The notes below the pieces were generated by a model. It did not search any database. It worked only from the letters and a program-made list of their open reading frames with translations, and was not told the origin of the DNA. A DNA stretch of 64,000 nucleotides from Clostridia bacterium (GTDB lineage Bacteria > Bacillota > Clostridia > Oscillospirales > Acutalibacteraceae): positions 124,001 through 188,000 of the forward strand of contig JAFQBE010000013.1 of the NCBI GenBank assembly GCA_017416765.1. The letters are read 5' to 3'. Made by a program: the position numbers and the translations under genes. Of this stretch, positions 1-64,000 are shown in pieces. Each line of letters opens with the position of its first letter. Position 1 is the stretch's first letter.

Positions 1-257
1 CCCTTCTTGTAGCGCTGTGCTTCTTCGGGAAGAAGGTCAGTAATCGGATCGCTGATTTCGGAAACAACATTCTTGCGAAGGTAAACAGCCATTTCGCCTG
101 CATCAAGGTCGATATCACAGTAGCCGATATCTCTGCCGTATTCACCCTTGATTGCGGAAACAATAGCCGCCTGGATTCTCTCGCAGAGTATATCTGCGGG
201 AATGTTCTTTTCCTTTTCGAGCATTTTCACTGCTGCAAAAAATTCTTTAGTATCCAT
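1..257 (-). CDS. nusA: Transcription termination/antitermination factor NusA (N-terminal part only)
   Basis: Only the first 85 codons are in the window; the gene continues past the left edge. The start is the ATG at 257 and translates to MDTKEFFAAVKMLEKEKNIP, typical of the NusA N-terminal RNA-polymerase-binding domain. NusA binds RNA polymerase and modulates pausing, termination and antitermination. It lies directly downstream of rimP on the same strand, the usual rimP-nusA order of Firmicute translation/transcription operons, with a 37-bp gap. The S1 and KH domains lie outside the window. Identification rests on the N-terminus plus synteny and is secure. Confidence 0.93.
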   Translation of the reverse strand, partial: MDTKEFFAAVKMLEKEKNIPADILCERIQAAIVSAIKGEYGRDIGYCDIDLDAGEMAVYLRKNVVSEISDPITDLLPEEAQRYKK

Positions 258-294
258 TTTTTCTAAATCAATCCTTTCGGTAAATTAACAAAAA

Positions 295-774
295 TTATAT
301 GATTGCGCTGTCATCAAGGCGCACCCATGAGCATTCCTTGCGCGTGATAAACAGTTGCCTTTCATCGGTTTCAACGGTGAAGCCTTCGCTGTCATGCGAA
401 ATGAGCTTGCAGTGCAGCTCCCTTTCGCCCGTTTCAAGCGGACGAATTAAACGGACCACAACACCAGCACCTATATAGGCTTCAAAGTGTGCAGGACGGG
501 TCAATTCTCTGTCCGTACCCGGGGAGCTTACCTCAAGGCAGTAGCTCTGCTCAATCGGGTCAGCCTCGTCAAGGGGCTTGTTGATTGCATGGCTCATATC
601 CACACAGTCATCAATACTGACACCGCCATCCTTATCAATAAAAATACGCAGGTACCATTGCGCGCCCTCTTTAACAAAGCGCACATCCCACAGCCTTAAA
701 CCAAGCTGTTCGGCAATGGGCTGTACAATTGCGGTTACCGCTGCAACGGTGTTGCCGCCCTTACCTTTTGCCAT
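295..774 (-). CDS. rimP: Ribosome maturation factor RimP
   Basis: A 159-aa RimP/YlxS family protein, needed for maturation of the 30S subunit. The N-terminal domain shows WDVRFVKEG and LRIFIDKDGGVSIDDC, and the hallmark YCLEVSSPGTDRELTRPAHF occurs near residue 80; a small C-terminal SH3-like domain follows. The preferred start is the ATG at 774 (MAKGKGG), which has AGGAG six bases upstream. A second in-frame ATG at 816 would add 14 residues (MPAPLFYKSKRSEL) and also has an AAAGGAG site, but that site and codon lie inside a strong hairpin (803-830). Which start is used is not settled by sequence. It heads the rimP-nusA operon. Confidence 0.93.
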   Translation of the reverse strand: MAKGKGGNTVAAVTAIVQPIAEQLGLRLWDVRFVKEGAQWYLRIFIDKDGGVSIDDCVDMSHAINKPLDEADPIEQSYCLEVSSPGTDRELTRPAHFEAYIGAGVVVRLIRPLETGERELHCKLISHDSEGFTVETDERQLFITRKECSWVRLDDSAII

Positions 775-802
775 AAGCTCACTCCTTTTACTTTTGTAAA
801 AC

Positions 803-830
803 AAAGGAGCGGGCATTTGCCCACTCCTTT
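803..830 (-). promoter_or_regulatory. Hairpin in the rimP leader covering an upstream RBS and ATG
   Basis: The strands at 803-815 and 818-830 pair over 13 positions (one G-U in the minus-strand RNA). On the minus strand the stem is followed by GTTTTA, so it resembles a weak intrinsic terminator. The 5' half of the stem also contains AAAGGAG followed by an ATG at 816, in frame with rimP. The hairpin could act as an attenuator or could control use of the upstream start. Function is inferred. Confidence 0.5.
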
Positions 831-854
831 AAAGTCAATCATTCGTACATTGAT

Positions 855-883
855 AGTGTATCACAGTATTATAGAAATATCAA
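855..883 (-). promoter_or_regulatory. Candidate promoter of rimP-nusA
   Basis: On the minus strand TTGATA (878-883) is separated by 17 bases from TACACT (855-860). Transcription would start about 30 bases before the leader hairpin. The -10 match is moderate, so this is a candidate only. Confidence 0.4.
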
Positions 884-968
884 TACTTTTTTAATAATTA
901 TAATATAAATAAATTGTAGCTGTTTGCACATACTTTTCGGCTAAACTGCATAAATTTGGCAAACTGAA

Positions 969-1613
969 TCATAGCAATGTCTTGATATCCGCCGTAGTTT
1001 CAACAAAATAATCCGCACCTGCGCCGATTAATGTAGCCCTGTCAAAGCTGCCGGCAACGCCGACTACCATACAGCCTGCGGCTTTGCCTGCCTGCACACC
1101 CGCAACCGCATCCTCAACAACAAGGCAGTTTTCGGGCGCAATACCTACAGCGGCGGCAGCCTTCAGGTATATTTCGGGGTCGGGCTTTTTGTTAGTGATA
1201 TCGCTGCCCGTTATAACGGCATCAAAAACGCTTTCTTCAACACCGAGCACGCGGATATTCACATCAACCTTTCTTCTGTCCGCAGAAGAAGCAACGGCAA
1301 GCTTGAATTTCTTTTTAAGCTCAGGCAAAAGCTCAGCCATACCGGGCGCAGCTTCAACTATACTTTCGGCAAGCTGAATGTAAATTTCGTAGCATTCATC
1401 CTTCATCTGCGGAAGGTATGTGCCGCCGTTTTTTTCAACAACGCCGCCGATAGCCGCATCCTCACCCTTGCCTACAAAATCGGCAAAATCTTCAAACTTT
1501 ACATCAATATTATATTTTGCTTTAAGGTGGTCTATAGCGCATTTCATAAGCGGAGTTTCGGAATCAACCAGTACTCCGTCCATATCAAAAAGTATTGCTT
1601 TAATCTCTTTCAT
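969..1613 (-). CDS. HAD-family phosphatase, beta-phosphoglucomutase-like (subfamily IA)
   Basis: A 214-aa haloacid dehalogenase-like hydrolase. Motif I is FDMDGVLVDSE, with nucleophile Asp10 and acid/base Asp12; motif II is AVASSAD; motif III contains KKPDPEIYL; and motif IV is VVEDAVAGVQAG. The helical cap between motifs I and II indicates subfamily IA, the group of phosphoglycolate phosphatases and beta-phosphoglucomutases. The substrate cannot be told from sequence. Its start overlaps the end of the upstream ttcA-like gene by 14 bp, so the two are probably co-translated. A GGGGA site precedes the ATG. Confidence 0.88.
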   Translation of the reverse strand: MKEIKAILFDMDGVLVDSETPLMKCAIDHLKAKYNIDVKFEDFADFVGKGEDAAIGGVVEKNGGTYLPQMKDECYEIYIQLAESIVEAAPGMAELLPELKKKFKLAVASSADRRKVDVNIRVLGVEESVFDAVITGSDITNKKPDPEIYLKAAAAVGIAPENCLVVEDAVAGVQAGKAAGCMVVGVAGSFDRATLIGAGADYFVETTADIKTLL

Positions 1614-2331
1614 TTTCTATTCCCCATCCGTCAATGCCCTTGTGCTGCAGGGCAGTAATTATTTTTGAGCGTATATCGCCGTATTTCTTTTCAAAGCCCG
1701 TAAGCATTTCTTTCATGCTTTCTCTTTCCGTCACACCGTCAGCAGGACAGCGGCTTTTAACAACAGGCAATTCCATACGGCGCACTATTCTTGCAGGCTC
1801 ACTTTCGCGGCAGAATATCATCGGGCGGATAACATAAATATCCTTGCGTGACATATAGGTCACAGGCGAAAAGCAGCCGATGTAGCCGCCGTTTAACAGA
1901 TTCATTAAAAAAGTTTCCGCAGCATCGTCCATATGGTGTCCGAGTGCCACCTTGTTGCAGCCTGCGGCTTTTGCCGCATCGTGCAAAGCACCGCGGCGCA
2001 TTTTGGCACAAAGGCTGCACGGATTTTTTTCCTTGCGTGTTTCAAAAATAATTGTTCCAAGCTCGGTGCGCTTGATTATGTATTCAACCTCAATCTCTTC
2101 ACACAGCTTTTGCAGAGGTGAAAAATCAGTTTCTTCGCCGTTAAAGCAAGGGTCAAGCGAGATTGCAACAAGTTCAAACTTATGCGGATAAAAGCGTCGG
2201 ATATTGGCAAGGGCAACAAGCATAGCCGTGCTGTCCTTACCGCCCGACAGCCCGACAGCAACCCTGTCGCCATCCTGAATCATGTTGTATTTTTCCATTG
2301 CCGAGCGCATATGGTTCATCATTTTCTGCAT
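1600..2331 (-). CDS. TtcA-family tRNA 2-thiocytidine biosynthesis protein (PP-loop ATPase)
   Basis: A 243-aa protein with the N-type ATP pyrophosphatase P-loop SGGKDS at residues 29-34, a CSLCAKMRRGAL segment with the paired cysteines used to hold an iron-sulfur cluster, and ALGHHMDDAAETFLMN. This is the TtcA/TtuA family, which adenylates a tRNA base and replaces oxygen with sulfur; TtcA makes 2-thiocytidine at position 32. Exact base specificity is inferred from similarity. It sits between an unknown 170-aa gene (4-bp gap) and the HAD gene (overlap), in one apparent operon. Confidence 0.85.
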   Translation of the reverse strand: MQKMMNHMRSAMEKYNMIQDGDRVAVGLSGGKDSTAMLVALANIRRFYPHKFELVAISLDPCFNGEETDFSPLQKLCEEIEVEYIIKRTELGTIIFETRKEKNPCSLCAKMRRGALHDAAKAAGCNKVALGHHMDDAAETFLMNLLNGGYIGCFSPVTYMSRKDIYVIRPMIFCRESEPARIVRRMELPVVKSRCPADGVTERESMKEMLTGFEKKYGDIRSKIITALQHKGIDGWGIENERD

Positions 2332-2335
2332 AGAA

Positions 2336-2848
2336 TTATTCCTTTAAAAATGCTACTATTTCATCGCTTAATTTTAAATATTCTTCCTGTGAGTCAAGGA
2401 TTTTTTTAGCTATAAATCTCCATGAAAAACGCTCGCTGTAATCCTCTGCCGTATCGTCACGGTAGGGATTATTCTTTATAAGTTCAATTATTTCGCGGCT
2501 TATTTCAACATTGCCCTTGCGCATTACACGCTTTGCGGTAAAGACAAGCGAATACTTATATGTATTGAGCCTGCCGAAATAAACCGAGCGCAGATACGCG
2601 TTTTCGCTTAAAGCCTTAATCATTCCATCCTTGTTTTTGCGGTGCATAAGGCAGCGGCTTGTGAGCCTTGCAAGGCAGGCACTGACAGCGCGGGAATGCG
2701 AAAAAAGCTCCTCATTTTCTTTTAAAATGTTTACAACAAAATCAACCGCTGCAGTTGGATTTTCGGCAGTCAGAGCGTCAATTTCAAGCCCTGTTTGTTT
2801 TTCGTTTTCAATTAATTCTTCAGGGGAGAATTTTATTGTTTCAATCAT
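2336..2848 (-). CDS. Hypothetical protein, first gene of the ttcA-like operon
   Basis: A 170-aa protein that I do not recognise. It has no signal peptide or transmembrane segment, looks mostly alpha-helical and is rich in Lys, Glu and Arg, with segments such as RLTSRCLMHRKNKDG and KNNPYRDDTAEDYSERF. The repeated short helices could be a HEAT-like or TPR-like fold, but this is a guess. It ends 4 bp before the TtcA-like gene, so a role connected with that tRNA thiolase is possible by co-transcription only. Confidence 0.6.
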   Translation of the reverse strand: MIETIKFSPEELIENEKQTGLEIDALTAENPTAAVDFVVNILKENEELFSHSRAVSACLARLTSRCLMHRKNKDGMIKALSENAYLRSVYFGRLNTYKYSLVFTAKRVMRKGNVEISREIIELIKNNPYRDDTAEDYSERFSWRFIAKKILDSQEEYLKLSDEIVAFLKE

Positions 2849-2884
2849 AATATGTTACCGTTTTTTTAATCAATAAAAAAGTGA

Positions 2885-2957
2885 TGTCATTCTGAGCGCA
2901 AGCGAAGAATCTTAAAGTCTGCGCTGAAGATCCTTCGGCTAAAGCCTCAGGATGACA
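2885..2957. repeat. Palindromic intergenic repeat, GTCATTCTGAG...CTCAGGATGAC type
   Basis: An imperfect palindrome with outer arms TGTCATTCTGAGC and its complement ending CTCAGGATGACA, and inner parts GAAGAATCTTAAA and AAGATCCTTCGGC. A second copy is at 39866-39931 with the same outer arms but a different middle. It fills most of the space between murD and the gene at 2336. Confidence 0.8.
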
Positions 2958-2975
2958 TACGAGTGAGGCTCAGGG

Positions 2976-4277
2976 TTAATATTCTGCCACCATTCTTTTG
3001 AAAGCGTTGCCCTTTTCCTCAAAATTCTTATAGCGGTTGTAGCTTGCCGCAGCAGGTGAAAGCAGGCAGGCTTTGCCGGCTTTTGTAAGCTCAAAGCTTT
3101 TTACGACGGCTTCTTCAAGCGTTTCACACTTGACTATATTGAGCTTGCAGCCCCTTGCAATCAGGCTGTCTGCAATAGCGTAACCTGTTTCAGGCATACA
3201 GAGAAGGTTATCAATTTCAGCAGTCATAAGCCCGTCGATAAACTCGGAATAGTCGAGCCCTCTGTCCATACCGCCGAGAATAAGCGTACCGACATTGCCG
3301 AGGGATTTAACATTGCTCAAAACAGCATGAGGTATGGTTGCAATTGCATCATCATAAAAGCTGATGCCGTTTTTTGTATTGAATTTTTCAAGTCGGTGTG
3401 CAATTCCGCCAAAACCTGCAACAGCTTCTTCTATAGCAGCATCGCTTACATCGAATTCGCGCACAGCGGCTGCGGCAAAGAATATATCCTGCCACTGATT
3501 TTCTCCGGGCAGAAATTCGGAAATCGTTGTAAGGTGTCTGAAAAACTCATCCGTTTCGTATGCCTTACAGCTGATTTCTTTTCTGCGTGATTTTACAAAG
3601 TCGAGGCTGCCGACAATGCTTTCAAGCGGCTGGTCGGCATTGGAAATAAAAAGATTATCTTCATTCTGCCAGCGCACAATATTCAGCTTTGCGCCGATGT
3701 AGCCTTCAAAGCCGTTATAATGGTCCAGATGCTCGGGATAGGCGTTTGTAAAAATTGCAATATCGGGCGAAGCGTGAGCAAATTCGAGCTGATGGCAGCT
3801 CATTTCAATAACCGCAACCTTGCCGATAACCTCATCAATACATTCAAAAACAGGTGTGCCGATGTTGCCCATAATCATGCTCGGCATGCCACCCGCCTGA
3901 AGCATGCGGTATACAAGCGTGGTTGTGGTTGTTTTGCCCTTTGTACCTGTTATGCCGATTTTTTTGCACGGCACAAAGCGCAGAAACAAATCCATTTCGC
4001 CCGTAACAGTTGTGCTGTCGCTGATTTTAACATCGCGCAGGGATATACCCGGACTCTGCATAACGATATCAAAATCGTTAATGCAGTCCAGATAGTTTTC
4101 GCCGCAGATAAGCTCAACATTTTCATCGTCAAGCGTCAGCTGATTCCTGTCGGCAATATATATTTTTTTGTCGGGATAATGCTTTCGTATAAAGCTGTAG
4201 GTAGCCCTGCCTTCTCTGCCCAAGCCGAGAATAAGCACAGACTTATCCTTAAAAAAGTCAATAAGTTTCTGATACAT
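2976..4277 (-). CDS. murD: UDP-N-acetylmuramoylalanine--D-glutamate ligase MurD
   Basis: A 433-aa Mur ligase that adds D-glutamate to UDP-MurNAc-L-Ala in cytoplasmic peptidoglycan precursor synthesis. The N-terminal Rossmann-like domain starts with SVLILGLGREG; the central ATPase domain has GITGTKGKTTTTT near residue 110 and the Mur-ligase segment NAYPEHLDHY; the C-terminal domain contains FYDDAIATIPHA and LLSPAAASYNRY, matching the family's DSKATNP and LSPACASFD regions. The length is normal. It stands alone between repeats rather than in a dcw cluster. RBS: AAGGA about 11 bp before the ATG. Confidence 0.93.
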   Translation of the reverse strand: MYQKLIDFFKDKSVLILGLGREGRATYSFIRKHYPDKKIYIADRNQLTLDDENVELICGENYLDCINDFDIVMQSPGISLRDVKISDSTTVTGEMDLFLRFVPCKKIGITGTKGKTTTTTLVYRMLQAGGMPSMIMGNIGTPVFECIDEVIGKVAVIEMSCHQLEFAHASPDIAIFTNAYPEHLDHYNGFEGYIGAKLNIVRWQNEDNLFISNADQPLESIVGSLDFVKSRRKEISCKAYETDEFFRHLTTISEFLPGENQWQDIFFAAAAVREFDVSDAAIEEAVAGFGGIAHRLEKFNTKNGISFYDDAIATIPHAVLSNVKSLGNVGTLILGGMDRGLDYSEFIDGLMTAEIDNLLCMPETGYAIADSLIARGCKLNIVKCETLEEAVVKSFELTKAGKACLLSPAAASYNRYKNFEEKGNAFKRMVAEY

Positions 4278-4296
4278 AAAAGATTTTTCCTTTTCA

Positions 4297-4366
4297 AAAT
4301 GGGTGAGGGCGAAGCCCTCCCATTACTATTATCTATTATCTTTTATCTCTTATCTTACAAAAATAA
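4297..4366. repeat. Partial intergenic repeat with GGGTGAGGGC hairpin and TTATCTATTATC arm
   Basis: A short GC-rich hairpin (GGGAGGGC/GCCCTCCC around GAA) is followed by a tract of TTATCT/TATTAT units. The same components occur in the fuller repeats near 39700 and 54700. Only one AT-rich arm is present here. Confidence 0.6.
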
Positions 4367-4370
4367 CCTG

Positions 4371-7127
4371 TTATTTTTGTGCCTGCGCACTCGGTGCACC
4401 GCAGCACTTTTTATATTTTTTGCCGCTTCCGCAGGGACAAGGGTCATTCGGACCTACCTTTTCACTTGCAGCCTTGCGTACAGGGCGCTTTTTATCGGAA
4501 TTATCACCGCCTGCGTTAGTTGCAACTTCCTTTACCTTCTGCTCGCGCTTTGTGTCCTCCTCGGTCTTTACTCTGACAGTCAGGAGCATACGGATAGTAT
4601 CCTGCCTTATCTGACGGCTCATATCGTCAAACATATCGTAGCCTTCAAAGCGGAAAGCAACAATCGGGTCTTTCTGACCGTAGGCGCGCAGACCGATACC
4701 GCGCTTGAGTTCTTCCATAGCGTCGAGGTGGTCCATCCACTTTGCGTCAACATTATCAAGAAGAACCTTTCTTTCAAGCAGAGGCATAAGCTCGCCCAGC
4801 TCTTCTTCACGCTTTGCATAAAGCTCTTCACCGCGTTCGATAAGCATAAGCCTTGTTTCATCGCGGTCAGAAATACCGTCTGCAAAATCCTCAGGAGTAG
4901 TCAACCAGCCGATAAACGCAGCTTTAAGACCCTCTACATTCCATTCATCCTTTGAAACCGAATCGGGAAGATAAAGGTCAATTGCTTCGCTTACATTTTC
5001 TTCAAGCATTTTAAGCATTTTGCCCTTGAGTTCTTCGCCATCAAGCACCTGATTGCGCTGCTTATAAATAATTTCGCGCTGCTGGTTCATAACGTCGTCA
5101 TACTGAAGAACATTTTTACGAACTGCAAAGTGCTGACTTTCAACCTTCTTCTGTGCGTTTTCAACAATGTTGGAGAAAACCTTTGTATCAAGCGGCATAT
5201 CCTCGGGAGCGTTGAGCCTTTCAAGCATCATCTGCGCTCTTTCGCCGCCGAACAGACGGGTTACATCATCATCAAAGCTGAGGAAGAACTGGCTTTCGCC
5301 GGGGTCGCCCTGACGGCCTGAACGGCCGCGAAGCTGGTTGTCAATACGGCGGGATTCATGGCGCTCCGTACCGATAATAAACAGACCGCCGGCTTCCCTT
5401 ACTCTTTCAGCTTCGGGGGCAATTTCTTCCTTATATTTGTTTTCAAGGTCGGTAAAGGTCTGACGGGCATCAAGAATTTCCTGATTATCTGTTTCGGCAA
5501 AGCCTGTAGCCTCCGCTATCATTTCTTCGCTGAAGCCCATGCGGCGCATTTCGCTTTTCGCAAGGTATTCCGCATTACCGCCGAGCTTGATATCCGTACC
5601 ACGGCCTGCCATGTTGGTAGCAATTGTAACCGCGCCGAATTTACCTGCCTGCGCAATAATTTCAGCTTCCTTATCGTGGAACTTTGCATTGAGAACCTGA
5701 TGCTTTATTCCGCGCTTTTTGAGCAGTGCGCTGAGAATTTCGGATTTTTCAATTGAAATTGTACCGACAAGTACGGGCTGACCCTTTTTGTTGCATTCTT
5801 CAATCTTATCAAGAATTGCAAAGAACTTTACCTTTTCTGTTTTGTAAATTACATCGTTTGCATCAATACGCGCAATTGGCTTGTTTGTGGGAACTTCAAC
5901 AACGTCGAGGCTGTAAATTTCCTGGAATTCCACGCTTTCGGTTTTGGCTGTACCTGTCATACCGGAAAGCTTGTCGAACATACGGAAGTAGTTCTGGAAG
6001 GTGATTGTTGCAAGGGTTTTGCTTTCATGCTCTACCTTTACGCCTTCCTTGGCTTCAATAGCCTGGTGCAGACCCTCATTATAGCGTCTGCCTATCATGA
6101 TACGGCCTGTGAATTCGTCAACGATAAGAACCTTGCCGTCTTTTACAACATAGTCAATATCCTTGCGCATTACACCGTTTGCCTTGATAGCCTGGTTGAT
6201 GTGGTGCTGAATGGTAAGGTTGCCGCCATCCATAAGGTTTTCAATATTGAAATAGCGTTCAGCCTTTTCCACGCCGCTCTTTGTGAGGGTTGCGGTGCGT
6301 GCCTTTTCGTCAACAACATAGTCGCCGTCATCGCCTACTGTTTCAACAGTTTCCTTTTTGGAGTCAACCTCGCGTACCTTTACCATTTTGAGCGATTTTG
6401 CAAAGCGGTCTGCAAGGTCGTAAAGCTGGGTTGAAGCTTCGCCTCTGCCGGAAATGATAAGCGGAGTTCTTGCTTCGTCAATAAGAATGGAGTCAACTTC
6501 GTCAACAATGGCAAAGTTGTGACCGCGCTGAACACGCTGCTCCTTATACTGAACCATGTTGTCACGCAGATAGTCAAAGCCCATCTCGTTGTTTGTACCG
6601 TAGGTGATATCCGCATTGTATGCAGCCTGACGCTCCTTATGGTCACAATCGTGAACGATAAGACCTACCGTAAGACCCATAAAGCGGTAAACCTTACCCA
6701 TCCATTCGGAGTCGCGGCGGGCAAGATAATCGTTAACCGTAACAATGTGTACACCTTTACCGCTCAAAGCATTGAGGTATGCGGGCAGAGTTGTGGTGAG
6801 AGTTTTACCTTCACCTGTTTTCATTTCTGCAATTCGACCCTGATGCAGCACAATACCGCCGAGAATCTGCACGGGATAGTGCTTTTCTTTAAGCACACGC
6901 CAGCTTGCTTCGCGGCAGGCTGCAAAAGCCTCGGGCAGAATATCGTCAAGCGTTTCGCCCTTGGCAAGCCTTTCTTTGAATTCGGGGGTCTTTGCCTGCA
7001 ATTCCTTATCGCTCAATGCCGCATATTCGGATTCAAGCGCAAGAATTTTGTCCTTAATGGGTGTTATTCTTTTGATTTCTTTCGAAGAATAATCACCGAA
7101 AAGTTTTTTAAAAAATGAAAAAGCCAT
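4371..7127 (-). CDS. secA: Preprotein translocase ATPase SecA
   Basis: A 918-aa SecA, the ATP-driven motor that pushes unfolded preproteins through SecYEG. Nucleotide-binding domain 1 has Walker [10 protein letters not shown] near residue 100 and the [16 protein letters not shown] segment. The preprotein cross-linking region, helical scaffold and NBD2 ([17 protein letters not shown]) follow. The C-terminus carries the zinc-binding SEC-C tail [13 protein letters not shown], which in other bacteria contacts SecB or ribosomes. Length is within the normal range. A GGAAGG site precedes the ATG. It lies 14 bp downstream of a Crp-like regulator and is probably transcribed from that gene's promoter. 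Confidence 0.97.
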
Positions 7128-7141
7128 TGTTTTACCTTCCT

Positions 7142-7831
7142 TTAATCTATATTATCTTCAGTAAATTTTTTTAACTTTTCTTCGTCTGCTATGCAAACAG
7201 TCCTGCCGTTAAAATCAATTGCGCCGGCAGAATTCAGCTTTTCAATCGCTTTAAAAAGCGCATCTTTTGTCACACTCAGCTGCTTTGCAATCTTCAGCAT
7301 ATCCTGCGGCAGCTCAAGCTCGTTTTTTGCGTTTTTCGGACGGGAAAGCAAATAAGCAGCGAGCTTTTTTTCAGCACATTCTCTATTTTTTCCTTCCGGT
7401 TTTTCATAAACCTGATTTGCAAAATCCGAAAGAAAGCCAAGGTAACTGCGCGCTACAGAAAAATCATCCTGAATAAGCCAGTCAACAGCCGCCTTTTTAA
7501 TGATAATAACCTTGCTGTCCTGCGAAGCGGTCAGCACAAAATCATCCTCCGCCGAAGAGTACAGGCTATGAACGCCGAAAACAAAGCCATCAGTTTCAGC
7601 CGCAACTATCCTGCCGTTTTTCAGCCGATGGCAGCCACCCGTAAGCACCAGACCGACACACTTTTTCACGCCGTGGCACGGATAAATCTGCTGCCCCTTA
7701 GAAACTTCCCTGAGCAAAACATCCGCGCTTGCAAGAATATAGCGCAGCGTCTCTTCTTTGGCACCAGCAAACGCAGGGCAAGCCAAAATCTGCTTTATTG
7801 CTTTGTCTGCAAGTTCCTTGCGTATCCTCAT
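7142..7831 (-). CDS. Crp/Fnr-family transcriptional regulator
   Basis: A 229-aa protein with an N-terminal cyclic-nucleotide-binding-like beta-roll ([28 protein letters not shown]) and a C-terminal winged helix-turn-helix ([26 protein letters not shown] given here in part: [14 protein letters not shown]). The ligand-contact residues of true CRP are not evident, so the effector is unknown. The start chosen is the ATG at 7831, which has GGAGGG four bases upstream; an in-frame ATG at 7852 has no ribosome site. It precedes secA by 14 bp, and that pairing is unusual; the regulator might control the operon from its own promoter. Confidence 0.82.
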
Positions 7832-7867
7832 CTTTCCCTCCACACAGCACATAGATATACATTATGT

Positions 7868-7897
7868 ATTATAATACTTATTAAGCTATATTGTCAA
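7868..7897 (-). promoter_or_regulatory. Promoter of the Crp-like/secA operon
   Basis: Minus-strand TTGACA (7892-7897) and TATAAT (7868-7873), 18-bp spacer, both perfect to the sigma-A consensus. It ends 37 bp before the regulator's start codon. Confidence 0.75.
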
Positions 7898-7904
7898 TCC
7901 CGTA

Positions 7905-8095
7905 AAATTACAGTTTAGCGTTGCAAAACTGTAATTCAAGTAATGAGTAAGAAGTAATGGTGAAGAAGTAATGGCGGGACACTTGCACCCGAATATATAA
8001 TGGGTGTGGGCTTTAGCCCACCCACACTTCTTCGTTATTCACTATTACCTATTACTTGAATTATAATTTTTGGCTATGCCGATAAATTATAATTT
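7905..8095. repeat. Composite intergenic repeat, AAATTACAGTTT-ended family (copy 1)
   Basis: The left end is AAATTACAGTTT, which folds with AAACTGTAATT a few bases in; the right end is the decayed match AAATTATAATTT. Inside, AT-rich arms built on AAGTAATG and CATTACTT units are complementary to each other and enclose a GC-rich core (GGCGGGACAC, GGGTGTGGGC...GCCCACCC). It occupies most of the 331-bp region between the Crp-like gene and ychF; the rest is the two promoters. Confidence 0.75.
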
Positions 8096-8109
8096 ATTTT
8101 AATTTCCTC

Positions 8110-8138
8110 TTGCAGTTTATAAAAAACTCATATATAAT
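8110..8138 (+). promoter_or_regulatory. Promoter of ychF
   Basis: TTGCAG (8110-8115), 17-bp spacer, TATAAT (8133-8138). It lies just right of the repeat element and 45 bp before the ATG. Confidence 0.65.
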
Positions 8139-8183
8139 ATATAAGTTATAATAGGCGATTAATATGCAACAGGAGATAAAAAA

Positions 8184-9278
8184 ATGAAACTTGGCATCGT
8201 AGGCTTGCCGAATGTAGGCAAGAGTACACTTTTTAACGCAATTACAAATGCCGGCGCACAGTCTGCAAACTATGCTTTCTGCACAATTGAGCCGAATGTC
8301 GGTGTTGTCAGCGTACCCGATTCAAGGCTGGACAAGCTTGCCGAAATGTATGACCCCGATAAGTACACACCCGCAGTTATCGAATTTGTTGATATTGCAG
8401 GTCTTGTAAAGGGTGCATCCAAGGGCGAAGGTTTAGGCAACAAATTTCTTGCAAATATTCGCGAAGTTGATGCTATAGTACATGTAGTACGCTGCTTCAT
8501 TAATGACGATATCATTCATGTTGACGGCAGCATCAACCCCACACGCGATATTGAAACAATAAATCTTGAGCTTATTTTTTCCGATATCGAAATGATTGAA
8601 CGCCGCATTGACCGCACGGCAAAAGCAATGAAGGGCGACAAGAGCCTTGCAGGCGAGCTTGAATTTTTAAAGCGCGTTAAGGAAGAACTTGAAAACGGCA
8701 TTTCCGCACGCAACATTGAATGTACGGAAGAAGAAAAGGAAATTCTTGCTCAGTCAACCCTGCTTACTGCAAAGCCCGTAATATATGCCTGCAACATGAG
8801 CGAGGAAGATTTTGTTGACGGACTTGATAAAAACGAAGGCTATGTAAAGGTTTGCGAAATTGCGAAGGCTGAGGGTTCGGAAGTGCTTCCCATCTGCGCA
8901 GAGCTTGAAGCGGAAATAGCTTCACTCAGCCGCGAAGAAAAGGAAATGTTCCTTGCCGATTTAGGCATCGAACAGGGCGGTCTTGACCTGCTTATTCAGC
9001 GCAGCTACAATCTGCTCGGTCTTATATCTTACCTCACCGCAGGCAAGCCCGAAGTAAGGGCATGGACCATCAAACGCGGCACTAAGGCACCGCAGGCAGC
9101 CGGTAAGATTCACACCGATTTTGAGCGCGGCTTTATCCGCGCGGAGGTCGTTGCATTTGATGACCTTATGGCTTGCGGCTCAATGGCTGCAGCAAAAGAA
9201 AAGGGGCTTGTAAGAAGCGAAGGCAAAGAATATGTAATGAAGGACGGCGACATTGTTCTTTTCCGCTTCAATGTATAA
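8184..9278 (+). CDS. ychF: Obg-family ATPase YchF (OLA1-like)
   Basis: A 364-aa P-loop protein that binds ribosomes and prefers ATP over GTP. Motif G1 is GLPNVGKS near residue 7, G3 is DIAGLVKGASKGEGLG, and the usual NKxD guanine-specificity motif is replaced by NMSE (ACNMSEED), the known signature of ATP preference in this family. The C-terminal TGS-like domain contains RAWTIKRGTKAPQAAGKIH and FERGFIRAEV. Length is normal. An AGGAG site lies upstream of the ATG. It begins a plus-strand run with the kinase-like gene, pth and mfd. Confidence 0.96.
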   Translation: MKLGIVGLPNVGKSTLFNAITNAGAQSANYAFCTIEPNVGVVSVPDSRLDKLAEMYDPDKYTPAVIEFVDIAGLVKGASKGEGLGNKFLANIREVDAIVHVVRCFINDDIIHVDGSINPTRDIETINLELIFSDIEMIERRIDRTAKAMKGDKSLAGELEFLKRVKEELENGISARNIECTEEEKEILAQSTLLTAKPVIYACNMSEEDFVDGLDKNEGYVKVCEIAKAEGSEVLPICAELEAEIASLSREEKEMFLADLGIEQGGLDLLIQRSYNLLGLISYLTAGKPEVRAWTIKRGTKAPQAAGKIHTDFERGFIRAEVVAFDDLMACGSMAAAKEKGLVRSEGKEYVMKDGDIVLFRFNV

Positions 9279-9326
9279 TTTATAAAACTGCAAAAAAGGA
9301 AATAAACCGAAAGGCTGTATTTAACC

Positions 9327-9875
9327 ATGGGAATGAGAGACTGTAAAAAAATTATCGTTGTCGGCAACTACGGCAGCGGCAAAACCCGATTTTCCCTGCG
9401 ACTTGCCGAAATTCTGAATCTTCCACTGATCCACCTCGACAAAGAGTATTGGCAGCCCGGCTGGCGCGAAACCCCCAGAGAAGAATGGCTTAACAAACAC
9501 AAAACCCTTATTTCAGGCAACGAATGGATTATTGACGGCAACTACAGCGCCCTGCTCAAGGAGCGTTTTCTGGAAGCTGATGCAGTACTGTTCATGGATA
9601 TTTCCAGACCATACTGCTACCTCAATCTCCTCAAGCGTAACAGGGAATTCGCAAATAAGGACAGGGTGGATTTACCGCCCGACTGTCCCGAATTTCTGCG
9701 TCCCGACCAGCTTAAAAAGATATGGTACTTCCCCACATCCACACGCAACCGCATTATGAGCTATATGGTGCGCTATCCGCGCAAGCAGATGCATACCTTC
9801 TACACTATAAAGGCGGCTGACGAATGGCTTGATAAGCTTGAAGCAAAGGTTGAAAAGGACAAACAAAAAGCATGA
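9327..9875 (+). CDS. P-loop nucleoside-kinase-like protein (FlaR/topology modulation family)
   Basis: A 182-aa protein with Walker A GNYGSGKT at the N-terminus, then LPLIHLDKEYWQPGW, which is the signature of small kinases annotated as DNA topology modulation protein FlaR. It resembles adenylate or shikimate kinases in fold, with WIIDGNYSALLKERFLEADA matching the substrate-binding region. The real substrate is unknown. Its stop codon overlaps the pth start (ATGA), so the two are translationally coupled. A second ATG two codons in is an equally possible start. Confidence 0.75.
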   Translation: MGMRDCKKIIVVGNYGSGKTRFSLRLAEILNLPLIHLDKEYWQPGWRETPREEWLNKHKTLISGNEWIIDGNYSALLKERFLEADAVLFMDISRPYCYLNLLKRNREFANKDRVDLPPDCPEFLRPDQLKKIWYFPTSTRNRIMSYMVRYPRKQMHTFYTIKAADEWLDKLEAKVEKDKQKA

Positions 9876-10477
9876 TTTTTAAAAAGAAAACATATTCCAA
9901 TTCATCTGCGCCCGAATACCTGATTGTAGGTCTGGGCAATCCGGGCAGGCAGTATGAAATAACACGCCATAACGCAGGCTTTTTGTTTATGGATATGTTG
10001 AGTGAAAAGCTCAATGTAAAAATAAATAAAATCAAATATAAATCCGTTATAGGCGAAGCAGATATAGCAGGTCACCGCTGCATACTCATGAAGCCGCAGA
10101 CCTTTATGAATTTAAGCGGTGAAGCAGTACGAGAGGCCTGCAGCTTTTACAAAATTCCGCCCGAAAATGTTGTTGTTATTTTTGATGATATTTCCCTGCC
10201 CTGCGGCGGTTTAAGAATACGCAGAAAGGGCAGCGCCGGCGGACACAATGGCATAAAGAGCATTATCCTTTGCCTTAACAGCGATAATTTTCCGCGAATA
10301 AAACTTGGTGTAGGTGAAAAGCCGCACCCGGATTATGACCTTGCGGATTATGTGCTTTCCGCTTTTTCAAAGGACGATATACCGCTGATGAAGCAGGCAA
10401 TGGAAAAGGGCTGTGACGCGCTGGAATACATTGTAGACGGTAAAATTGATGCCGCAATGAGTAAATTCAGCCACTGA
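9872..10477 (+). CDS. pth: Peptidyl-tRNA hydrolase
   Basis: A 201-aa bacterial-type Pth, which cleaves peptidyl-tRNA released by stalled ribosomes. Diagnostic motifs are VGLGNPGRQYEITRHNAGF with catalytic His33, KPQTFMNLSGEAV, and DDISLPCGGLRIRRKGSAGG followed by HNGIKSI. It has about 14 extra residues (KKKTYSNSSAPE) before the usual start of the domain. The order pth-mfd is conserved in Firmicutes and is kept here. A terminator-like hairpin separates the two. Confidence 0.96.
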   Translation: MIFKKKTYSNSSAPEYLIVGLGNPGRQYEITRHNAGFLFMDMLSEKLNVKINKIKYKSVIGEADIAGHRCILMKPQTFMNLSGEAVREACSFYKIPPENVVVIFDDISLPCGGLRIRRKGSAGGHNGIKSIILCLNSDNFPRIKLGVGEKPHPDYDLADYVLSAFSKDDIPLMKQAMEKGCDALEYIVDGKIDAAMSKFSH

Positions 10478-10491
10478 ATAAAATAAATTCA

Positions 10492-10522
10492 AGCAGGGGG
10501 TACGCTACGATTCCCTGCTTTT
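10492..10522 (+). terminator. Intrinsic terminator between pth and mfd
   Basis: AGCAGGG (10492-10498) pairs with CCCTGCT (10513-10519) across a 14-base loop and is followed by TTT. The loop is long, so termination may be partial. Confidence 0.5.
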
Positions 10523-10555
10523 CGCCTTTGTTTTTATAATCTGAAGGAGTAAAAA

Positions 10556-13500
10556 ATGGCTTGCTTTTTTAATTCAATCAAAGAGCTTCCGGAATATGCC
10601 GAGCTTTCAAAAGCAATTGATTCAAACCGTTTGCCAATGGGAGTGCTCGGGCTTTCGCATGTCCACAAGGCACATTTTATTCACTCGCTTTGCGTTGAGA
10701 AAAAACGCAAGGCTTTGGTAATAGTACCCGATGAGCACACTGCATCAAAGCTGCGCGACGATATTGCATCCCTCGGCAGCTCGGCAGCGGTTTACCCCGC
10801 GGGAGATTTCAGCTTCCGCCCCACTCAGGCACATTCGCGCGACTACGAGCAACAGCGGCTCGGCGTGCTTTCCTCAATGGCTATGGGTACGCTTGACTGC
10901 GTTGTAATGAGTGTTGAAGCGGCAATGCAGCTCACCGTTGAACCGCATGTACTGCGCCGCAACACAATGGTTATCGGTGTTGACAGCGAGGTTCTGCCCG
11001 ACATGATAGCCGACGACCTTGTTGCCGCAGGCTATGTACGAAGTGATATGGTAGAGGGCAAGGGTCAGTTTGCAATACGCGGCGGACTGATTGATATTTT
11101 CCCGCCGTCAGAGCAGTATCCTGTGCGCATTGAGCTGTGGGGCGAAACGGTTGACAGCATAGCCTATTTTGAAATTGATTCACAGCGCCGAACGGAACAA
11201 ATCGGCGAAATACGCATCACACCTGCTACCGGTGTGCTTTTTGAAAGCAACGAATCGCTCATAGGCATTATTGAGCAGCATAAAGCCACATTAAAAGGTA
11301 AAGGCTCTGTTAAAGCCAAAGCATCACTTGATGAAGATATAGAAAAGCTTAAAAACGGCATACGCATCGAATCGCTTGACCGCTATATGCCCCTCATAGG
11401 CAACGGCGGCGCAACAGTATTTGACCATGCGCAGGGCTATATGCTTTTTGTTTGCGAAACCTCCGCCGTAAAGCTTCACGCAGAGGCCGCAGAAAAGCTT
11501 ATGCATGAGGATATAAAAGCAATGTTTGAAGAAGGTGTGCTTTCCAAGGGAATGGACACCTATACAATCAGCTTTGCACAGCTCACTTCAATTTACGAAA
11601 AGCTGCACGCGGCATACCTTGACAACCTCCCCCGCGGAAGCTTTGATACCCCTGTCAAAAACCTCGTTACCGCATCTGCGCGTCAGCTTACCCCGTGGTC
11701 AGGTCAGCTTATTGATTTGCTTGAAGATGTGCGCCCCGCACTTTCGCGCGATTACAAGGTTGCGGTTTTTGCAGGCACGGAAAAAGCGGCAAAGTCGCTG
11801 TGCGATGAGCTGCGCGATGAAGATATAAACGCGGTTTATCTGCCCGTTAAGCCCAACGAATTTTCGCCAAATATTGTAAGCGTACTTCCAGGAAGTTTAT
11901 CCTTCGGCTTTGAATATCCTGCGGCAAAAACCATTGCCATTACCTATGGCTCAAGGCAGGCAAATTTAGGCTCACTTCGCAAACGAAAGCAGAAAAACAA
12001 GGGCCAGACCTTCAACAGCCTTGATGAGCTGCACCGCGGCGACTATGTTGTACATGCAACGCACGGCATAGGAATATTCGACGGCATTGAAAGCCTGAAT
12101 GCATCAGGCACAATAAAGGACTATATAAAAATAAAATACGCAAAAGACGGTGTGCTTTATGTGCCCGTAGCCCAGCTTGATCTGGTTACAAAATATATCG
12201 GTCCGGGCAGCGAAACCAAATCCGTTACGCTCAATAAGCTCGGCAGCGGCGACTGGCAGAAAACCCGCAGCCGTGTACGCGCCGCAGTAAAAGAGATGGC
12301 GGCAGAGCTTATTAACCTCTACTCAAAGCGCATGAATATAAAGGGCTACGCTTTTTCGCCCGACATTGACATGCAAAACGATTTCGAGCGAAAATTTGAA
12401 TTTGAAGAAACGGAAGACCAGCTGCGCTGCATTGACGAAATAAAGCGCGACATGGAAAAGCCGCATCCTATGGACAGGCTTCTCTGCGGTGATGTAGGCT
12501 TTGGCAAAACAGAGGTTGCGCTGCGTGCAGCGTTCAAATGCATTGCCGACGGCAAGCAGTGCGCAATACTTGTGCCCACTACCCTGCTTGCAATGCAGCA
12601 CTACCAGACAATCAAAAAACGCTTTGACACCTTCCCCATCGAATGTGATATGATTTCTCGTTACCGCACGCCCAAGGAGCAGGAGAAAATTTTAAACAGG
12701 CTCCGCCGCGGCTCAATCGATATTATAGTAGGCACACACCGCTTAATTTCAAGCGATATTCAGTTCAAGGATTTAGGGCTTGTTATAGTAGACGAAGAAC
12801 AGCGCTTCGGCGTGGCGCAAAAGGAAAAGCTGAAGGAGCGTTTCCCCGCAGTTGATGTGCTTACTCTTTCCGCAACTCCCATTCCGCGAACACTCAACAT
12901 GGCGATGACCGGCATACGCGATATGTCAACGCTTGAAGAAGCACCTATGGACAGGCAGCCCGTACAGACCTATGTTATAGAATTTGATATGGATATTATT
13001 GCCCAGGCAATTGAGCGTGAGCTTCGCCGCGGCGGTCAGGTTTACTACCTGCATAACAGGGTTGACGATATTGAGCGCTGCGCCGCAAGACTTCATGCCG
13101 CCCTGCCCGATGCAAGAATTGCAGTAGGTCACGGCAAAATGAGCGAGGAAGAATTGAGCGAAGTCTGGCAGTCGCTGCTTGAAGGCGAAACGGATGTGCT
13201 TGTATGCACTACAATTATTGAAACGGGTGTTGATGTACCCAACGCTAACACGCTGATTATTGAAAACGCTGACCGAATGGGTCTTGCACAGCTGCACCAG
13301 ATACGCGGCCGCGTCGGCAGAAGCGCCCGCCGTGCAAGCGCATATTTCACCTTCACCAGAGGCAAAGAGCTAAGCGATATTTCAACCCACCGCCTTGAAG
13401 CAATACGCGAATTTACCGAATTCGGTTCGGGCTTTAAAATTGCCATGCGTGACCTTGAATTGCGCGGTGCAGGCAATGTACTCGGCGCTGAGCAGCACGG

Positions 13501-14032
13501 CCACATGGAAGCTGTAGGTTATGATATGTATGTAAAGCTGCTCGGTGAAGCCGTAAGCGAAGAAAAGGGCGAAGAACCCGAAAAGCCGACAAAGGAATGC
13601 TTAATAGACCTGCGTGTTGACGCACACATACCCGAAAAATATATTTCAAGTGTGCCGCAGAAGCTTGCTATGTACCGCAGAATTGCCGACATACGCTGCG
13701 AAGCGGACGCAGAAGATGTACTTGACGAGCTGATTGACCGCTTCGGCGAACCGCCCGCCTGCGTTCAGGGGCTTATAAATGTTTCGCTGCTGCGCAACAG
13801 CGCCGCAGATATGGGCATATATGAAATAGGTCAGAAGGGCGATTCACTTCTGCTTTATCTCGAACGGCCCGATATGCGCCGTATTGCCGCCCTTGCCGCA
13901 CAAATGGGCAAGCAGCTTTCAATTAATGCAACGGGCGCAAAACCATATATCGCGCTTAAAACAAAAATCGGACAAACTCCTGTCGAACAGCTTCGTAATG
14001 CACTTTCGATTATGGCGAATGCGGAAGTTTAA
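10556..14032 (+). CDS. mfd: Transcription-repair coupling factor Mfd
   Basis: An 1158-aa Mfd, which removes RNA polymerase stalled at DNA damage and recruits the UvrABC excision system. The N-terminal UvrB-homology region includes RGGLIDIFPPSEQYPVRIEL; the RNA-polymerase-interaction domain includes GDYVVHATHGIGIFDG; the RecG-like translocase has Walker A LLCGDVGFGKTEVALRAAF, VDEEQRFGV, and LSATPIPRTLNMA; the TRCF C-terminal domain ends the protein. Length is normal for the family. RBS: GAAGGAG seven bases before ATG. The stop codon is overlapped by the left end of the composite repeat at 14031. Confidence 0.97.
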   Translation: MACFFNSIKELPEYAELSKAIDSNRLPMGVLGLSHVHKAHFIHSLCVEKKRKALVIVPDEHTASKLRDDIASLGSSAAVYPAGDFSFRPTQAHSRDYEQQRLGVLSSMAMGTLDCVVMSVEAAMQLTVEPHVLRRNTMVIGVDSEVLPDMIADDLVAAGYVRSDMVEGKGQFAIRGGLIDIFPPSEQYPVRIELWGETVDSIAYFEIDSQRRTEQIGEIRITPATGVLFESNESLIGIIEQHKATLKGKGSVKAKASLDEDIEKLKNGIRIESLDRYMPLIGNGGATVFDHAQGYMLFVCETSAVKLHAEAAEKLMHEDIKAMFEEGVLSKGMDTYTISFAQLTSIYEKLHAAYLDNLPRGSFDTPVKNLVTASARQLTPWSGQLIDLLEDVRPALSRDYKVAVFAGTEKAAKSLCDELRDEDINAVYLPVKPNEFSPNIVSVLPGSLSFGFEYPAAKTIAITYGSRQANLGSLRKRKQKNKGQTFNSLDELHRGDYVVHATHGIGIFDGIESLNASGTIKDYIKIKYAKDGVLYVPVAQLDLVTKYIGPGSETKSVTLNKLGSGDWQKTRSRVRAAVKEMAAELINLYSKRMNIKGYAFSPDIDMQNDFERKFEFEETEDQLRCIDEIKRDMEKPHPMDRLLCGDVGFGKTEVALRAAFKCIADGKQCAILVPTTLLAMQHYQTIKKRFDTFPIECDMISRYRTPKEQEKILNRLRRGSIDIIVGTHRLISSDIQFKDLGLVIVDEEQRFGVAQKEKLKERFPAVDVLTLSATPIPRTLNMAMTGIRDMSTLEEAPMDRQPVQTYVIEFDMDIIAQAIERELRRGGQVYYLHNRVDDIERCAARLHAALPDARIAVGHGKMSEEELSEVWQSLLEGETDVLVCTTIIETGVDVPNANTLIIENADRMGLAQLHQIRGRVGRSARRASAYFTFTRGKELSDISTHRLEAIREFTEFGSGFKIAMRDLELRGAGNVLGAEQHGHMEAVGYDMYVKLLGEAVSEEKGEEPEKPTKECLIDLRVDAHIPEKYISSVPQKLAMYRRIADIRCEADAEDVLDELIDRFGEPPACVQGLINVSLLRNSAADMGIYEIGQKGDSLLLYLERPDMRRIAALAAQMGKQLSINATGAKPYIALKTKIGQTPVEQLRNALSIMANAEV

Positions 14033-14065
14033 ATTACAGTTTTGCGATTTCATCGCAAAACTGTA

Positions 14066-14246
14066 GCGATATAAATCCCTAACGGGATTTGCTATATATT
14101 GCGTTGCAATGCGATATATCTTCGATGCGATATGTGCTGCGGCACACTGGGGATTTATATCATATCGCAGGTGAGTGCAACGAGCCTATATCGCAATTTC
14201 ATTTATGAAATTATATCGCATTTGCCGTAAGGCAAATATATCGCAA
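14066..14246. repeat. Array of short variable hairpins joined by TATATCGCA linkers
   Basis: Short palindromes such as AATCCCtaacGGGATT, ATTTCATttATGAAAT and TTTGCCgtaaGGCAAA are separated by the constant linker TATATCGCA; in the left half the linker appears as its complement (GCGATATA). Each stem is self-complementary but its sequence differs from the others. A related array with a different linker is at 33297-33464. Confidence 0.75.
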
Positions 14247-14294
14247 ATACATTAACAAATACAAATTATCTAACGGTTTGATACTGTTATATAT

Positions 14295-14450
14295 GGCTCC
14301 CTCATTGAGGGAGCTGTCAAAATCGTAAAGCGATTTTGACTGAGGGAGTTAAATGTGAATAATATCAGAAGCAATGATATAACAATAAAGCTTCAAACTC
14401 CCTCCGTCTTTTGCCTTAAGGCAAAATCCACCTCCCTCAATGAGGGAGGC
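14295..14450. repeat. CTCCCTCA...TGAGGGAG palindromic element
   Basis: Both ends are inverted copies: GGCTCCCTCATTGAGGGAG with GATTTTGACTGAGGGAGTT on the left, and AACTCCCTCCGTCTTTTGCC with CCTCCCTCAATGAGGGAGG on the right. Within each end CTCCCTCA pairs with TGAGGGAG. About 45 bp of unrelated sequence lies in the middle. No ORF is present. It is the size of a small non-autonomous mobile element (MITE). Confidence 0.7.
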
Positions 14451-14508
14451 TTACAAAGCAACATCTAAAAACATCTCGACAAACTGTAATTTATCAGGCA
14501 GGTATATA

Positions 14509-15291
14509 ATGAATATAAATACCGAAAGTGAAATATTCAACAAAGCAGCTGAGTATTATGATGATTTCCGTCCAAGTTATCCGCAAAACATTATTGACAC
14601 ATTAATAGATGAAGCAAACTTAAAAAGCGGTTCAAAAATACTTGAAATCGGTGCGGGCAGCGGAAAAGCAACTGAACAAATTTCAAAAAAAGGATTCAAT
14701 ATTTGCTGTATTGAACCCGGTGATGATTTGGTAAGAAAAGGGAATGAAAAGTTCAAAAACGATACCGTTGAATTTTATAAAGGCCGTTTTGAAGATACCG
14801 ATTTGCCAGCCGAACACTTTGATGTTGTTTTTGCCGCTCAATCATTTCATTGGATACCGCAACCACAAGGGTTTGAAAAATGTGCAGACATTTTAAAAGA
14901 AAACGGTTACCTTGCAATTCTTTATAATATGTATGTTACAACGGATTGCGAACAGGACAGAGATTTGCTTGCACTTTCAGACAAACACGGTGGCTTTGCA
15001 GATTTTGTTGATGAAAGTAAATGCGACGAGCGCATTTCAAACATTGTTGCAAACATTGAAAACAGTAAAAAATTTTCCGGTGTTAAAGTTTTTAAAACTT
15101 CTTGGGTCAAAGATTATACCGCAGAAGAATACTTCGGTTTTGTTTTAACCGGTAACAAAATTCTTCAAAAAGATGAAAATGAAAAGAAAATAATATATAA
15201 TGATATTGTAAATCTCGCAAATAAAAACAACGGTATAATTCACCGCCCGTTTTTATGCGTTCTTTATTTATCCGAGAAAGCAAATTATTAA
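14509..15291 (+). CDS. Class I SAM-dependent methyltransferase
   Basis: A 260-aa methyltransferase with motif I LEIGAGSGKATEQ, the post-I acidic region IEPGDDLV, and HFDVVFAAQSFHWI as motif II with the conserved W. This arrangement is found in small-molecule and quinone/trans-aconitate-type methyltransferases; the substrate is unknown. The start at 14509 (MNINTESEIF) is preferred because AGG is positioned correctly and the longer in-frame ORF from 14440 would run through the repeat. It is more AT-rich than mfd and stands alone, which suggests recent acquisition. Confidence 0.82.
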   Translation: MNINTESEIFNKAAEYYDDFRPSYPQNIIDTLIDEANLKSGSKILEIGAGSGKATEQISKKGFNICCIEPGDDLVRKGNEKFKNDTVEFYKGRFEDTDLPAEHFDVVFAAQSFHWIPQPQGFEKCADILKENGYLAILYNMYVTTDCEQDRDLLALSDKHGGFADFVDESKCDERISNIVANIENSKKFSGVKVFKTSWVKDYTAEEYFGFVLTGNKILQKDENEKKIIYNDIVNLANKNNGIIHRPFLCVLYLSEKANY

Positions 15292-15366
15292 TTAAATTTC
15301 CCTGCATAAAACCATCACTTCCAACGCAAAATAACAGTAACTTTAAAAAGTTTGGGAGTGAATAGA

Positions 15367-15597
15367 ATGCTTGATAAAGCGTCACTTGCGCTGGTAATTA
15401 TCGGCGCGCTCAACTGGGGCAGCATTGGTCTTTTCAAGTTCGACCTTGTCGCATGGATTTTCGGCGGACAGGCTGCACTGATGAGCAGAATCATTTACAC
15501 GCTTGTTGCCCTTGCGGGTATCTGGTGCATTTCTCTGCTTTTCCGCACGGATGCAGAAGGTGCAACAATTGTTGAAGACACCAACATGACAGAATAA
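15367..15597 (+). CDS. DUF378 family small membrane protein
   Basis: A 76-aa protein with two hydrophobic helices: LALVIIGALNWGSIGLF and IIYTLVALAGIWCISLLF, joined by a short loop. The pattern ALNWGSIGLFKFDLVAWIFGG is the DUF378 (YuzA-like) signature, here given in parts: ALNWGSIGLF and FDLVAWIFGG. The function is unknown. The ATG at 15367 has GGGAG eight bases upstream. It precedes the hexosaminidase by about 30 bp. Confidence 0.85.
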   Translation: MLDKASLALVIIGALNWGSIGLFKFDLVAWIFGGQAALMSRIIYTLVALAGIWCISLLFRTDAEGATIVEDTNMTE

Positions 15598-15629
15598 GGG
15601 GTTATAAACCCCATACATAGGTGATATAT

Positions 15630-17081
15630 ATGAAAAGATTCAATATTGTACCGCGACCCAACTTTATTAAAAACCTTGGCGGTTATTCCGCTTGCCGCAG
15701 CATTAAAAAGGAACTTGTTTCTGACACTGCTTTGGGTGATGAGGGCTACAGGCTTACGGTAGAAAAGAATTCCGTACTGCTTGAAGCCAATACCGAGCAA
15801 GGCTTTTTTTACGGCGAAAAAACCTTTGAGCAGCTCAGCTTTTGCGGCAAAATTCCCTGCGCCGTAATTGAGGATAAGCCCCGCTTTACTTACCGCGGCT
15901 TTATGGTTGACAGCGCAAGGCATATGCAGACAGTTGATGAACTTAAAAAACTGATTGACGCAGCGGCTTTGCTTAAATTCAATACCCTCCATTGGCATTT
16001 AAGCGATGACCAGGGCTTCCGCATTGAAAGCGAAAAATTTCCGTTTTTAAACGAAAAAGGCTCATGGCGCAAGGGCGACGATTTCGGCGCACGCCATACC
16101 GACATTCCCTACGGCGGCTATTACACCAAGGCTGAAATCAGGGATATTGTGTCCTATTGCGCCGAGCGTTTTATTGAAGTTATACCTGAAATTGACATAC
16201 CCGGTCATACAACCGCAATAATACATTCTTATCCGCACCTTTCCTGCAAAAAGGAAGAAATAGCAGTTAAAACAAAGCAGGGAATATTTGACGATATACT
16301 CTGCGCAGGTGACAGCAGAACGCTTGATTTCCTTTTTGAGCTGCTTGAAGAAGTAGTTGAGCTTTTCCCCGGCGAGCGTTTTCACATCGGCGGCGATGAA
16401 GCCCCGAAAAAGCGTTGGGAAGAATGCGAGCTCTGCAAATCAAAGCAGCTTGCGCTCGGGCTTGAATCTCCCGAACAGCTTCAGGGCTGGCTTACCGCAG
16501 AGATTACAAAATTCCTTGAAGCAAAAGGCAAAAAGGGTTCCGTCTGGAACGAAAGCCTTGCCGCGGGCAACCTGCCCGAAGGCATACTTGTTCAGCGCTG
16601 GATGGACCCCAAAAACAAAAGCACTATATGGGCAAACCGTGCAAACTATATTATAAACAGCGATTTTTACCATTACTACTGTGATTATCCATATCACATG
16701 ACACCATTGAAAAAGACATACAATTATTCTCCCATACCCAAGGGTGTTGCACCAATAATGGAAAAATATGTACTTGGCATTGAATGCCCTATGTGGACAG
16801 AATACGTATACACCTTTGACTGGTTCTGCTATATGGCTTTTCCGCGCTTTGCCGCCGTTGCCGAACGCGCATGGACAATTGAAGCACGCTGTGACCACAG
16901 CAGCTTTTGCGAGCGCTTTGAAGCGCTGATGCCCTTACTCCGCTCAATGGGCATTAACCCTGCACCGTCGTACGAATGGAACCCCACACCCGGCAGACGG
17001 CTTGCAGGTACACTCGGATTTTTCAAGGATAAAATAGATTTTAAAACCATTACAAATTCGTTGAATTCACAGAAAAACTGA
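15630..17081 (+). CDS. Beta-N-acetylhexosaminidase, glycoside hydrolase family 20
   Basis: A 483-aa GH20 enzyme that removes terminal N-acetylglucosamine or N-acetylgalactosamine by substrate-assisted catalysis. The N-terminal alpha/beta domain is followed by a TIM barrel starting at YRGFMVDSARHMQ; HWHLSDDQGFRIE and PEIDIPGHTTA are barrel motifs; the catalytic pair is in HIGGDEAPKKRW (Asp256-Glu257). No signal peptide is visible, so it is probably intracellular and acts on imported oligosaccharides or muropeptide fragments. The ATG at 15630 has AGGTGA upstream. Confidence 0.93.
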   Translation: MKRFNIVPRPNFIKNLGGYSACRSIKKELVSDTALGDEGYRLTVEKNSVLLEANTEQGFFYGEKTFEQLSFCGKIPCAVIEDKPRFTYRGFMVDSARHMQTVDELKKLIDAAALLKFNTLHWHLSDDQGFRIESEKFPFLNEKGSWRKGDDFGARHTDIPYGGYYTKAEIRDIVSYCAERFIEVIPEIDIPGHTTAIIHSYPHLSCKKEEIAVKTKQGIFDDILCAGDSRTLDFLFELLEEVVELFPGERFHIGGDEAPKKRWEECELCKSKQLALGLESPEQLQGWLTAEITKFLEAKGKKGSVWNESLAAGNLPEGILVQRWMDPKNKSTIWANRANYIINSDFYHYYCDYPYHMTPLKKTYNYSPIPKGVAPIMEKYVLGIECPMWTEYVYTFDWFCYMAFPRFAAVAERAWTIEARCDHSSFCERFEALMPLLRSMGINPAPSYEWNPTPGRRLAGTLGFFKDKIDFKTITNSLNSQKN

Positions 17082-17087
17082 TGTATA

Positions 17088-17129
17088 TTATCACTTGCTC
17101 CGCAAATAATATTTGTGCGGAGGTGATAA
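17088..17129 (+). promoter_or_regulatory. RBS-sequestering hairpin before the DUF1540 gene
   Basis: TTATCAC (17088-17094) pairs with GTGATAA (17123-17129), and CTCCGCA (17098-17104) pairs with TGCGGAG (17116-17122). The GGAGGTGA ribosome site is wholly inside the stem. There is no T-run, so it is not a terminator. Translation of the small protein is probably kept low until the stem opens; the trigger is unknown. Confidence 0.6.
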
Positions 17130-17132
17130 CAA

Positions 17133-17297
17133 ATGAAATGTACAAACGAAAACAAGAGCATCCGTTGCAGCGTTGAGCAGTGCCGCCACCATTGCACTAC
17201 AAACTTCTGCACGCTCGACACAGTTTCCATCGGCACACACGAACCCAACCCTACAGAACCCAAGTGTGTTGACTGCAACTCTTTTGAAAAGAAGTAA
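17133..17297 (+). CDS. DUF1540 small cysteine-rich protein
   Basis: A 54-aa protein starting MKCTNENKSIRCSVEQC. Conserved cysteines occur as CSVEQCRHHC, FC and KCVDCNSF, the pattern of DUF1540, a family of short metal-binding-type proteins common in spore-forming Firmicutes. The function is unknown; zinc binding is likely from the cysteine spacing. It is read from a GGAGGTGA site buried in a strong hairpin and is followed directly by a terminator, so it is a short unit downstream of the GH20 gene. Confidence 0.85.
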   Translation: MKCTNENKSIRCSVEQCRHHCTTNFCTLDTVSIGTHEPNPTEPKCVDCNSFEKK

Positions 17298-17315
17298 GTA
17301 ACGCATATAAAGCGA

Positions 17316-17349
17316 AAGGACAAGCCTGCAAAAGCTTGTCCTTAATTTT
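17316..17349 (+). terminator. Terminator between DUF1540 and the convergent polysaccharide locus
   Basis: AAGGACAAGC (17316-17325) pairs perfectly with GCTTGTCCTT (17334-17343), 8-base loop, followed by AATTTTTT. It separates convergent genes and could work in both directions. Confidence 0.85.
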
Positions 17350-18231
17350 TTATTTCTTTTTAAATCTTTCAACTGCCGCCTTTACCCTTTCATCGGCATG
17401 GCATTCCGCTTTTAAAACATACGGCAGATACTGTTCGGGATTCTTGGAATTTGCCATCACATTTATTGTAAGGGCAAGCAGACGCGCAGGGCGCAGATAG
17501 TTGCCGCCGAGAATATCGCGATACGGTTCACAGCCCTTTTTGCCGAACGAAAAAGCGTTGAAAAGATTTTCGAGCTTAAAAAGCTCTTTTTCTTCTTCAT
17601 TCAGCTCACGCTTTGGTAAATGAGTGTTGTGCGGACAAAAACGCTGGCAGATATCGCAGCCCCAGAGGTTTGTGCCGGCAGCCTTTGCGGACTTTTCATC
17701 GCTGAAAAAGCAGTTATCCTGCGCATGTCGGGTACACTTTTCGTATTCAAACGAGTTTTCGTGTATACAACCCTGAGGACAAAGCGTTTCGCATATTTTG
17801 CAATCCCTACATTTTTCGCTTAAAGGATAATCGCGGTATAATTCACTAACCGTTATTTCTTTGGCAAAAACACCTTTTACGCCTATAATTTCCAGAGCCA
17901 TGCGCGTGCCGAAAGCTTCATTTGCAATAAGTGTGCTGCGCAGCCTTACACCAAGCCCGGTTACCGCGGCAATGTGCTTGTAAGAGTGTTCACAAGTGTG
18001 CGTTTCAAAGCCTTCCGCTTCAAGCATTCCGCAAAGGCGTTTGCGCAGAAAATAGGCACGGTTTGATGCGATATAGTAGCTGTCAATAAAAGCATAGCCG
18101 TCAGGTACTGCCTGAAGCTGAAAATAGGGCAGAGCAAAAATCACATAGGTACTGCCATCAACGCTTACCGCGCCAAAGTGCGCATCTTCTTTTTCAAGCT
18201 CGGGAATTAAAATTGAAAAAAGGTCAGTCAT
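17350..18231 (-). CDS. QueG-like 4Fe-4S double-cluster protein
   Basis: A 293-aa protein with two ferredoxin-type cluster motifs, CRDCKICETLCPQGC and CDICQRFCPHN, arranged as in epoxyqueuosine reductase QueG, which completes queuosine in tRNA. QueG proteins usually also have an N-terminal cobalamin-binding region with a conserved Asp and C-terminal HEAT-like repeats; this protein is shorter and its N-terminal half is only weakly similar, so another reductase role is possible. The ATG at 18231 is separated from the upstream glycosyltransferase stop by one base, which implies co-translation. It is the last gene of the minus-strand locus. Confidence 0.72.
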   Translation of the reverse strand: MTDLFSILIPELEKEDAHFGAVSVDGSTYVIFALPYFQLQAVPDGYAFIDSYYIASNRAYFLRKRLCGMLEAEGFETHTCEHSYKHIAAVTGLGVRLRSTLIANEAFGTRMALEIIGVKGVFAKEITVSELYRDYPLSEKCRDCKICETLCPQGCIHENSFEYEKCTRHAQDNCFFSDEKSAKAAGTNLWGCDICQRFCPHNTHLPKRELNEEEKELFKLENLFNAFSFGKKGCEPYRDILGGNYLRPARLLALTINVMANSKNPEQYLPYVLKAECHADERVKAAVERFKKK

Positions 18232-18232
18232 T

Positions 18233-19180
18233 TTATTCTTGCTTTTCTTTGGGTTCAATTATTTCGCGTGCTAAATATATCGGTCTGTTCTTTCCCTGTT
18301 CATAGGTTTTGGCAAGGTACTGACCGACAATGCCAATACAGATTAACTGCACGCCGCCGATAAGAAGCGCAAGGAAAACAAGCAGCGTTCCCCTGTCAAA
18401 GCTGTCGTAAAGGCTCAGCGCACAGCATATTGCACGAACGATAAGATACAGCACGGATACTGCAGAAAGACCTGCGCCGAGGAAAAGCGGAATGCTGAGC
18501 GGTGCAGTTGAAAAAGCCATAATGCCTTCAACGGCATATTTGAACAGCTTGACAAATGACCATTTGCTTTCGCCGCTTGCACGCTCCTGAACCTCATAGG
18601 GAATATACTCTGTATTAAATCCCACCCATGAAAGCAGACCCTTTGAAAAGCGGTGACTTTCACCAAGCGAAAGAACCGCTTGTGCAACATTTCTGCGGAA
18701 GGTACGGAAATCGCTCGCACCCTGTACGAAGGTAGTTGACGAAACGGAATTTATAAGCCTATAAAAGCTTGCCTTGAAGAAGGAAAGAGTTTTGTCTTCA
18801 ATTCTCTGCTCCTGAAATGCCGCAACACAGTCAAGCTCAGGGTTTTCTTCAAGTCTTTTCACCATATATGCTACAACCTCGGGGCGCTGCTGTAAATCCG
18901 CATCAATAAGGCAGATATATTCGCCCTTTGCATGCTGAATACCTGCATACATAGCAGCCTCTTTTCCGAAATTACGCGAAAAGCTGACTATGCGTATATT
19001 CTTGTCCGATTCATTATGCAGCTCCTTCAGCTTTGCAAGCGTAGAATCCTTTGAACCGTCGTTTACGAAAACCATTTCGTAATCATAGCCCTCATTGTCA
19101 AAAACATTAGCCGCTGCATCGTGGAAAAGCCTTACATTGCTTTCTTCGTTATAGCAGGGTACTACCAGTGAAAGCTTCAT
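18233..19180 (-). CDS. Family 2 glycosyltransferase, GtrB/dolichol-phosphate-sugar synthase type
   Basis: A 315-aa GT2 protein with VVPCYNEESNV, FVNDGSKDST, the DADLQQRPE metal-binding motif and SFSRNFGKEAA, followed by two C-terminal membrane helices (LSIPLFLGAGLSAVSVLYLI and LLVFLALLIGGVQLICIGIV). This is the layout of enzymes that load a sugar onto undecaprenyl phosphate at the inner membrane face. Such donors are used for side-chain glycosylation of polymers. The ATG at 19180 is preferred (AGGAG nine bases upstream) over an in-frame GTG at 19189. Confidence 0.88.
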   Translation of the reverse strand: MKLSLVVPCYNEESNVRLFHDAAANVFDNEGYDYEMVFVNDGSKDSTLAKLKELHNESDKNIRIVSFSRNFGKEAAMYAGIQHAKGEYICLIDADLQQRPEVVAYMVKRLEENPELDCVAAFQEQRIEDKTLSFFKASFYRLINSVSSTTFVQGASDFRTFRRNVAQAVLSLGESHRFSKGLLSWVGFNTEYIPYEVQERASGESKWSFVKLFKYAVEGIMAFSTAPLSIPLFLGAGLSAVSVLYLIVRAICCALSLYDSFDRGTLLVFLALLIGGVQLICIGIVGQYLAKTYEQGKNRPIYLAREIIEPKEKQE

Positions 19181-19244
19181 TTTCTTCACTCCTAAAAAGA
19201 TGTAATAATGTTATAAAATATATAATTATTATATACAGTATATT

Positions 19245-20231
19245 TTATCTGTTTTTAAATTTAATTCCGCTCACTTCGCGGATTTTTTTCATAACAGTGC
19301 TTACTGCAAGTGCCATACGCGAAGCATCCTGATACTGCTCTGCCGTTTCTTCGGGCTTTGTTGCAAAATCAAGCCAGGCCTTTGCTTCATATGACATTAT
19401 AACGTGCTTTTCGGTTTCACCCACAACCTCTACAGGCTCTCCGCCCTTACGGCAGAATTTAATACCGTTGAGCTGGGAAATCGAATCAATTGTAACGCTG
19501 CCGCCGTCGCCTGTAATTTCGCTGCCGCAAAAGCCCTGCGCCAGCTTTGACCAGGTAAGGGTAAGCAGCATATTATCATATTTGAAAACAGCCGTACCGT
19601 TTCCGTCTGCCCCGCTTTCAAGGAAGGTAGCCGTACTCCATATGCTTTTAGGCATACCAAAAAGGTCCAGCGCAGGATAAATACAGTATATGCCTAAATC
19701 CATAAGACTGCCCGTTGCAAATTCGGGATTGAATATATTCGGGTTTTCGCCGTTTTTATATGCCGGGTATTTTGATGAAAGCTGTGAAAAATCAAAATGT
19801 GCGCTTGTTATATTACCCAAAGCCTGCATTGATGCTTTAAGCTTTGGGCGCACAGGATTGTGCATATACATTATTGCTTCCATATATACCTTACCCTGCT
19901 CTGCGGCAAGTGCCTGCAGCTCTGCAAGCTCCTCAGGTTCAACGGTAATCGGCTTTTCGCAAAGCACATGCTTACCTGATTTGAGCAGAAGCTTGCACTG
20001 CTCATAATGTAATGAATTCGGGCTTGCAACATACACCGCTTCAACATCGGCATTTCTTGCAAGGTCATGCAAATCGACAAAAACTCGCGGTGCGCCGAAT
20101 TTTTCGGCAAGGGCTTTACCCTTGGAATAGCTTCGCGAATAAACACCGAGCAATTCCATACCTTCAACAAGGTTTGCACCCATTATAAATTCTTCTGTTA
20201 TCCAGCTTGTACCGATAACTGCATATTTCAT
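19245..20231 (-). CDS. Gfo/Idh/MocA-family oxidoreductase
   Basis: A 328-aa NAD(P)-dependent sugar dehydrogenase-like protein. The N-terminal Rossmann fold begins MKYAVIGTSWITEEF; the family motif is LCEKPITVEP near residue 93; the C-terminal alpha/beta domain includes YMHNPVRPKL and GSLMDLGIYCIYPALDLFG. The GxGxxG loop is relaxed to GTSWIT. In surface-polymer loci such enzymes modify nucleotide sugars or polyols, but the substrate is not evident. Its start codon overlaps the end of the PfkB-type kinase gene by one base. Confidence 0.87.
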   Translation of the reverse strand: MKYAVIGTSWITEEFIMGANLVEGMELLGVYSRSYSKGKALAEKFGAPRVFVDLHDLARNADVEAVYVASPNSLHYEQCKLLLKSGKHVLCEKPITVEPEELAELQALAAEQGKVYMEAIMYMHNPVRPKLKASMQALGNITSAHFDFSQLSSKYPAYKNGENPNIFNPEFATGSLMDLGIYCIYPALDLFGMPKSIWSTATFLESGADGNGTAVFKYDNMLLTLTWSKLAQGFCGSEITGDGGSVTIDSISQLNGIKFCRKGGEPVEVVGETEKHVIMSYEAKAWLDFATKPEETAEQYQDASRMALAVSTVMKKIREVSGIKFKNR

Positions 20232-21130
20232 TAATATCTTTCCTTAATATCTGAATAAAAATTATTAATATATTCTTCAACATCTTTTCTGCTTGCACCA
20301 AACGGACCGGGCGTTTCCATTTTAAGCGAAACCGTTGCCGTTGCAGTAAGAAGCGAAGACGGTATATCCGCATTAAGCCTTTCGCAGATATATGCGGCAA
20401 AGGTTGTATCGCCCCTGCCTGTTCTGCCGCTCAGGTTTCTTGCCCTGATCGGGCAGGTATAAAACTGATTTCCGTCAAAGGCAAGCACTTCTGTGTTGTG
20501 GGTAATTACAATTTCCTTTGCGCCCCACGAATGCATAATTTTTGCTGCCTCATATCTATCTGCCGTACCTGTTAAAATTTCAGCTTCTGCAGCATCTGTT
20601 TTAAGGTAGGTTATATAGGGCAGCAATTCCTTTTTATCTGCCCAATCTTCAAAATACATTGTGCCGTCCGTTTTATTGACATGACGCAAAAAGCCCTGAA
20701 CATCAACGGCAACCTTTGCTTTTTGTGCGGCTGCTTTTATCAGCTCACCGTCAAAATCACCGTATACCAGGCCTGCAAAATGATAAATTTTCGTTTCCGC
20801 CTGCGGCAAATCAGCAGCGGTAAACGGAGTGCCCACACTGCGGCAGGTGCTGTTGCGGCGCTCGCGGTCAGGTGTTAAATAAACATTGACCATAATCGAC
20901 GGACTCTCGCACCAATTGCAGAATATATTTTCTTTATCCACTTTCAGCGCATCAAGCCTTGCCTTATCGCTTTCAGGCAGCTTTGTAACTGCGGCAACTT
21001 TATGACCCAAAGCATAGGCAGAAGCCGAAGAATAAAGCACCGCTCCACCCGGCTGTTCAAGCGTTACGCCGTCACAATCGGTATTGAAATCTTTGGTAAT
21101 GTGGCCGATAATTACTGAATCAAAAAGCAT
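20231..21130 (-). CDS. PfkB-family carbohydrate/nucleoside kinase
   Basis: A 299-aa ribokinase-like protein starting MLFDSVIIGHITKDFN. The GGAVLYSSASAYALGH motif fits PfkB signature 1. Signature 2 is GRTGRGDTTFAAYI, with the catalytic-base Asp kept but the usual GAGD changed to GRGD. The start at 21130 (GGAG seven bases upstream) is preferred over a longer ORF to 21226 that lies within the upstream gene. It overlaps the PLC-like gene by 11 bp. Substrate unknown; phosphorylation of a sugar for polymer synthesis is inferred from position only. Confidence 0.84.
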   Translation of the reverse strand: MLFDSVIIGHITKDFNTDCDGVTLEQPGGAVLYSSASAYALGHKVAAVTKLPESDKARLDALKVDKENIFCNWCESPSIMVNVYLTPDRERRNSTCRSVGTPFTAADLPQAETKIYHFAGLVYGDFDGELIKAAAQKAKVAVDVQGFLRHVNKTDGTMYFEDWADKKELLPYITYLKTDAAEAEILTGTADRYEAAKIMHSWGAKEIVITHNTEVLAFDGNQFYTCPIRARNLSGRTGRGDTTFAAYICERLNADIPSSLLTATATVSLKMETPGPFGASRKDVEEYINNFYSDIKERY

Positions 21131-22031
21131 ATTTCTTCTCCAGCTCTGCTTCAAATTCTTCACGCAGTTCTTCCTTAACAGTATTTTTGAAAAGGTTAAG
21201 GCGGATAATTTCGCGGCATTTGTCATAGCTTTCCGTCATAAAATCGCCGGAAATTACATTTGCACTTTTCAGATAAAACTCGTTTTCTCTTATGCCGTTT
21301 ATAATATTCTGATAATAAGGAAGCAAGCTGTCATCAAGCTTTTTGGGATTAGTCAGTTTAACCTCTGCATCCGTGCCGGGAGTCTGCTGAGTCTGGAACC
21401 AATATATGCCGTCGGTCTGTTCATTATCAAAATGTGAAAGAACTTCCTTTGAAAATGCTTCCGCTTTTTTACCGTGAAGGGTCGGATTCCACGGATTTAT
21501 TGAATCGTAACCGCCTCTGCACCACGGATAAGCATCACGATAATTGAGAATTATAAAGCGTTTGCCGCTCTTGCGCAGCTTTTCAAAAGTAATTTCATTT
21601 ACCTTTTCATAATCCGTATAACAGAGCTTGTCCGCATCGAGATATTTATTTATAAGCTCTGCCGTTTCACCGTCATCTGCAGGATAGGTAAAGCTGAACG
21701 GACCGATTTTCTGCGGATAGTATTCACGCATATCAAAAACAAAAAATTCGCTGTCGTTTTCTTCTATCATTCTGCGCATACTTTCAAGCCCGTGGCTCAG
21801 GGGCTTGCCCTTTGCAAGGCCATGGCTTAAAACTATGCCCTTCTTTTTATCGCCGCAGTAGCGTATACAGAAATGGCGCACACCGTGGGCAAACTGGTCA
21901 TAAAACATGCCGTTCTGACAGCAGGCAAAGGGAATCATACCATAGCTGCCTGAATTATGCGTACCGGGCATAACTACCTCGGTAAGCTTAACTTCATCCT
22001 TAATGTATTTCATCCACTCTTTATAGAACAT
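21120..22031 (-). CDS. PI-PLC X-domain-like phosphodiesterase, cytoplasmic
   Basis: A 303-aa protein with VVMPGTHNSGSYGM, which matches the first catalytic-histidine motif of PI-specific phospholipase C, then FCIRYC (the D/I-R position) and IVLSHGL (second histidine). FFVFDMREYYPQKIG and FIILNYRDAYPWCRGG are barrel strands. Bacterial PI-PLCs are normally secreted; here no signal peptide is present. It is embedded in the polysaccharide locus (2 bp after a GT4 gene, overlapping the PfkB gene). A role in processing a phosphodiester-linked sugar or inositol lipid is possible but unproven. Confidence 0.75.
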   Translation of the reverse strand: MFYKEWMKYIKDEVKLTEVVMPGTHNSGSYGMIPFACCQNGMFYDQFAHGVRHFCIRYCGDKKKGIVLSHGLAKGKPLSHGLESMRRMIEENDSEFFVFDMREYYPQKIGPFSFTYPADDGETAELINKYLDADKLCYTDYEKVNEITFEKLRKSGKRFIILNYRDAYPWCRGGYDSINPWNPTLHGKKAEAFSKEVLSHFDNEQTDGIYWFQTQQTPGTDAEVKLTNPKKLDDSLLPYYQNIINGIRENEFYLKSANVISGDFMTESYDKCREIIRLNLFKNTVKEELREEFEAELEKKYAF

Positions 22032-22033
22032 AC

Positions 22034-23209
22034 TTATTCCTCCAACATGGCATAAAATTTTTCAAGCTCTTCTTCGTTGCCCTTATGCGTATGCTTTAAT
22101 TTGTCCGACATCTTTTTACAAAGCTCTTTATCATTTATAAGCTGCATGATTTTTCCCGCAACGCTCTGTGCATCAATTTCAGCAAGCAGGGCGGTTTCGC
22201 CGTTGGCAAGCTGATCAAAAACCGTAGAAAACTTTGTGGCAACTATGGGCTTTGCAAAACATTTTGCCTCATCAATTGCAATGGACTTGCCTTCATAATA
22301 AGACGGCTGAACATAAATATCACAGCCGCTGATATAAGGATACGGATTCGCCCTTTCGCCAAGAAGAATAAACTTTTCTTCAAGGTGCTTTTCTTTTATT
22401 TTTTCTTCAATCTGTGGCATAAGTTCACCCTTGCCGATTGAAAACCATTTGAAATCCACACCGTTTTTGTCAAGAATCTCCGCCGCATCAACCGCAATAT
22501 CGTAGCCCTTTTGCTTATTATGTCTGCCGACTGTCAGTAAAATTATGGAGCCGACACCTTCATATTCTTCTGCCGCATTTACGGCAAGCAAACAAAGCGC
22601 ACCGGGCGAAGATATATTTTCAATTTTCAAAACTTTTTCACTAAGTTCAGGAAAAATATTTTTTAAAACATCACAACATTCTTCCGAAACGCTGACAAGC
22701 TTATTTAGCTTTTCAAAATACGGCTTATCAAAAGATATATCAAGGTTAAGCTTTGAATAATCGTTATGTATGTACCCTATTTTTATATCCGCATCAGCAC
22801 AGTCAACACAGTAATAAATTGTGTTACCCTCAAGGTAGCCTATAGCCGCATCATAGTGTTTTTTATTTTTCGGAAATGCAGTTTTAAGGTACTTCCAGAT
22901 TTTTGCTCTGTTACCTGAAGCGAGTGCCTTTGAATAGTTAATACGATTCAGTATTTTATCAAACCGCAGTTTTTTCAGATTTGTTTTTATATATTCTGCC
23001 GCTGCACCGTCAAACAGTTTATAGCTTTCGCCACCGTCAATAATATTGACATAATCCGGTACGTTGGGCAGAAAAAGTCCCTCCCTTCTGAAAAGGAAGA
23101 GGTCTATATTATACTTTGTGCTGTCGATTAAACTCAACAGCGTGATAAGACTTTTTTCTGCACCGCCGCTGCAAAGTGACGGTATGACAAACAGCAGGTT
23201 TTTTTTCAT
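22034..23209 (-). CDS. Family 4 glycosyltransferase
   Basis: A 391-aa GT-B enzyme starting with FVIPSLCSGGAEKSL, the acceptor-side loop typical of GT4. The C-terminal donor domain has ILLTVGRHNKQKGYDIAVD, LLGERANPYPYISGCDIYVQ and PSYYEGKSIAIDEAKCFAKP given in short, which contain the EX7E-type donor motif. It is closely similar to the protein at 46786-47979 over its whole length (GYDIAVDAAEILD, LLGERANPYPYI, EGKSIAIDEAKCFAKPIVA shared). It acts in the cytoplasm on lipid-linked acceptors. RBS: AGGTGA before the ATG. Confidence 0.9.
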   Translation of the reverse strand: MKKNLLFVIPSLCSGGAEKSLITLLSLIDSTKYNIDLFLFRREGLFLPNVPDYVNIIDGGESYKLFDGAAAEYIKTNLKKLRFDKILNRINYSKALASGNRAKIWKYLKTAFPKNKKHYDAAIGYLEGNTIYYCVDCADADIKIGYIHNDYSKLNLDISFDKPYFEKLNKLVSVSEECCDVLKNIFPELSEKVLKIENISSPGALCLLAVNAAEEYEGVGSIILLTVGRHNKQKGYDIAVDAAEILDKNGVDFKWFSIGKGELMPQIEEKIKEKHLEEKFILLGERANPYPYISGCDIYVQPSYYEGKSIAIDEAKCFAKPIVATKFSTVFDQLANGETALLAEIDAQSVAGKIMQLINDKELCKKMSDKLKHTHKGNEEELEKFYAMLEE

Positions 23210-23220
23210 TTTTTCACCTG

Positions 23221-24372
23221 TTACACAATATTTTTCAGGGCCTCACCCGCAGCATAGGCAGAAGCCACCGCAGACGGAATTTTTTCATCAAGTATTTTCT
23301 TCATCTTATCTTTGTTTTCACAAAGTTCTTCAAAGCAAGCTATCATATCAGCCCCGCAGGTGATTTTATCAACACCTCTGACACAGAGCTCTTCTCCGAA
23401 AAGGTCTTTGGCTATACCGCGTGCTTTGATACTGTAACCAAAAGCAAAGGCAGGCACACCGCTCGAATACGAACCGATAATAGAGTGAGTTCTGGCACCC
23501 ATAAACATACAGGTTTGCGAAATGTACCCCTTGTACTCTTTAGCCCCGATATTACCGGGCAACAGTATGCTTTTTTCACTTTTTGCCGCTTTTTTTACTG
23601 CGGCAAGAAACTCATAATCGTTATTGCCCGGCACAATAACATGTGGAACAAGAAGCGGGACATAGTCAGTTTTATTTTCGATATAATACAAAAGCTCTGC
23701 CGCCGCCCTGCCTAAATTTTTACTGCGTTTTGCAACAAGAGGGCTTAAATTAATACCGAGCATTTTTCTGTCTGAATTCACAAGCGGGTCAACCGCTGTT
23801 TTTTCAAGAGTAAAAGCAGGGTCACAGAACACCTGAACACTTTCTATCCCCGCGTTCTCAAGCACAGCTTTAGTCAGGCTTTCTCTTGCAAAAATTCCGT
23901 CGAGCGAACGAAGAGTTTCAAGCTTTTCAGGCATTAAATCTTCTTCACCGATTGAACAGCCCCAAAGTACCACCTTTTTCCCCATAGCCTTGAACCTTGC
24001 TGTCAGGGAACGGCACAGTTCGTTGTTGCCGTAGCAGAAGGTATCACCACCTATAATAAGGCATAAATCGTAATACTTTGCAAACTCCGCAACATCGGAA
24101 TATGCGGCTTTATAGTAATAACTGTAGTTTCCACGCACTTTTACATTAAAAATATTAATGCATTTTTCCAATAGAGAAAGCGGCTGTGCCTCTACGCCCT
24201 TGACAGTAAGCCTCGGAATATCCGAAAGCACAATATCCTCATTTGGCGAATACGAACAAAGTCCGAATTCGCTTCCGGGAAAGACTTTTTCAACTATATT
24301 CACGGTTGTACGCACAATTGCTTCACAGCCGTGATTAAGGCAGCCTGAATGGTCATAGAGAAGCACTCTCAT
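23221..24372 (-). CDS. Polysaccharide pyruvyl transferase family protein
   Basis: A 383-aa protein of the CsaB/WcaK fold. The N-terminal HSGCLNHGCEAIVRTTVN, the LIIGGDTFCYGNN loop and the C-terminal FMGARTHSIIGSYSSGVPAFAFGY (in part: GARTHSIIGSYSSGVP) are the family motifs. Members transfer pyruvate from phosphoenolpyruvate to sugars to make acidic ketals in exopolysaccharides or wall polymers, where they can anchor SLH-domain proteins. The start overlaps the upstream GT2 stop by 4 bp. Assignment to the family is firm; the acceptor sugar is unknown. Confidence 0.88.
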   Translation of the reverse strand: MRVLLYDHSGCLNHGCEAIVRTTVNIVEKVFPGSEFGLCSYSPNEDIVLSDIPRLTVKGVEAQPLSLLEKCINIFNVKVRGNYSYYYKAAYSDVAEFAKYYDLCLIIGGDTFCYGNNELCRSLTARFKAMGKKVVLWGCSIGEEDLMPEKLETLRSLDGIFARESLTKAVLENAGIESVQVFCDPAFTLEKTAVDPLVNSDRKMLGINLSPLVAKRSKNLGRAAAELLYYIENKTDYVPLLVPHVIVPGNNDYEFLAAVKKAAKSEKSILLPGNIGAKEYKGYISQTCMFMGARTHSIIGSYSSGVPAFAFGYSIKARGIAKDLFGEELCVRGVDKITCGADMIACFEELCENKDKMKKILDEKIPSAVASAYAAGEALKNIV

Positions 24373-25394
24373 TTTCTTTCTCCTATTTTTGTAATTATGT
24401 TCTGAACAGCCAAGGCAATCATCGTCTTGGTAACACTGCGTTTTTCAAATGCGTCAGCAAGCATGTTATATATTCTTCCGTTATTTGCTTTCACATAATC
24501 AAGGCTCAGGTCTATTTTATCCATCAATTCCTTGTTTTCAAAGCTTGCTTTTACTGCTGCCTTAGCCTGTGACATACTATTCGAATAACATCTCTGTAAA
24601 AAATCGGCAAGCATTTCAAAAACATACGCCGATTTTTTAATATATACCTGCTCACTGTCAATGCCGAGTTTTATAAACAATTCCGCTTCCATATCAAAAG
24701 AAGCCAATAAATCTGCAAGCAATTTTTCTGAATGCATGGCGCTTGAACCAACGTCCCGGTAATAATATCCGCAAGCATCAGTGAACACGGCAGAATTGCA
24801 ATAGCGCAAAAAATTCAGTACAAACATTTTGTCTTCACCAATTTTCACACCAACAGGAAAATATAATTTATTGTCTTTAATTATCTCTCTTTTTAAAAGC
24901 TTATTACATACACTGTTCTGAGTTGAATCAGTCAGCATTTTTGAAACAAAACCATTTATGATTCCGTTACGGTCAATAGGAATATTTACAGGATACCATG
25001 CAGATGAAACCCGACTTTCTTTTCCGTAAAGCAGGGTAATGGAATTACAAGCCATATCACAGCCATTCTTTTCAACAGCTTCGAGCAATTTTTCATAATA
25101 ATCCGGAGCTATTGTATCATCAGAATCAACAAAGCCTATATATTCACCCTGTGCCGCATCAAGCCCTGCATTACGCGCAGAGCTCACTCCGCCGTTTTCT
25201 TTGTGAATCACAAGAATATTATTGTGCTTTACCGCAAATTCATCGCAGATTTCACCGCAGTTATCGGGTGAACCGTCATCAACAAGTATGAGCTGAATTT
25301 TATCGAAAACCGTCTGTGCCGCTATGCTCTCAAGGCAAGCAGGTAAATATTTTTCTGTCTTGTATACAGGCACTATCACGGATATTTTATACAT
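24369..25394 (-). CDS. Family 2 glycosyltransferase (GT-A)
   Basis: A 341-aa GT2 enzyme with the nucleotide-sugar-binding N-terminus ISVIVPVYKTEKYLPACLES, LVDDGSPDNCGEICDE and the DxD-type FVDSDDTIAPDYYE. The C-terminal half is helical and lacks membrane segments. This is the common EpsJ/WcaA-like chain-building transferase. It overlaps the pyruvyl transferase start by 4 bp, and the gene before it ends 20 bp upstream. GAGGA lies seven bases before the ATG. Confidence 0.92.
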   Translation of the reverse strand: MYKISVIVPVYKTEKYLPACLESIAAQTVFDKIQLILVDDGSPDNCGEICDEFAVKHNNILVIHKENGGVSSARNAGLDAAQGEYIGFVDSDDTIAPDYYEKLLEAVEKNGCDMACNSITLLYGKESRVSSAWYPVNIPIDRNGIINGFVSKMLTDSTQNSVCNKLLKREIIKDNKLYFPVGVKIGEDKMFVLNFLRYCNSAVFTDACGYYYRDVGSSAMHSEKLLADLLASFDMEAELFIKLGIDSEQVYIKKSAYVFEMLADFLQRCYSNSMSQAKAAVKASFENKELMDKIDLSLDYVKANNGRIYNMLADAFEKRSVTKTMIALAVQNIITKIGERK

Positions 25395-25414
25395 GTGTTT
25401 TCCTCTTTAAAACA

Positions 25415-26602
25415 TTATTCTTCAATAATACCGTAAATTATTTCCGTTGCCGAAGCATTACTGTAATCGGTAACAAGACAGTTTTCTGAAAGCTGTCTGC
25501 ACATTTCTTCACCATTAAGCAGGCTCATAACTGCATTAGCTACACCCTGCGGATTCATGGAACAGATTATACCGTCAAATCCGTCTGTAACCTGACTGCC
25601 TGCCGTTTCAAAGTCGGTAATTATTACAGGCTTACCCAGTATCTGTGCTTCGCGCACGGTAACAGCCTTCCCCTCATAGCGCGACGGCTGAACATAAACA
25701 TCGCATGCCGCCATATACGGATAGGGGTTTGTTCTCTTACCCAAAACTATAAGTGTATCTTCCACTCCGTATTTTTTTATTTCTTCTTTTATAAGCTCTT
25801 CGTCACCACCGTAGCCTATAAGATACCATTTGAACTTGCAACCGCTGTCAAGCATAATGCGGCAATACTGCGGTACAAGCTCAAACGCTTTCTGATGACA
25901 AAAGCGTCCAACCGAAACAACTGTTTTACAAGCAGTATCCATATCTTCAGGTGTTCCGGTTTCGGATTGAGTACGCACAAAAACAGGAGAAAGAATATTT
26001 TCTACCGTAACAAGTTTATCGGCAAGTGACGGATAAACCTTTTTAAAAGCCACGCACACATCATCGGACACACCGGCAATTTTATCAAAAGCTTCCCATG
26101 TCTTGGCATCCTTATCAAAATCCATGGTTGCTATTGTATAGTCGGTGTGAATCCAGGCAATTTTCTTTTTTGCCCTTACCTTTTTTGCAACATATTCATG
26201 GGGCCACATAAAGCTTATAGCCGCATCATATTCTTTTTTTTGCGAAGGCATAAACTTCACACAGCTTTTCCAATAAGATGAAAGCAATTCAAAAACAGCT
26301 CCGTCTTCTGTGCCGAATTTATGCTCAACCCTAAACCTTTGCCAAAGTCTGTTAACAGCTATTAACGGAAATCTTTTTAAAGCAACCGAAATCGGCTCAG
26401 TCATGACAGCACACTGTGGCATTTCAGGCAACAGATTACAGCGTTTGTCAACAAGAGGCAACAGTTCACCCTTGGCAGAAAACAACAGTAAATCCACATC
26501 ATATCTGTCATAATCCAATGCACCGAGCAAACCCAGAAGACTGCGCTCAATACCACCTATTTCCATACCGCCGCTGACTATCAGAAGCCTCTTTCTGCTC
26601 AT
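25415..26602 (-). CDS. Family 4 glycosyltransferase
   Basis: A 395-aa GT-B protein that starts LLIVSGGMEIGGIERSLLGL. The donor domain contains VVSVGRFCHQKAFELVPQYC, VLGKRTNPYPYMAACDVYVQ and RYEGKAVTVREAQILGKPVI. It belongs to the same subgroup as the GT4s at 22034 and 46786 (NPYPY and SRYEGK-type motifs) but is more distant. Its start overlaps the upstream GT32 stop (ATGA, 26599-26602). It probably adds one residue of the polymer repeat unit. Confidence 0.9.
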   Translation of the reverse strand: MSRKRLLIVSGGMEIGGIERSLLGLLGALDYDRYDVDLLLFSAKGELLPLVDKRCNLLPEMPQCAVMTEPISVALKRFPLIAVNRLWQRFRVEHKFGTEDGAVFELLSSYWKSCVKFMPSQKKEYDAAISFMWPHEYVAKKVRAKKKIAWIHTDYTIATMDFDKDAKTWEAFDKIAGVSDDVCVAFKKVYPSLADKLVTVENILSPVFVRTQSETGTPEDMDTACKTVVSVGRFCHQKAFELVPQYCRIMLDSGCKFKWYLIGYGGDEELIKEEIKKYGVEDTLIVLGKRTNPYPYMAACDVYVQPSRYEGKAVTVREAQILGKPVIITDFETAGSQVTDGFDGIICSMNPQGVANAVMSLLNGEEMCRQLSENCLVTDYSNASATEIIYGIIEE

Positions 26603-27321
26603 CTGCGAAATCTCCTCAAAAAATCAATACCTAAATATCGGTGAATAACCCTTGTGATTTTATTTCTGACAATTTCTTTTTTGCTCATCCATGTTTTTGA
26701 ATACCAATGAATTGCACAGGTGTTTTCTGTCTTTTTGAGTTCACCTGTCAAATCATTAAAGGGACAGAAGTATTCTTTCGGATATATCTTAAAATCACCG
26801 CAAGTCTGAACCGTACCGTCATCTTTTTTCAAGCCGTATTCCTTTAACAATTCAGTAAAATACACACAAATTGTTGTGGTATTCTGTGTTCCGTCAGAAT
26901 TAATAAACATAATTCCTGAATACTTTTCCAGCATCTTTTCCAGAATATAATTCTTCTGTTCTTTAACCCATAAAACCAAACCCGGTGCCACATATTCATC
27001 TGTTTCAAAGCCTGCAAAAGCTTCTTCTTCAAGCAATTCATAAAACGGCTTGGTTACCTCAACATCGGTATCAAAATATAATCCGCCCTGCTCGTACAGA
27101 ATTTTGAAACGCGCAAAATCAGAAACAAAAGCATATTTTTTTGCATCATAGGCCTGCGAAACATATTCATTCTGTCTCACATCAAAATTGCTTTCATTCC
27201 ATTCCTTAATTTCAAAATCCGGAAAATTCTTCTTCCATGAAGCTATGCACTTTTCAATCAATTCGCTTTTCCTGTTACCGCCAAACCAACAATAATGAAT
27301 TGTTCTATTCAATTTGTCCAC
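26599..27321 (-). CDS. GT32-family (DXD sugar-binding) glycosyltransferase
   Basis: A 240-aa protein with IHYCWFGGNRKSELI at the N-terminus and YEQGGLYFDTDVEVTKPF around the DTD metal-binding motif, which are the marks of GT32/OCH1-like capsular polysaccharide transferases. AIHWYSKTWMSKK near the C-terminus is the conserved H-x-W-x-x-S-W-type element. The listed start is a GTG at 27321 with AAGGA very close; a TTG at 27312 is an alternative. It lies between the polymerase and a GT4 in the locus. Confidence 0.88.
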   Translation of the reverse strand: MDKLNRTIHYCWFGGNRKSELIEKCIASWKKNFPDFEIKEWNESNFDVRQNEYVSQAYDAKKYAFVSDFARFKILYEQGGLYFDTDVEVTKPFYELLEEEAFAGFETDEYVAPGLVLWVKEQKNYILEKMLEKYSGIMFINSDGTQNTTTICVYFTELLKEYGLKKDDGTVQTCGDFKIYPKEYFCPFNDLTGELKKTENTCAIHWYSKTWMSKKEIVRNKITRVIHRYLGIDFLRRFRR

Positions 27322-27336
27322 TATCCTTATATTTAA

Positions 27337-28488
27337 TTAAAGCAGGAAAATTTGATATATAAACATGAACCAGATTGTATTATTAGGCTCAAAAAAATCA
27401 CTTTTATACATATAAGCGGTTTGGCTTTCCAAAATAAAAAAGAGAATATATGCTGCATATAAGCAAATTTTCAACCATCGTTGCCGGGCATCTTTAAGAA
27501 CAGTAAAGAACAAAAAAGCCAATAATATACACATATACGCATATGTATAAAAAGCAAATCTTGCAAAAATCCAGTTATAGAGAGAAACTATATAAATGGC
27601 AAAATGGAAAACTGAAAGGTTTATGAGAATATCAACCACCGGACCGTAATGCTTCATTTCTTTATAGAAAATTGCTGACAGTATCATCGGTATTGCATGA
27701 AAAAGCACACGCAGAATATTAGTTCCGCCCTCTATTCCTTCTGTAAACCAACCGCCTTCATTATACTGCGAATAACTTGTATCTTCTATTATCTCCATAA
27801 ACTGAGGAAGGAACAGGCTGACAAAAACAAGCGCTGCCACCCCACCGATAACCATTATAAAGGTTGAGACGGACCATGCTTTTTTTCTGCACAAAAAATA
27901 AACAGGTATCATAATTAAAGCAGAATTATGGAATAGGCTTGCAACTGCAACAAATACTAAAAATTTGATAAAGCTACTTTTTTTTTCGGAAAACAGGTAT
28001 TTTGTAGCTAATATAACTATACCTGCAGCAATATACTGCCTTATACCGTTCATCGCCGAAAAATATGTGCCTGTAGCAAAATAAAAAAACAGCGTCAGAA
28101 AAAAATCAGGCGAATATTTTCTGAAGATCAAAAATACCGGTATATATGTAAGCAGTGACGAAACCATAATAAACAGATGACTTGAATTTTCACCGCCAAA
28201 AACAATACTCAAATACTGAAAGGCAGAAAACAAAAAGCTGCTTTCTCCCCAAACCGGCAGAGGATTACCGTTCTCTTCAAGCACTTCAAGCATATGAATA
28301 TAATAAGAAGTATCACCGATTGTATTTCTGAGACCCGCATATAGAATCATAATAACGCAGGGAATAAGAAAGCCCAATAAATTCGGTTTCGGCGTATTCC
28401 ACAGTGTACGGCTTCTGCTAGGGGCAGTCATGCCAAACCATGCGCCAAGCATGCTTATTGCAAAAACAGTCATCAAATCCGTGGTCAT
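27337..28488 (-). CDS. EpsG-like polysaccharide polymerase
   Basis: A 383-aa polytopic membrane protein with about ten hydrophobic segments, including LLGFLIPCVIMILYAGLRN and FIMVIGGVAALVFVSLFLPQ. The motif YAGLRNTIGDTSYY and the segment MNGIRQYIAAGI are typical of the EpsG family, whose members are thought to polymerise exopolysaccharide repeat units outside the membrane like Wzy. Its presence marks the locus as making a polymer. RBS AAGGAT seven bases before the ATG. Confidence 0.87.
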   Translation of the reverse strand: MTTDLMTVFAISMLGAWFGMTAPSRSRTLWNTPKPNLLGFLIPCVIMILYAGLRNTIGDTSYYIHMLEVLEENGNPLPVWGESSFLFSAFQYLSIVFGGENSSHLFIMVSSLLTYIPVFLIFRKYSPDFFLTLFFYFATGTYFSAMNGIRQYIAAGIVILATKYLFSEKKSSFIKFLVFVAVASLFHNSALIMIPVYFLCRKKAWSVSTFIMVIGGVAALVFVSLFLPQFMEIIEDTSYSQYNEGGWFTEGIEGGTNILRVLFHAIPMILSAIFYKEMKHYGPVVDILINLSVFHFAIYIVSLYNWIFARFAFYTYAYMCILLAFLFFTVLKDARQRWLKICLYAAYILFFILESQTAYMYKSDFFEPNNTIWFMFIYQIFLL

Positions 28489-28492
28489 CTGT

Positions 28493-29302
28493 TTAATCCT
28501 TTCGTTGGTCCAGAATGCTATGATAAAGTCTAACTATACTGTTAGGTATAAGCGCAATTATAATCTGCCGCCCGGCCTGAAGCTTATATCCGAATGATAA
28601 ATCAGCTTTTTTACACGCATTGTAACGATACGCTGCACAAATAAAATTGAATTTTATTCTGCGACGCTTATATGTGTTCGCATCTTCTCTTACAAAATAA
28701 AGCGGTTCTAAAATGTTTGCGGCTTTATGTCCGGAAAGATAAAACCGCCAGAATAAATCCACATCTTCTATGCGTTCGGTCTTATCGTTCACTTCATAAC
28801 CGCCAAGCTCACGGAGCACCTGCGTACGCATCATCATTGTGGCATGGCAGCACGGATTGCTTTTTGCCAAGAACTCAATTTGCGGATATTCGGGAACATG
28901 ACGTATTTTTACCTTATCGCTTCCGTCAACAATCTGCATATATGTACCCACACAATCATATTCCGCATGGCTGTCCAGAAAAGCTACCTGCTTTTCAAAG
29001 CGTTCAGGTGCGCAGTAATCATCGCCATCCATTCTGGCACAATATTCTCCGGTTGCAACCTGTAGGCAATGGTTGAGTGTCCGACCGAGTTTTATATTTT
29101 TTTCGTTTCTTATTACAATAATCCTGTTATCTGTCAAAGCAAGCCTTTGAGCCACCGCATAAGTGTCATCAGAAGAACCGTCATCACACATAATCAATTC
29201 AAAATTCTTATATGTTTGCTCTAAAACAGATTTAACGCTTTGCTCAAGCGTATCAGCACAGTTATAAATTCCCATAAGAACGCTGATTTTATGCTTTTCC
29301 AA
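28493..29302 (-). CDS. Family 2 glycosyltransferase
   Basis: A GT2 protein of about 269 aa with ISVLMGIYNCADTLEQSVKS, LIMCDDGSSDDT, YCARMDGDDYCAPERFEKQ (in part DGDDYCAPERFEKQ) and EDVDLFWRFYLSGHK, the catalytic ED region. The best start appears to be a TTG at 29302 with GGGAG eight bases upstream; an earlier TTG at 29311 directly abuts that site. It is the second gene of the locus and may act early in repeat-unit assembly. Confidence 0.88.
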   Translation of the reverse strand: MEKHKISVLMGIYNCADTLEQSVKSVLEQTYKNFELIMCDDGSSDDTYAVAQRLALTDNRIIVIRNEKNIKLGRTLNHCLQVATGEYCARMDGDDYCAPERFEKQVAFLDSHAEYDCVGTYMQIVDGSDKVKIRHVPEYPQIEFLAKSNPCCHATMMMRTQVLRELGGYEVNDKTERIEDVDLFWRFYLSGHKAANILEPLYFVREDANTYKRRRIKFNFICAAYRYNACKKADLSFGYKLQAGRQIIIALIPNSIVRLYHSILDQRKD

Positions 29303-29326
29303 ACGGTTCAACTCCCAAAATAAAAA

Positions 29327-31243
29327 TTACTCTTCGCTTTTAAAATTCGGTACAAGACTCAGCAGGGTTTCGCGCACATTGAGCCTGTCCACCTTTTTCA
29401 GATTTTCAAGACCTGCTTCCAACTGTTCGCTGCTGAAATCGACCGGAGGAAGAACAAAAATTTTATCGTTGCAGGTAAGCTGCATCTGCGTTTCTTCTTC
29501 AGAAAGGGTAAGCTCTTCATAGAGCTTTTCGCCGGGGCGAAGACCGGTGAACTCAATTTTAATATCTTCATATGGCTTATATCCCGAAAGTGTAATCAGC
29601 TTTTCAGCAAGTGAAGTTATACTTACGGGTTCGCCCATATCCAGCACAAATATTTCGCCGCCTTTGGCTATGCCGCCCGCCTGAACAACAAGCTGTGCAG
29701 CTTCGGGTATGGTCATAAAGTAGCGTGTGATGTCCTTGTGTGTAACCGTTACGGGACCGCCCAAAGCAATCTGCTCCTTAAAAATAGGAATAACGCTGCC
29801 GTTTGAACCGAGAACGTTGCCGAAACGGACGGCAGCAAAATGCGTACCGGTATTTTTGCGTTCGAAATACTGGATAATAAGTTCAGTTACACGCTTTGTG
29901 GCACCCATTACATTTGTGGGGTTGACAGCCTTATCGGTTGAGAGAATAACAAACTTTTTAACCTTGCTGTCAATTGCCGCCTGAGCTGTGTTGTATGTGC
30001 CGAAAATATTATTCTTTACTGCTTCACAGGGGCTGTCTTCCATAAGCGGAACATGCTTGTGTGCTGCCGCATGGAACACAACGGACGGCTTGAATTCTTC
30101 AAAGACTTCTTTGAGCCTTGCAGGGTCCTGGACAGAGCCTATACGGATAAAGAACTGAACCTTACCCTTATATTTCCTGTCGAGCTTGTTTTTGAGAACA
30201 AACGCATTGTTTTCATAGTTGTCGAAAATTATAACCTTTTCGGGTGAATAGCGTGCAACCTGAGTACATATTTCCGAGCCTATTGAACCGCCGCCACCTG
30301 TTACAACAACAGTCTGCCCTTTAAGATAGGAACAGATTTCCGTATTGAGCGTAACCTCCGGACGGGCAAGCAGGTCGGTAATTTCAACATCACGGACAGT
30401 TGTTTCATTTGCATTTTTTTCTGTAATTTCCTGAATGGAAAGTGAAGTTTTGAGAGTGCAGCCTGTTTCCATTGCAAGGCGGAGAATTTCACTTCTCCTC
30501 TGCGGAGATGCCGAAGGAATCGCATAGATAATTTCATTAATGCGGAATTTTTTGGCAAGCTCGGGTATATCCTCGCAAGTGCCTTTAATCGGCACGCCCT
30601 CAACATGTCTGCCGCGCTTCATCGGACTGTCATCTACAAAAACAACAGGCTTTCCGTTGGCAAAGCTTTTAGCTTCATATTCTTTTAAAATAAGCAAGCC
30701 CATATCGCCCGCACCGATAATCATAACGCGCTTATTTTTGCGGTTGCGAAGAAGCAGGGAATCGGCGCGTGCTTTTGAAACACGACGCAATACGCGGTAA
30801 ATAAGTCGGACCGAACCGACAACAGCCGTAATAAGCAGCACCGCTGTAAAATACACACTGACACGCAGAACCTGTGCATCCAGAAAAGCAAGCCTGTCCG
30901 CCATGGAGTCGATACCTATTGTAATAAAGGTTGCAACAGCCGAGGCGCCGGCGCAGCGTACAAGCTCGTGCAGGCCGGCATATTCCCACAGGCTGTTATA
31001 CAGCCCGAAAAACATATATGTACATACAAACACAAGCGCAGTATATAAGCTTCTGCCTATAAGTGCCGGAACAATCTGTGTGACAAATTCATCCCACGGA
31101 TAGTTCATTGCACATATGCCCGCAAAAGCAAGGTTTACTGAAACCGCATCAATAAGCACAAGCAGAAGCCTGCGCAGACTTAATATAAAGAATGATTTAC
31201 GTTCTTCGGGAGTACCGAGATTCTTTGAAAATCCGTTGCTCAA
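29327..31243 (-). CDS. CapD-type nucleotide-sugar 4,6-dehydratase/epimerase
   Basis: A 638-aa membrane-anchored enzyme with four N-terminal hydrophobic segments (such as LLLVLIDAVSVNLAFAGICA), a first Rossmann-like CoA-binding domain (VMIIGAGDMGLLIL), and a C-terminal short-chain dehydratase domain starting VVTGGGGSIGSEICTQV with AAHKHVPLMEDSPCEA and VMGATKR. It matches WbpM/FlaA1/PglF-type 4,6-dehydratases that act on UDP-GlcNAc to start synthesis of 2,4-diamino or deoxyamino sugars. The start is a TTG with AAAGGCGG upstream. It is the first gene of the locus and has a strong promoter. Confidence 0.92.
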   Translation of the reverse strand: MSNGFSKNLGTPEERKSFFILSLRRLLLVLIDAVSVNLAFAGICAMNYPWDEFVTQIVPALIGRSLYTALVFVCTYMFFGLYNSLWEYAGLHELVRCAGASAVATFITIGIDSMADRLAFLDAQVLRVSVYFTAVLLITAVVGSVRLIYRVLRRVSKARADSLLLRNRKNKRVMIIGAGDMGLLILKEYEAKSFANGKPVVFVDDSPMKRGRHVEGVPIKGTCEDIPELAKKFRINEIIYAIPSASPQRRSEILRLAMETGCTLKTSLSIQEITEKNANETTVRDVEITDLLARPEVTLNTEICSYLKGQTVVVTGGGGSIGSEICTQVARYSPEKVIIFDNYENNAFVLKNKLDRKYKGKVQFFIRIGSVQDPARLKEVFEEFKPSVVFHAAAHKHVPLMEDSPCEAVKNNIFGTYNTAQAAIDSKVKKFVILSTDKAVNPTNVMGATKRVTELIIQYFERKNTGTHFAAVRFGNVLGSNGSVIPIFKEQIALGGPVTVTHKDITRYFMTIPEAAQLVVQAGGIAKGGEIFVLDMGEPVSITSLAEKLITLSGYKPYEDIKIEFTGLRPGEKLYEELTLSEEETQMQLTCNDKIFVLPPVDFSSEQLEAGLENLKKVDRLNVRETLLSLVPNFKSEE

Positions 31244-31291
31244 TCGAATACCGCCTTTCAGAAATTTCTGTATTTTACTAAAATTATTTTT

Positions 31292-31320
31292 ATTATAATA
31301 CTATATTGTAAAAATGTCAA
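31292..31320 (-). promoter_or_regulatory. Promoter of the polysaccharide locus
   Basis: Minus-strand TTGACA (31315-31320), 17-bp spacer, TATAAT (31292-31297), a perfect consensus. No other convincing promoter is seen between here and 17.3 kb, so it may drive the whole 13-gene unit. Confidence 0.8.
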
Positions 31321-31342
31321 TCATAACGAGGATATAATTATA

Positions 31343-31371
31343 TTGACAAACCACTGCCAAATTGCTATTAT
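31343..31371 (+). promoter_or_regulatory. Promoter of the small gene at 31421
   Basis: TTGACA (31343-31348), 17-bp spacer, TATTAT (31366-31371), divergent from the polysaccharide-locus promoter. The predicted transcript begins with a short hairpin (CGGTAT/ATACCG at 31379-31393). Confidence 0.7.
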
Positions 31372-31420
31372 TTTTTTGCGGTATATAATACCGTAATATT
31401 TTCAAAGGAGAAATTTAATT

Positions 31421-31729
31421 ATGATAGGTTTAGGTAAATGGGGCTGCCATGTTGACACTATGTTTTTCAGCGGCGATGTAGAGCTTACCGTAAAAGAGAA
31501 GGACGGCGAATACGATTTTGATGTTGTTCTTCCCGGTATTGATATACCCTCTTACGAGGTAAAGGATATTGAAGAAGATGATGACACTATCATTGCCACA
31601 ATCTATGTTCCAGATATAAACAAGGACGCAGAGCTTAATGTAACATTTGACGGCGATACCTTCAGCGGTTTCCTTAAAATACCCTTCCTCGGCAAAATCA
31701 AATTCAAGGACGGATATAAAATCGGCTGA
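31421..31729 (+). CDS. Hypothetical 102-aa acidic beta-rich protein
   Basis: I do not recognise a family. The protein is acidic, without signal peptide or membrane segment, and appears to be all beta strands: GDVELTVKEKDGEYDFDVVL, TIIATIYVPDI, AELNVTFDGDTFSGFLKIP. The alternating strand pattern suggests a small beta-barrel or lipocalin-like fold. It has its own strong promoter and an AAGGAG ribosome site, is divergent from the polysaccharide locus, and is followed 32 bp later by a metallophosphoesterase gene. Confidence 0.7.
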   Translation: MIGLGKWGCHVDTMFFSGDVELTVKEKDGEYDFDVVLPGIDIPSYEVKDIEEDDDTIIATIYVPDINKDAELNVTFDGDTFSGFLKIPFLGKIKFKDGYKIG

Positions 31730-31761
31730 TTTTTAAAGTTCAGCTTTTCAGGAGGTAAAAA

Positions 31762-32901
31762 ATGGACGTAATCACTTCAACAATAACTCTGGTCATATCT
31801 TTTATTCTTGCCATCGGTCAGGTACTGTCCCCCGTTGGCGCGCTTATAAAAGCCGGCGGTGAGGATGCATTTTTCACAGAATGGTCAGCGACCGATGAAT
31901 TCGGTGCGGATGACTATATTGAGCTCAAAAAAGAGCCCGGCAAAGATTTTGTTATACTCAACCTTGCAGATTTACAGCTGCAGGATGACGAAATCTATGC
32001 AAAGGCAGGCAAATACACCTTTGAGCTTGTTGAAAAGCTTGTAGAGGATACCGACCCCGACCTTATCACCCTTACCGGCGACAATGCCTGGGACACAATG
32101 TCATACCTTGAAACCATTAAGCTGGTCGATTCCTTCGGTATTCCGTGGGCACCCGTAATGGGTAACCATGACGGTCAGGGCTGCATCAGCGAATTCTGGG
32201 CAGCCTACCACATATCCGAATCAGAAAACTCTGTTTTTGAGTTTGGTCCTGCAGATATGGGCTACGGAAATTATATTGTTAATGTAACAGAAAACGGCAG
32301 AATTGTTCATACCGTGTTCTTTATGGACACACACAACAACCGCGACTATACGCTTGAAGACGGAACGGTTGTAGGCGGCTACGACCACCTTTGGGAAAAC
32401 CAGATGGCATGGTATGAATGGGCAGTCAAGGGCATAGCAAAGCTTGCTAATCATACCGTTCCCAGTACCGTATTTATGCATATTCCCGTTGTTGAATACC
32501 TTGATGCATGGGTAAAGTATATGGACGGTCCGTATGAATTCGGCACTATTGATAACAAGTATTACCCCATAGCAAGCGGCAGCAAATTTGAAGTAGGCGG
32601 CTTCCCATGCCATGAAGCAGGCGACGGTACAGTAACCCTTTTCAATAACGGCTTCTTCAGCCTTTGCCAACGCCTTGGAAGCACAAAAGATATCATTGTC
32701 GGACACGACCATGTAAATGATTTCTCTATTCTCCACGAAGGGATCCGTCTTACATATGCCGTAAAAACCGGCTTCGGCAGCTATTGGCAGCCCGAATTTA
32801 TAGGCGGCACAACTGTAAATATTAACACCTTCGGTATAGCAACAATAACCCAGCACTACTATGACCTTGCAGAAAACGGCTGGGATATCACAGACGATTG
32901 A
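31762..32901 (+). CDS. Calcineurin-like metallophosphoesterase with N-terminal membrane segment
   Basis: A 379-aa protein. An N-terminal hydrophobic stretch (ITLVISFILAIGQVLSPVGA) could be a signal anchor. Metallophosphoesterase motifs follow: LNLADLQLQD (motif I, with Gln in place of the usual His of DxH), LTGDNAWD, VMGNHDG and VGHDHVNDF; VFMHIPVVEY is the fourth metal-ligand region. This layout resembles purple-acid/Dcr2-like phosphatases. The D-x-Q variant occurs in some family branches. The substrate is unknown. RBS AGGAGG is strong. Confidence 0.82.
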   Translation: MDVITSTITLVISFILAIGQVLSPVGALIKAGGEDAFFTEWSATDEFGADDYIELKKEPGKDFVILNLADLQLQDDEIYAKAGKYTFELVEKLVEDTDPDLITLTGDNAWDTMSYLETIKLVDSFGIPWAPVMGNHDGQGCISEFWAAYHISESENSVFEFGPADMGYGNYIVNVTENGRIVHTVFFMDTHNNRDYTLEDGTVVGGYDHLWENQMAWYEWAVKGIAKLANHTVPSTVFMHIPVVEYLDAWVKYMDGPYEFGTIDNKYYPIASGSKFEVGGFPCHEAGDGTVTLFNNGFFSLCQRLGSTKDIIVGHDHVNDFSILHEGIRLTYAVKTGFGSYWQPEFIGGTTVNINTFGIATITQHYYDLAENGWDITDD

Positions 32902-32919
32902 TAACCGGTATTTTCTCAC

Positions 32920-32955
32920 AACGGCTTGCGCAAAAAGGTGCAAGCCGTTGTTTAT
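32920..32955 (+). terminator. Terminator after the metallophosphoesterase
   Basis: AACGGCTTGC (32920-32929) pairs with GCAAGCCGTT (32940-32949), 10-base loop, then GTTTAT. The T-run is short. Confidence 0.6.
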
Positions 32956-32990
32956 CCGGCAAAAAATTAATATCCCAAACATAAAAATGC

Positions 32991-33019
32991 TTGACAAGGT
33001 AAAAATAATGTGGTAATAT
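32991..33019 (+). promoter_or_regulatory. Promoter of the tRNA-Ser pair
   Basis: TTGACA (32991-32996), 17-bp spacer, TAATAT (33014-33019), 13 bp before the first tRNA. Confidence 0.75.
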
Positions 33020-33032
33020 AACTTGCACACAC

Positions 33033-33121
33033 GGAGAGATACCGAAGTGGTCATAACGGAACGGTCTTGAAAACCGTCGTACGGCAACGTACCGTGGGTT
33101 CGAATCCCACTCTCTCCGCCA
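33033..33121 (+). tRNA. tRNA-Ser (anticodon TGA)
   Basis: A class II tRNA with acceptor arms GGAGAGA and TCTCTCC, discriminator G and encoded CCA. The anticodon arm is ACGGTCTTGAAAACCGT, with loop CTTGAAA and anticodon TGA, reading UCA-family serine codons. A long variable arm (CGTACGGCAACGTACCG) is present, and the T-arm contains GTGGGTTCGAATCCCAC. Confidence 0.96.
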
Positions 33122-33170
33122 CATTAAAAATTCCTTCTAAAAAGTTGATATTTATAAATTAATTTACCAT

Positions 33171-33260
33171 GGAGAAGTACCCAAGTGGTGAAGGGGCTCC
33201 CCTGCTAAGGGAGTAGGTTGGGCGACTGGCGCGAGGGTTCAAATCCCTCCTTCTCCGCCA
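33171..33260 (+). tRNA. tRNA-Ser (anticodon GCT)
   Basis: A class II tRNA with acceptor arms GGAGAAG/CTTCTCC, an encoded CCA, and anticodon arm CTCCCCTGCTAAGGGAG with anticodon GCT (AGC/AGU serine codons). A long variable arm follows and the T-arm has GAGGGTTCAAATCCCTC. It lies 49 bp after the first tRNA-Ser and shares its promoter. Confidence 0.96.
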
Positions 33261-33262
33261 AA

Positions 33263-33296
33263 AATAAGACAGTCAGAAGACTGTCTTATTTTTTAT
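33263..33296 (+). terminator. Terminator after the tRNA-Ser genes
   Basis: A 12-bp perfect stem, AATAAGACAGTC with GACTGTCTTATT, loop AGAA, followed by a T-run. A strong intrinsic terminator. Confidence 0.9.
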
Positions 33297-33464
33297 CCAT
33301 TGCGAAAGCAATGGTATATCATCGCCGCAGGCGCATATCATCACGCGTCAGCGTGTATATCATCAGCCGCAGGCTGCATTTACTTTCGCAATGATGATAT
33401 ACAAAACTCCGTTTTGGTGATATACAATTTTTGAAATTGATGATATACAATGCTTCGCATTGAT
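33297..33464. repeat. Array of variable short hairpins joined by TATATCATC/GATGATATAC linkers
   Basis: Left half: hairpins CGCCgcaGGCG, CACGCgtcaGCGTG and CAGCCgcaGGCTG are joined by TATATCATC. Right half: AAAACtccGTTTT, CAATTtttgAAATTG and CAATGCttcGCATTG are joined by the complementary linker GATGATATAC. The outer borders CATTGCGAAAG and CTTTCGCAATG are also inverted. It fills the gap between the tRNA terminator and the promoter at 33460. Confidence 0.75.
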
Positions 33465-33488
33465 TTTGCCGTGACTTTATAGTATTAT
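33460..33488 (+). promoter_or_regulatory. Candidate promoter of the 33509 gene group
   Basis: TTGATT (33460-33465), 17-bp spacer, TATTAT (33483-33488). The -35 is provided by the last bases of the hairpin array. Confidence 0.5.
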
Positions 33489-33508
33489 CTTCTCAGGGAA
33501 GTGATTAT

Positions 33509-33856
33509 ATGTCTAAAAACTATTTGCTCATTTATTCCGAACAACTTGCAACAGAAATTGAACTTCTTTGTCAAAACACAAAAGCACCCTCCAACACTCT
33601 GTTTCAAATCCGTAAAAGTTCAAGCAGTATTTACGCAAATATCCGCGAAGCCAACTATGGACAAAGCAAAGCAGATATGCTTTCAAAGTTTGAAATATCG
33701 CTCAAAGAATGCAGCGAAACAGAAGGCTGGTTACAGTTACTATACAACACAAATACCATTGATGAAAAAACATTCAAAATGCACCGTAATCTCTGCGGCA
33801 GAATAAGAAGAATGTTAATTTCGAGCTGTAAAACACTCAAGGAAAGCATAAAATAA
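33509..33856 (+). CDS. Four-helix-bundle protein (23S rRNA intervening-sequence protein family)
   Basis: A 115-aa all-helical protein. The central stretch LFQIRKSSSSIYANIREANY followed by SLKECSETEGWLQLL is the family signature of S23/TIGR02436 four-helix-bundle proteins, which are often encoded in rRNA intervening sequences or as stand-alone genes near mobile regions. They form pentamers in known structures; the cellular role is unclear. It is the first of a set of short AT-rich accessory genes behind the tRNA-Ser pair. Confidence 0.85.
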   Translation: MSKNYLLIYSEQLATEIELLCQNTKAPSNTLFQIRKSSSSIYANIREANYGQSKADMLSKFEISLKECSETEGWLQLLYNTNTIDEKTFKMHRNLCGRIRRMLISSCKTLKESIK

Positions 33857-33881
33857 TCCCTGAATCAAGGAGCAAAGTAAA

Positions 33882-34358
33882 ATGAGCAAAGACTGGTTAT
33901 TTTCAACCGACGAATACATATGCGATTTAAGAACGGTTGCCGTTCTTGTGAAAGATAATAAAATCCTTGTTCAGAGAGATAAAGGCGGAAAAGAATATGC
34001 CCTTCCCGGCGGTCATGTAAAAATCGGTGAAACTCTGGAAGACGGACTAATTCGTGAAACCATGGAAGAAATGGGTGTGCAGATAAAGTGCAACCGTTTA
34101 CTGTGGAGCGAAGAATGCTTCTGGGAGTGGAACGGAAAACAAGCGCACAATATTGCTTTTTATTATCTGGTCGAATTGTGTGACGGTTTTGAAATTTCCG
34201 ACAACGGAGAATTCGTTTCACAAAAAGATAATTGTGATGTTGTTATCGGCTGGATGCCTATTGACAAACTTAAAAGCATTACCATTTATCCCGAATTTTT
34301 AAAGGAAGAAATACACCGCTTGAACGAACCCATAAAACATTTTGTATCTAAAAGTTAA
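33882..34358 (+). CDS. Nudix hydrolase
   Basis: A 158-aa protein with a complete Nudix box: GGHVKIGETLEDGLIRETME continuing EEMGVQ, which provides the G-x5-E-x7-R-E-x2-E-E-x-G metal-binding pattern. Nudix enzymes hydrolyse nucleoside diphosphates linked to another group. The substrate cannot be told. The following gene starts 26 bp later. RBS: AAGGAG about ten bases before the ATG. Confidence 0.9.
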   Translation: MSKDWLFSTDEYICDLRTVAVLVKDNKILVQRDKGGKEYALPGGHVKIGETLEDGLIRETMEEMGVQIKCNRLLWSEECFWEWNGKQAHNIAFYYLVELCDGFEISDNGEFVSQKDNCDVVIGWMPIDKLKSITIYPEFLKEEIHRLNEPIKHFVSKS

Positions 34359-34384
34359 CCTATAAATTCCCCCAGGTGAAAACA

Positions 34385-34891
34385 ATGATTATTCTGATTC
34401 TCGGTGCATCTCACACAGGCAAAACAGCGCTTGCACAAAAGCTTCTTGAAAAATATAAATATCCTTATCTGTCAATCGACCACCTTAAAATGGGTTTAAT
34501 CCGCAGCGGTAACACAGAGCTTACACCCCTGAGCGATGACGATGAACTGACAGCATATCTGTGGCCGATAGTGCGCGAAATGATTAAAACCGCCATTGAA
34601 AACAAGCAGAATATGATTGTTGAAGGCTGCTATATTCCGTTTGACTGGGCAAAGGATTTTGATAAAAACTATCTTAAAAACATCACCCATTACTGCCTTG
34701 TAATGAGCGAAAAATATATAAAAAATCACTTTGACGATATAGTGAATTACGCAAATGTAATTGAGGAACGCTTGTATGATGACTGCACGCTCGAAGATGT
34801 TTTATCCGACAACGCACGGTTTGCAGAGCTTGCACAAAAGCACAACCTGAATATTGTGCTGATTGACGACGAATATAAAACTGATTTGTAA
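34385..34891 (+). CDS. P-loop kinase-like ATP-binding protein
   Basis: A 168-aa protein with Walker A LGASHTGKTALAQ and LSIDHLKMGLIRSG, then IENKQNMIVEGCYIPFDW, which resembles small kinases of the zeta-toxin/2-phosphoglycerate kinase and adenylate kinase type. The substrate is unknown. The start is taken as the ATG at 34385 with AGGTGA six bases upstream; the in-frame GTG at 34376 overlaps that site. It is probably co-transcribed with the Nudix gene and the following acetyltransferase-like gene. Confidence 0.78.
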   Translation: MIILILGASHTGKTALAQKLLEKYKYPYLSIDHLKMGLIRSGNTELTPLSDDDELTAYLWPIVREMIKTAIENKQNMIVEGCYIPFDWAKDFDKNYLKNITHYCLVMSEKYIKNHFDDIVNYANVIEERLYDDCTLEDVLSDNARFAELAQKHNLNIVLIDDEYKTDL

Positions 34892-34916
34892 AATATTTCA
34901 GCGGAGAAGTGTTAAA

Positions 34917-35420
34917 ATGAATTTCACTTTTACTTTTCTTGATAAACAGAATACCGAAAAATTTTTGCCGCAGCTTTTTGAAATTCTTCATTCAAACATG
35001 AGCATAATTGCACCTACGGGCAACACATACGAAGAAGATTTCGCAATGTGGAATTCCTGCATTTTCCCCGCAATACAAAAGGAAAACCGTCAGATTGTTC
35101 TGATATATTCCGATGAAAAGCTTGCAGGATATTTCCAATACTACACAACCGATATTTCGCTTATGATGGAAGAAATACAGTTGAAAAAAGAGTATCATTC
35201 AAGCGGTGCTTTCCGTCAGCTTTATTCATGGCTTATTCCAAAGCTGCCGCAGAATCTGCAATATGTTGAAGCATATTCAAACAAGCAAAATCTAAAATCG
35301 CAGAAAATACTCGAACACTTCGGACTGGCAAAATGCGGCGAAAACAAAAACGGCAATTCATATTACTACAAGGGTGAATATCATAAATTGGCGGCACTTT
35401 ATAAACAACCCCAATTTTAA
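34917..35420 (+). CDS. GNAT-family acetyltransferase-like protein
   Basis: A 167-aa protein of GNAT-like layout: N-terminal helix with FLPQLFEILHSNMSIIAP, central beta strands QIVLIYSDEKLAGYFQYY, the EIQLKKEYHSSGAFRQLYSW segment covering the acetyl-CoA-binding loop region, and EAYSNKQNLKSQKILEHFGL near the C-terminus, typical of the last GNAT helix. The pyrophosphate loop Q/R-x-x-G-x-G/A is replaced by YHSSGAF. The acceptor is unknown. The start at 34917 has GGAG upstream; a longer frame from 34863 overlaps the previous gene. Confidence 0.78.
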   Translation: MNFTFTFLDKQNTEKFLPQLFEILHSNMSIIAPTGNTYEEDFAMWNSCIFPAIQKENRQIVLIYSDEKLAGYFQYYTTDISLMMEEIQLKKEYHSSGAFRQLYSWLIPKLPQNLQYVEAYSNKQNLKSQKILEHFGLAKCGENKNGNSYYYKGEYHKLAALYKQPQF

Positions 35421-35491
35421 TCAATTCTACTTTTAGTAGGGTTACTTTTTCTTTGCGTGAATATATAATTAATTGCAAAGGAGATGTTTAC

Positions 35492-36403
35492 ATGGATAAA
35501 CAAGCCATTGGAAAATTTATTGCAGAACAACGAAAAGCAAAACAGCTTACTCAAAAGCAACTTGCGGATAAATTGAATGTTACTGACAAAGCTGTTTCGA
35601 AATGGGAAACAGGAAAATGCTACCCCGATGTTGAAACGCTTGAACGATTGAGTAATTTTTTCGATGTTACTGTAAACGATGTTTTATACGGCAGAATCCT
35701 GAGCCAAAACAACATAGCCGAAGAAGCCGATAAAAACATTCTTCCTCATATAAAAAAAGCCCGAAAGCAAAATAAATATAGAATTATTGTAATCTGCATT
35801 GTTATGTGTCCCTTAACTTTATATTTTCTTTTTTGTATGTTAAAGTTTACAAATATTATTCCAAGTTTTTTTGCAGATACGGCAGAAGTCAACGGCTTGC
35901 AGATTACTTATTATCAGCCGTTCAACACAGCTTTTGCAGGAAGATACAGCCCTACACTATACACCGACAACTTCGAAATAACCGTCCCCGATGAATATAA
36001 CAATATACCGATTGAAAAACTCGGTGGACTTTCAGGCAATAGTAAAGCTCCGTTTTGTATTGATATATCGGATTTATATATGAACACCGATAAAAATAGC
36101 GAATATAATGCAATCTACCGTAGTGATACTCTTACGCCTAATGCAATCGAAGAAAATATCAGCATACAAAATGTTGTTTTCAGGCTGAACATAGGTGAAA
36201 ATATCAAAGAAATAGAATATGTTGATATGGATGAATATTATCCACATTTAAACAAAAACGGCACCGTAACTTTTTACCATCCGGTTGTTGAAATATACTG
36301 TTCTGAAGATAACGAACATTTTTATTCAAAAGACGGAAAACTTTACAACAAAGCAACCAAGGAATTAATAACAGATTTTGCATACAGCTATATTGGCAAA
36401 TAA
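35492..36403 (+). CDS. XRE-type DNA-binding protein with a membrane segment and extracellular domain
   Basis: A 303-aa protein. Residues 1-65 form a Cro/CI helix-turn-helix (IGKFIAEQRKAKQLTQKQLA and DKAVSKWETGKCYPDVETL). A hydrophobic helix follows (YRIIVICIVMCPLTLYFLFC), then a domain of about 190 residues predicted outside the membrane with no recognised family. Membrane-tethered XRE proteins of this kind can couple an external signal to transcription. The ATG at 35492 has AAAGGAGA upstream. A bidirectional terminator begins at its stop codon. Confidence 0.83.
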   Translation: MDKQAIGKFIAEQRKAKQLTQKQLADKLNVTDKAVSKWETGKCYPDVETLERLSNFFDVTVNDVLYGRILSQNNIAEEADKNILPHIKKARKQNKYRIIVICIVMCPLTLYFLFCMLKFTNIIPSFFADTAEVNGLQITYYQPFNTAFAGRYSPTLYTDNFEITVPDEYNNIPIEKLGGLSGNSKAPFCIDISDLYMNTDKNSEYNAIYRSDTLTPNAIEENISIQNVVFRLNIGENIKEIEYVDMDEYYPHLNKNGTVTFYHPVVEIYCSEDNEHFYSKDGKLYNKATKELITDFAYSYIGK

Positions 36404-36445
36404 CATAAAAGGCACTTCCGTTTTAAGGAAAGTGCCTTTTATGTT
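36402..36445. terminator. Bidirectional terminator between convergent genes
   Basis: AACATAAAAGGCACTTCC pairs with GGAAAGTGCCTTTTATGTT over about 17 bp. Both flanks are A/T-rich, so it can serve the XRE gene (plus) and the 66-aa gene (minus). It overlaps the stop codons on both sides. Confidence 0.85.
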
Positions 36446-36639
36446 GCAAAAATATACAGCAGCATCATTATCAGCATCATATCCGATTTGTCTGTTGCAA
36501 GTATAAGTATAAGCCCCAGAAGCAATAACGAATCGTCATCGGGCGCGTAACTTTTTTTCTTCTGCGGCTGTATCCTGCGCAAGTGTACATCGCATATTTT
36601 TGCTGCCTGCTGCTGCATTTGCCTGAGTTCTTTGTCCAT
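36439..36639 (-). CDS. Hypothetical 66-aa membrane protein
   Basis: A short protein of unknown function: a polar N-terminal half (MDKELRQMQQQAAKICDVHL, then RRIQPQKKKSYAPDDD) and a hydrophobic C-terminal half with two short membrane stretches (SLLLLGLILILAT and MMLIMMLLYIF). AGGTGA is five bases before the ATG. It lies downstream of two other small unknown genes (36802 and 37131) but is separated from them by a composite repeat, so co-transcription is uncertain. Confidence 0.6.
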   Translation of the reverse strand: MDKELRQMQQQAAKICDVHLRRIQPQKKKSYAPDDDSLLLLGLILILATDKSDMMLIMMLLYIFAT

Positions 36640-36652
36640 AAATCACCTGCTT

Positions 36653-36803
36653 AAATTACAGTTTATCTGTCTGATGACAGATAAAAATTATGAATTAGGA
36701 ATTATGAATTAGGAATTGATGGCGGGACACCCGCACCCGAATATAAATGGGTGTGGGCGAAGCCCACCCTTTAATTCCTAATTGGTTCGACAAACTGTAA
36801 TTT
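36653..36803. repeat. Composite intergenic repeat with AAATTACAGTTT/AAACTGTAATTT ends (copy 3)
   Basis: Perfect inverted ends at 36653-36664 and 36792-36803. The left AT-rich arm is made of AATTATGAATTAGGAATT units and the right arm TTTAATTCCTAATT is complementary. The core is GGCGGGACACCCGCACCCG followed by GGGTGTGGGC...GCCCACCC. The right end overlaps the stop codon of the 110-aa gene. Confidence 0.8.
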
Positions 36804-37134
36804 ACATAAAATCTTTAACTATCGGCAGCACATCCAGCAGCCGCATTATCTGCATTGCTTCGTCTGCTTTTCTTCTTCGATGAGGGCTGAGCAGAGGCTT
36901 GAGCGCACAGATAAGCCGCGTGCGCTCGTTATCGCCGCCGCTTTGAAGCAAAGGCATGAGCTGCATTATTTTTGCAATCATCGCAGGGTCAATGCTGCCG
37001 AAAAAATCGGTTGCATTTTCTTTTTTATCTCCGCCGTTATCTCCGCCCAGAAGTTGCTGTGCCGCGCTGCTTAAATTTGCCATATCCTCATCGCTTAACG
37101 AAGACAATATTCCCGAAATATCATCAAAATTCAT
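36802..37134 (-). CDS. Hypothetical 110-aa protein
   Basis: Unknown function. The N-terminus FDDISGILSSLSDEDMANLS, a Gly/Asn-rich linker (LLGGDNGGDKKEN) and a helical C-terminus rich in Arg and Leu (ALKPLLSPHRRRKADEAMQI) can be seen. No signal peptide or membrane segment. Its start overlaps the stop of the upstream 74-aa gene by 4 bp (ATGA), so the two are a translationally coupled pair, and both share the short helical, Leu-rich style of binding proteins. Confidence 0.65.
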   Translation of the reverse strand: MNFDDISGILSSLSDEDMANLSSAAQQLLGGDNGGDKKENATDFFGSIDPAMIAKIMQLMPLLQSGGDNERTRLICALKPLLSPHRRRKADEAMQIMRLLDVLPIVKDFM

Positions 37135-37355
37135 TTCTGACCGCCCAGTTTTCTCATCAGCTCCTGTGCCTGCGGGCTTTTCAGCAAATTTTCAAGCGCA
37201 TTTTTATCCCGCAGTATGCTTTCCACGCGCCGACGCTGCTCGGGCGAAATCCTGTTCTGCAAAAGGTCCTGTGCCACAGAGCCGTCGGGTGTGTTGCCCT
37301 TTGAATTCATAAGCAGCTTTAAAAGCTGGTCGGGTGAGAAATTGTTACCGCTCAT
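37131..37355 (-). CDS. Hypothetical 74-aa protein coupled to the 110-aa gene
   Basis: Unknown function. A small, charged, helical protein (FSPDQLLKLLMNSKGNTPDG, ISPEQRRRVESILRDKNALE, SPQAQELMRKLGGQK). The ATG at 37355 has GGTGA six bases upstream and is preferred over the ORF extension to 37364. It is divergent from the YfcE-like phosphoesterase gene and overlaps the next gene by 4 bp. Confidence 0.62.
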   Translation of the reverse strand: MSGNNFSPDQLLKLLMNSKGNTPDGSVAQDLLQNRISPEQRRRVESILRDKNALENLLKSPQAQELMRKLGGQK

Positions 37356-37417
37356 TGAAATCACCGCCGTTTTATGTTATATTCATTATAAAGTTTATGT
37401 TTAAAAGGGTGGTTGAT

Positions 37418-37882
37418 ATGACTAAAATTCTTGTTGTATCCGATTCACACGGAAGTGAGTGGAAGCTCGACGAGGCAATTAAAACCGTACCCGATGCGAA
37501 AATTGTCTTTCACCTGGGCGACGGTGAACACGAAGCGCGCCTTGCCGCCGAAAAATACGGCACAAAGTTTTTTCACCTTGTATGCGGCAATTGCGATTGG
37601 GGCAGCGAATTACCGCCGAGCATTATTGATGTTATTGAGGGTAAGCGTATTTATGCCTGCCACGGTCATACCCACCTTGTAAAATACGGCACGGCTGACC
37701 TTGTTGCCGCGGCAAAGGAGCAAAACTGCTCTGTTGCATTATACGGTCATACCCACAATCCTGTTACAAACTATGTTGACGGCATACTTCTTTTCAACCC
37801 CGGCAGTATAAAACAGGGCAATTTCGGCACAATTGATATAGCAGAAAACGGAATTTTACCGGTTTTACGCAAATTAGATTAA
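37418..37882 (+). CDS. YfcE/MJ0936-type metallophosphoesterase
   Basis: A 154-aa single-domain phosphoesterase with all metal-ligand motifs: VVSDSHG at the start (D-x-H), HLGDGEHE, CGNCDW, ACHGHTH and LYGHTHNP. The family hydrolyses simple phosphodiesters in vitro; the biological substrate is usually unknown. The ATG at 37418 is preferred over a longer frame from 37334, which would run back through the divergent promoter region. RBS GGTGG is modest. No neighbour gives a clear pathway. Confidence 0.88.
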   Translation: MTKILVVSDSHGSEWKLDEAIKTVPDAKIVFHLGDGEHEARLAAEKYGTKFFHLVCGNCDWGSELPPSIIDVIEGKRIYACHGHTHLVKYGTADLVAAAKEQNCSVALYGHTHNPVTNYVDGILLFNPGSIKQGNFGTIDIAENGILPVLRKLD

Positions 37883-37900
37883 ATTTTTATCGTAAAACAC

Positions 37901-37929
37901 TTGAAAAATATACCGATGTGTATTAAAAT
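37901..37929 (+). promoter_or_regulatory. Candidate promoter of efp
   Basis: TTGAAA (37901-37906), 17-bp spacer, TAAAAT (37924-37929), about 55 bp before the ATG. Confidence 0.5.
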
Positions 37930-37984
37930 TAATTGAATTCATATGTTCAAAAATATTTATCATTAAATTCCGGAGGAAAATAAA

Positions 37985-38542
37985 ATGGTATCAGCAGGCG
38001 ATTTCAGAAACGGTATTACATTTGAAATGGAAGGCAATGTCTATCAGATTATTGAATTCCAGCATGTTAAGCCCGGTAAGGGTGCTGCTTTCGTTCGTAC
38101 AAAAATCCGCAACGTAATTGCAGGCTCCGTTACAGAGCGCACATTCAACCCCACAGAAAAATTCCCCACCGCTTACATCGAGCGTAAGGAAATGGAATAC
38201 TCCTACAACGACAGCGGTCTTTACTACTTCATGGACCCCGAAACATTTGATATGGTTCCGATTGGTGAAGACACACTTCCCGACAACTTCAAGTTCGTCA
38301 AGGAAAACGAAACCTGCCGTATCCTTTCCTACAAGGGCAATGTTTTCGGCGTAGAACCCCCCACAACAGTTACACTTCAGGTAACTCAGACCGACCCCGG
38401 CTTCGCAGGCAACACAGCTACAAACGCTACAAAGCCCGCTACACTCGAAACCGGCGCAGAGGTTAAGGTTCCCCTCTTCATCGAAGAAGGCGAAATGATT
38501 GTTGTTGACACTCGTACAGGCGAATATCTCAGCAGAGCATAA
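37985..38542 (+). CDS. efp: Translation elongation factor P
   Basis: A 185-aa EF-P, which rescues ribosomes stalled on polyproline. It has the three-beta-barrel tRNA-mimic layout: the N-terminal KOW-like domain with HVKPGKGAAFVRTK and Lys32 at the loop tip that is modified in many bacteria, the middle domain with YYFMDPETFDMVPIGEDTLP in part, and the C-terminal domain with TQTDPGFAGNTATNATKPAT and VDTRTGEYLSRA. Length is standard. GGAGG lies upstream of the ATG. It precedes the zinc protein gene by about 50 bp. Confidence 0.97.
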   Translation: MVSAGDFRNGITFEMEGNVYQIIEFQHVKPGKGAAFVRTKIRNVIAGSVTERTFNPTEKFPTAYIERKEMEYSYNDSGLYYFMDPETFDMVPIGEDTLPDNFKFVKENETCRILSYKGNVFGVEPPTTVTLQVTQTDPGFAGNTATNATKPATLETGAEVKVPLFIEEGEMIVVDTRTGEYLSRA

Positions 38543-38593
38543 ATAAATTCAAAAGTTCAATTCATTCATATAATTTAAAGGGAGGCAATTACC

Positions 38594-39013
38594 ATGGCAA
38601 TGACATTGACTGAAAAAGCTGCTTACATCAAGGGCCTTGCAGAAGGACTCAGCCTTGATGCATCCAAACCCGAAACAAAAATCATCAACGCACTTATCGA
38701 CCTTGTTGACGATATCGCGCTTGCCGTATCCGATGTTGAGGACGAGCTTGTTCTCGTAGGCGAGCAGGTAGACGCCGTTGACGAAGACCTTGACGCACTC
38801 GAGTCATATGTCTATGACGATGATGATTGCGACTGCTGCTGCGACGATTGCTGCGATGACGAAGACGAATTCTTCGAAGTTGAATGCCCCGCTTGCGGCG
38901 AAGTTATCAACGTTGACGAAGGTATCCTTGAAAGCGGCAGCATCGAATGCCCCGCTTGCGGCGAAAACCTTGAATTCGACATCGAATATGATGACGAAGA
39001 GGACGACGAATAA
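38594..39013 (+). CDS. CD1247 N-terminal-domain protein with zinc-ribbon C-terminus
   Basis: A 139-aa acidic protein. The N-terminal helical part (LTEKAAYIKGLAEGLSLD, EDELVLVGEQVDAVDEDLDA) matches the CD1247 N-terminal domain known from clostridia. The middle has a Cys/Asp-rich tract (DDDDCDCCCDDCCDDEDE), and the C-terminus has two CPxCG knuckles (VECPACGEVINVD and IECPACGENLEFD) that would form a zinc ribbon. The function is unknown. It follows efp, as in other Clostridia. A GGGAGG site is present. Confidence 0.85.
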   Translation: MAMTLTEKAAYIKGLAEGLSLDASKPETKIINALIDLVDDIALAVSDVEDELVLVGEQVDAVDEDLDALESYVYDDDDCDCCCDDCCDDEDEFFEVECPACGEVINVDEGILESGSIECPACGENLEFDIEYDDEEDDE

Positions 39014-39027
39014 TTTTCCGACCAACG

Positions 39028-39060
39028 AAGCTCTGCCGTAATGGCAGAGCTTTATTTTTT
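39028..39060 (+). terminator. Terminator after the efp unit
   Basis: AAGCTCTGCC (39028-39037) pairs with GGCAGAGCTT (39043-39052), 5-base loop, followed by TATTTTTT. Confidence 0.9.
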
Positions 39061-39073
39061 ATTATAATTCTAT

Positions 39074-39102
39074 TTGACATATAAAAGCTTTTGTTATAGA
39101 AT
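39074..39102 (+). promoter_or_regulatory. Promoter of rnpB
   Basis: TTGACA (39074-39079), 17-bp spacer, TAGAAT (39097-39102). Transcription should start near 39109, at the left edge of the 160-bp hairpin element and about 160 nt before mature RNase P RNA. Confidence 0.75.
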
Positions 39103-39107
39103 AGATA

Positions 39108-39267
39108 GGGTGTTTCTGAAAACTCAGGGTGCAAAGATTGCTTGTTTATTTTTTCGTCAGATTGTTTGAAAAGCGCAGGCAATACTTTGTGTATTAACGA
39201 GCATTTTCGGACGATATGACGGAAAAAGCAATAGCAAGATTTGTGCGATGAGTTTTCAGAGACACCC
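39108..39267. mobile_element. 160-bp MITE-like long hairpin between the rnpB promoter and RNase P RNA
   Basis: Ends are 19-bp inverted repeats matching at 18 positions: GGGTGTTTCTGAAAACTCA (39108-39126) and TGAGTTTTCAGAGACACCC (39249-39267). The inner halves continue to pair imperfectly up to the apex AATACtttgtGTATT, so the whole element folds as one long hairpin. No transposase is encoded and no clear target duplication is visible. Its position means the rnpB transcript probably begins with this hairpin. Confidence 0.7.
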
Positions 39268-39271
39268 AAAG

Positions 39272-39621
39272 ATACAAGCGGATTGGGCAGCTGCGGCAGC
39301 GGGGACTTATCACCCCTGCTGACGAGGAAAGTCCGGGCTTCACAGAGCAGGATAACGGCTAACGGCCGCCGAGGGTGACCTTAGGGAAAGTGCAACAGAG
39401 ATATACCGCCTGATTTTTCAGGTAAGGGTGGAAAGGCGAGGTAAGAGCTCACCGGCGTACAGGAGACTGTACGGCCATGTAAACCCTATCCGAAGCAACA
39501 TCGACAGCGAGTGGCCTGCTCGGCCTATACTCCGACGGATGGCTGGAGCCCTGCGGCAACGCAGGGCGTAGATAGATAGTTGCCTTAAACGACAGAACCC
39601 GGCTTACAGATCCGCTTGTAT
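39272..39621 (+). ncRNA. rnpB: RNase P RNA (bacterial type A-like)
   Basis: The catalytic RNA of RNase P, which removes 5' leaders from pre-tRNAs. Helix P1 is formed by ATACAAGCGGAT and ATCCGCTTGTAT at the two ends. The conserved core includes GACGAGGAAAGTCCGGGCT, CAGGATAACGGCTAACGGC, AGGGAAAGTGCAACAGAGA, and ACAGAACCCGGCTTACAGA near the 3' end. Length about 350 nt. It terminates in a T-run directly after P1. Upstream lie a good promoter and a 160-bp hairpin element. Confidence 0.96.
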
Positions 39622-39639
39622 TTTTATTTTCAAAATGAA

Positions 39640-40027
39640 AATAAAAAATAATGTAAAATGAAAAATTGAAAATGTAAAATTGTGGGAGGGCTTCGCCCTC
39701 ACCCGATTGTAAAAACTATTACCTATTATTTATTATCTTCTATCTCTTATCTCTCGCTGATTTTTAATATCGTTTAGATAATAGATAAGAAATAAAACCT
39801 AATAGATAATAATTGTCGGCGGGACACCTGTACCCGAATATAATTTAAGCAAAACGAAAAAGTAATGTCATTCTGAGCGTAAGCGAAGAATCTTAAACGC
39901 CAAAAGATCCTTCACTTCGTTCAGGATGACACGACTTAAAGTTTCACATTATAGTTCGGAGCGAAGCGACCCTTAATTTTCAACTTTCCATTTTCAATTT
40001 TCAATTCAGTTTGATAAACTGTAATTT
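39640..40027. repeat. Nested composite repeat between rnpB and the LCP gene (copy 4)
   Basis: This fills the 437-bp gap. The right end is AAACTGTAATTT (40016-40027), which folds with CAGTTT just before it; the left end is not well preserved. Components seen: AATGTAAAATTGAAAATG arms with complement near 39985, a GGGAGGGC...GCCCTCACCC hairpin, TTATCTATTATC/GATAATAGATAAG arms, GGCGGGACACCTGTACCCG, and a nested GTCATTCTGAG element (39866-39931). No gene is seen. Confidence 0.7.
39866..39931. repeat. Palindromic repeat, GTCATTCTGAG...TCAGGATGAC type (second copy)
   Basis: Outer arms TGTCATTCTGAGC and TTCAGGATGACA, with GAAGAATCTTAAA and AAAGATCCTTCAC inside. It is the same family as 2885-2957 but lies inside a larger repeat, so it appears to have inserted there. 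Confidence 0.8.
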
Positions 40028-40058
40028 GCACAATAAATTTTTAAGGGAGGCATGGCGA

Positions 40059-41189
40059 ATGGAAGATATCTACATCAGCGGCAAAAAGCTGAAAGATAAC
40101 AAGCCCGAGCCGGAAGATATCTATATTACTCCGCGTAACCGCCGCCGTGAAACTCCCATTTACGAAATGTACGAAGCGGACGATTATCTTCCGCCCGACA
40201 ATTTTGAACCTGAAACACCTGAAGAGCCTGAAGAAGAACCGCCTAAAAAAGAAAAAAAGAAAAAGAAAAAACGCAGTAAAGTCTTCCGCCGCATTAAAGC
40301 TCTTTTGCTTACAGCGGTTATCCTGCTCGGCGTTGTTACGGGCATGGTTTATTTTACATTCAGCAGCGTAAACTACAACGAAACCGGGCATAAGAAAAAT
40401 GTATTCCTTGACAGCAGTGAGCTTATGCAGAGCGTTTCTGTTAAAAATATACTCTTAATAGGTGTTGACCGCCGCAATGCAAACGATGATTCACGCTCGG
40501 ACACAATGCTGATGCTTTCTGTCAACACGGCAAACCACAAAATTCTGCTCACTTCATTCATGCGTGACACATATGTATACATTCCCGAAAAGCAGCGCAA
40601 TGCAAAACTCAATGCAGCCTGCACTTGGGGCGGTGCGCAGATGGTAATGGATACAATTGAATACAACTTCAACATTAAAATTGACCACTATATGCTCGTT
40701 GATTTTACGATGTTTGAAGATATAATAAACGGTCTTGGCGGCGTTGATGTTGAAATCACCGAAAAAGAGGCAAAATATATGCGTGACAAGGTTCACCTGA
40801 AAAACATTAAGTCAGGCGAGAGCATACACCTCAACGGCAGAGAAGCACTGTGGTATTGCCGCATACGCGCGCTCGATTCCGACTTTATGCGCACCAAGCG
40901 ACAGCGCAAGGTTATGACCGCGCTTATTGAGCAGGTCAAAAAGACCAACCCGATTGAGCTTTATCAGTTGCTCGGCGAAATAGTGGGTATGATTGAAACG
41001 GATATGTCCCCGGAAACGCTGACCTTTCTTGCCATGAACGGTTTGCTGCGCTATCTGCATTACGATATACAGCAGGGCAGCGTACCCGCGGAAGGCACAT
41101 GGAAAAGCAAAAAAATTTCCGGTCAGTCCGTACTCAGTGTTGATATGGCGGCAAACAAAAAATACCTTGAAGAATTCATATACGAATAA
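40059..41189 (+). CDS. LytR-CpsA-Psr (LCP) family cell-wall polymer ligase
   Basis: A 376-aa membrane protein with a long charged cytoplasmic N-terminus (many Glu-Pro repeats then KKEKKKKKKRSK), one membrane helix (ALLLTAVILLGVVTGMVYF) and an extracellular LCP domain: NILLIGVDRRNANDDSRSDT, LLTSFMRDTYVYIPEK, KLNAACTWGG, DFTMFEDIINGLGGVDVEI, and LNGREALWYCRIRALDSDF in which Arg residues bind the polyprenyl pyrophosphate. LCP enzymes transfer teichoic acid or capsular polymers from the lipid carrier to peptidoglycan. ATG at 40059, GGGAGG eight bases upstream; 19 bp before uxaC. Confidence 0.92.
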   Translation: MEDIYISGKKLKDNKPEPEDIYITPRNRRRETPIYEMYEADDYLPPDNFEPETPEEPEEEPPKKEKKKKKKRSKVFRRIKALLLTAVILLGVVTGMVYFTFSSVNYNETGHKKNVFLDSSELMQSVSVKNILLIGVDRRNANDDSRSDTMLMLSVNTANHKILLTSFMRDTYVYIPEKQRNAKLNAACTWGGAQMVMDTIEYNFNIKIDHYMLVDFTMFEDIINGLGGVDVEITEKEAKYMRDKVHLKNIKSGESIHLNGREALWYCRIRALDSDFMRTKRQRKVMTALIEQVKKTNPIELYQLLGEIVGMIETDMSPETLTFLAMNGLLRYLHYDIQQGSVPAEGTWKSKKISGQSVLSVDMAANKKYLEEFIYE

Positions 41190-41208
41190 AACAAAGGGAG
41201 AGCAAACA

Positions 41209-42615
41209 ATGAAACAGTTTATGGGAAAAGATTTCCTGCTTGACAATCCTGCGGCTATTGAGCTTTTTGAAGCTGCAAACGAAATGCCTATTTTTGATTG
41301 GCACTGTCACCTTTCACCCAAGGAAATTTACGAAAACAAGCAGCCGTCGGATATTGCCTGGCTCATGCTCGGCGGCGACCACTATAAGTGGCGCGCAATG
41401 CGCTCCTTCGGCATTGATGAAAAATATATCACGGGCGATGCAAGCTGGCACGATAAATTTGTTGCCTTTGCAACAATGCTTGCCTACGCGCCCGGAAATC
41501 CGCTTTACCACTGGACACACCTTGAGCTTCAGCGCTATTTCGGCATTGATACTCCGCTGAGCGCAAAAACAGCAGAAGAAATATGGGAAAAGGCTAACGC
41601 GCAGATTGCTGCAGGCGGCTTCACACCGCGAGAGCTTATTGCAAAATCCAATGTTTCCTGCGTTTTCACTACCGATGACCCCGCAGATTCGCTTGAATAC
41701 CATGTGCTTCTTGCCAAGGACGAAACCTTTAAAACAAAGGTTATTCCCGCATTCCGACCCGACAAGGCGCTGGGAATAGAGCTGCCCGCATTTATTCCGT
41801 GGCTTGCCGGCCTCGAAGAGCGCGTAGGCAGAAAGATTGAAAGCTACGCAGCACTTGAAGAAGCTCTTCTTGAAAGAATTGAAGCTTTTGCAGCTTTGGG
41901 CTGTAAGGGCAGCGACCATGCTTTCACCTATGTACCCTATGCAGAGGCTACACCCGACGAGCTTGAAGCAATATTCCAGAAGGGCAGACAGGGCGGCGAA
42001 TTCACCACCCATGAGCTTGACGCTTACCGTACAGCGCTGCTTCGTACCCTTGCAAAAGAATATGCGCGCCGCGGCTGGGCTATGGAGCTTCACATGGGTC
42101 CCATGCGCAACAACAATACACTCATGTTCAACAAAATCGGTCCCGACACCGGCTTTGATTCAATAGACGATAAGGAAATCGCACAGCCGCTTTCACGCTT
42201 CCTCGACAGCCTTGCGAAGGAAGAGCTGCTCCCCAAAACAATACTGTTCACACTCAACCCCAAAGACAACTATGTCCTTGGCACTATGCTCGGCAATTTC
42301 CAGAATTCCGATGCGCCGGGCAAAATCCAGTTCGGCAGCGGCTGGTGGTTCAACGATAACCTTGACGGTATGCGCGAGCAGATGAAGGCGCTCGGCAACC
42401 TTTCCGTACTTGGCAGATTTGTCGGCATGGTTACGGATTCCCGTTCCTTCCTCTCTTACCCCCGCCACGAGTATTTCCGCCGAATCCTCTGCGGTCTGCT
42501 CGGCGATATGGTTGATAAAGGTCTCTACCCCAACGATATGGAAACCCTCAAACAGCTTGTTCAGGATGTTTCCTACAACAACGCTGTAAAATACTTCGGA
42601 ATTGAAGGTATATAA
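41209..42615 (+). CDS. uxaC: Glucuronate isomerase UxaC
   Basis: A 468-aa uronate isomerase of the amidohydrolase superfamily, which converts D-glucuronate to D-fructuronate or D-galacturonate to D-tagaturonate. Typical segments: FDWHCHLSPKEIYENK with the metal-binding HxH, TTDDPADSLEYH, AFRPDKAL, LHMGPMRNNNT and GSGWWFNDNLDGM. Length matches the family. The ATG at 41209 has AAAGGGAG upstream. No uxaB, uxuA or kdg genes lie beside it; it is flanked by an LCP gene and an aldo/keto reductase in the same direction, with 19-bp and 3-bp gaps. Confidence 0.95.
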   Translation: MKQFMGKDFLLDNPAAIELFEAANEMPIFDWHCHLSPKEIYENKQPSDIAWLMLGGDHYKWRAMRSFGIDEKYITGDASWHDKFVAFATMLAYAPGNPLYHWTHLELQRYFGIDTPLSAKTAEEIWEKANAQIAAGGFTPRELIAKSNVSCVFTTDDPADSLEYHVLLAKDETFKTKVIPAFRPDKALGIELPAFIPWLAGLEERVGRKIESYAALEEALLERIEAFAALGCKGSDHAFTYVPYAEATPDELEAIFQKGRQGGEFTTHELDAYRTALLRTLAKEYARRGWAMELHMGPMRNNNTLMFNKIGPDTGFDSIDDKEIAQPLSRFLDSLAKEELLPKTILFTLNPKDNYVLGTMLGNFQNSDAPGKIQFGSGWWFNDNLDGMREQMKALGNLSVLGRFVGMVTDSRSFLSYPRHEYFRRILCGLLGDMVDKGLYPNDMETLKQLVQDVSYNNAVKYFGIEGI

Positions 42616-42618
42616 GCT

Positions 42619-43734
42619 ATGGAAATGAGAAAATTCAAAGGCATTGATGTTGAAGTTTTCCCGCTTGGTTTCGGCTGTATGCGTTTCCCCACCAAGGGCA
42701 AGGACAATAAAATTGACCGCCCCACCGCAACAAAAATGCTGCGCCATGCAATTGACGAGGGTGTGAACTATGTTGACACCGCTTACTACTATCATGACGG
42801 CGAAAGCGAAGAATTTGTAGGAGAAGCACTGGGCGGCGGCTACAGAGAGAAGGTTTACCTTGCAACAAAGTGTCCCGTTTATGACCTTACTGATGAAATT
42901 ACCTTTGAAATGCGTCTTGACACTCAGCTTGAAAGGCTGAAAACAGACCATATAGATTTTTACCTGCTCCACACTCTGAACCGCGATTTATGGAACAACA
43001 AGGTGCTTAAATACAACGTGCTTGACAGCATGGTAAAAGCCCGCGAAGCAGGAAAAATCAAATACCTCGGCTTTTCCTTCCACGATGATATTGACCTTTT
43101 TAAGGAAATAGTTGATGCGTTTGACTGGGATTTCTGCCAGATTCAGTACAACTATGTTGACACAAAGCATCAGGCAGGCACAGAGGGTCTTGAATACGCT
43201 TATGCCAAGGGTATGAGTGTAATTATAATGGAACCTCTGCGCGGCGGCAGACTTGTAAAGGGTCTGCCCGCAAGAGTAAAAGATGTTCTTCCCAAATCCA
43301 AAAGCAGAGTTGAAACGGCACTCGACTTTATCTGGGACAGAGAAGAGGTCGCACTTCTGCTCAGCGGTATGAGTACACCCAAGCAGGTTGAAGACAACCT
43401 GCGCTATGCAAAGCGCAGCAGCGTAGGCATGCTCACACCCTACGAAAGAAAGACACTTAAAAAAGCTGACGAAGTTTTTCACACCATGCCGCTTGTAGGC
43501 TGTACGGGCTGCGAATATTGCATGCCCTGTCCGTTCGGTGTGGACATTCCCGGCTGCTTTTCTGCTTATAACGCTTCCGTATATAAAGGAAAAAGAACAG
43601 CCAAAGAAATGTATGACGCTTTAAGCGGTAAGGCTGACCTTTGCCGTGCCTGCGGCAAGTGCAAACCGAGCTGTCCGCAGAGCATTGATATCCCCGAAGA
43701 ATTAAAGAAAATCAAGGCTTACTTTGAGGAATAA
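42619..43734 (+). CDS. Aldo/keto reductase with C-terminal 4Fe-4S ferredoxin-type domain
   Basis: A 371-aa protein: an AKR TIM barrel (GFGCMRFPT, NYVDTAYYYHDGESEEFVGE with the catalytic D and Y, HIDFYLLHTLN, KYLGFSFHD) fused to a C-terminal domain with two cysteine clusters, CTGCEYCMPCPFGVDIP and CRACGKCKPSCPQSIDIP, for two 4Fe-4S centres. Such fusions are common in anaerobic Clostridia and have unknown substrates. It begins 3 bp after uxaC, so a role in uronate or sugar-acid reduction is possible. Confidence 0.9.
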   Translation: MEMRKFKGIDVEVFPLGFGCMRFPTKGKDNKIDRPTATKMLRHAIDEGVNYVDTAYYYHDGESEEFVGEALGGGYREKVYLATKCPVYDLTDEITFEMRLDTQLERLKTDHIDFYLLHTLNRDLWNNKVLKYNVLDSMVKAREAGKIKYLGFSFHDDIDLFKEIVDAFDWDFCQIQYNYVDTKHQAGTEGLEYAYAKGMSVIIMEPLRGGRLVKGLPARVKDVLPKSKSRVETALDFIWDREEVALLLSGMSTPKQVEDNLRYAKRSSVGMLTPYERKTLKKADEVFHTMPLVGCTGCEYCMPCPFGVDIPGCFSAYNASVYKGKRTAKEMYDALSGKADLCRACGKCKPSCPQSIDIPEELKKIKAYFEE

Positions 43735-43791
43735 TATATAAATCCACCAATTAAAGCCGCATTTATACGCTGAAATTTGCCTATTGTGTGC

Positions 43792-43820
43792 TTGACACTG
43801 TTGGCATTTTCTGATATAAT
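43792..43820 (+). promoter_or_regulatory. Promoter of rpsF-ssb-rpsR
   Basis: TTGACA (43792-43797), 17-bp spacer, TATAAT (43815-43820), a perfect consensus fitting a highly expressed ribosomal operon. Confidence 0.88.
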
Positions 43821-43825
43821 TCCAT

Positions 43826-43881
43826 TTTGCCGTGACATATTTTACGGCAAATCCTTGCTTCGGAACAGAAGAGTCCGAAGC
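43826..43881 (+). promoter_or_regulatory. Structured 5' leader of the rpsF operon (candidate S6-S18 autoregulatory site)
   Basis: Two stem-loops directly after the start of transcription: TTTGCCGT/ACGGCAAA (43826-43851) and GCTTCGGA/TCCGAAGC (43857-43881). Many bacterial rpsF leaders bind the S6:S18 pair to repress translation; the CCG within the second stem may fit, but this is an inference. The first stem resembles one at the start of the 45178 transcript. Confidence 0.4.
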
Positions 43882-43907
43882 CAAAGACCATAAGGAGGTG
43901 CAAAACA

Positions 43908-44189
43908 ATGTCAAACAACTACGAAATCATGTTGGTATTCTCCCTTGCTAAGGGTGAGGAAGCTGCAAACGCACTTGTAGAGAAGTTCCAGGGTATGATT
44001 GAGAAGAATGGCACTGTCGAAAGCGTTGATGTATGGGGTAAGCGCAAGCTTGAATACCCGATCAACGACGAAACAGAAGCTCTCTATGTTGTTATCAACT
44101 ATCAGAGTGCTCCCGATTTCCAGACAGAGCTCGACCGTGTTCTCAAGATCACAGACGGCGTTCTTCGTTCAATGATCATCCGCAAGTAA
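43908..44189 (+). CDS. rpsF: 30S ribosomal protein S6
   Basis: A 93-aa S6 beginning NNYEIMLVFSLAKGEE, with WGKRKLEYPINDETEALYVV in part, and an end at RSMIIRK. S6 binds 16S rRNA with S18 in the platform of the 30S subunit. It is first of the conserved rpsF-ssb-rpsR operon. AAGGAGGTG lies upstream of the ATG. Confidence 0.97.
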   Translation: MSNNYEIMLVFSLAKGEEAANALVEKFQGMIEKNGTVESVDVWGKRKLEYPINDETEALYVVINYQSAPDFQTELDRVLKITDGVLRSMIIRK

Positions 44190-44204
44190 GAAGGAGGAAA
44201 AGAA

Positions 44205-44651
44205 ATGCTCAACTGTGCAGTTCTTATGGGTCGCCTCGTAGCAGACCCCGAACTCCGTACCACACCCAACGGAATTTCCGTTACCACATTCCGCATTGCT
44301 GTTGACCGCAGCTACGTCCGCCAGGGCGAAGAGCGTCAGGCAGATTTTATCGACATCGTTGCATGGCGTCAGACAGCTGATTTTGTCACACGCTATTTCC
44401 GCAAGGGTTCGATGATTGCCGTTCAGGGCTCAATCCAGACCCGCAGCTATGAGGACAAAATGGGTAACAAGCGCACCGCAGTCGAGGTTGTTGCAGATAA
44501 CGTAAGTTTCTGCGGCTCCAAGGCAGAAAGCGGTACAGCCGGCGCAGCACGCCCGGCAGCAGCCCCGGCAGCTCCCGCTGCCAGCTTCTCAACAGGCGGT
44601 ATGGGCGATTTTGAATCCATCGAGGACGATGACGATTCACTCCCCTTCTAA
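44205..44651 (+). CDS. ssb: Single-stranded DNA-binding protein
   Basis: A 148-aa SSB with an N-terminal OB-fold (NCAVLMGRLVADPELRTTPN, FRIAVDRSY, FIDIVAWRQTADFVTRYFRK in part, GSIQTRSYEDKMGNKRTAVE in part), an Ala/Pro-rich linker and the acidic tip DDDDSLPF that recruits replication and repair proteins. It lies between S6 and S18, the standard Firmicute arrangement, with AAGGAGG upstream. Confidence 0.97.
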   Translation: MLNCAVLMGRLVADPELRTTPNGISVTTFRIAVDRSYVRQGEERQADFIDIVAWRQTADFVTRYFRKGSMIAVQGSIQTRSYEDKMGNKRTAVEVVADNVSFCGSKAESGTAGAARPAAAPAAPAASFSTGGMGDFESIEDDDDSLPF

Positions 44652-44690
44652 AAACCGACTGTCCTAAAATCTATAAGGAGGATAACTACA

Positions 44691-44936
44691 ATGGCATACG
44701 AAAAGAATGACAGACGTCCCAACAGAAAAGGCCGCAGAAAAGTCTGCACCTTCTGTGTTGATAAGGTAGATTACATCGACTACAAGGATGTCAACAAGCT
44801 TCGCCGCTTCACATCTGAAAGAGCAAAGATTCTCCCCAGACGTGTAACAGGCACATGTGCAAAGCACCAGAGAGAGCTTACAACAGCTATCAAGCGTGCA
44901 CGCTATGTTGCTCTTCTTCCCTACACAGCTGACTGA
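44691..44936 (+). CDS. rpsR: 30S ribosomal protein S18
   Basis: An 81-aa S18 with a basic N-terminus ([18 protein letters not shown]), the core [20 protein letters not shown] and [20 protein letters not shown], ending near ALLPY. The Cys pairs CTFC and C in GTCAKH show the zinc-binding-type S18. It partners with S6 on the 30S platform. Confidence 0.97.
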
Positions 44937-44976
44937 TTTTAACCGGCTGTAAAGCAGAAGAACCAATTGAAAAATC

Positions 44977-45019
44977 AAGGCTTGTCTATGGTTTTGTCCA
45001 TACAAGCCTTATTTTCTTT
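44977..45019 (+). terminator. Terminator of the rpsF operon
   Basis: AAGGCTTGT...ATGG pairs with CCAT...ACAAGCCTT (44977-45010) with a 6-base loop, followed by ATTTTCTTTTT. Confidence 0.85.
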
Positions 45020-45083
45020 TTCAGCACTAAAGGTTACAAATGGTTACAATTTCAAATTGTTAAGATTTTTTGAACAAATTTTG

Positions 45084-45111
45084 TTGACTAACCTGCTTTT
45101 TATGGTATAAT
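45084..45111 (+). promoter_or_regulatory. Promoter of the Thr-rich surface protein
   Basis: TTGACT (45084-45089), 16-bp spacer, TATAAT (45106-45111). A hairpin TGCCGT/ACGGCA (45122-45140) lies at the predicted transcript start. Confidence 0.7.
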
Positions 45112-45177
45112 GATGGTAAATTGCCGTGGATTTTACGGCATTAATTAAAATTTTATGTGAAAAGGAGAAAGAATAAA

Positions 45178-45894
45178 ATGAAAGAAACTATGCAGAAAGC
45201 AATCATGCTCATCATGGCAGCAATCATGATTTTTAGCACAACTGTTCTTGTTAATGCACAGGGCGGCGAAATGGGCGATTCCAGCACTACCACCACAAAG
45301 CCCACAACTACTGAAGCCCCCACAACAACAAAAGCCCCCGAAACCACCACAAAAGCTCCCGAAACCACAACCAAATCCGGTGAAACTACAACTATCAAAC
45401 CCGCTGAAACAACCACAAAAGCCGGCGAAACCACAACCAAGGACGGCGAAACAACTACTAAAGCCGGTGAAACAACCACAGTCAAGGATGGCGAAACAAC
45501 AAAAGCCGGTGAAACTACAACAAAGGCTCCCGAAACACCTACTGACGAAGACGAGAGCGATTACACAACAGTAACCCGCAACGAGCGTCCCACAACAACA
45601 AAGAAGGCAACTACCACAAAGAAGCCCGTTGCAACAACAAAGAGAAAGCCTGTTGCCAACAAGTATCCCACAGCTACAACAACTGCTGTAGAAGAATCCT
45701 CAACAGAGCTTGAAGCAAGCTCAATCGAAGAAACAACAACGCTCTTCATGTACACCTTCGCTCCCGAAACCACAACTGAGGAAGCCGAAGAAGAAAGCAA
45801 CGTAAACATAAAGAAGATTATCGTTATTGCTGTTATCGTTGTTGCCGTAGCAGGTGCAGGTGTCTGCCTGTTCATTCTCAGCAAAAAGCAATAA
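45178..45894 (+). CDS. Thr-rich repetitive surface protein with signal peptide and membrane anchor
   Basis: A 238-aa protein: signal peptide (KAIMLIMAAIMIFSTTVLVNA), a mucin-like stalk of about 13 short repeats of the type ETTTKAG/ETTTKAP/ETTTKDG, a basic Thr/Lys tract (TTTKKATTTKKPVATTKRKP), an acidic region, and a C-terminal membrane helix (KIIVIAVIVVAVAGAGVCLF) with a short cytoplasmic tail. No LPXTG motif is present. Such Thr/Pro-rich stalks are often O-glycosylated. It has its own promoter and terminator. No family is recognised. Confidence 0.82.
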   Translation: MKETMQKAIMLIMAAIMIFSTTVLVNAQGGEMGDSSTTTTKPTTTEAPTTTKAPETTTKAPETTTKSGETTTIKPAETTTKAGETTTKDGETTTKAGETTTVKDGETTKAGETTTKAPETPTDEDESDYTTVTRNERPTTTKKATTTKKPVATTKRKPVANKYPTATTTAVEESSTELEASSIEETTTLFMYTFAPETTTEEAEEESNVNIKKIIVIAVIVVAVAGAGVCLFILSKKQ

Positions 45895-45916
45895 TAACCC
45901 CCAATAGCTAACTCAC

Positions 45917-45946
45917 ACGGACGCAGTTAAAACTGCGTCCGTTTTT
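45917..45946 (+). terminator. Terminator of the Thr-rich protein gene
   Basis: ACGGACGCAGTT (45917-45928) pairs perfectly with AACTGCGTCCGT (45931-45942), followed by TTTT. A short loop and strong stem. Confidence 0.9.
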
Positions 45947-45948
45947 AC

Positions 45949-46138
45949 AAATTACAGTTTATCTGCCCGCGGCAGATAAACTGTAATTAATGCAAAATTG
46001 AAAATGTAAAATGAAAAATTAATGGTCGCTTCGCTCCGAATTATATATTATCGGGTGTGGGCGTAGCCCACCAACAATTTTTCATTTTCAACTTTACATT
46101 TTCCATTATTACAGTTTTGCAAAGCTAAACTGTAATTT
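45949..46138. repeat. Composite intergenic repeat with AAATTACAGTTT/AAACTGTAATTT ends (copy 5)
   Basis: Perfect inverted ends (45949-45960 and 46127-46138). Each end is a hairpin of its own: ACAGTTTATCTGCC with GGCAGATAAACTGT on the left, and ATTACAGTTTTGC with GCTAAACTGTAAT on the right. The arms AAAATTGAAAATGTAAAATG and CATTTTCAACTTTACATTTT are complementary. The core has GGTCGCTTCGCTCCGAA and GGGTGTGGGCGTAGCCCACC. No gene is present. Confidence 0.8.
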
Positions 46139-46165
46139 ATCAATCCATTTTGAAAGGTATCACAA

Positions 46166-46729
46166 ATGAAAAAGCTTACCATCATCTTATCCGTAATTTT
46201 TTGCTTTTTGTTTTCATTCAGCGCAGTTGCGGCTGACGGTGCAATTACTCTTGAAGCAAAACAGATAGAAAATGAAATAGTTTTAGCCCTGAACATTTCC
46301 GAAAATTCAAAGCTCTGCACCACCGAAATTTATGTTGAATATCCGGAAGATGCCGTTGAATTCAAAACAGGCAGCTGTGTTGCAGGGTCAGCCGCGGCGG
46401 AGCTTTCGCCCTATATCACCGCGAGCGTTTTAAGCGACGGCATACTTAAAATCAGCTACACCTGCACCGATGTTCTTACCGCGGGCGGCGAAATTTGCAC
46501 ACTCAGCTTTAAGCCGAAAAAAGATGCAACCGTAATTTTCACTCCCGAAATTGAACACGCAGAAACCTTCGACGGCAAGCATATCCGCTCGCTCAGTTTT
46601 ACGGCAGAGGGCTGTGAAACTGCTGCTCAAGGCAATTCTTCAAACGCAATTATTATTTGTGCTGTTGTTACAGCTCTTGCTGCTGCCGCAATTATCGCCG
46701 CAGCAATAATTAAAAGGCGCAAAGTTTGA
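46166..46729 (+). CDS. Secreted cohesin-like domain protein with C-terminal membrane anchor
   Basis: A 187-aa protein: signal peptide (LTIILSVIFCFLFSFSAVAA), a beta-rich domain of about 130 residues with IYVEYPEDAVEFKTGS, SDGILKISYTCTDVLTAGGE and ICTLSFKPKKDATVIFTPE, which follows the jelly-roll pattern of cohesin and related carbohydrate-binding domains, and a C-terminal membrane helix (AIIICAVVTALAAAAIIAAA) with RRKV tail. A cohesin-type scaffold role is possible but no dockerin is seen in the window. It precedes the GT4 gene by 57 bp. Confidence 0.72.
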   Translation: MKKLTIILSVIFCFLFSFSAVAADGAITLEAKQIENEIVLALNISENSKLCTTEIYVEYPEDAVEFKTGSCVAGSAAAELSPYITASVLSDGILKISYTCTDVLTAGGEICTLSFKPKKDATVIFTPEIEHAETFDGKHIRSLSFTAEGCETAAQGNSSNAIIICAVVTALAAAAIIAAAIIKRRKV

Positions 46730-46785
46730 CACAGTGCGCACAAAATGATATGCTTGAATAAAAGATATTTTTCAGGTGACAGCTT

Positions 46786-47979
46786 ATGAAAAAAAGACTT
46801 GTTTTTGTAATGGAATCAATGGGCAGCGGCGGCGGTGAGCGTAGTCTGCTGACACTTTTACAGCTCATGGTTTACGAAAAGTACGATGTTGATTTACTGC
46901 TTTTCAATCAATCAGGGCTTTTTATGGGGATGATTCCTCCGCAGGTAAAATTAATTGACTTTGATGAAAGCTATAAAGCTTTTTCTGCCCCGCTTTCACA
47001 GAGTGTGAAAAGCTATTTCCTCAAAGGCAAGCTATTTTCTGCGCTGAACCGTATTTTATATTCAAAAGCTGTAAATTCAAAAAGCAGCAGTTCGCTTCAC
47101 CGCGACCAGCTTGCCTGGAAATATATGAAAAAGGCTTTTAAAGAAAAGCTTACAGGCTACGATGCCGCAATAGGCTACCTTGAAGGCAAACCGAACTTTT
47201 TCGTTGCCGACTGTGTTGATGCAAAAATAAAAATCGGCTATGTTCACAACGATTACCGCAAGCTTCAAATGAGTGAAAAGCTTGACAAAGCCTTTTTCAA
47301 AAAGCTTGATTATATAGTCAGCGTTTCAGATGAATGCTGTAATGTACTCAAAGAAGTTTTTTCCGAATATGCAGAAAGGGTAAAAAAAGTAGAAAACATT
47401 ACCTCACCATCAACGCTTGTTAAAATGGGCGAAGACCAAGCCGAAGAATACAAAAATACGAATAAAAAAATACTGCTTACCGTCGGCAGGCTTTCGAAGC
47501 AGAAGGGCTACGATATTGCTGTTGATGCCGCAGAAATTCTTGACAGAAACGGCATTGATTTCAAATGGTTCGCCATAGGCAAGGGCGAACTCAAAGAAGA
47601 AATTGATGCAAAAATAAAAGAAAAAAATCTTGAAGATAGGTTTATTCTTTTAGGCGAACGTGCAAACCCCTACCCGTATATAAACGGCTGCGATGTTTAT
47701 GTTCAGTCCTCTTATTTTGAGGGCAAATCCATAGCGATTGACGAGGCAAAGTGCTTTGCCAAGCCGATTGTTGCCACAAAATTCACAACCGTACTTGACC
47801 AGCTGACCGACGGTAAAACTGCCCTGCTTGCAGAAATTGATGCCGCCAGCGTTGCAGAAAAAATTGCCGCACTTTTAAGTGATGAACAGCTTTGCCGCAC
47901 TTTAAGCGAAAACCTTAAAAACGAAAAAGTCGGCAACGAAGAAGAAATTGAAAAATTCTACAGACTTTTGGGTGATTGA
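46786..47979 (+). CDS. Family 4 glycosyltransferase, paralogue of the polysaccharide-locus GT4
   Basis: A 397-aa GT-B protein starting FVMESMGSGGGERSLLTLLQ. The donor domain has LLTVGRLSKQKGYDIAVDAA, LLGERANPYPYINGCDVYVQ and FEGKSIAIDEAKCFAKPIVA. It matches the GT4 at 22034-23209 over its length, including a similar N-terminus and YAxxVxxxxNI-type central part, so the two derive from a duplication. Its stop is 2 bp before the next start (RBS GGTGA inside its last codons), so it is co-translated with the GH88/105-like gene. Confidence 0.9.
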   Translation: MKKRLVFVMESMGSGGGERSLLTLLQLMVYEKYDVDLLLFNQSGLFMGMIPPQVKLIDFDESYKAFSAPLSQSVKSYFLKGKLFSALNRILYSKAVNSKSSSSLHRDQLAWKYMKKAFKEKLTGYDAAIGYLEGKPNFFVADCVDAKIKIGYVHNDYRKLQMSEKLDKAFFKKLDYIVSVSDECCNVLKEVFSEYAERVKKVENITSPSTLVKMGEDQAEEYKNTNKKILLTVGRLSKQKGYDIAVDAAEILDRNGIDFKWFAIGKGELKEEIDAKIKEKNLEDRFILLGERANPYPYINGCDVYVQSSYFEGKSIAIDEAKCFAKPIVATKFTTVLDQLTDGKTALLAEIDAASVAEKIAALLSDEQLCRTLSENLKNEKVGNEEEIEKFYRLLGD

Positions 47980-47981
47980 AA

Positions 47982-49106
47982 ATGACAGCATTTGTTATTT
48001 CGCTTCTTACAATTCTTTTGCTGATATGCCTGTTTATTTTAGGCTGTGATTTTGTGCCGATGTTTATGACATGGCTTGGCAGAATACATATTGGCAGCTT
48101 TGAAACCGAAAAGCAATGGAAAGACAAGGCAGAAAAAGTTGCGCTGAAATGGGTAAAAAAGCTCCCCAAAATAGCAACAACCGACAAAACAGCCTACACC
48201 TTTCTCCCCCGAATCAAAGGCGAATATGTAAACAAAAAATTCAATGCATGGCAGGAAGCCTGTCTTCTGCTTGCATTAAAAGATAACGAAGAAGCAAGAA
48301 GCGCGGCTTACGATTTTTTTACAAAAGCCGAGCTTGAAAAGCAGGAATATACCCCGGGCAACGCAATGCTGCTGTATGCCCTGCTTGAAAGCGGCTTTGA
48401 AAAGGATGAAAAGGTTGCCGCCGCAGCAGCAGATTACTGCAAAAAAGCACTTGCCGTTGCCGGTATGTCAACCCTGCCCTACAACAAGGGAAGCGACAAC
48501 CACTATGTTGATGTGCTCGGCATGGTCTGCCCGTTTTTAGTTAAATATCACCTTACCTACGGCAGCAATCAGGCACTTGAGCTTGTAAAACGGCAGTTTG
48601 ACGAATATTACGAATACGGCATGCATGAGCGCACTGGTCTGCCTGTACATTGCTTTGGAATATCCGCTAAGATACCGCGCGGCATTTACGGCTGGGGCAG
48701 AGGCTGCGGCTGGCTTGCCTTCGGTCTTGCCGAATGCTTCAGACTGCTTGACGGTAAAGAAAGCTACAGCGCCGAAATAAAAAACAGGCTTATCGCCTAT
48801 GCAGATACCGTAAAAAAATATCAGCGTAAAAACGGCAGCTTTTCTTTCCTGCTCGGTGCAGGAAACGCCGCCGATTCTTCCGCTACCGCAATGCTTGCAT
48901 ATTTCTTTACTCAGGTTGAAAAAATAAAAGGTACGGGTGAATTTGCATTTCGCGCAGAAGTTGCAAAAAAATATTTAATAAGTGTTACACGGCGTGACGG
49001 CAAAGTGGATTTTGCCCAGGGCGATTCCATGTCCGGCGGGAATTATTCACGCCGCTTTGAGCCTATGCCTGCCGCTCAGGCTTTTGCATTAATGATATTG
49101 AAATAA
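47982..49106 (+). CDS. GH88/GH105-like (alpha/alpha)6-barrel protein with N-terminal membrane helix
   Basis: A 374-aa protein. A membrane helix at the N-terminus (FVISLLTILLLICLFILGCD) is followed by a helical-repeat domain with NHYVDVLGMVCPFLVKYHLT, ERTGLPVHCFG and IYGWGRGCGWLAFGLAECFR, which match the unsaturated-uronyl hydrolase families GH88/GH105 (W-x-R-G-N/C-G-W and the His/Asp catalytic regions). The usual catalytic Asp in the V-D-D-L region appears as HYVDVLG. Activity is therefore inferred. It is tightly coupled to the GT4 gene, so it may act on the product of that locus. Confidence 0.7.
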   Translation: MTAFVISLLTILLLICLFILGCDFVPMFMTWLGRIHIGSFETEKQWKDKAEKVALKWVKKLPKIATTDKTAYTFLPRIKGEYVNKKFNAWQEACLLLALKDNEEARSAAYDFFTKAELEKQEYTPGNAMLLYALLESGFEKDEKVAAAAADYCKKALAVAGMSTLPYNKGSDNHYVDVLGMVCPFLVKYHLTYGSNQALELVKRQFDEYYEYGMHERTGLPVHCFGISAKIPRGIYGWGRGCGWLAFGLAECFRLLDGKESYSAEIKNRLIAYADTVKKYQRKNGSFSFLLGAGNAADSSATAMLAYFFTQVEKIKGTGEFAFRAEVAKKYLISVTRRDGKVDFAQGDSMSGGNYSRRFEPMPAAQAFALMILK

Positions 49107-49116
49107 AAAATTTAGA

Positions 49117-49150
49117 AAATTTGTAATAATTTTGACAGTAAATTTGTAAT
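49117..49150 (+). promoter_or_regulatory. Direct repeat upstream of the two-component system
   Basis: AAATTTGTAAT occurs twice (49117-49127 and 49140-49150), 23 bp apart start to start, about two helical turns. This spacing fits an OmpR-family dimer on one DNA face and could be an autoregulatory site. A TTGACA lies between the copies, but no well-spaced -10 follows. Confidence 0.4.
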
Positions 49151-49205
49151 TAAAGGTTGATATATTTTTACCGTGGACAGCAAACGGAAGGACAGGGTGA
49201 AAAAT

Positions 49206-49898
49206 ATGCACAATATTTTAGTCTGTGATGACGATGTTGCAATAGTAAATTCCATAGAAATCTATCTGAACCTTGAGGGCTACAATGTATTCAAGGCTTA
49301 CAACGGCAAGGAAGCGGTGGAAATAGCAAAAGCTCAAGAACTTCACTGTATAGTGCTTGACATAATGATGCCCGAAATGGACGGACTGCAGGCTACACTT
49401 CGTCTGCGGGAAGAAAACAATGTGCCGATAATTCTGCTTTCTGCCAAAAGCGAAGATACGGACAAAATAACCGGGCTTGGTTTCGGAGCGGATGACTACA
49501 TAACCAAGCCGTTCAATCCGCTTGAGCTTGTGGCAAGGGTTAAATCACAAATTCGCCGCTACACAAGCCTTGGCGGTAATTCTGCCCCGCCCGAAAGCTG
49601 TATAGTCAACGGCGAGCTTGTGCTGGACAAAGAAGCGCGCGAAGTAACCGTTGCGGGCGAAGCGATAAAGCTTACGGCAACCGAATACAAAATTATTGAG
49701 TATTTAATGAGTAACCTCGGAAGAGTGCTTTCCACAACACAGATTTATGAGGCGGTATGGAACGAGCCGGCATATTCAACCGACAAAACCGTAACCGTAC
49801 ACATCAGGCGGATTAGGGAAAAGATTGAGCTTGACCCGCGGAATCCGAAATACTTAAAGGTGGTGTGGGGACTTGGATACAAAATTGAAAAAGTATAA
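49206..49898 (+). CDS. OmpR-family response regulator
   Basis: A 230-aa regulator. The receiver domain has the acidic pair in CDDDVAIV, phosphoacceptor Asp52 in IVLDIMMPEMDG, Ser/Thr in LLSAKSEDT and Lys in DDYITKPFNP. The C-terminal winged helix has ELVLDKEAREVTVAGEAIKL and TDKTVTVHIRRIREKIE, ending GLGYKIEKV. It resembles the VanR/PhoP subgroup. The ATG at 49206 has GGGTGA upstream. The kinase gene overlaps its last codons. Confidence 0.95.
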   Translation: MHNILVCDDDVAIVNSIEIYLNLEGYNVFKAYNGKEAVEIAKAQELHCIVLDIMMPEMDGLQATLRLREENNVPIILLSAKSEDTDKITGLGFGADDYITKPFNPLELVARVKSQIRRYTSLGGNSAPPESCIVNGELVLDKEAREVTVAGEAIKLTATEYKIIEYLMSNLGRVLSTTQIYEAVWNEPAYSTDKTVTVHIRRIREKIELDPRNPKYLKVVWGLGYKIEKV

Positions 49899-52374
49899 AA
49901 TACTGCGTTTAATATGTTTTATTTTAAGCCTTATCTGTCTTGGCTCCTGCGTTTTTTCAGCGTGCAGGCTTGTAAACTTCGGCGTGAGTGCAGGCTATTT
50001 TTACGGCATGGATAATTTCAGCAAAACGCTTTATGAGCCTAAAATGTCGCTTGACTTTTTAAACGAAATGGGGCTTACCTATTATTCGCTGCGCCGCGCA
50101 TTTATTACCTACAGCGACGGTAAAATTTTTGAGGGCGATAACTTTACAAAATATCTTGAAGAAAAAAAGCAGGAAAATATTAAAAATACCGTTGAAGAGC
50201 ATATTGCCGGATTCAAAAAAGAAGCTGAATATTATAACAGCTATATTAAAGAAAATCCCGATGGGAAATACGACGATATTTATATTGAAGACGAGGACTA
50301 TTATATAAACCGCCATTATTTCGAAAACGAAAACCGTTTTATCGAAAACCCTGACGGTACATTTGATATTAACTACGACTTCCTTTATGAGGAAGCTTCG
50401 GCGGATGTTCCGGACAATTACGATTCTTCTGCATATCAGAACGAATACAAATATTTAAAATCCTATATATCGCAGCTTTCAAGCGTTGAATACTTTTTAA
50501 TTAATAACGCCACCGGTGAAACCTATACAAATTCCGGACTTGAATCCGCTTCGGATTTCTGTAAAGCGTATGAAAGCTCCACATGGTTTGTATCATCAAA
50601 TGACAATTTTGAAACGGTAACCGTAGGCAGTCAGTTCAAAGCTTTAAGCGATATGACTGCGATATATTCGACATCGCACAGATTCATGGCAGAAGATGAC
50701 GATATGGCGCAGACCTCTGAAGGCATAGTGCTGAACAGCACGCCGTATCTTTACGAATTTTTCACTTCCATACGCTACGGTTACCTCAGCTATCAGAATT
50801 CCAACAACTACATTGTTGGTTCAACCAATATTTTTGAGCCCGACCCATGTACGGTATACCTGAGCTTTGATTATTCCCGCGCAGATGCCGACGACCCCTT
50901 TGTAGACATTTTTGAAAAATATATGGAAGCCGTAAACCACCTTGAGCGCGACGCGGCTATAGGCATAATCGGTATAGGGCTGTGGGCGATTCTGCTTTTA
51001 TGCCTGCTTCGCCTTGCCGCAAAGGACCCGATTAATCTTAACTGGCAGAATAAAATACCGGGCGAAGTGCATTTTGCGCTGTCCGCTGCGGTTGCCGTCG
51101 GTTTGGGTGCTTTGGCGGTATGGTGCGCACTGAGCAGTGCGGAATACTATTACAAGTTCAGGGCAGACTGGGTAGTTCGTCTGCTCAATATTGGCTGCAT
51201 GTTAAGTGTAATGGGCAGCTATGCCTTCTTTATAAACTGGCTCATCACGCTTATACAGAGCATAAAGGGCAAGGTGCTTTTCAAAAACCTGCTTATTATT
51301 CTGCCGTTCAAGCTGGCTAAAAAAATTGCGCTTCTTCTTGCTGAAAACAGCAGCGATATGAAAAAGGGTGTGCGCCGCCAATACAAAATTATAATCCCGA
51401 TTTACCTTGTTTTAAGTCTTATTTGTTGGATTGTTATTATTGGCTTTGATGAAGCTGAATTTATCTTTTTAGGCACGCTTGGGCTTATTATAATCAACGC
51501 TTTACTATGCACTTTCCTTTACTATTATGCAAAGGCACTCGACAAAATCCGCGAAACCGTTTCGCTTTCCGCAATGGGCGATTTTGATGTTGAGTTCAAT
51601 TGCCAGAGTATGCCGCAGCCCATGGTTGCGCTTGCGGAAGATATAGCCGAAATGCGCACCGGCATGGAGCTTGCCATAAACACCGCCGTGCGCGACCAGC
51701 AGACAAAAACCGAGCTTATCACAAATGTATCGCACGACCTTAAAACTCCGCTGACTTCTATAATCACCTATTCCGACCTTATTTTACGCAGCGATATTCA
51801 GGACGAAACTGTCAGAGGCTATGCCGAAGTACTTGTTGAAAAATCCTATCGCTTAAAGCAGCTTATTGATGATTTGACAGAAGCCAGCAAGGTTTCAACA
51901 GGCAATGTGGATTTACAGCTTGCCGAAGTCAGCCTTTACGAGCTTGCAATGCAGGCTGCGGGAGAAAACGAAGAAAGCCTTGAAAAACGCAGAATTGACC
52001 TGCGCTTTACCGAGCTTGCAGGCAAGCCCGTGGTTTATGCAGACGGGCAGAAAACCTACCGCATATTTGAAAACATCATTTCAAACATTGCAAAATACGC
52101 TATGCCCGGCACACGCGCCTATGTAACAATCGGCGAAAAGGACGGCTATGGCGTTGCAATATTCAAAAATATTTCGCAGACCCCGCTCAACATTCCCGCA
52201 GAACAGCTTATGGACCGCTTTGTCAGGGGCGATGCTTCCCGAGCAGGCGAAGGCAGCGGACTCGGGCTTTCCATCGCGCGCGATTTGTGCGAATTGCAGG
52301 GCGGTAAATTTGAAATCCGCATAGACGGCGATTTGTTCACAGCAACGGTAAACCTGCCGCTTACACAAAAATAA
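49873..52374 (+). CDS. Sensor histidine kinase with a large extracytoplasmic domain and multiple membrane helices
   Basis: An 833-aa kinase. N-terminal helix (LRLICFILSLICLGSCVFSA), an extracellular part of about 330 residues rich in Asp, Tyr and Asn, then several membrane helices (AAIGIIGIGLWAILLLCLLR, FALSAAVAVGLGALAVWCAL, IIPIYLVLSLICWIVIIGF), a HAMP-like region, a HisKA domain with NVSHDLKTPLTSI (His621), and an HATPase domain with N-box ENIISNIAKYA and GEGSGLGLSIARD. The start is a TTG at 49873 or 49885, overlapping the regulator by up to 26 bp. It is a partner of the regulator; the signal is unknown. Confidence 0.9.
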   Translation: MDTKLKKYKILRLICFILSLICLGSCVFSACRLVNFGVSAGYFYGMDNFSKTLYEPKMSLDFLNEMGLTYYSLRRAFITYSDGKIFEGDNFTKYLEEKKQENIKNTVEEHIAGFKKEAEYYNSYIKENPDGKYDDIYIEDEDYYINRHYFENENRFIENPDGTFDINYDFLYEEASADVPDNYDSSAYQNEYKYLKSYISQLSSVEYFLINNATGETYTNSGLESASDFCKAYESSTWFVSSNDNFETVTVGSQFKALSDMTAIYSTSHRFMAEDDDMAQTSEGIVLNSTPYLYEFFTSIRYGYLSYQNSNNYIVGSTNIFEPDPCTVYLSFDYSRADADDPFVDIFEKYMEAVNHLERDAAIGIIGIGLWAILLLCLLRLAAKDPINLNWQNKIPGEVHFALSAAVAVGLGALAVWCALSSAEYYYKFRADWVVRLLNIGCMLSVMGSYAFFINWLITLIQSIKGKVLFKNLLIILPFKLAKKIALLLAENSSDMKKGVRRQYKIIIPIYLVLSLICWIVIIGFDEAEFIFLGTLGLIIINALLCTFLYYYAKALDKIRETVSLSAMGDFDVEFNCQSMPQPMVALAEDIAEMRTGMELAINTAVRDQQTKTELITNVSHDLKTPLTSIITYSDLILRSDIQDETVRGYAEVLVEKSYRLKQLIDDLTEASKVSTGNVDLQLAEVSLYELAMQAAGENEESLEKRRIDLRFTELAGKPVVYADGQKTYRIFENIISNIAKYAMPGTRAYVTIGEKDGYGVAIFKNISQTPLNIPAEQLMDRFVRGDASRAGEGSGLGLSIARDLCELQGGKFEIRIDGDLFTATVNLPLTQK

Positions 52375-52375
52375 A

Positions 52376-52515
52376 TTAAAATGTAAAGTTAAAAATGAAA
52401 AATTATTGGTGGGCTTCGCCCACACCCAATTATATATACGGCTTTAATTCCACGCTCTATAAAATCGGAGCGCAGCGACCCTTAATTTTTCATTTTACAT
52501 TTTCAATTTTTCATT
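52376..52515. repeat. Intergenic repeat with AT-rich complementary arms and GGTGGGC core (copy 6)
   Basis: Arms AAATGTAAAGTTAAAAATGA and TTTTTCATTTTACATTTTCA are complementary, enclosing GGTGGGCTTCGCCCACACCC and GGAGCGCAGCGACCC. The ACAGTTT ends of other copies are missing. It lies between the kinase gene and a terminator. Confidence 0.65.
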
Positions 52516-52523
52516 AATTACAC

Positions 52524-52562
52524 AAAATGACACTGTCCGGCGAACGAACAGTGTCATTTTTT
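52524..52562. terminator. Terminator between convergent genes
   Basis: AAAATGACACTGT (52524-52536) pairs with ACAGTGTCATTTT (52548-52560), followed by TT. The A/T-rich flanks allow action on both strands. Confidence 0.85.
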
Positions 52563-53109
52563 ATCTTTCAAAGTCCTCGGCGTTTATATAATAGCCGACA
52601 ATAAATTTCTTTTTATCTGCGGCAAATTCAGGGGAGCTGAATTCATAGCTTTTACCGAGTGCGGGAAAGCGGTTGTAAACATAGATTTTACCCCTGTCGT
52701 TTTCTATTGCCGCTGCGTGCGGAATTGAAAAAGCACCTTTGCCGGTACGGTAAACTATAATTCCGCAAAAGCCCGGTGTGAACTTTTCACAGAAAGCATC
52801 AAAATCGCGTTCAAGGTTTACGGGAATATAGTGAGAAGAAAAATAACGGAAAAGGCCGAGCGGTCTTGTGCCCCATATTCCCAAGGGAGTGCGCGCCTTT
52901 ATATAAAGCTCACGCGTTATTTCGGCAAGTACAGGCTTCATGTTGAGAAGCATTAGGAGATTATATACCGCTATAACTCCGCTGCCGACAGTTGCAAGCG
53001 TGCGCAGGCCGAAACGCATTTTTGAACAGCGCTGCAAAGCCTGACCGTTTATTATTTTGTTCGGCTCAGCTATAATTCGGTTGTGTCGGTGGTTGTTTTT
53101 TTCAAGCAT
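52561..53109 (-). CDS. Hypothetical protein, possibly a degenerate papain-like (C39-type) fold
   Basis: A 182-aa protein with no certain family. Residues 41-50 (VGSGVIAVYN) resemble the active-site helix GCG-x-x-A-x-YN of C39/papain-like peptidases, but Ser43 sits where Cys is expected. A later HAAAIENDRGKIYVYNRF could supply the His and Asn strand. If this reading is right, the protein may be a pseudo-enzyme. No signal peptide. It starts 2 bp after the dCMP deaminase gene and is probably co-transcribed. Low certainty on function. Confidence 0.55.
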   Translation of the reverse strand: MLEKNNHRHNRIIAEPNKIINGQALQRCSKMRFGLRTLATVGSGVIAVYNLLMLLNMKPVLAEITRELYIKARTPLGIWGTRPLGLFRYFSSHYIPVNLERDFDAFCEKFTPGFCGIIVYRTGKGAFSIPHAAAIENDRGKIYVYNRFPALGKSYEFSSPEFAADKKKFIVGYYINAEDFER

Positions 53110-53110
53110 A

Positions 53111-53608
53111 TCAGACAGCTTCTTCCTTAAAGTTGATTACAACGCTGTCATGTTTAAGCGTAAGCTTTGTCAGCTTGACACCGGCGGCACCCAGCATTCG
53201 CTTTGATGCACGTGTGCCGGGCGTATCGGCATATTTGTCAGAAAGGTAAACAACCTCAGTAATGCCGCATTGTATAATAGCCTTTGCACATTCGTTGCAG
53301 GGGAAAAGCGCCACATAAATTTTACAGCCGCGCAAATCACCGCCCGCATTGTTGAGTATTGCATTAAGCTCCGCATGGCAGACATAGGGGTATTTTGTAT
53401 CGTATTCGTCACCTGTGCGCTCCCATGGAAACTCCTCATCGCTGCAGCCCAAGGGGAAACCGTTGTAGCCGACAGACATTATTTTATTTGCACTGTTTAC
53501 TATGCAGGCACCTACCTGCGTGTTGGGGTCCTTACTACGCTTTGCGGAAAGCAAAGCTATACCCATAAAATATTCGTCCCACGAGATGTAATCCTGTCTT
53601 TTAGGCAT
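53111..53608 (-). CDS. dCMP deaminase (ComEB-like)
   Basis: A 165-aa zinc-dependent deaminase that makes dUMP for thymidylate synthesis. The zinc and proton-shuttle motif is VCHAELNAI (His-Ala-Glu), and LFPCNECAK supplies the two Cys ligands. [19 protein letters not shown] is the substrate-binding loop of deoxycytidylate deaminases. In some Firmicutes the gene is called comEB. AGGATG-type RBS upstream of the ATG. It heads a two-gene unit with the 182-aa gene. Confidence 0.9.
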
Positions 53609-53810
53609 GGTTCATCCTCCGTAAATCTTATTTTAGCAATTACCCACATATTAGCACAAATTTCCGTTTAAGTAAACAATAAAAAATAATAGCTGCAGAA
53701 AACTTAAATCATCAATATTTCAAATTCATTTAACAGTTATGATAAAAAGCGCAAAATATGGGCTGTAAAAAATCGCCCTAAAAGCATCATAAAAAATCAC
53801 TTTTACGCCC

Positions 53811-54053
53811 TTATTCTCTGCCAAACAAAAAATCGAGCGAAACATTTAACACTTCTGAAATTGCTTCAAGTTCAATATCCGTTACTGCTCTTTTTCCGTT
53901 TTCAATGCGTGATATAGAACCTCTGCAAGTATAAACAGCCAATAGCTCCATCTTTTCTGAAAGCTGTTTCTGACTCATGTTTGCTTTGATTCGTGCTTCT
54001 TTAATTCTTTCACCGGTAATATTTAATTGTTCGTTATCAATAATTCTTTTCAT
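53811..54053 (-). CDS. Small XRE-family transcriptional regulator
   Basis: An 80-aa Cro/CI-type repressor consisting only of the helix-turn-helix domain: ERIKEARIKANMSQKQLSEK, then ISRIENGKRAVTDIELEAIS and NVSLDFLFGRE. The ATG at 54053 has GGTGA upstream; the GTG at 54065 is an alternative that overlaps that site. It is transcribed away from a two-gene unit (54154-54632). Two palindromic sites in the shared 100-bp region are likely its operators. Confidence 0.9.
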   Translation of the reverse strand: MKRIIDNEQLNITGERIKEARIKANMSQKQLSEKMELLAVYTCRGSISRIENGKRAVTDIELEAISEVLNVSLDFLFGRE

Positions 54054-54066
54054 AAAATTCACCACA

Positions 54067-54132
54067 TGTCTTGATTTAGGACAAAATAAGTGTATACTGT
54101 GTTTTATGAAACTATGTCCTATTGATAGGACA
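54067..54132. promoter_or_regulatory. Paired palindromic operators between the XRE gene and the 54154 unit
   Basis: TGTCCTATTGATAGGACA (54115-54132) is a perfect 18-bp palindrome, and TGTCTTGATTTAGGACA (54067-54083) is a diverged copy. They flank the plus promoter: the first overlaps its -35 and the second lies just after its predicted start. Binding by the adjacent small XRE protein is inferred from position and symmetry. Confidence 0.65.
54071..54098 (+). promoter_or_regulatory. Promoter of the 54154 unit
   Basis: TTGATT (54071-54076), 16-bp spacer, TATACT (54093-54098). The -35 lies within the first palindromic site. Confidence 0.55.
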
Positions 54133-54153
54133 AGACACTGTGAGGTGACAAAA

Positions 54154-54258
54154 ATGGTTAAAACTTATGTCGTTAGTATTTTCTTAGAGAAAAGCCGTGA
54201 TAACACCTTAAACACAACTTTGGCATCGGACTTGTTCCCGATATATATTATCTCATGA
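54154..54258 (+). CDS. 34-aa small ORF coupled to the SLOG-like gene
   Basis: A 34-codon frame (MVKTYVVSIFLEKSRDNTLN... ending IYIIS) with a GAGGTG ribosome site seven bases before the ATG and a stop overlapping the next start (ATGA, 54255-54258). It has no recognised homologue. It may be a leader peptide for translational coupling, a small functional protein, or the remnant of the N-terminus of the following gene. The strong RBS and exact overlap favour translation. Confidence 0.55.
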   Translation: MVKTYVVSIFLEKSRDNTLNTTLASDLFPIYIIS

Positions 54259-54632
54259 GCAAGCACAAAAATATTCTTTTTTTAGTACCCTATGATTATC
54301 CTTCTTCAGAATCCGTTATGAGAGCCGTACACAGCATAGAAAAAATGTATGGTGATGTTCTTACGCAATGTTGGGCAATTTGTAATTGTTCTGTAAAGAC
54401 TTTTTATGAAAAAACAAATTTTTTTGATAAATGCGTTTTGATAAACGGTCTTGAAAAAAATCCGCTTCAAATTGATGAATTAACAAGTAATAAAAGAATG
54501 GTTGATATGTCTGATTTTTCTATTTTTTATAATGAAAATCCATACAGCACAGTATATCAAACAATGAAATATGCTGAAAAAGCAGGAAAAAAACATATTA
54601 TCTTTAAACTCCCAAAAGATAAAATCAAGTAA
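54255..54632 (+). CDS. Putative SLOG-superfamily nucleotide-binding-like protein
   Basis: A 125-aa protein, AT-rich, without membrane segments. It starts with a beta strand (KNILFLVPYDYPSSESVM) and contains the segment SDFSIFYNENPYSTVYQTMK followed by YAEKAGKKHIIFKLPKD; this D-x-x-I-x-Y...T-x-x-T/A-Y-A...K-x-I pattern resembles the last part of SLOG/DUF1273 Rossmann-like proteins. The N-terminal part is shorter than in typical members. It is divergent from a small XRE repressor. The function is unknown; assignment is tentative. Confidence 0.5.
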   Translation: MSKHKNILFLVPYDYPSSESVMRAVHSIEKMYGDVLTQCWAICNCSVKTFYEKTNFFDKCVLINGLEKNPLQIDELTSNKRMVDMSDFSIFYNENPYSTVYQTMKYAEKAGKKHIIFKLPKDKIK

Positions 54633-54649
54633 TATAAAATTCCCTGCAA

Positions 54650-54806
54650 TAATTTTAATTTAGATAAGAGATAAAAAATAATAAATAATAGATAATAATT
54701 GATGGCTTTGCACAGACCCGGATATTCGGGTGCGGGTGTCCCGCCAATCATTATTATCTATTATCTATTCAATATTATCTCTTATCTATTCAATATTATC
54801 TCTTAT
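54650..54806. repeat. Composite repeat with GATAATAGATAA/TTATCTATTATC arms (copy 7)
   Basis: The left arm (AGATAAGAGATAAAAAATAA, AATAATAGATAATAATTG) and right arm (CAATCATTATTATCTATTAT, then repeated TTCAATATTATCTCTTATC) are complementary. The core has ACCCGGATATTCGGGTGCGG and GTCCCGCC, in reverse orientation to other copies. The right arm has a tandem duplication. It fills the gap between the SLOG-like gene and rpiB. Confidence 0.65.
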
Positions 54807-54811
54807 CTTTT

Positions 54812-55252
54812 TTAATTTACCGACTCAATCATACTTACCCGTGCCTTGTGTCTGCCGCCCTCAAACTCGGCATCGAGCCATGCATCAACAATCATTTTAG
54901 CCATTTCGCTGCCGATTACTCGTGCGCCGAGGGCTAAAATATTTGTATCGTTATGCTCCTTTGACAGCTTTGCGGAATACGGCTCGCTGCACACTACGGC
55001 GCGTATGCCCTTAATTTTATTTGCAACAATCGAAATACCGACACCGGTACCGCAGATTAAAATTCCGCCGTCAACATTCTTTTCCGCTACCGCTTCGGCA
55101 ACGCTTCTGCCGTAAACGGGATAATCCGTTCGTTCAATATCATTCGTGCCGTAATCCACAACTTCAATGCCGCGCGTTTTCAGGTGCTCAACAATTATAG
55201 GCTTTAGTTCGTAGCCCACATGGTCACAGCCTATTGCAATTTTTTTAATCAT
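54812..55252 (-). CDS. rpiB: Ribose-5-phosphate/allose-6-phosphate isomerase RpiB
   Basis: A 146-aa RpiB/LacAB-family isomerase. The N-terminal IAIGCDHVGYELKPIIVEHL, DYGTNDIERTDYP, the active-site loop ILICGTGVGISIVANKIKGI and EPYSAKLSKEHNDTNILALG are family motifs. In E. coli RpiB also isomerises D-allose-6-phosphate to allulose-6-phosphate, and here it is the last gene of an allose operon, with its start overlapping the binding-protein stop by 4 bp. That context supports the allose-6-phosphate role. Confidence 0.93.
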   Translation of the reverse strand: MIKKIAIGCDHVGYELKPIIVEHLKTRGIEVVDYGTNDIERTDYPVYGRSVAEAVAEKNVDGGILICGTGVGISIVANKIKGIRAVVCSEPYSAKLSKEHNDTNILALGARVIGSEMAKMIVDAWLDAEFEGGRHKARVSMIESVN

Positions 55253-56268
55253 TTTACATTTTCCTTTGTTACAACATAGGAATCTACGGGAATAGTCTGC
55301 GGGGTTGCATTCGGGTCAATTTTTGCATTTTCCTTTACCGCGTCAACCATTTCGCGAAGTGAAGTTGCGCCGATTTCGGCGGGATCCTGTGCAACGGTTG
55401 CGGAAAGCTGACCCGCTTTAATTGAATCAAGTGCCTCCGCCGAGCCGTCCGTACCGACAACAATAATTTTGCCGAGCTTGTTTGCGTTGATTACCGCCTG
55501 CAACGCACCCAGAGCCATGGTATCGTTACAGCAGTAAATTGCTTTTAATTCGGGGTACATCTGAATATAGCTCGTCGCTGTGTCAAGTGCCTTTTGTCTG
55601 TCCCAATCGGCAGGCTGTGATGCAACAAGGTCAATATCGTCAGCCGCTTTGAATGCCTTTGTTGCCCCTGCTTTACGCGATTCGCCCGAGGCATTACCCG
55701 CCTTGCCCTCAATAATTGCAACATCGCCGCCGTCATCACCGAGCTGATTAATAATGAATTTTGCGCCCTTTTCACCTACGGCTTCGTTATCCGTTGTTGC
55801 AAAACCGATAACGCTGCCGCCCGCACCTTTAAGGGTTTCAAGGTCAATTTTTTCATCAATATTCATAACATAAATATTCTTTTCATTCGCCTGAACAATG
55901 CCGTTTATCAGGTTTGTCGGTGACAAAGGCGCAACACCTATAGCCTTGTAGCCCTTTGTTAAGCAGTTTTCAAGAATTGTCAGCTGACCTGCGGTATCCT
56001 CTTCGCTCTGGGCAGCAAAAATATCAACCTTTACGCCAAGCTCCGATGCCTGTGCTTCAATACCCTCTTTCATTGTTGCCCAGAAATCGTTTGAAAGAGT
56101 TTTGAGAATGATTGCGTATTCCGCTTTGCCGCTTGTCTGGTTGGTTGTCACTCCGTTATTCGGCGCTGTGGTGGTTTTGCCGCCGTCATCGCCGCCTGTG
56201 CAGCCTGCAAGGGCAAGACCTAAAAAAATTACGGAAAGAAAAAGTGCCGTTAATTTTCTGAATTTCAT
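55249..56268 (-). CDS. alsB: Sugar ABC transporter substrate-binding lipoprotein (allose-type)
   Basis: A 339-aa family-2 periplasmic-binding-type lipoprotein. The lipobox is FLGLALAGCTGG with Cys about residue 22, followed by a Gly/Thr linker. The domain begins EYAIILKTLSNDFWATMKEG and contains VMNIDEKIDLETL, FATTDNEAVGEKGAKFI, AIIEGKAGNASGESRKAGAT and YCCNDTMALGALQAV, typical for ribose/allose-type sugar receptors. It captures the sugar at the cell surface for AlsC/AlsA. Start at 56268 (MKFRKLTALFLS) with GAGGT upstream. Sugar identity comes from the operon. Confidence 0.88.
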   Translation of the reverse strand: MKFRKLTALFLSVIFLGLALAGCTGGDDGGKTTTAPNNGVTTNQTSGKAEYAIILKTLSNDFWATMKEGIEAQASELGVKVDIFAAQSEEDTAGQLTILENCLTKGYKAIGVAPLSPTNLINGIVQANEKNIYVMNIDEKIDLETLKGAGGSVIGFATTDNEAVGEKGAKFIINQLGDDGGDVAIIEGKAGNASGESRKAGATKAFKAADDIDLVASQPADWDRQKALDTATSYIQMYPELKAIYCCNDTMALGALQAVINANKLGKIIVVGTDGSAEALDSIKAGQLSATVAQDPAEIGATSLREMVDAVKENAKIDPNATPQTIPVDSYVVTKENVK

Positions 56269-56273
56269 TTTGT

Positions 56274-57188
56274 TTACCTCGATTTCAAAATTTTTTGTGC
56301 AAAAACCGCGCTGCCGAAAACTCCGCTTTGCTGGTTGTGCTTTGTAAAAATCAGACGCAGATTTTTTTGCGGATATGGCTTGCGTGCATAAAAATGCACC
56401 CAATCAAAAAGCTGCTCCTTAGGAAAGCCCTCCATATCAACAACACCGCCGCCGATTATACAAAGCTGTATGTCGAGAATATTAATCTCCGTTGCAATCG
56501 GTACAGCAAGGTTTTGCACGAACAAGTTTATTATTGGGCTGTTGACATGCTCTTTAAACACTCTTTTAATATCCGTCTGCGGAAAAAATCTTGCGGCAAG
56601 CTCTTCAAGGTGTTTACCCGAAGCTATGGTTTCAACACATGAACGATTGCCGCAGGTGCATTTTTTATCGCTGCCCACAGTGGGAATATGCCCCAGTTCT
56701 CCCGCCGCACCGTTGGTGCCGGAATAAAATTCGCCGTTCAGGAAAATCGAATTGCCAAAGCCAGTACCTATATAAAAGCCGAGTATATTTTTTTCGTTGT
56801 GCAGACCGAGCTTTTCAATATCGTTTTGTAAAAGGAAATTTGTATCCCTGTCTGCAAACACAGGAAAGCCCAGCCGCTGTTCAAAGCTTTCATCAAATTG
56901 AAGCCCGTCAAAGCCCTTGACATTCGGTGCGGAAAGCACGGTTTTTTTATCCCTGCTCATAAGCGCAGGCAAACCCGCAGCTGCAGCCGCAATTTTACCC
57001 GTAAAGCCATTCTCCGCAAGGTGATTTTCTATTTTTTCGCAGAGCATATCCTTTGCATTCTCTTCGGTAAAGGCTGAACTCGGCTCACGCGAAAAGCTTA
57101 AAATTTCACCCTTTTCATTTACAACACCCATGCGCAGGTTAGTGCCGCCTATATCAATGCCGAGCGTTAAAATTTCGCCCAAATTCAC
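56274..57188 (-). CDS. alsK: ROK-family D-allose kinase
   Basis: A 304-aa ROK sugar kinase. Phosphate-binding motifs are LGIDIGGTNLRMGVV and IGTGFGNSIF; the catalytic region DRDTNFLLQNDIE includes the Asp; the ROK zinc motif is CTCGNRSCVETIASG. AlsK phosphorylates D-allose at C6. Its start overlaps the AlsE stop (57185-57188), and it ends 5 bp before alsB. Specificity is inferred from the operon. Confidence 0.88.
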   Translation of the reverse strand: MNLGEILTLGIDIGGTNLRMGVVNEKGEILSFSREPSSAFTEENAKDMLCEKIENHLAENGFTGKIAAAAAGLPALMSRDKKTVLSAPNVKGFDGLQFDESFEQRLGFPVFADRDTNFLLQNDIEKLGLHNEKNILGFYIGTGFGNSIFLNGEFYSGTNGAAGELGHIPTVGSDKKCTCGNRSCVETIASGKHLEELAARFFPQTDIKRVFKEHVNSPIINLFVQNLAVPIATEINILDIQLCIIGGGVVDMEGFPKEQLFDWVHFYARKPYPQKNLRLIFTKHNQQSGVFGSAVFAQKILKSR

Positions 57189-57865
57189 CCCTCCCGAACG
57201 CAGGAGGAATAAACAGCCATCATTTTATCCCACGCTTTTTCAAGGTCATTATCAAGCGAAAACAGCCCCGATGTGCCGACAACATAGCATTCCGCACCCG
57301 CGTTGTGCAATTTCGTAAAGGTGCGCTCGTTGCAGGAGCCGTCAACCTCAATAATATATTTATATCCGTGCTTTTCTTTAAGCAGCCTTGCCTGCTCGAT
57401 TTTGCCGAGCATTTCTTCAATAAACGGCTGACCCGCATAGCCCGGGTCAACGGTCATAATTGTAATTTTATCAAGCAGATGCAGGTAATACTGTGCGGCT
57501 GAAAGCGGAGTTGAAGGATTAAAAACCGCTCCGACTTTAAGCCCTGCATCTTTTATTGAATTGATTATTCTGAAAGCCTGCGCGCTTACGGTTTCAACAT
57601 GAAACGCTATCATATCCGCGCCCGCTGCTTTCAGCGGCTGAACATAATTTTCAGGGTCGGTCACCATAAGGTGACATTCCAGCGGCTTTTGCGCAACTCG
57701 TTTTAAAGCCTCAACAATGCAGGGCGACAGCGTAATGTTTTTCACATAATGCCCGTCCATAATATCCACATGAAAACAGTCACAGCGCGAATTTAAAATC
57801 TGCGTCTGCTTTTTTATTTCAAGAAAATCCATGCACATCAGTGACGGACTGAAAAGAGCCTTCAT
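57185..57865 (-). CDS. alsE: D-allulose-6-phosphate 3-epimerase
   Basis: A 226-aa ribulose-phosphate 3-epimerase-like barrel. Conserved segments: FSPSLMCMDFLEIKKQTQIL, CFHVDIMDGHYVKNITLSPC in part with metal-ligand His and Asp, CHLMVTDPENYV, MTVDPGYAGQPFIEEM and EVDGSCNERTF. The LMCMDFL start and YVKNITLSP are closer to AlsE than to Rpe. It makes fructose-6-phosphate from allulose-6-phosphate. ATG at 57865 with GAGG upstream, 10 bp after alsC. Confidence 0.92.
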   Translation of the reverse strand: MKALFSPSLMCMDFLEIKKQTQILNSRCDCFHVDIMDGHYVKNITLSPCIVEALKRVAQKPLECHLMVTDPENYVQPLKAAGADMIAFHVETVSAQAFRIINSIKDAGLKVGAVFNPSTPLSAAQYYLHLLDKITIMTVDPGYAGQPFIEEMLGKIEQARLLKEKHGYKYIIEVDGSCNERTFTKLHNAGAECYVVGTSGLFSLDNDLEKAWDKMMAVYSSCVREG

Positions 57866-57875
57866 TTTTATTTCC

Positions 57876-58838
57876 TCACTTTCTGTTTGCAACAAAACGG
57901 TCAAGCGTAACCGAGCCGATAATCAGCGCACCCATTACAACCTGCTGTAAGGTACTTGAAACAGAAAGCAGATTCATGCCGAAATTTATTACGCCGATTA
58001 TAAGTCCGCCCATTACAACGCCGAAAATTTTACCCTTACCGCCAAAGAAGCTTGTACCGCCGATAATTGCTGCGGCAATCGCATAGGTTTCAAAGCCTGT
58101 TGCTGCAGCAGGCTCTGCCGAGCCTACACGACCGAGCAGCACCGCACCCGCAATACCGGAGCAGATGCCCGAAATAATAAAAACAATCAGCGTATGAAGC
58201 TTGATATTTATTCCCGAATACCACGCGCTTTCCTTGTTGCCGCCAAGGGCATAAATATTTCTGCCGAGCTTGGTTTTTTTAGTAAGAAAAGCAAGCACAA
58301 GCGCCGCCGCAAAAGCAATAATTGCCGAAACGGGAACATACAGCACACGCTGTGCCATAAACTTTGTGAAACTTGGCGGAAAGCCGAAAACTGCGCTTGA
58401 ATTTGAAAAAATAAGCGTTGCGCCGCGGTATATAGCCTGCGTGCCGAGCGTTATAATAAACGGGTGCAGACCTGTTGAATTTACAAGCACACCGTTTAAA
58501 AAGCCTAACACCGCACCAAGAAAAATTCCGAGCGTAACAGCCAACAGCGGTGCGACGCCGCCAACCATAAGCTTTGCGGTAAACATACCGCTCAAAGCAA
58601 CTACAGAGCCTACCGACAAATCAATACCCGCAATCAGAATTGCAAAAAATTCACCGAGGGCAATGAGAATATTTACCGAGCTTTGCGATAGAATCTGCGT
58701 TATTGTATCAGCCTTAAAAAAGAACTGCGGCTGAAGTACGGCGAGAATTACAAGCAGCAGCACAAGTATGCCAAGTGTGCCGTAGCGCTGCCAGAGCTGC
58801 GAAAAGGAAACCGAACTTTCTTTGTTTTTAACATTCAT
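57876..58838 (-). CDS. alsC: Sugar ABC transporter permease (allose-type)
   Basis: A 320-aa RbsC/AlsC-type membrane permease with about ten hydrophobic segments (LGILVLLLVILAVLQPQFFF, FFAILIAGIDLSVGSVVALS, FIITLGTQAIYRGATLIFSN). The IDLSVGS and NGVLVN...FIITLGT motifs are the standard ribose-type permease marks, and the EAA-like loop is seen at YALGGNKESAWYSGINI. It works with AlsA and AlsB. It starts 2 bp before the end of alsA's spacing and is co-transcribed. Confidence 0.9.
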   Translation of the reverse strand: MNVKNKESSVSFSQLWQRYGTLGILVLLLVILAVLQPQFFFKADTITQILSQSSVNILIALGEFFAILIAGIDLSVGSVVALSGMFTAKLMVGGVAPLLAVTLGIFLGAVLGFLNGVLVNSTGLHPFIITLGTQAIYRGATLIFSNSSAVFGFPPSFTKFMAQRVLYVPVSAIIAFAAALVLAFLTKKTKLGRNIYALGGNKESAWYSGINIKLHTLIVFIISGICSGIAGAVLLGRVGSAEPAAATGFETYAIAAAIIGGTSFFGGKGKIFGVVMGGLIIGVINFGMNLLSVSSTLQQVVMGALIIGSVTLDRFVANRK

Positions 58839-58840
58839 TT

Positions 58841-60376
58841 TTATCCCTCCCCTTTTTGTGCTGTTGAAGCAAGAATAATTTTCTCTTCAGTTGCATCACG
58901 GTAATCAAAGGTTTTTACTATTTCTCCCTCGCGGAAAACTGCTATTGTATCGCACACCGCCAACAATTCAGGCAATTCCGACGATACCACAAGCACACCC
59001 TTGCCTTCATCTGCAAGGCTGCGCATCAGCGCGTAAATTTCGCTTTTTGAGCCAACATCAATACCCTTTGTCGGTTCATCAAAAATAATTATGCGCGACT
59101 GTGCCGCAAGCCATTTGCCGAGAATAACCTTCTGCTGGTTGCCGCCCGAAAGCTCTGCCACAAGCTGCCGGGGCGAAAAGCATTTTACATTCAGCTTTTT
59201 TATCTGTTCTTCGCTCCACAGCTTTTCGTCATCACCGCTTACAAGCCCTCCGACACCGCCAAGGGAAGAATCCTTGATAAACGGCAGAATTGAAATATTC
59301 TCCGCAATATCAAAATTGTGAAAGAAACCCGTTTCGCGCCTGTTTTCAGTAACCATTGCAAGACCGTACTGAATAGCGGTGTATGGCGAATTTATTTTCA
59401 CGCTGTGTCCGTCAATAAAAATTTCACCTGAGCTTTTAGGCTCTGCGCCGAAAATAGAATTCATCATTTCGCTTCTGCCTGAGCCAACAAGCCCTGAAAA
59501 GCCGAGTATTTCACCCTTGCGCAGTTTAAAGGAAACATTCTTAACCTTTTCATCCTTGCGCGAAAGATTTTTAACCTCAAAAATAACCGTTTCCTTTTCA
59601 AAATCGGCATCAGGATTCTGATAGTTTTTTGCAACCTGCCGTCCGACCATCATGGTAACAAGGTCATCCTGCGTAACTTCGCTTATGCTTTTTGTGCCTA
59701 CATAGCCGCCATCCTTGAGCACCGTTACCCTGTCGCCTATAGCCATTATTTCACCGAGCTTGTGCGATATAAAAACAATGCCCTTACCCTGCTTTTTCAG
59801 CTTTCTCACTATGGCAAACAAATGGCTGATTTCGCTGTTGGTAAGCGAAGCCGTAGGCTCGTCCATTATTAAAATTTTGCTGTCGGAAGCCAGCGCCTTT
59901 GCAATTTCAACCTGCTGTTTTTCAGATATGCTCAGTTCCTCAACAAAGGTTTTCGGGTCACGATTTAAGCCCACCGCTTCAAGCAGCTGCTTTGCCCGGC
60001 TGTTCATTTCATCGTAATCCACAACATTCACAAAGCCGAGCTTTTTTAGCGGCAGATGCCCGATAAACAGGTTTTCCTGAATGGAAAGCTCGTTTATTAC
60101 GCTGAGTTCCTGATAAATAACGCTTATGCCGTTTTGGTAAGAATCAAACGGGGTCAGGTATTCGTAAGTCTTGCCCGAAATAATTATTTCGCCCGATGTG
60201 GGCTTGTGTACACCGCTCAGAATTTTCATCAGCGTGGATTTGCCCGCACCGTTTTCACCCAGCAGCACATGAACCTCGCCCGCGCGTATATCAAAGCTGA
60301 TACCGCTCAAAGCCGTAACACCGGGAAATTTTTTTACTACATTTTTCATTTCTGCAAGTGTTTTAATTCGTATCAC
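58841..60376 (-). CDS. alsA: Sugar ABC transporter ATPase (two ABC domains, allose-type)
   Basis: A 511-aa tandem ATPase. Domain 1: Walker A LLGENGAGKSTLMKIL, signature LSISEKQQVEIAKAL, Walker B ILIMDEPTASLT. Domain 2: degenerate Walker A GFSGLVGSGRSEMM, signature LSGGNQQKVILGKWL, Walker B IIIFDEPTKGID. This is the RbsA/AlsA/MglA layout in which domain 2 is less canonical. The start appears to be a GTG at 60376 with AAAGGG just upstream; an ATG at 60349 lacks an RBS. It is the first gene of the operon. Confidence 0.92.
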   Translation of the reverse strand: MIRIKTLAEMKNVVKKFPGVTALSGISFDIRAGEVHVLLGENGAGKSTLMKILSGVHKPTSGEIIISGKTYEYLTPFDSYQNGISVIYQELSVINELSIQENLFIGHLPLKKLGFVNVVDYDEMNSRAKQLLEAVGLNRDPKTFVEELSISEKQQVEIAKALASDSKILIMDEPTASLTNSEISHLFAIVRKLKKQGKGIVFISHKLGEIMAIGDRVTVLKDGGYVGTKSISEVTQDDLVTMMVGRQVAKNYQNPDADFEKETVIFEVKNLSRKDEKVKNVSFKLRKGEILGFSGLVGSGRSEMMNSIFGAEPKSSGEIFIDGHSVKINSPYTAIQYGLAMVTENRRETGFFHNFDIAENISILPFIKDSSLGGVGGLVSGDDEKLWSEEQIKKLNVKCFSPRQLVAELSGGNQQKVILGKWLAAQSRIIIFDEPTKGIDVGSKSEIYALMRSLADEGKGVLVVSSELPELLAVCDTIAVFREGEIVKTFDYRDATEEKIILASTAQKGEG

Positions 60377-60408
60377 ACCCTTTTGCCATGCTGAAATTTA
60401 TTATGTGT

Positions 60409-60443
60409 TATCATGATATATTTTATTTATGCCAATATCACAA
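60409..60443 (-). promoter_or_regulatory. Candidate promoter and operator of the allose operon
   Basis: Minus-strand TTGTGA (60438-60443), 17-bp spacer, TATATC (60415-60420). A palindrome TATCATGATA (60409-60418) overlaps the -10 and could bind a repressor. No regulator gene of the operon is in the window. Confidence 0.4.
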
Positions 60444-60497
60444 AATATGATTTTTTTTAGGACAAAAACTTTATAATTAGCTAAAATCTCAAATCCG

Positions 60498-60526
60498 TTG
60501 ACTTTCATAAACCCAAGTGCTATTAT
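60498..60526 (+). promoter_or_regulatory. Promoter of the FokI-type restriction-modification operon
   Basis: TTGACT (60498-60503), 17-bp spacer, TATTAT (60521-60526), about 38 bp before the GTG start of the methyltransferase. Confidence 0.65.
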
Positions 60527-60563
60527 AATTACAAGGATGTTACGGGATGTGAGGTGCTAATTT

Positions 60564-62513
60564 GTGAGATTTATTGGTAGCAAAACAAGCTTACTTGAAA
60601 ATATTGATATGGTTATATCGGAGAACACTACCGGAAATGAAAATATTTTTTGTGATATTTTTTCAGGCACCGGTGCGGTTGCGCGCTATTTTAAACCAAG
60701 GTATGAGGTGCATTCAAACGACGCCTTGCATTTTTCATATGTAATTCAAAAAGCAACAGTTGAAAACAATATCAAACCTTCTTTTTCAAAATTGCGAAAC
60801 ATCGGAATATTTGACCCATTTAAATTTTTAGAAGAAACTCAAATACAAATTTTAGATTACAATGATGATAATTATTTCATAACGAAAAATTATACTCCAC
60901 ACGATAATTGTGAAAGAATGTATGTGTCAAATAAGAATGCCGCAAGAATTGATTTTATACGAAATACAATCGAAGCATGGAAAAAAGAGAATTTACTTAC
61001 CGAATTAGAATATTATTATTTACTTGCCGGATTAATTGAGGGAGTTCCATCCGTTTCAAACATCACAGGTACATATGGTGCTTATTTAAAGCACTGGGAC
61101 AAGCGCACTTTTAAAGATTTAGAAATGGCTCGGTTAGATGTCATTAACAATAATAGAAATAATAAAAGCTATAACACGGATGCCAATAAACTGATTGAGG
61201 AAATAAGTGGAGATATTTTATATCTAGACCCACCGTATAACTCTCGTCAATATGCTCCTAATTATCATTTTCTTGAAACAATTTCAAAATACGATTATCC
61301 CGAAATTCGCGGAGTAACAGGAATGAGACAGTATGATGACTTAAAATCGCCATTCTGTATAAAAAATGAAGTTTATGATGCATTTGAAGACTTAATAAGT
61401 AAAGCAAATTTCAGTAATATTGTAATGAGTTACAGCACAGATGGTTTAATGACTTCAGATAAAATCGAAAAAACATTAAAAAAATACGGGATAGAAGAAA
61501 CCTATAAAATGTATTCAATTCCATATAGACAATATATGAGTAAAAAAACAAAGCAAACGGAATGTCTATATGAATATATTTTTTTCATCAAAAAAAATAT
61601 ACCTATAAAATCAACCTTTGATTTTATAGGTATGCCAAGCGATATAAAGCCTATTATTTCCGATACAAAAAAATATATAAAGAGTCCCTTAAACTACATA
61701 GGTGGAAAATATAAATTGCTTCCTCAAATTTTACCACACTTTCCCAACTACATTGGCACTTTTGTTGATTTATTTTCAGGCGGCTGTAATGTTGCTATAA
61801 ATGTAAGTGCAAACAGAATTATTTGTAATGACATAAACAAAAAAATCACTGAACTATTTGAAGTATTTAAAAACACAGAATTATCTGAAATATTATATCA
61901 AATAAAAAGTCGTATAACCGAATATGAACTTTCAAAAGAAAATGAAGAAGGTTTTAAAAGATTTAGAGATTTTTACAATTTAACACAAAATCCGATTGAT
62001 TTATATACTTTAGCTTGTTATTCCTTTAATTATCAATTTAGATTTAATAACGATTTAGAGTATAATAATCCTTTTGGCAGAAACAGAAGTCAATTTTCGG
62101 ACAACATGGAACATAACTTGATTTCATTTGTTTCAAAGCTCCAAAAACTAAATGTTGAGTTTTCAAGTAAAGATTTCACACAAATATCGCTGGATAATCT
62201 TACTCCTGAAGATTTCATTTATTGCGATCCACCTTATTTTATAACAACAGGAACATATAATGACGGAAATCGAGGTTTTAAGGATTGGAAAGCAGAACAG
62301 GAATATGCTTTATATGATTATTTAGACAGAGCGGATAAAAAAGGCATCAAATTTGCCTTGTCAAATGTTGTTCAGCATAAAGGGAAAGTCAATGAGATAC
62401 TGCTTGATTGGGCAAAAAAATACACGGTTATTGATTTGAACTATAATTATTCAAACTCAAGTTATAATACGAAGAAAGGAGAAAGCAGAGAAGTTTTAAT
62501 AATAAACTATTGA
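60564..62513 (+). CDS. M.FokI-like adenine DNA methyltransferase with two fused catalytic domains
   Basis: A 649-aa protein, close to the 647 aa of M.FokI. Two D12/Dam-class domains are in tandem: domain 1 begins MRFIGSKTSLLENIDMVI, with SAM motif FCDIFSGTGAVARYF and catalytic DPPYNSRQYAP (Asp222-Tyr225); domain 2 begins about residue 370 with SPLNYIGGKYKLLPQIL, FVDLFSGGCNVAIN and DPPYFITTGTY (Asp555-Tyr558). In M.FokI each domain methylates adenine on one strand of the asymmetric GGATG/CATCC site. The GTG start has GAGGTG seven bases before it. The gene is notably AT-rich compared with its left neighbours, which suggests transfer. Confidence 0.93.
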   Translation: MRFIGSKTSLLENIDMVISENTTGNENIFCDIFSGTGAVARYFKPRYEVHSNDALHFSYVIQKATVENNIKPSFSKLRNIGIFDPFKFLEETQIQILDYNDDNYFITKNYTPHDNCERMYVSNKNAARIDFIRNTIEAWKKENLLTELEYYYLLAGLIEGVPSVSNITGTYGAYLKHWDKRTFKDLEMARLDVINNNRNNKSYNTDANKLIEEISGDILYLDPPYNSRQYAPNYHFLETISKYDYPEIRGVTGMRQYDDLKSPFCIKNEVYDAFEDLISKANFSNIVMSYSTDGLMTSDKIEKTLKKYGIEETYKMYSIPYRQYMSKKTKQTECLYEYIFFIKKNIPIKSTFDFIGMPSDIKPIISDTKKYIKSPLNYIGGKYKLLPQILPHFPNYIGTFVDLFSGGCNVAINVSANRIICNDINKKITELFEVFKNTELSEILYQIKSRITEYELSKENEEGFKRFRDFYNLTQNPIDLYTLACYSFNYQFRFNNDLEYNNPFGRNRSQFSDNMEHNLISFVSKLQKLNVEFSSKDFTQISLDNLTPEDFIYCDPPYFITTGTYNDGNRGFKDWKAEQEYALYDYLDRADKKGIKFALSNVVQHKGKVNEILLDWAKKYTVIDLNYNYSNSSYNTKKGESREVLIINY

Positions 62514-62526
62514 TGCTGATAAAATT

Positions 62527-64000
62527 ATGATTTCTGTAATTCCGACACATAATAAAAACTTTCGTGCTTTTGGTTGGGTACAAGACCCAAGTAATTTGCG
62601 TAGTCTTTGCGATGTTGTTGCTGTTTTTGACACAAATTCACAAAAGAATAAAGACTTGATAAAAACCATCATTCCAAAACTTGTTGAAGAGCGTGATGGG
62701 CGTGATGATTTTATAAATGCACTGCAGAGCAAACCACTAAAAATCAAATATTGTCAACTTGTAGGCACATCTTTCACTCCAAGAAGCATGTCAAGGTGTA
62801 ACGGTATTATACAAGCAACGGTGAAAGGTCAAGGACGAGATTTTATAGGAGATTGGCCTGCTGATAATTTTGTTCGTTGGGCTCATTGTTTCGGATTTAT
62901 AAAATATGATTATACAGACGATACATTTGAAATAACAAATAAAGGATTAGAGCTTACAAGGGCAAGAGGAACAGACGAAACTCTTTCTGAAAAAGAAAAA
63001 GAATTGCTTATAGATGCCGTTTTAGCATATCCACCGGCTATAAGAATATTAACCCTGCTTTCAGAAACAGAAGACACTCATCTTACTAAATTCGAAATAG
63101 GACAGCAATTAGGTTTTATAGGTGAAGATGGTTTTACAAGCATGCCTCAAAAAATCTTTATTAGGTCTCTATCAAATGCAGACGTAAAAGAACGTAAAAG
63201 TATGAAGGCTGATTGGGAAGGCTCATCGGATAAATATGCTCGAATGATTGCGAGTTGGCTAGAAAAGCTTGGTCTTGTTGAAAAAGCTCCTAAAACGATT
63301 ACAATTTTATGTACCGGAAAAGAATATACAGAAACAATAGGTCAAGCCTATGTCATTACAGCAAAAGGCATTACGGCATTAAGAAAAGCTAATGGTAAAA
63401 GCAAGCATAAAAAAATTTCAAAAAATGTATGTTGGGAAATGTTATCAACTAAAGGTGCAGACAGAGAATATTTACGAACACGCCGTGCATTTATTTTAAA
63501 ATATCTGTCTGAAAACAAAACTATCGTTTCGGTTTTGGAGATTTCAGATTATCTTAAAACTGTTAATCTTAATGTAAGTGAAAATACTATCTTGGACGAT
63601 ATAAAAGGCTTGCAGAATATAGGCATAAATATATTAGACAGAGGTAATAGTTTTTTGTTTGATGATGAAATTAATGACTTCAGTATTCCATTGCCTCAAT
63701 CACTTACAAAGTCTGATTTAGCGGAAACAAAAGAAATAATCAGGGATAAATTATCAAATCTATCACATGAATATTTAGCGCTTATAGACCTTGCTTATGA
63801 TAGTAAGCAAAATCGATTATTTGAAATTAAAACTTTAGACCTACTGACTGAAGAATGCGATTATCAAGGATTGCATCTCGGCGGAAGCCGCAAGCCTGAT
63901 GGTATAATTTATACAAATACCGAAACAAGTAAATATGGTGTCATTATAGATACAAAAGCATATTCAAAAGGTTATAATTTGCCTATTTCGCAAGCCGACG
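62527..64000 (+). CDS. FokI-like type IIS restriction endonuclease (C-terminus cut by the window edge)
   Basis: 491 codons are open to the edge; FokI has about 580 residues. The N-terminal recognition part matches FokI throughout: FGWVQDPSNL, QLVGTS, IIQATVKGQG, FVRWAHCFGFI, YPPAIRILTLL, NWEGSS-type DWEGSSDKYARMIASWLEKL, YLRTRRAFIL. The cleavage domain has LSHEYLALIDLAYDS, HLGGSRKPDG, VIIDTKAYSKGYNLP and ISQAD; the PD-D-TK catalytic residues are Asp458, Asp475 and Lys477, eight positions later than FokI Asp450, Asp467 and Lys469. The dimer helix lies past the edge. It starts 13 bp after the methyltransferase, with a weak RBS. Confidence 0.95.
   Translation, partial: MISVIPTHNKNFRAFGWVQDPSNLRSLCDVVAVFDTNSQKNKDLIKTIIPKLVEERDGRDDFINALQSKPLKIKYCQLVGTSFTPRSMSRCNGIIQATVKGQGRDFIGDWPADNFVRWAHCFGFIKYDYTDDTFEITNKGLELTRARGTDETLSEKEKELLIDAVLAYPPAIRILTLLSETEDTHLTKFEIGQQLGFIGEDGFTSMPQKIFIRSLSNADVKERKSMKADWEGSSDKYARMIASWLEKLGLVEKAPKTITILCTGKEYTETIGQAYVITAKGITALRKANGKSKHKKISKNVCWEMLSTKGADREYLRTRRAFILKYLSENKTIVSVLEISDYLKTVNLNVSENTILDDIKGLQNIGINILDRGNSFLFDDEINDFSIPLPQSLTKSDLAETKEIIRDKLSNLSHEYLALIDLAYDSKQNRLFEIKTLDLLTEECDYQGLHLGGSRKPDGIIYTNTETSKYGVIIDTKAYSKGYNLPISQAD

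What the first reader, a model, noticed from the sequence alone, without database searches (positions are those of the whole stretch)
60564..64000. FokI-type restriction-modification pair with intact catalytic residues in an AT-rich insert
The methyltransferase has two DPPY domains in tandem, as in M.FokI, and the endonuclease is recognisably FokI along its full visible length, including the PD...D-x-K site (Asp458, Asp475, Lys477). Gene order and spacing match the FokI operon. Base composition is visibly more AT-rich than the allose operon beside it, which points to horizontal transfer. The N-terminal recognition region differs from FokI at many residues (for example RSMSRCNGIIQAT against FokI RSEAPCDAIIQAT), so the same or a related target than GGATG is possible.
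Basis: partly seen in the sequence, partly recalled or inferred. Interest (0 to 1): 0.8.

Follow-up and report, generated by a model that had tools for sequence, protein, structure and literature searches.

The report
FokI-type restriction-modification system with self-target promoter
This is a complete, recently acquired bacterial DNA-cutting and DNA-protecting gene pair of the well-known FokI kind, and just in front of its protective gene sit two copies of what is probably the pair's own target sequence, an arrangement conserved in distant relatives that suggests the genes sense their own methylation.

Summary
M (60564-62513, 649 aa, two D12/Dam-type methyltransferase halves) and R (62527 to 64299, 590 aa, intact beyond the window) form a FokI-type Type IIS system. 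R is 46.7% identical to FokI over 473 aligned residues and keeps its catalytic triad. It is a recent insertion: 7 of 10 other same-genus genomes show the empty site, and its GC is 0.31 against 0.44-0.46 in the flanks. As a gene pair it is a new member of a known kind.

The same GGATG-N5-GGATG element precedes M in 17 of 22 FokI-type systems read and in two systems with an unrelated putative REase, while further flanks have diverged (0.29-0.35 identity). It occurs once in the host genome. I read it as a conserved self-target operator by which M senses its own methylation. Promoter-methylation control is known for CfrBI, LlaDII and AhdI; nine searches found no report for FokI-type systems. That GGATG is the target is inferred; regulation, its sign and its mechanism are untested.

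The parts
60488..64000 (+). Inserted cassette; runs on to about window 64305 (L004:2488-6305), about 3.8 kb, borders approximate
   Evidence: Empty sites in 7 of 10 other same-genus genomes; flank alignment places the left border just after the host kinase promoter remnant; GC 0.314 vs 0.457/0.441
60498..60526 (+). Predicted sigma-70-type promoter of the cassette, TTGACT-17-TATTAT with TG before the -10
   Evidence: TTGAC/TATAAT-like boxes at the same place in several relatives. Consensus match only: the scan found 25 such sites where shuffles gave 21; no transcription data
60535..60549 (+). Tandem self-target element GGATG-N5-GGATG (sites 60535-60539 and 60545-60549)
   Evidence: Only match in the whole 2.77 Mb host genome; present upstream of M in 18 non-redundant systems; chance expectation 0.03 in the window
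60564..62513 (+). M: fused two-domain adenine-N6 methyltransferase, M.FokI type, 649 aa
62527..64000 (+). R: FokI-type Type IIS endonuclease, 590 aa, complete gene ends at window 64299

Best explanation
A complete Type IIS restriction-modification cassette of the FokI kind. Inferred from homology: the two halves of M each methylate adenine on one strand of GGATG/CATCC, and R binds unmethylated GGATG with its N-terminal domains and, after dimerising through its PD-(D/E)xK domain, cuts 9 and 13 bases downstream. Shown by sequence: the cassette is an insertion carrying its own promoter-like sequence, and two directly repeated GGATG sites, one helical turn apart, lie between the predicted -10 box and the M start and are kept in related systems whose flanks have diverged. 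Inferred: this pair is a methylation-sensing operator. Until M has methylated the four adenines in the initially transcribed region the promoter fires freely; methylation lowers transcription of M (and here of R, which follows it), so enzyme levels settle, with a possible pulse after replication when the sites are hemimethylated. Estimated probabilities: FokI-type R-M 0.97; target GGATG 0.9; element functional at DNA level as autoregulatory site 0.65; sign 'methylation lowers transcription' 0.45.
For: FokI-type proteins. Insertion. Element: 17 of 22 FokI-type systems with an M in the locus carry it (L059 and L060 near-identical but counted apart), 17 of 18 if only fused M genes are counted. 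In 18 non-redundant carriers (16 FokI-type, two with another putative REase) both GGATG are 18/18, spacing 10 bp 18/18, while site-to-start distance varies 20-29; mean pairwise identity is 1.00 in the element, 0.43 in its spacer, 0.29 at -40 to -16, 0.41 at -15 to -1, 0.35 downstream. It follows M: it stands at M in tandem M-R, R-M, convergent and divergent layouts, and the separately placed R genes of L033, L034, L059 and L061 have no GGATG or CATCC in the 150 bp before them (4 of 4; L058 had only 29 bp to look at). It also stands at M in two systems whose other gene is a putative REase without FokI similarity (L047, L066). Seven M.FokI-like MTases with other or no recognised partners (L050-L054, L056, L093) lack it anywhere in the stretch held. 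IMG/VR scan: 5 of 5 contigs with 5-base spacing before an M-type start are M.FokI-type, 0 of 43 with 6-30-base spacing. Markov-simulated 60-bp upstream regions: 3 of 54000 carry it. No RNA structure in the 12 of 18 leaders folded. Precedent: promoter methylation regulates CfrBI, LlaDII and AhdI (review section).
Against: No expression or methylation data. Five of the 22 FokI-type systems lack the element: L009 (fused M, degenerate GAATG-N5-AAATG), L057, L164 and L165 (split M) and distant L169. Two more, not counted in the 22, also lack it: G1041, with M 1.2 Mb from R, and L171, whose 26-29% R-like matches lie in two separate pieces. L048 and L049, probably also GGATG-specific, lack it (domain order swapped). 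In L066 the element lies between divergent genes, so there it is also upstream of the putative REase. M and R share one transcript here, so the element cannot by itself delay R. T follows site 2 in 18 of 18, and site 2 reads ATG-stop in 11 of 18, which leaves room for a translational role. The predicted -10 boxes are best consensus matches, some weak. N13 of FokI (N13Y is binding-deficient) is Asp here. In six other genomes the motif has 1-11 matches each, most of them not at M, so it is not unique everywhere.
Confidence: 0.75

Rival explanations
1. The element is an operator bound by the enzymes themselves rather than read through methylation: M (or R) sits cooperatively on the two unmethylated sites, one helical turn apart, and blocks RNA polymerase at the start site.
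For: Exact 10-bp phasing 18 of 18 and position 5-16 nt after the predicted -10 box; the site is the enzyme's probable own recognition sequence.
Against: Many other GGATG sites would compete for the protein (60 in this 64-kb window; about 2,600 per genome if extrapolated), so occupancy seems unlikely without strong cooperativity; repression of an unmethylated operator would hinder establishment in a naive host.
Confidence: 0.2
2. The conserved stretch works in the mRNA: GGATGT supplies upstream start codons (short or start-stop leader ORFs) or part of a ribosome-binding region that tunes M translation, and its match to the recognition site is secondary.
For: ATG followed directly by a stop at site 2 in 11 of 18, T after site 2 in 18 of 18; in several Clostridia the first ATG opens a leader frame in or overlapping the M frame (sequences).
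Against: Leader frames are not conserved (immediate stops in some Lactobacillales plasmids, other frames elsewhere; sequences); distance to the M start varies 20-29 while spacing is fixed; no RNA structure in 12 of 18 leaders folded; both copies being exactly FokI's 5-bp target would be a coincidence; MTases with other partners lack it.
Confidence: 0.12
3. An ordinary FokI-type R-M cassette; the GGATG pair is shared ancestry or chance without function.
For: The proteins alone are fully explained as FokI-type; some related systems do without the element.
Against: Further flanks have diverged to 0.29-0.35 pairwise identity while the element is 1.00; 3 of 54000 simulated upstreams carry it.
Confidence: 0.1
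4. The system recognises a sequence other than GGATG (changed specificity).
For: N13 to Asp and N217 to Ala at positions near FokI's DNA contacts (contact roles recalled).
Against: The same replacements occur in relatives that also carry the GGATG pair at M; Q12, R79, W105, E220, D224, K225, R228 are kept in the window protein.
Confidence: 0.08

Closest known systems
FokI restriction-modification system (Type IIS, GGATG 9/13)
   Same: All four FokI Pfam domains, catalytic triad, 46.7% identity over 473 aligned residues; one fused M with two adenine-MTase halves (FokI facts from passages of PMC4081073).
   Different: N13 and N217 replaced; whether fokIM itself has the tandem GGATG pair could not be checked.
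Csp12AI of Clostridium sp. 12(A) (FokI-like; M1/M2 split, R 1.2 Mb away)
   Same: FokI-like R and M.FokI-like MTases in a clostridium (PMC4752239, passages and section 11 read).
   Different: Here M is fused and adjacent to R and has the element.
Pin25611FI of Prevotella intermedia (GGATG, M2-M1-R, R about 475 aa from its coordinates)
   Same: GGATG/CATCC m6A target, called FokI-like (passages of PMC5608340).
   Different: R length resembles the 465-471-aa putative REases of L047-L049 and L066, and its layout that of L048 and L049; four of these five REases have no Pfam match, the fifth was not scanned. Not sequence-compared with Pin25611FI.
Promoter-methylation control in CfrBI, LlaDII and AhdI
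   Same: Promoter methylation is reported to act on MTase transcription; for CfrBI at its own site in the promoter overlap (PMC12707154, passages and section 10 read).
   Different: There shown as a Type IIP mechanism; here the target is asymmetric, in two phased direct copies, conserved across related systems. Regulation not shown here.
MhoVII of Mycoplasma hominis (fused M1-M2, GATG/CATC)
   Same: Fused two-activity MTase with a related target (passages of PMC12898733).
   Different: Different REase and a 4-bp target.

Membership tests
FokI-type Type IIS restriction endonuclease | Recognition subdomains D1, D2, D3 followed by the FokI cleavage domain | tested here: met
   Pfam PF02981, PF02980, PF16902, PF09254 all above cut-off on the 491 residues in the window
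FokI-type Type IIS restriction endonuclease | PD...DxK catalytic residues (FokI D450, D467, K469) | tested here: met
   D458, D475, K477; invariant in 11 of 11 aligned sequences
FokI-type Type IIS restriction endonuclease | Recognises GGATG and cuts 9/13 downstream | not testable with these tools
   Supported indirectly by kept residues and the GGATG pair at M
M.FokI-type fused methyltransferase | One polypeptide with two adenine-MTase halves, each with its own motif IV | tested here: met
   Two D12 matches, DPPY at 222-225 and 555-558
M.FokI-type fused methyltransferase | m6A on both strands of GGATG/CATCC | not testable with these tools
   No methylation data held
R-M system regulated by methylation of its own promoter | Own recognition site in the promoter region of M | tested here: met
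   GGATG pair 5-16 nt after the best predicted -10 box in 18 systems; conditional on the target being GGATG
R-M system regulated by methylation of its own promoter | Methylation of that site changes transcription | not testable with these tools
   Needs a reporter experiment
C-protein-controlled R-M system | Small HTH regulator gene next to M or R | tested here: not met
   No ORF of 60 aa or more lies between the insertion border and M, and M is followed directly by R; relative L057 does have one, HTH_26, overlapping M
Horizontally acquired insertion | Empty site in close relatives | tested here: met
   7 of 10 other same-genus genomes with adjacent flanks; site not seen in the other 3

The most novel reading that the evidence does not exclude
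FokI-type GGATG systems share an epigenetic autoregulator that I found in no paper: two copies of their own asymmetric target, phased by one helical turn, at the transcription start of M, which read the local methylation state and set M transcription. It travels with the MTase across REase families, gene orders and two phyla, and is mostly absent from related systems with split M, one of which has an HTH regulator instead.
Probability: 0.55. Interest if true: 0.65.

Novelty: new variant of a known kind. Interest (0 to 1): 0.5.

Why it matters
FokI is among the most used nucleases in biotechnology, yet in nine searches of the held literature I found nothing on how FokI-type operons control their own expression. 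A conserved self-target pair at the M start gives a simple, testable answer, gives sequence-only evidence for the specificity of uncharacterised FokI-type systems (read the operator), and would extend promoter-methylation control, which a review calls apparently rarely used, to a Type IIS family.

Tried and rejected
RNA structure in the leader: 0 pairs in RNAalifold on 12 of the 18 leaders, rejected. Conserved leader peptide: frames differ between relatives, rejected as the general explanation. GGATG avoidance in the host: 60 in the window against 88 expected from shuffles, but under a higher-order Markov model GGATG ranks only 33rd most depleted of 512, so no claim. Tandem repeats of another target upstream of five MTases with other partners: nothing convincing. 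Phage or plasmid carriage: no R match in the phage collection; R relatives in 13 plasmid records, 5 of them over at least 80% of the query, all under 60% identity; the first IMG/VR scan with the single protein found none, the alignment scan found 5. No integrase was seen beside the cassette in the ORF lists read; no dedicated repeat search of the borders was run.

Literature searches (nine searches; listings with abstract starts seen) gave no paper on self-target sites in a FokI-type promoter. 'FokI' occurs 0 times in the main texts of the two regulation reviews. Also looked at in passages only, without use for the argument: PMC10201449, PMC4687069. Most subscription papers, including the original FokI operon papers, are not held, so this is not proof of absence.
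Full report
1. The observation. I followed R into the host contig (window = G000:C29:124001-188000): it ends at L004:6299, that is window 64299, 590 aa, no stop or frameshift. M carries two D12-type MTase matches, the second half belonging to the Dam family, with DPPY motifs at 222-225 and 555-558. The part of R in the window matches all four FokI Pfam domains and the FokI crystal-structure chains at E about 1e-124; 221 of 473 aligned residues are identical. D458, D475 and K477 correspond to FokI D450, D467 and K469 and are invariant in 11 of 11 sequences aligned, the window's included. That alignment holds 11 of the 13 R genes in hand at the time; L010 and L035, whose R is interrupted, were left out, and R genes fetched later were not added.

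2. How it came. GC of the cassette is 0.314 against 0.457 and 0.441 beside it. R was not found in any of the 58 other genomes, 10 of them of the same genus (some incomplete). In 7 of those 10 the sugar ABC-transporter gene and the cytidylate-kinase-like gene are neighbours with a short intergenic gap; in G002, G007 and G009 only short pieces of the query matched and the site was not seen. Alignment of that gap places the insertion after what looks like a degenerate remnant of the host kinase promoter and before the kinase ribosome-binding site, so the kinase gene may now be read from the R-M transcript; no terminator-like site was found on the + strand between R and the kinase. The cassette brings its own promoter-like sequence, TTGACT-17-TATTAT.

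3. The element. Between the predicted -10 box and the M start are two direct copies of GGATG with 5 bases between them (60535-60549). GGATG is FokI's target. The pattern GGATG-N5-GGATG has one match in the host genome, this one (reversed control 0), and 0.03 expected in the window. In six other genomes it has 1, 2, 3, 3, 7 and 11 matches, of which one in G871 and one in G1068 are at M, so elsewhere it is not unique. In the loci in hand every match lies upstream of an M.FokI-type start.

I then read the sequence upstream of M in relatives; 23 loci, element in 13; of 43 loci fetched from viral contigs, 12 rows showed an M start or an R, being 8 distinct contigs; element in 5 (two of them near-identical); the other 31 loci hold only a Dam-like part; 12 regions, M start in 6, element in 2, one of them (L166) a copy of L005. 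Counting systems with a recognisable FokI-type R and an M in the locus: 17 of 22 have it (L059 and L060 near-identical, counted apart). Without it: L009, L057, L164, L165, L169. Left out of the 22: L171, whose R-like matches (26-29%) are in two separate pieces and which lacks the element; G1041, where M is 1.2 Mb from R and lacks it; L046 and L170, R fragments without M in the stretch. Among the 22, fused M genes have it in 17 of 18. In addition L047 (Psychrobacter plasmid) and L066 (a proviral contig, split M) have it although their second gene is a 471- or 465-aa protein without detectable FokI similarity (L047: no Pfam match, and not among the R matches; L066: no R match, not scanned with Pfam). 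With those of L048 and L049 these proteins are 52-87% identical to one another and carry a PD...EGK motif, so I take them as another GGATG REase family, perhaps that of Prevotella Pin25611FI (passages; not compared by sequence).

Eighteen non-redundant carriers were aligned on the first site (L060 left out as near-identical to L059). Both GGATG are 18 of 18, spacing 10 bp 18 of 18, a T follows site 2 in 18 of 18 and site 1 in 13 of 18. The distance from site 1 to the M start varies from 20 to 29. Mean pairwise identity is 1.00 in the ten element bases, 0.43 in the spacer, 0.29 at -40 to -16, 0.41 at -15 to -1, 0.35 downstream. The set spans Clostridia, Lactobacillales plasmids, IMG/VR contigs and a gammaproteobacterial plasmid; one carrier (L011) has a 54% GC cassette. 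The best predicted -10 boxes, some of them weak, end 5 to 16 nt before site 1, which would put the sites in the initially transcribed region. Simulated 60-bp upstream regions carried the element in 3 of 54000. In viral contigs, the element with 5-base spacing before an M-type start gave 5 contigs, all M.FokI-type; spacings of 6-30 gave 43 stretches, 0 of 43 M-like by tblastn.

4. What it does. The element goes with M: it is at M whether the genes are in tandem in either order, convergent or divergent, and the R genes of L033, L034, L059 and L061 have no GGATG or CATCC in the 150 bp before them (4 of 4; L058 had only 29 bp). In divergent L066 it lies between the two genes and so before both. 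It goes with GGATG-type MTases: seven M.FokI-like MTases with other or no recognised partners (HNH, AlwI-family, MAG4270-family and others) lack it. It is missing in L057, where an HTH_26 gene overlaps a split M, and in other systems with split or rearranged M (L164, L165, L048, L049, L068, G1041); the first half of M in L165's genome shows two stops within the match. L066 is an exception, split yet with the element, and L009 the converse, fused and without. The leader has no RNA structure in 12 of 18 folded and no conserved leader frame, although site 2 reads ATG-stop in 11 of 18. The simplest reading is a methylation-sensing operator for M. The nearest precedent is promoter methylation in CfrBI, LlaDII and AhdI (review section 10): in CfrBI it blocks polymerase at the MTase promoter, in the other two only the MTase gene is affected. 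By that precedent I favour negative feedback, but the sign is inference. If R cuts 9/13 downstream, cuts directed by the two sites would fall at 60548/60552 (inside and just past site 2) and 60558/60562 (just before the M start); I do not build on this.

5. Specificity. Of FokI positions that I recall as DNA contacts, Q12, R79, W105, E220, K225 and R228 are kept in the window protein; over the 11 aligned sequences Q12, W105, K225 and R228 are kept in 11, E220 in 10 and R79 in 9. N13 is Asp in 8 of 11, the window's included, and N217 is Ala here. FokI N13Y does not bind, so Asp there is notable; but relatives with Asp carry the GGATG pair too. I conclude GGATG, probability about 0.9.

6. Known or new. 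As genes: a new member of the FokI family. FokI-like systems in Clostridia are already published (Csp12AI, section read). As a regulatory arrangement: a new variant of a known kind, not found in nine literature searches of an open-licence library (listed in Tried and rejected). The FokI and StsI operons themselves could not be checked.

7. Frequency. Full-length FokI-type R besides the window's own turned up in 2 of 394 genomes of the order (with 3 more weak or partial matches) and in 3 of 391 of the class (one of them with a stop inside, and 6 more weak or partial matches); in 398 genomes of the phylum only the host itself matched the FokI_D1 family. These systems are rare and patchy in this sample.

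Noticed in passing
window 53811-54632: A second AT-rich island (GC about 0.30) with a Cro/CI-type HTH gene (53811-54065, minus) and an ORF of 125 aa without Pfam match (54255-54632).
   Followed up: partly
L004:6326-6931 (window 64326-64931, outside the window): The host cytidylate-kinase-like gene seems to have been cut off from its own promoter by the insertion (possible remnant AGGACA-17-TAAAAT left of the cassette) and may be co-transcribed with M and R.
   Followed up: partly
L009:6041-6055: The only fused-M FokI-type system without the element shows GAATG-N5-AAATG at the same place; decayed operator or a changed specificity is unresolved.
   Followed up: no
L010:8001-9762, L035:4001-5730 and L167 (R on the minus strand): R is interrupted (matches in several frames in L010 and L035, one stop in the genome of L167) while M gives one unbroken match and the GGATG pair upstream of it is present.
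   Followed up: no
   Followed up: partly
L046 and seven other staphylococcal plasmid records: A short protein matching only the FokI recognition half (residues 13-308 of the query), next to an IS6-type transposase in L046; probably a remnant.
   Followed up: no
L047, L048, L049, L066: A family of 465-471-aa proteins with a PD...EGK motif beside M.FokI-type MTases; no Pfam or NCBIfam match in the four of five members scanned; possibly an uncatalogued GGATG endonuclease family.
   Followed up: partly
L172-L175: Open frames of about 520-530 aa that match only the FokI cleavage domain, with no M.FokI-type MTase found in the stretches fetched; other recognition halves.
   Followed up: no
L055 (Streptococcus phage Javan105): Prophage with M.FokI-like MTase halves (48.5% identity) as two genes, no FokI-type R match in the phage collection, and no GGATG pair.
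   Followed up: no
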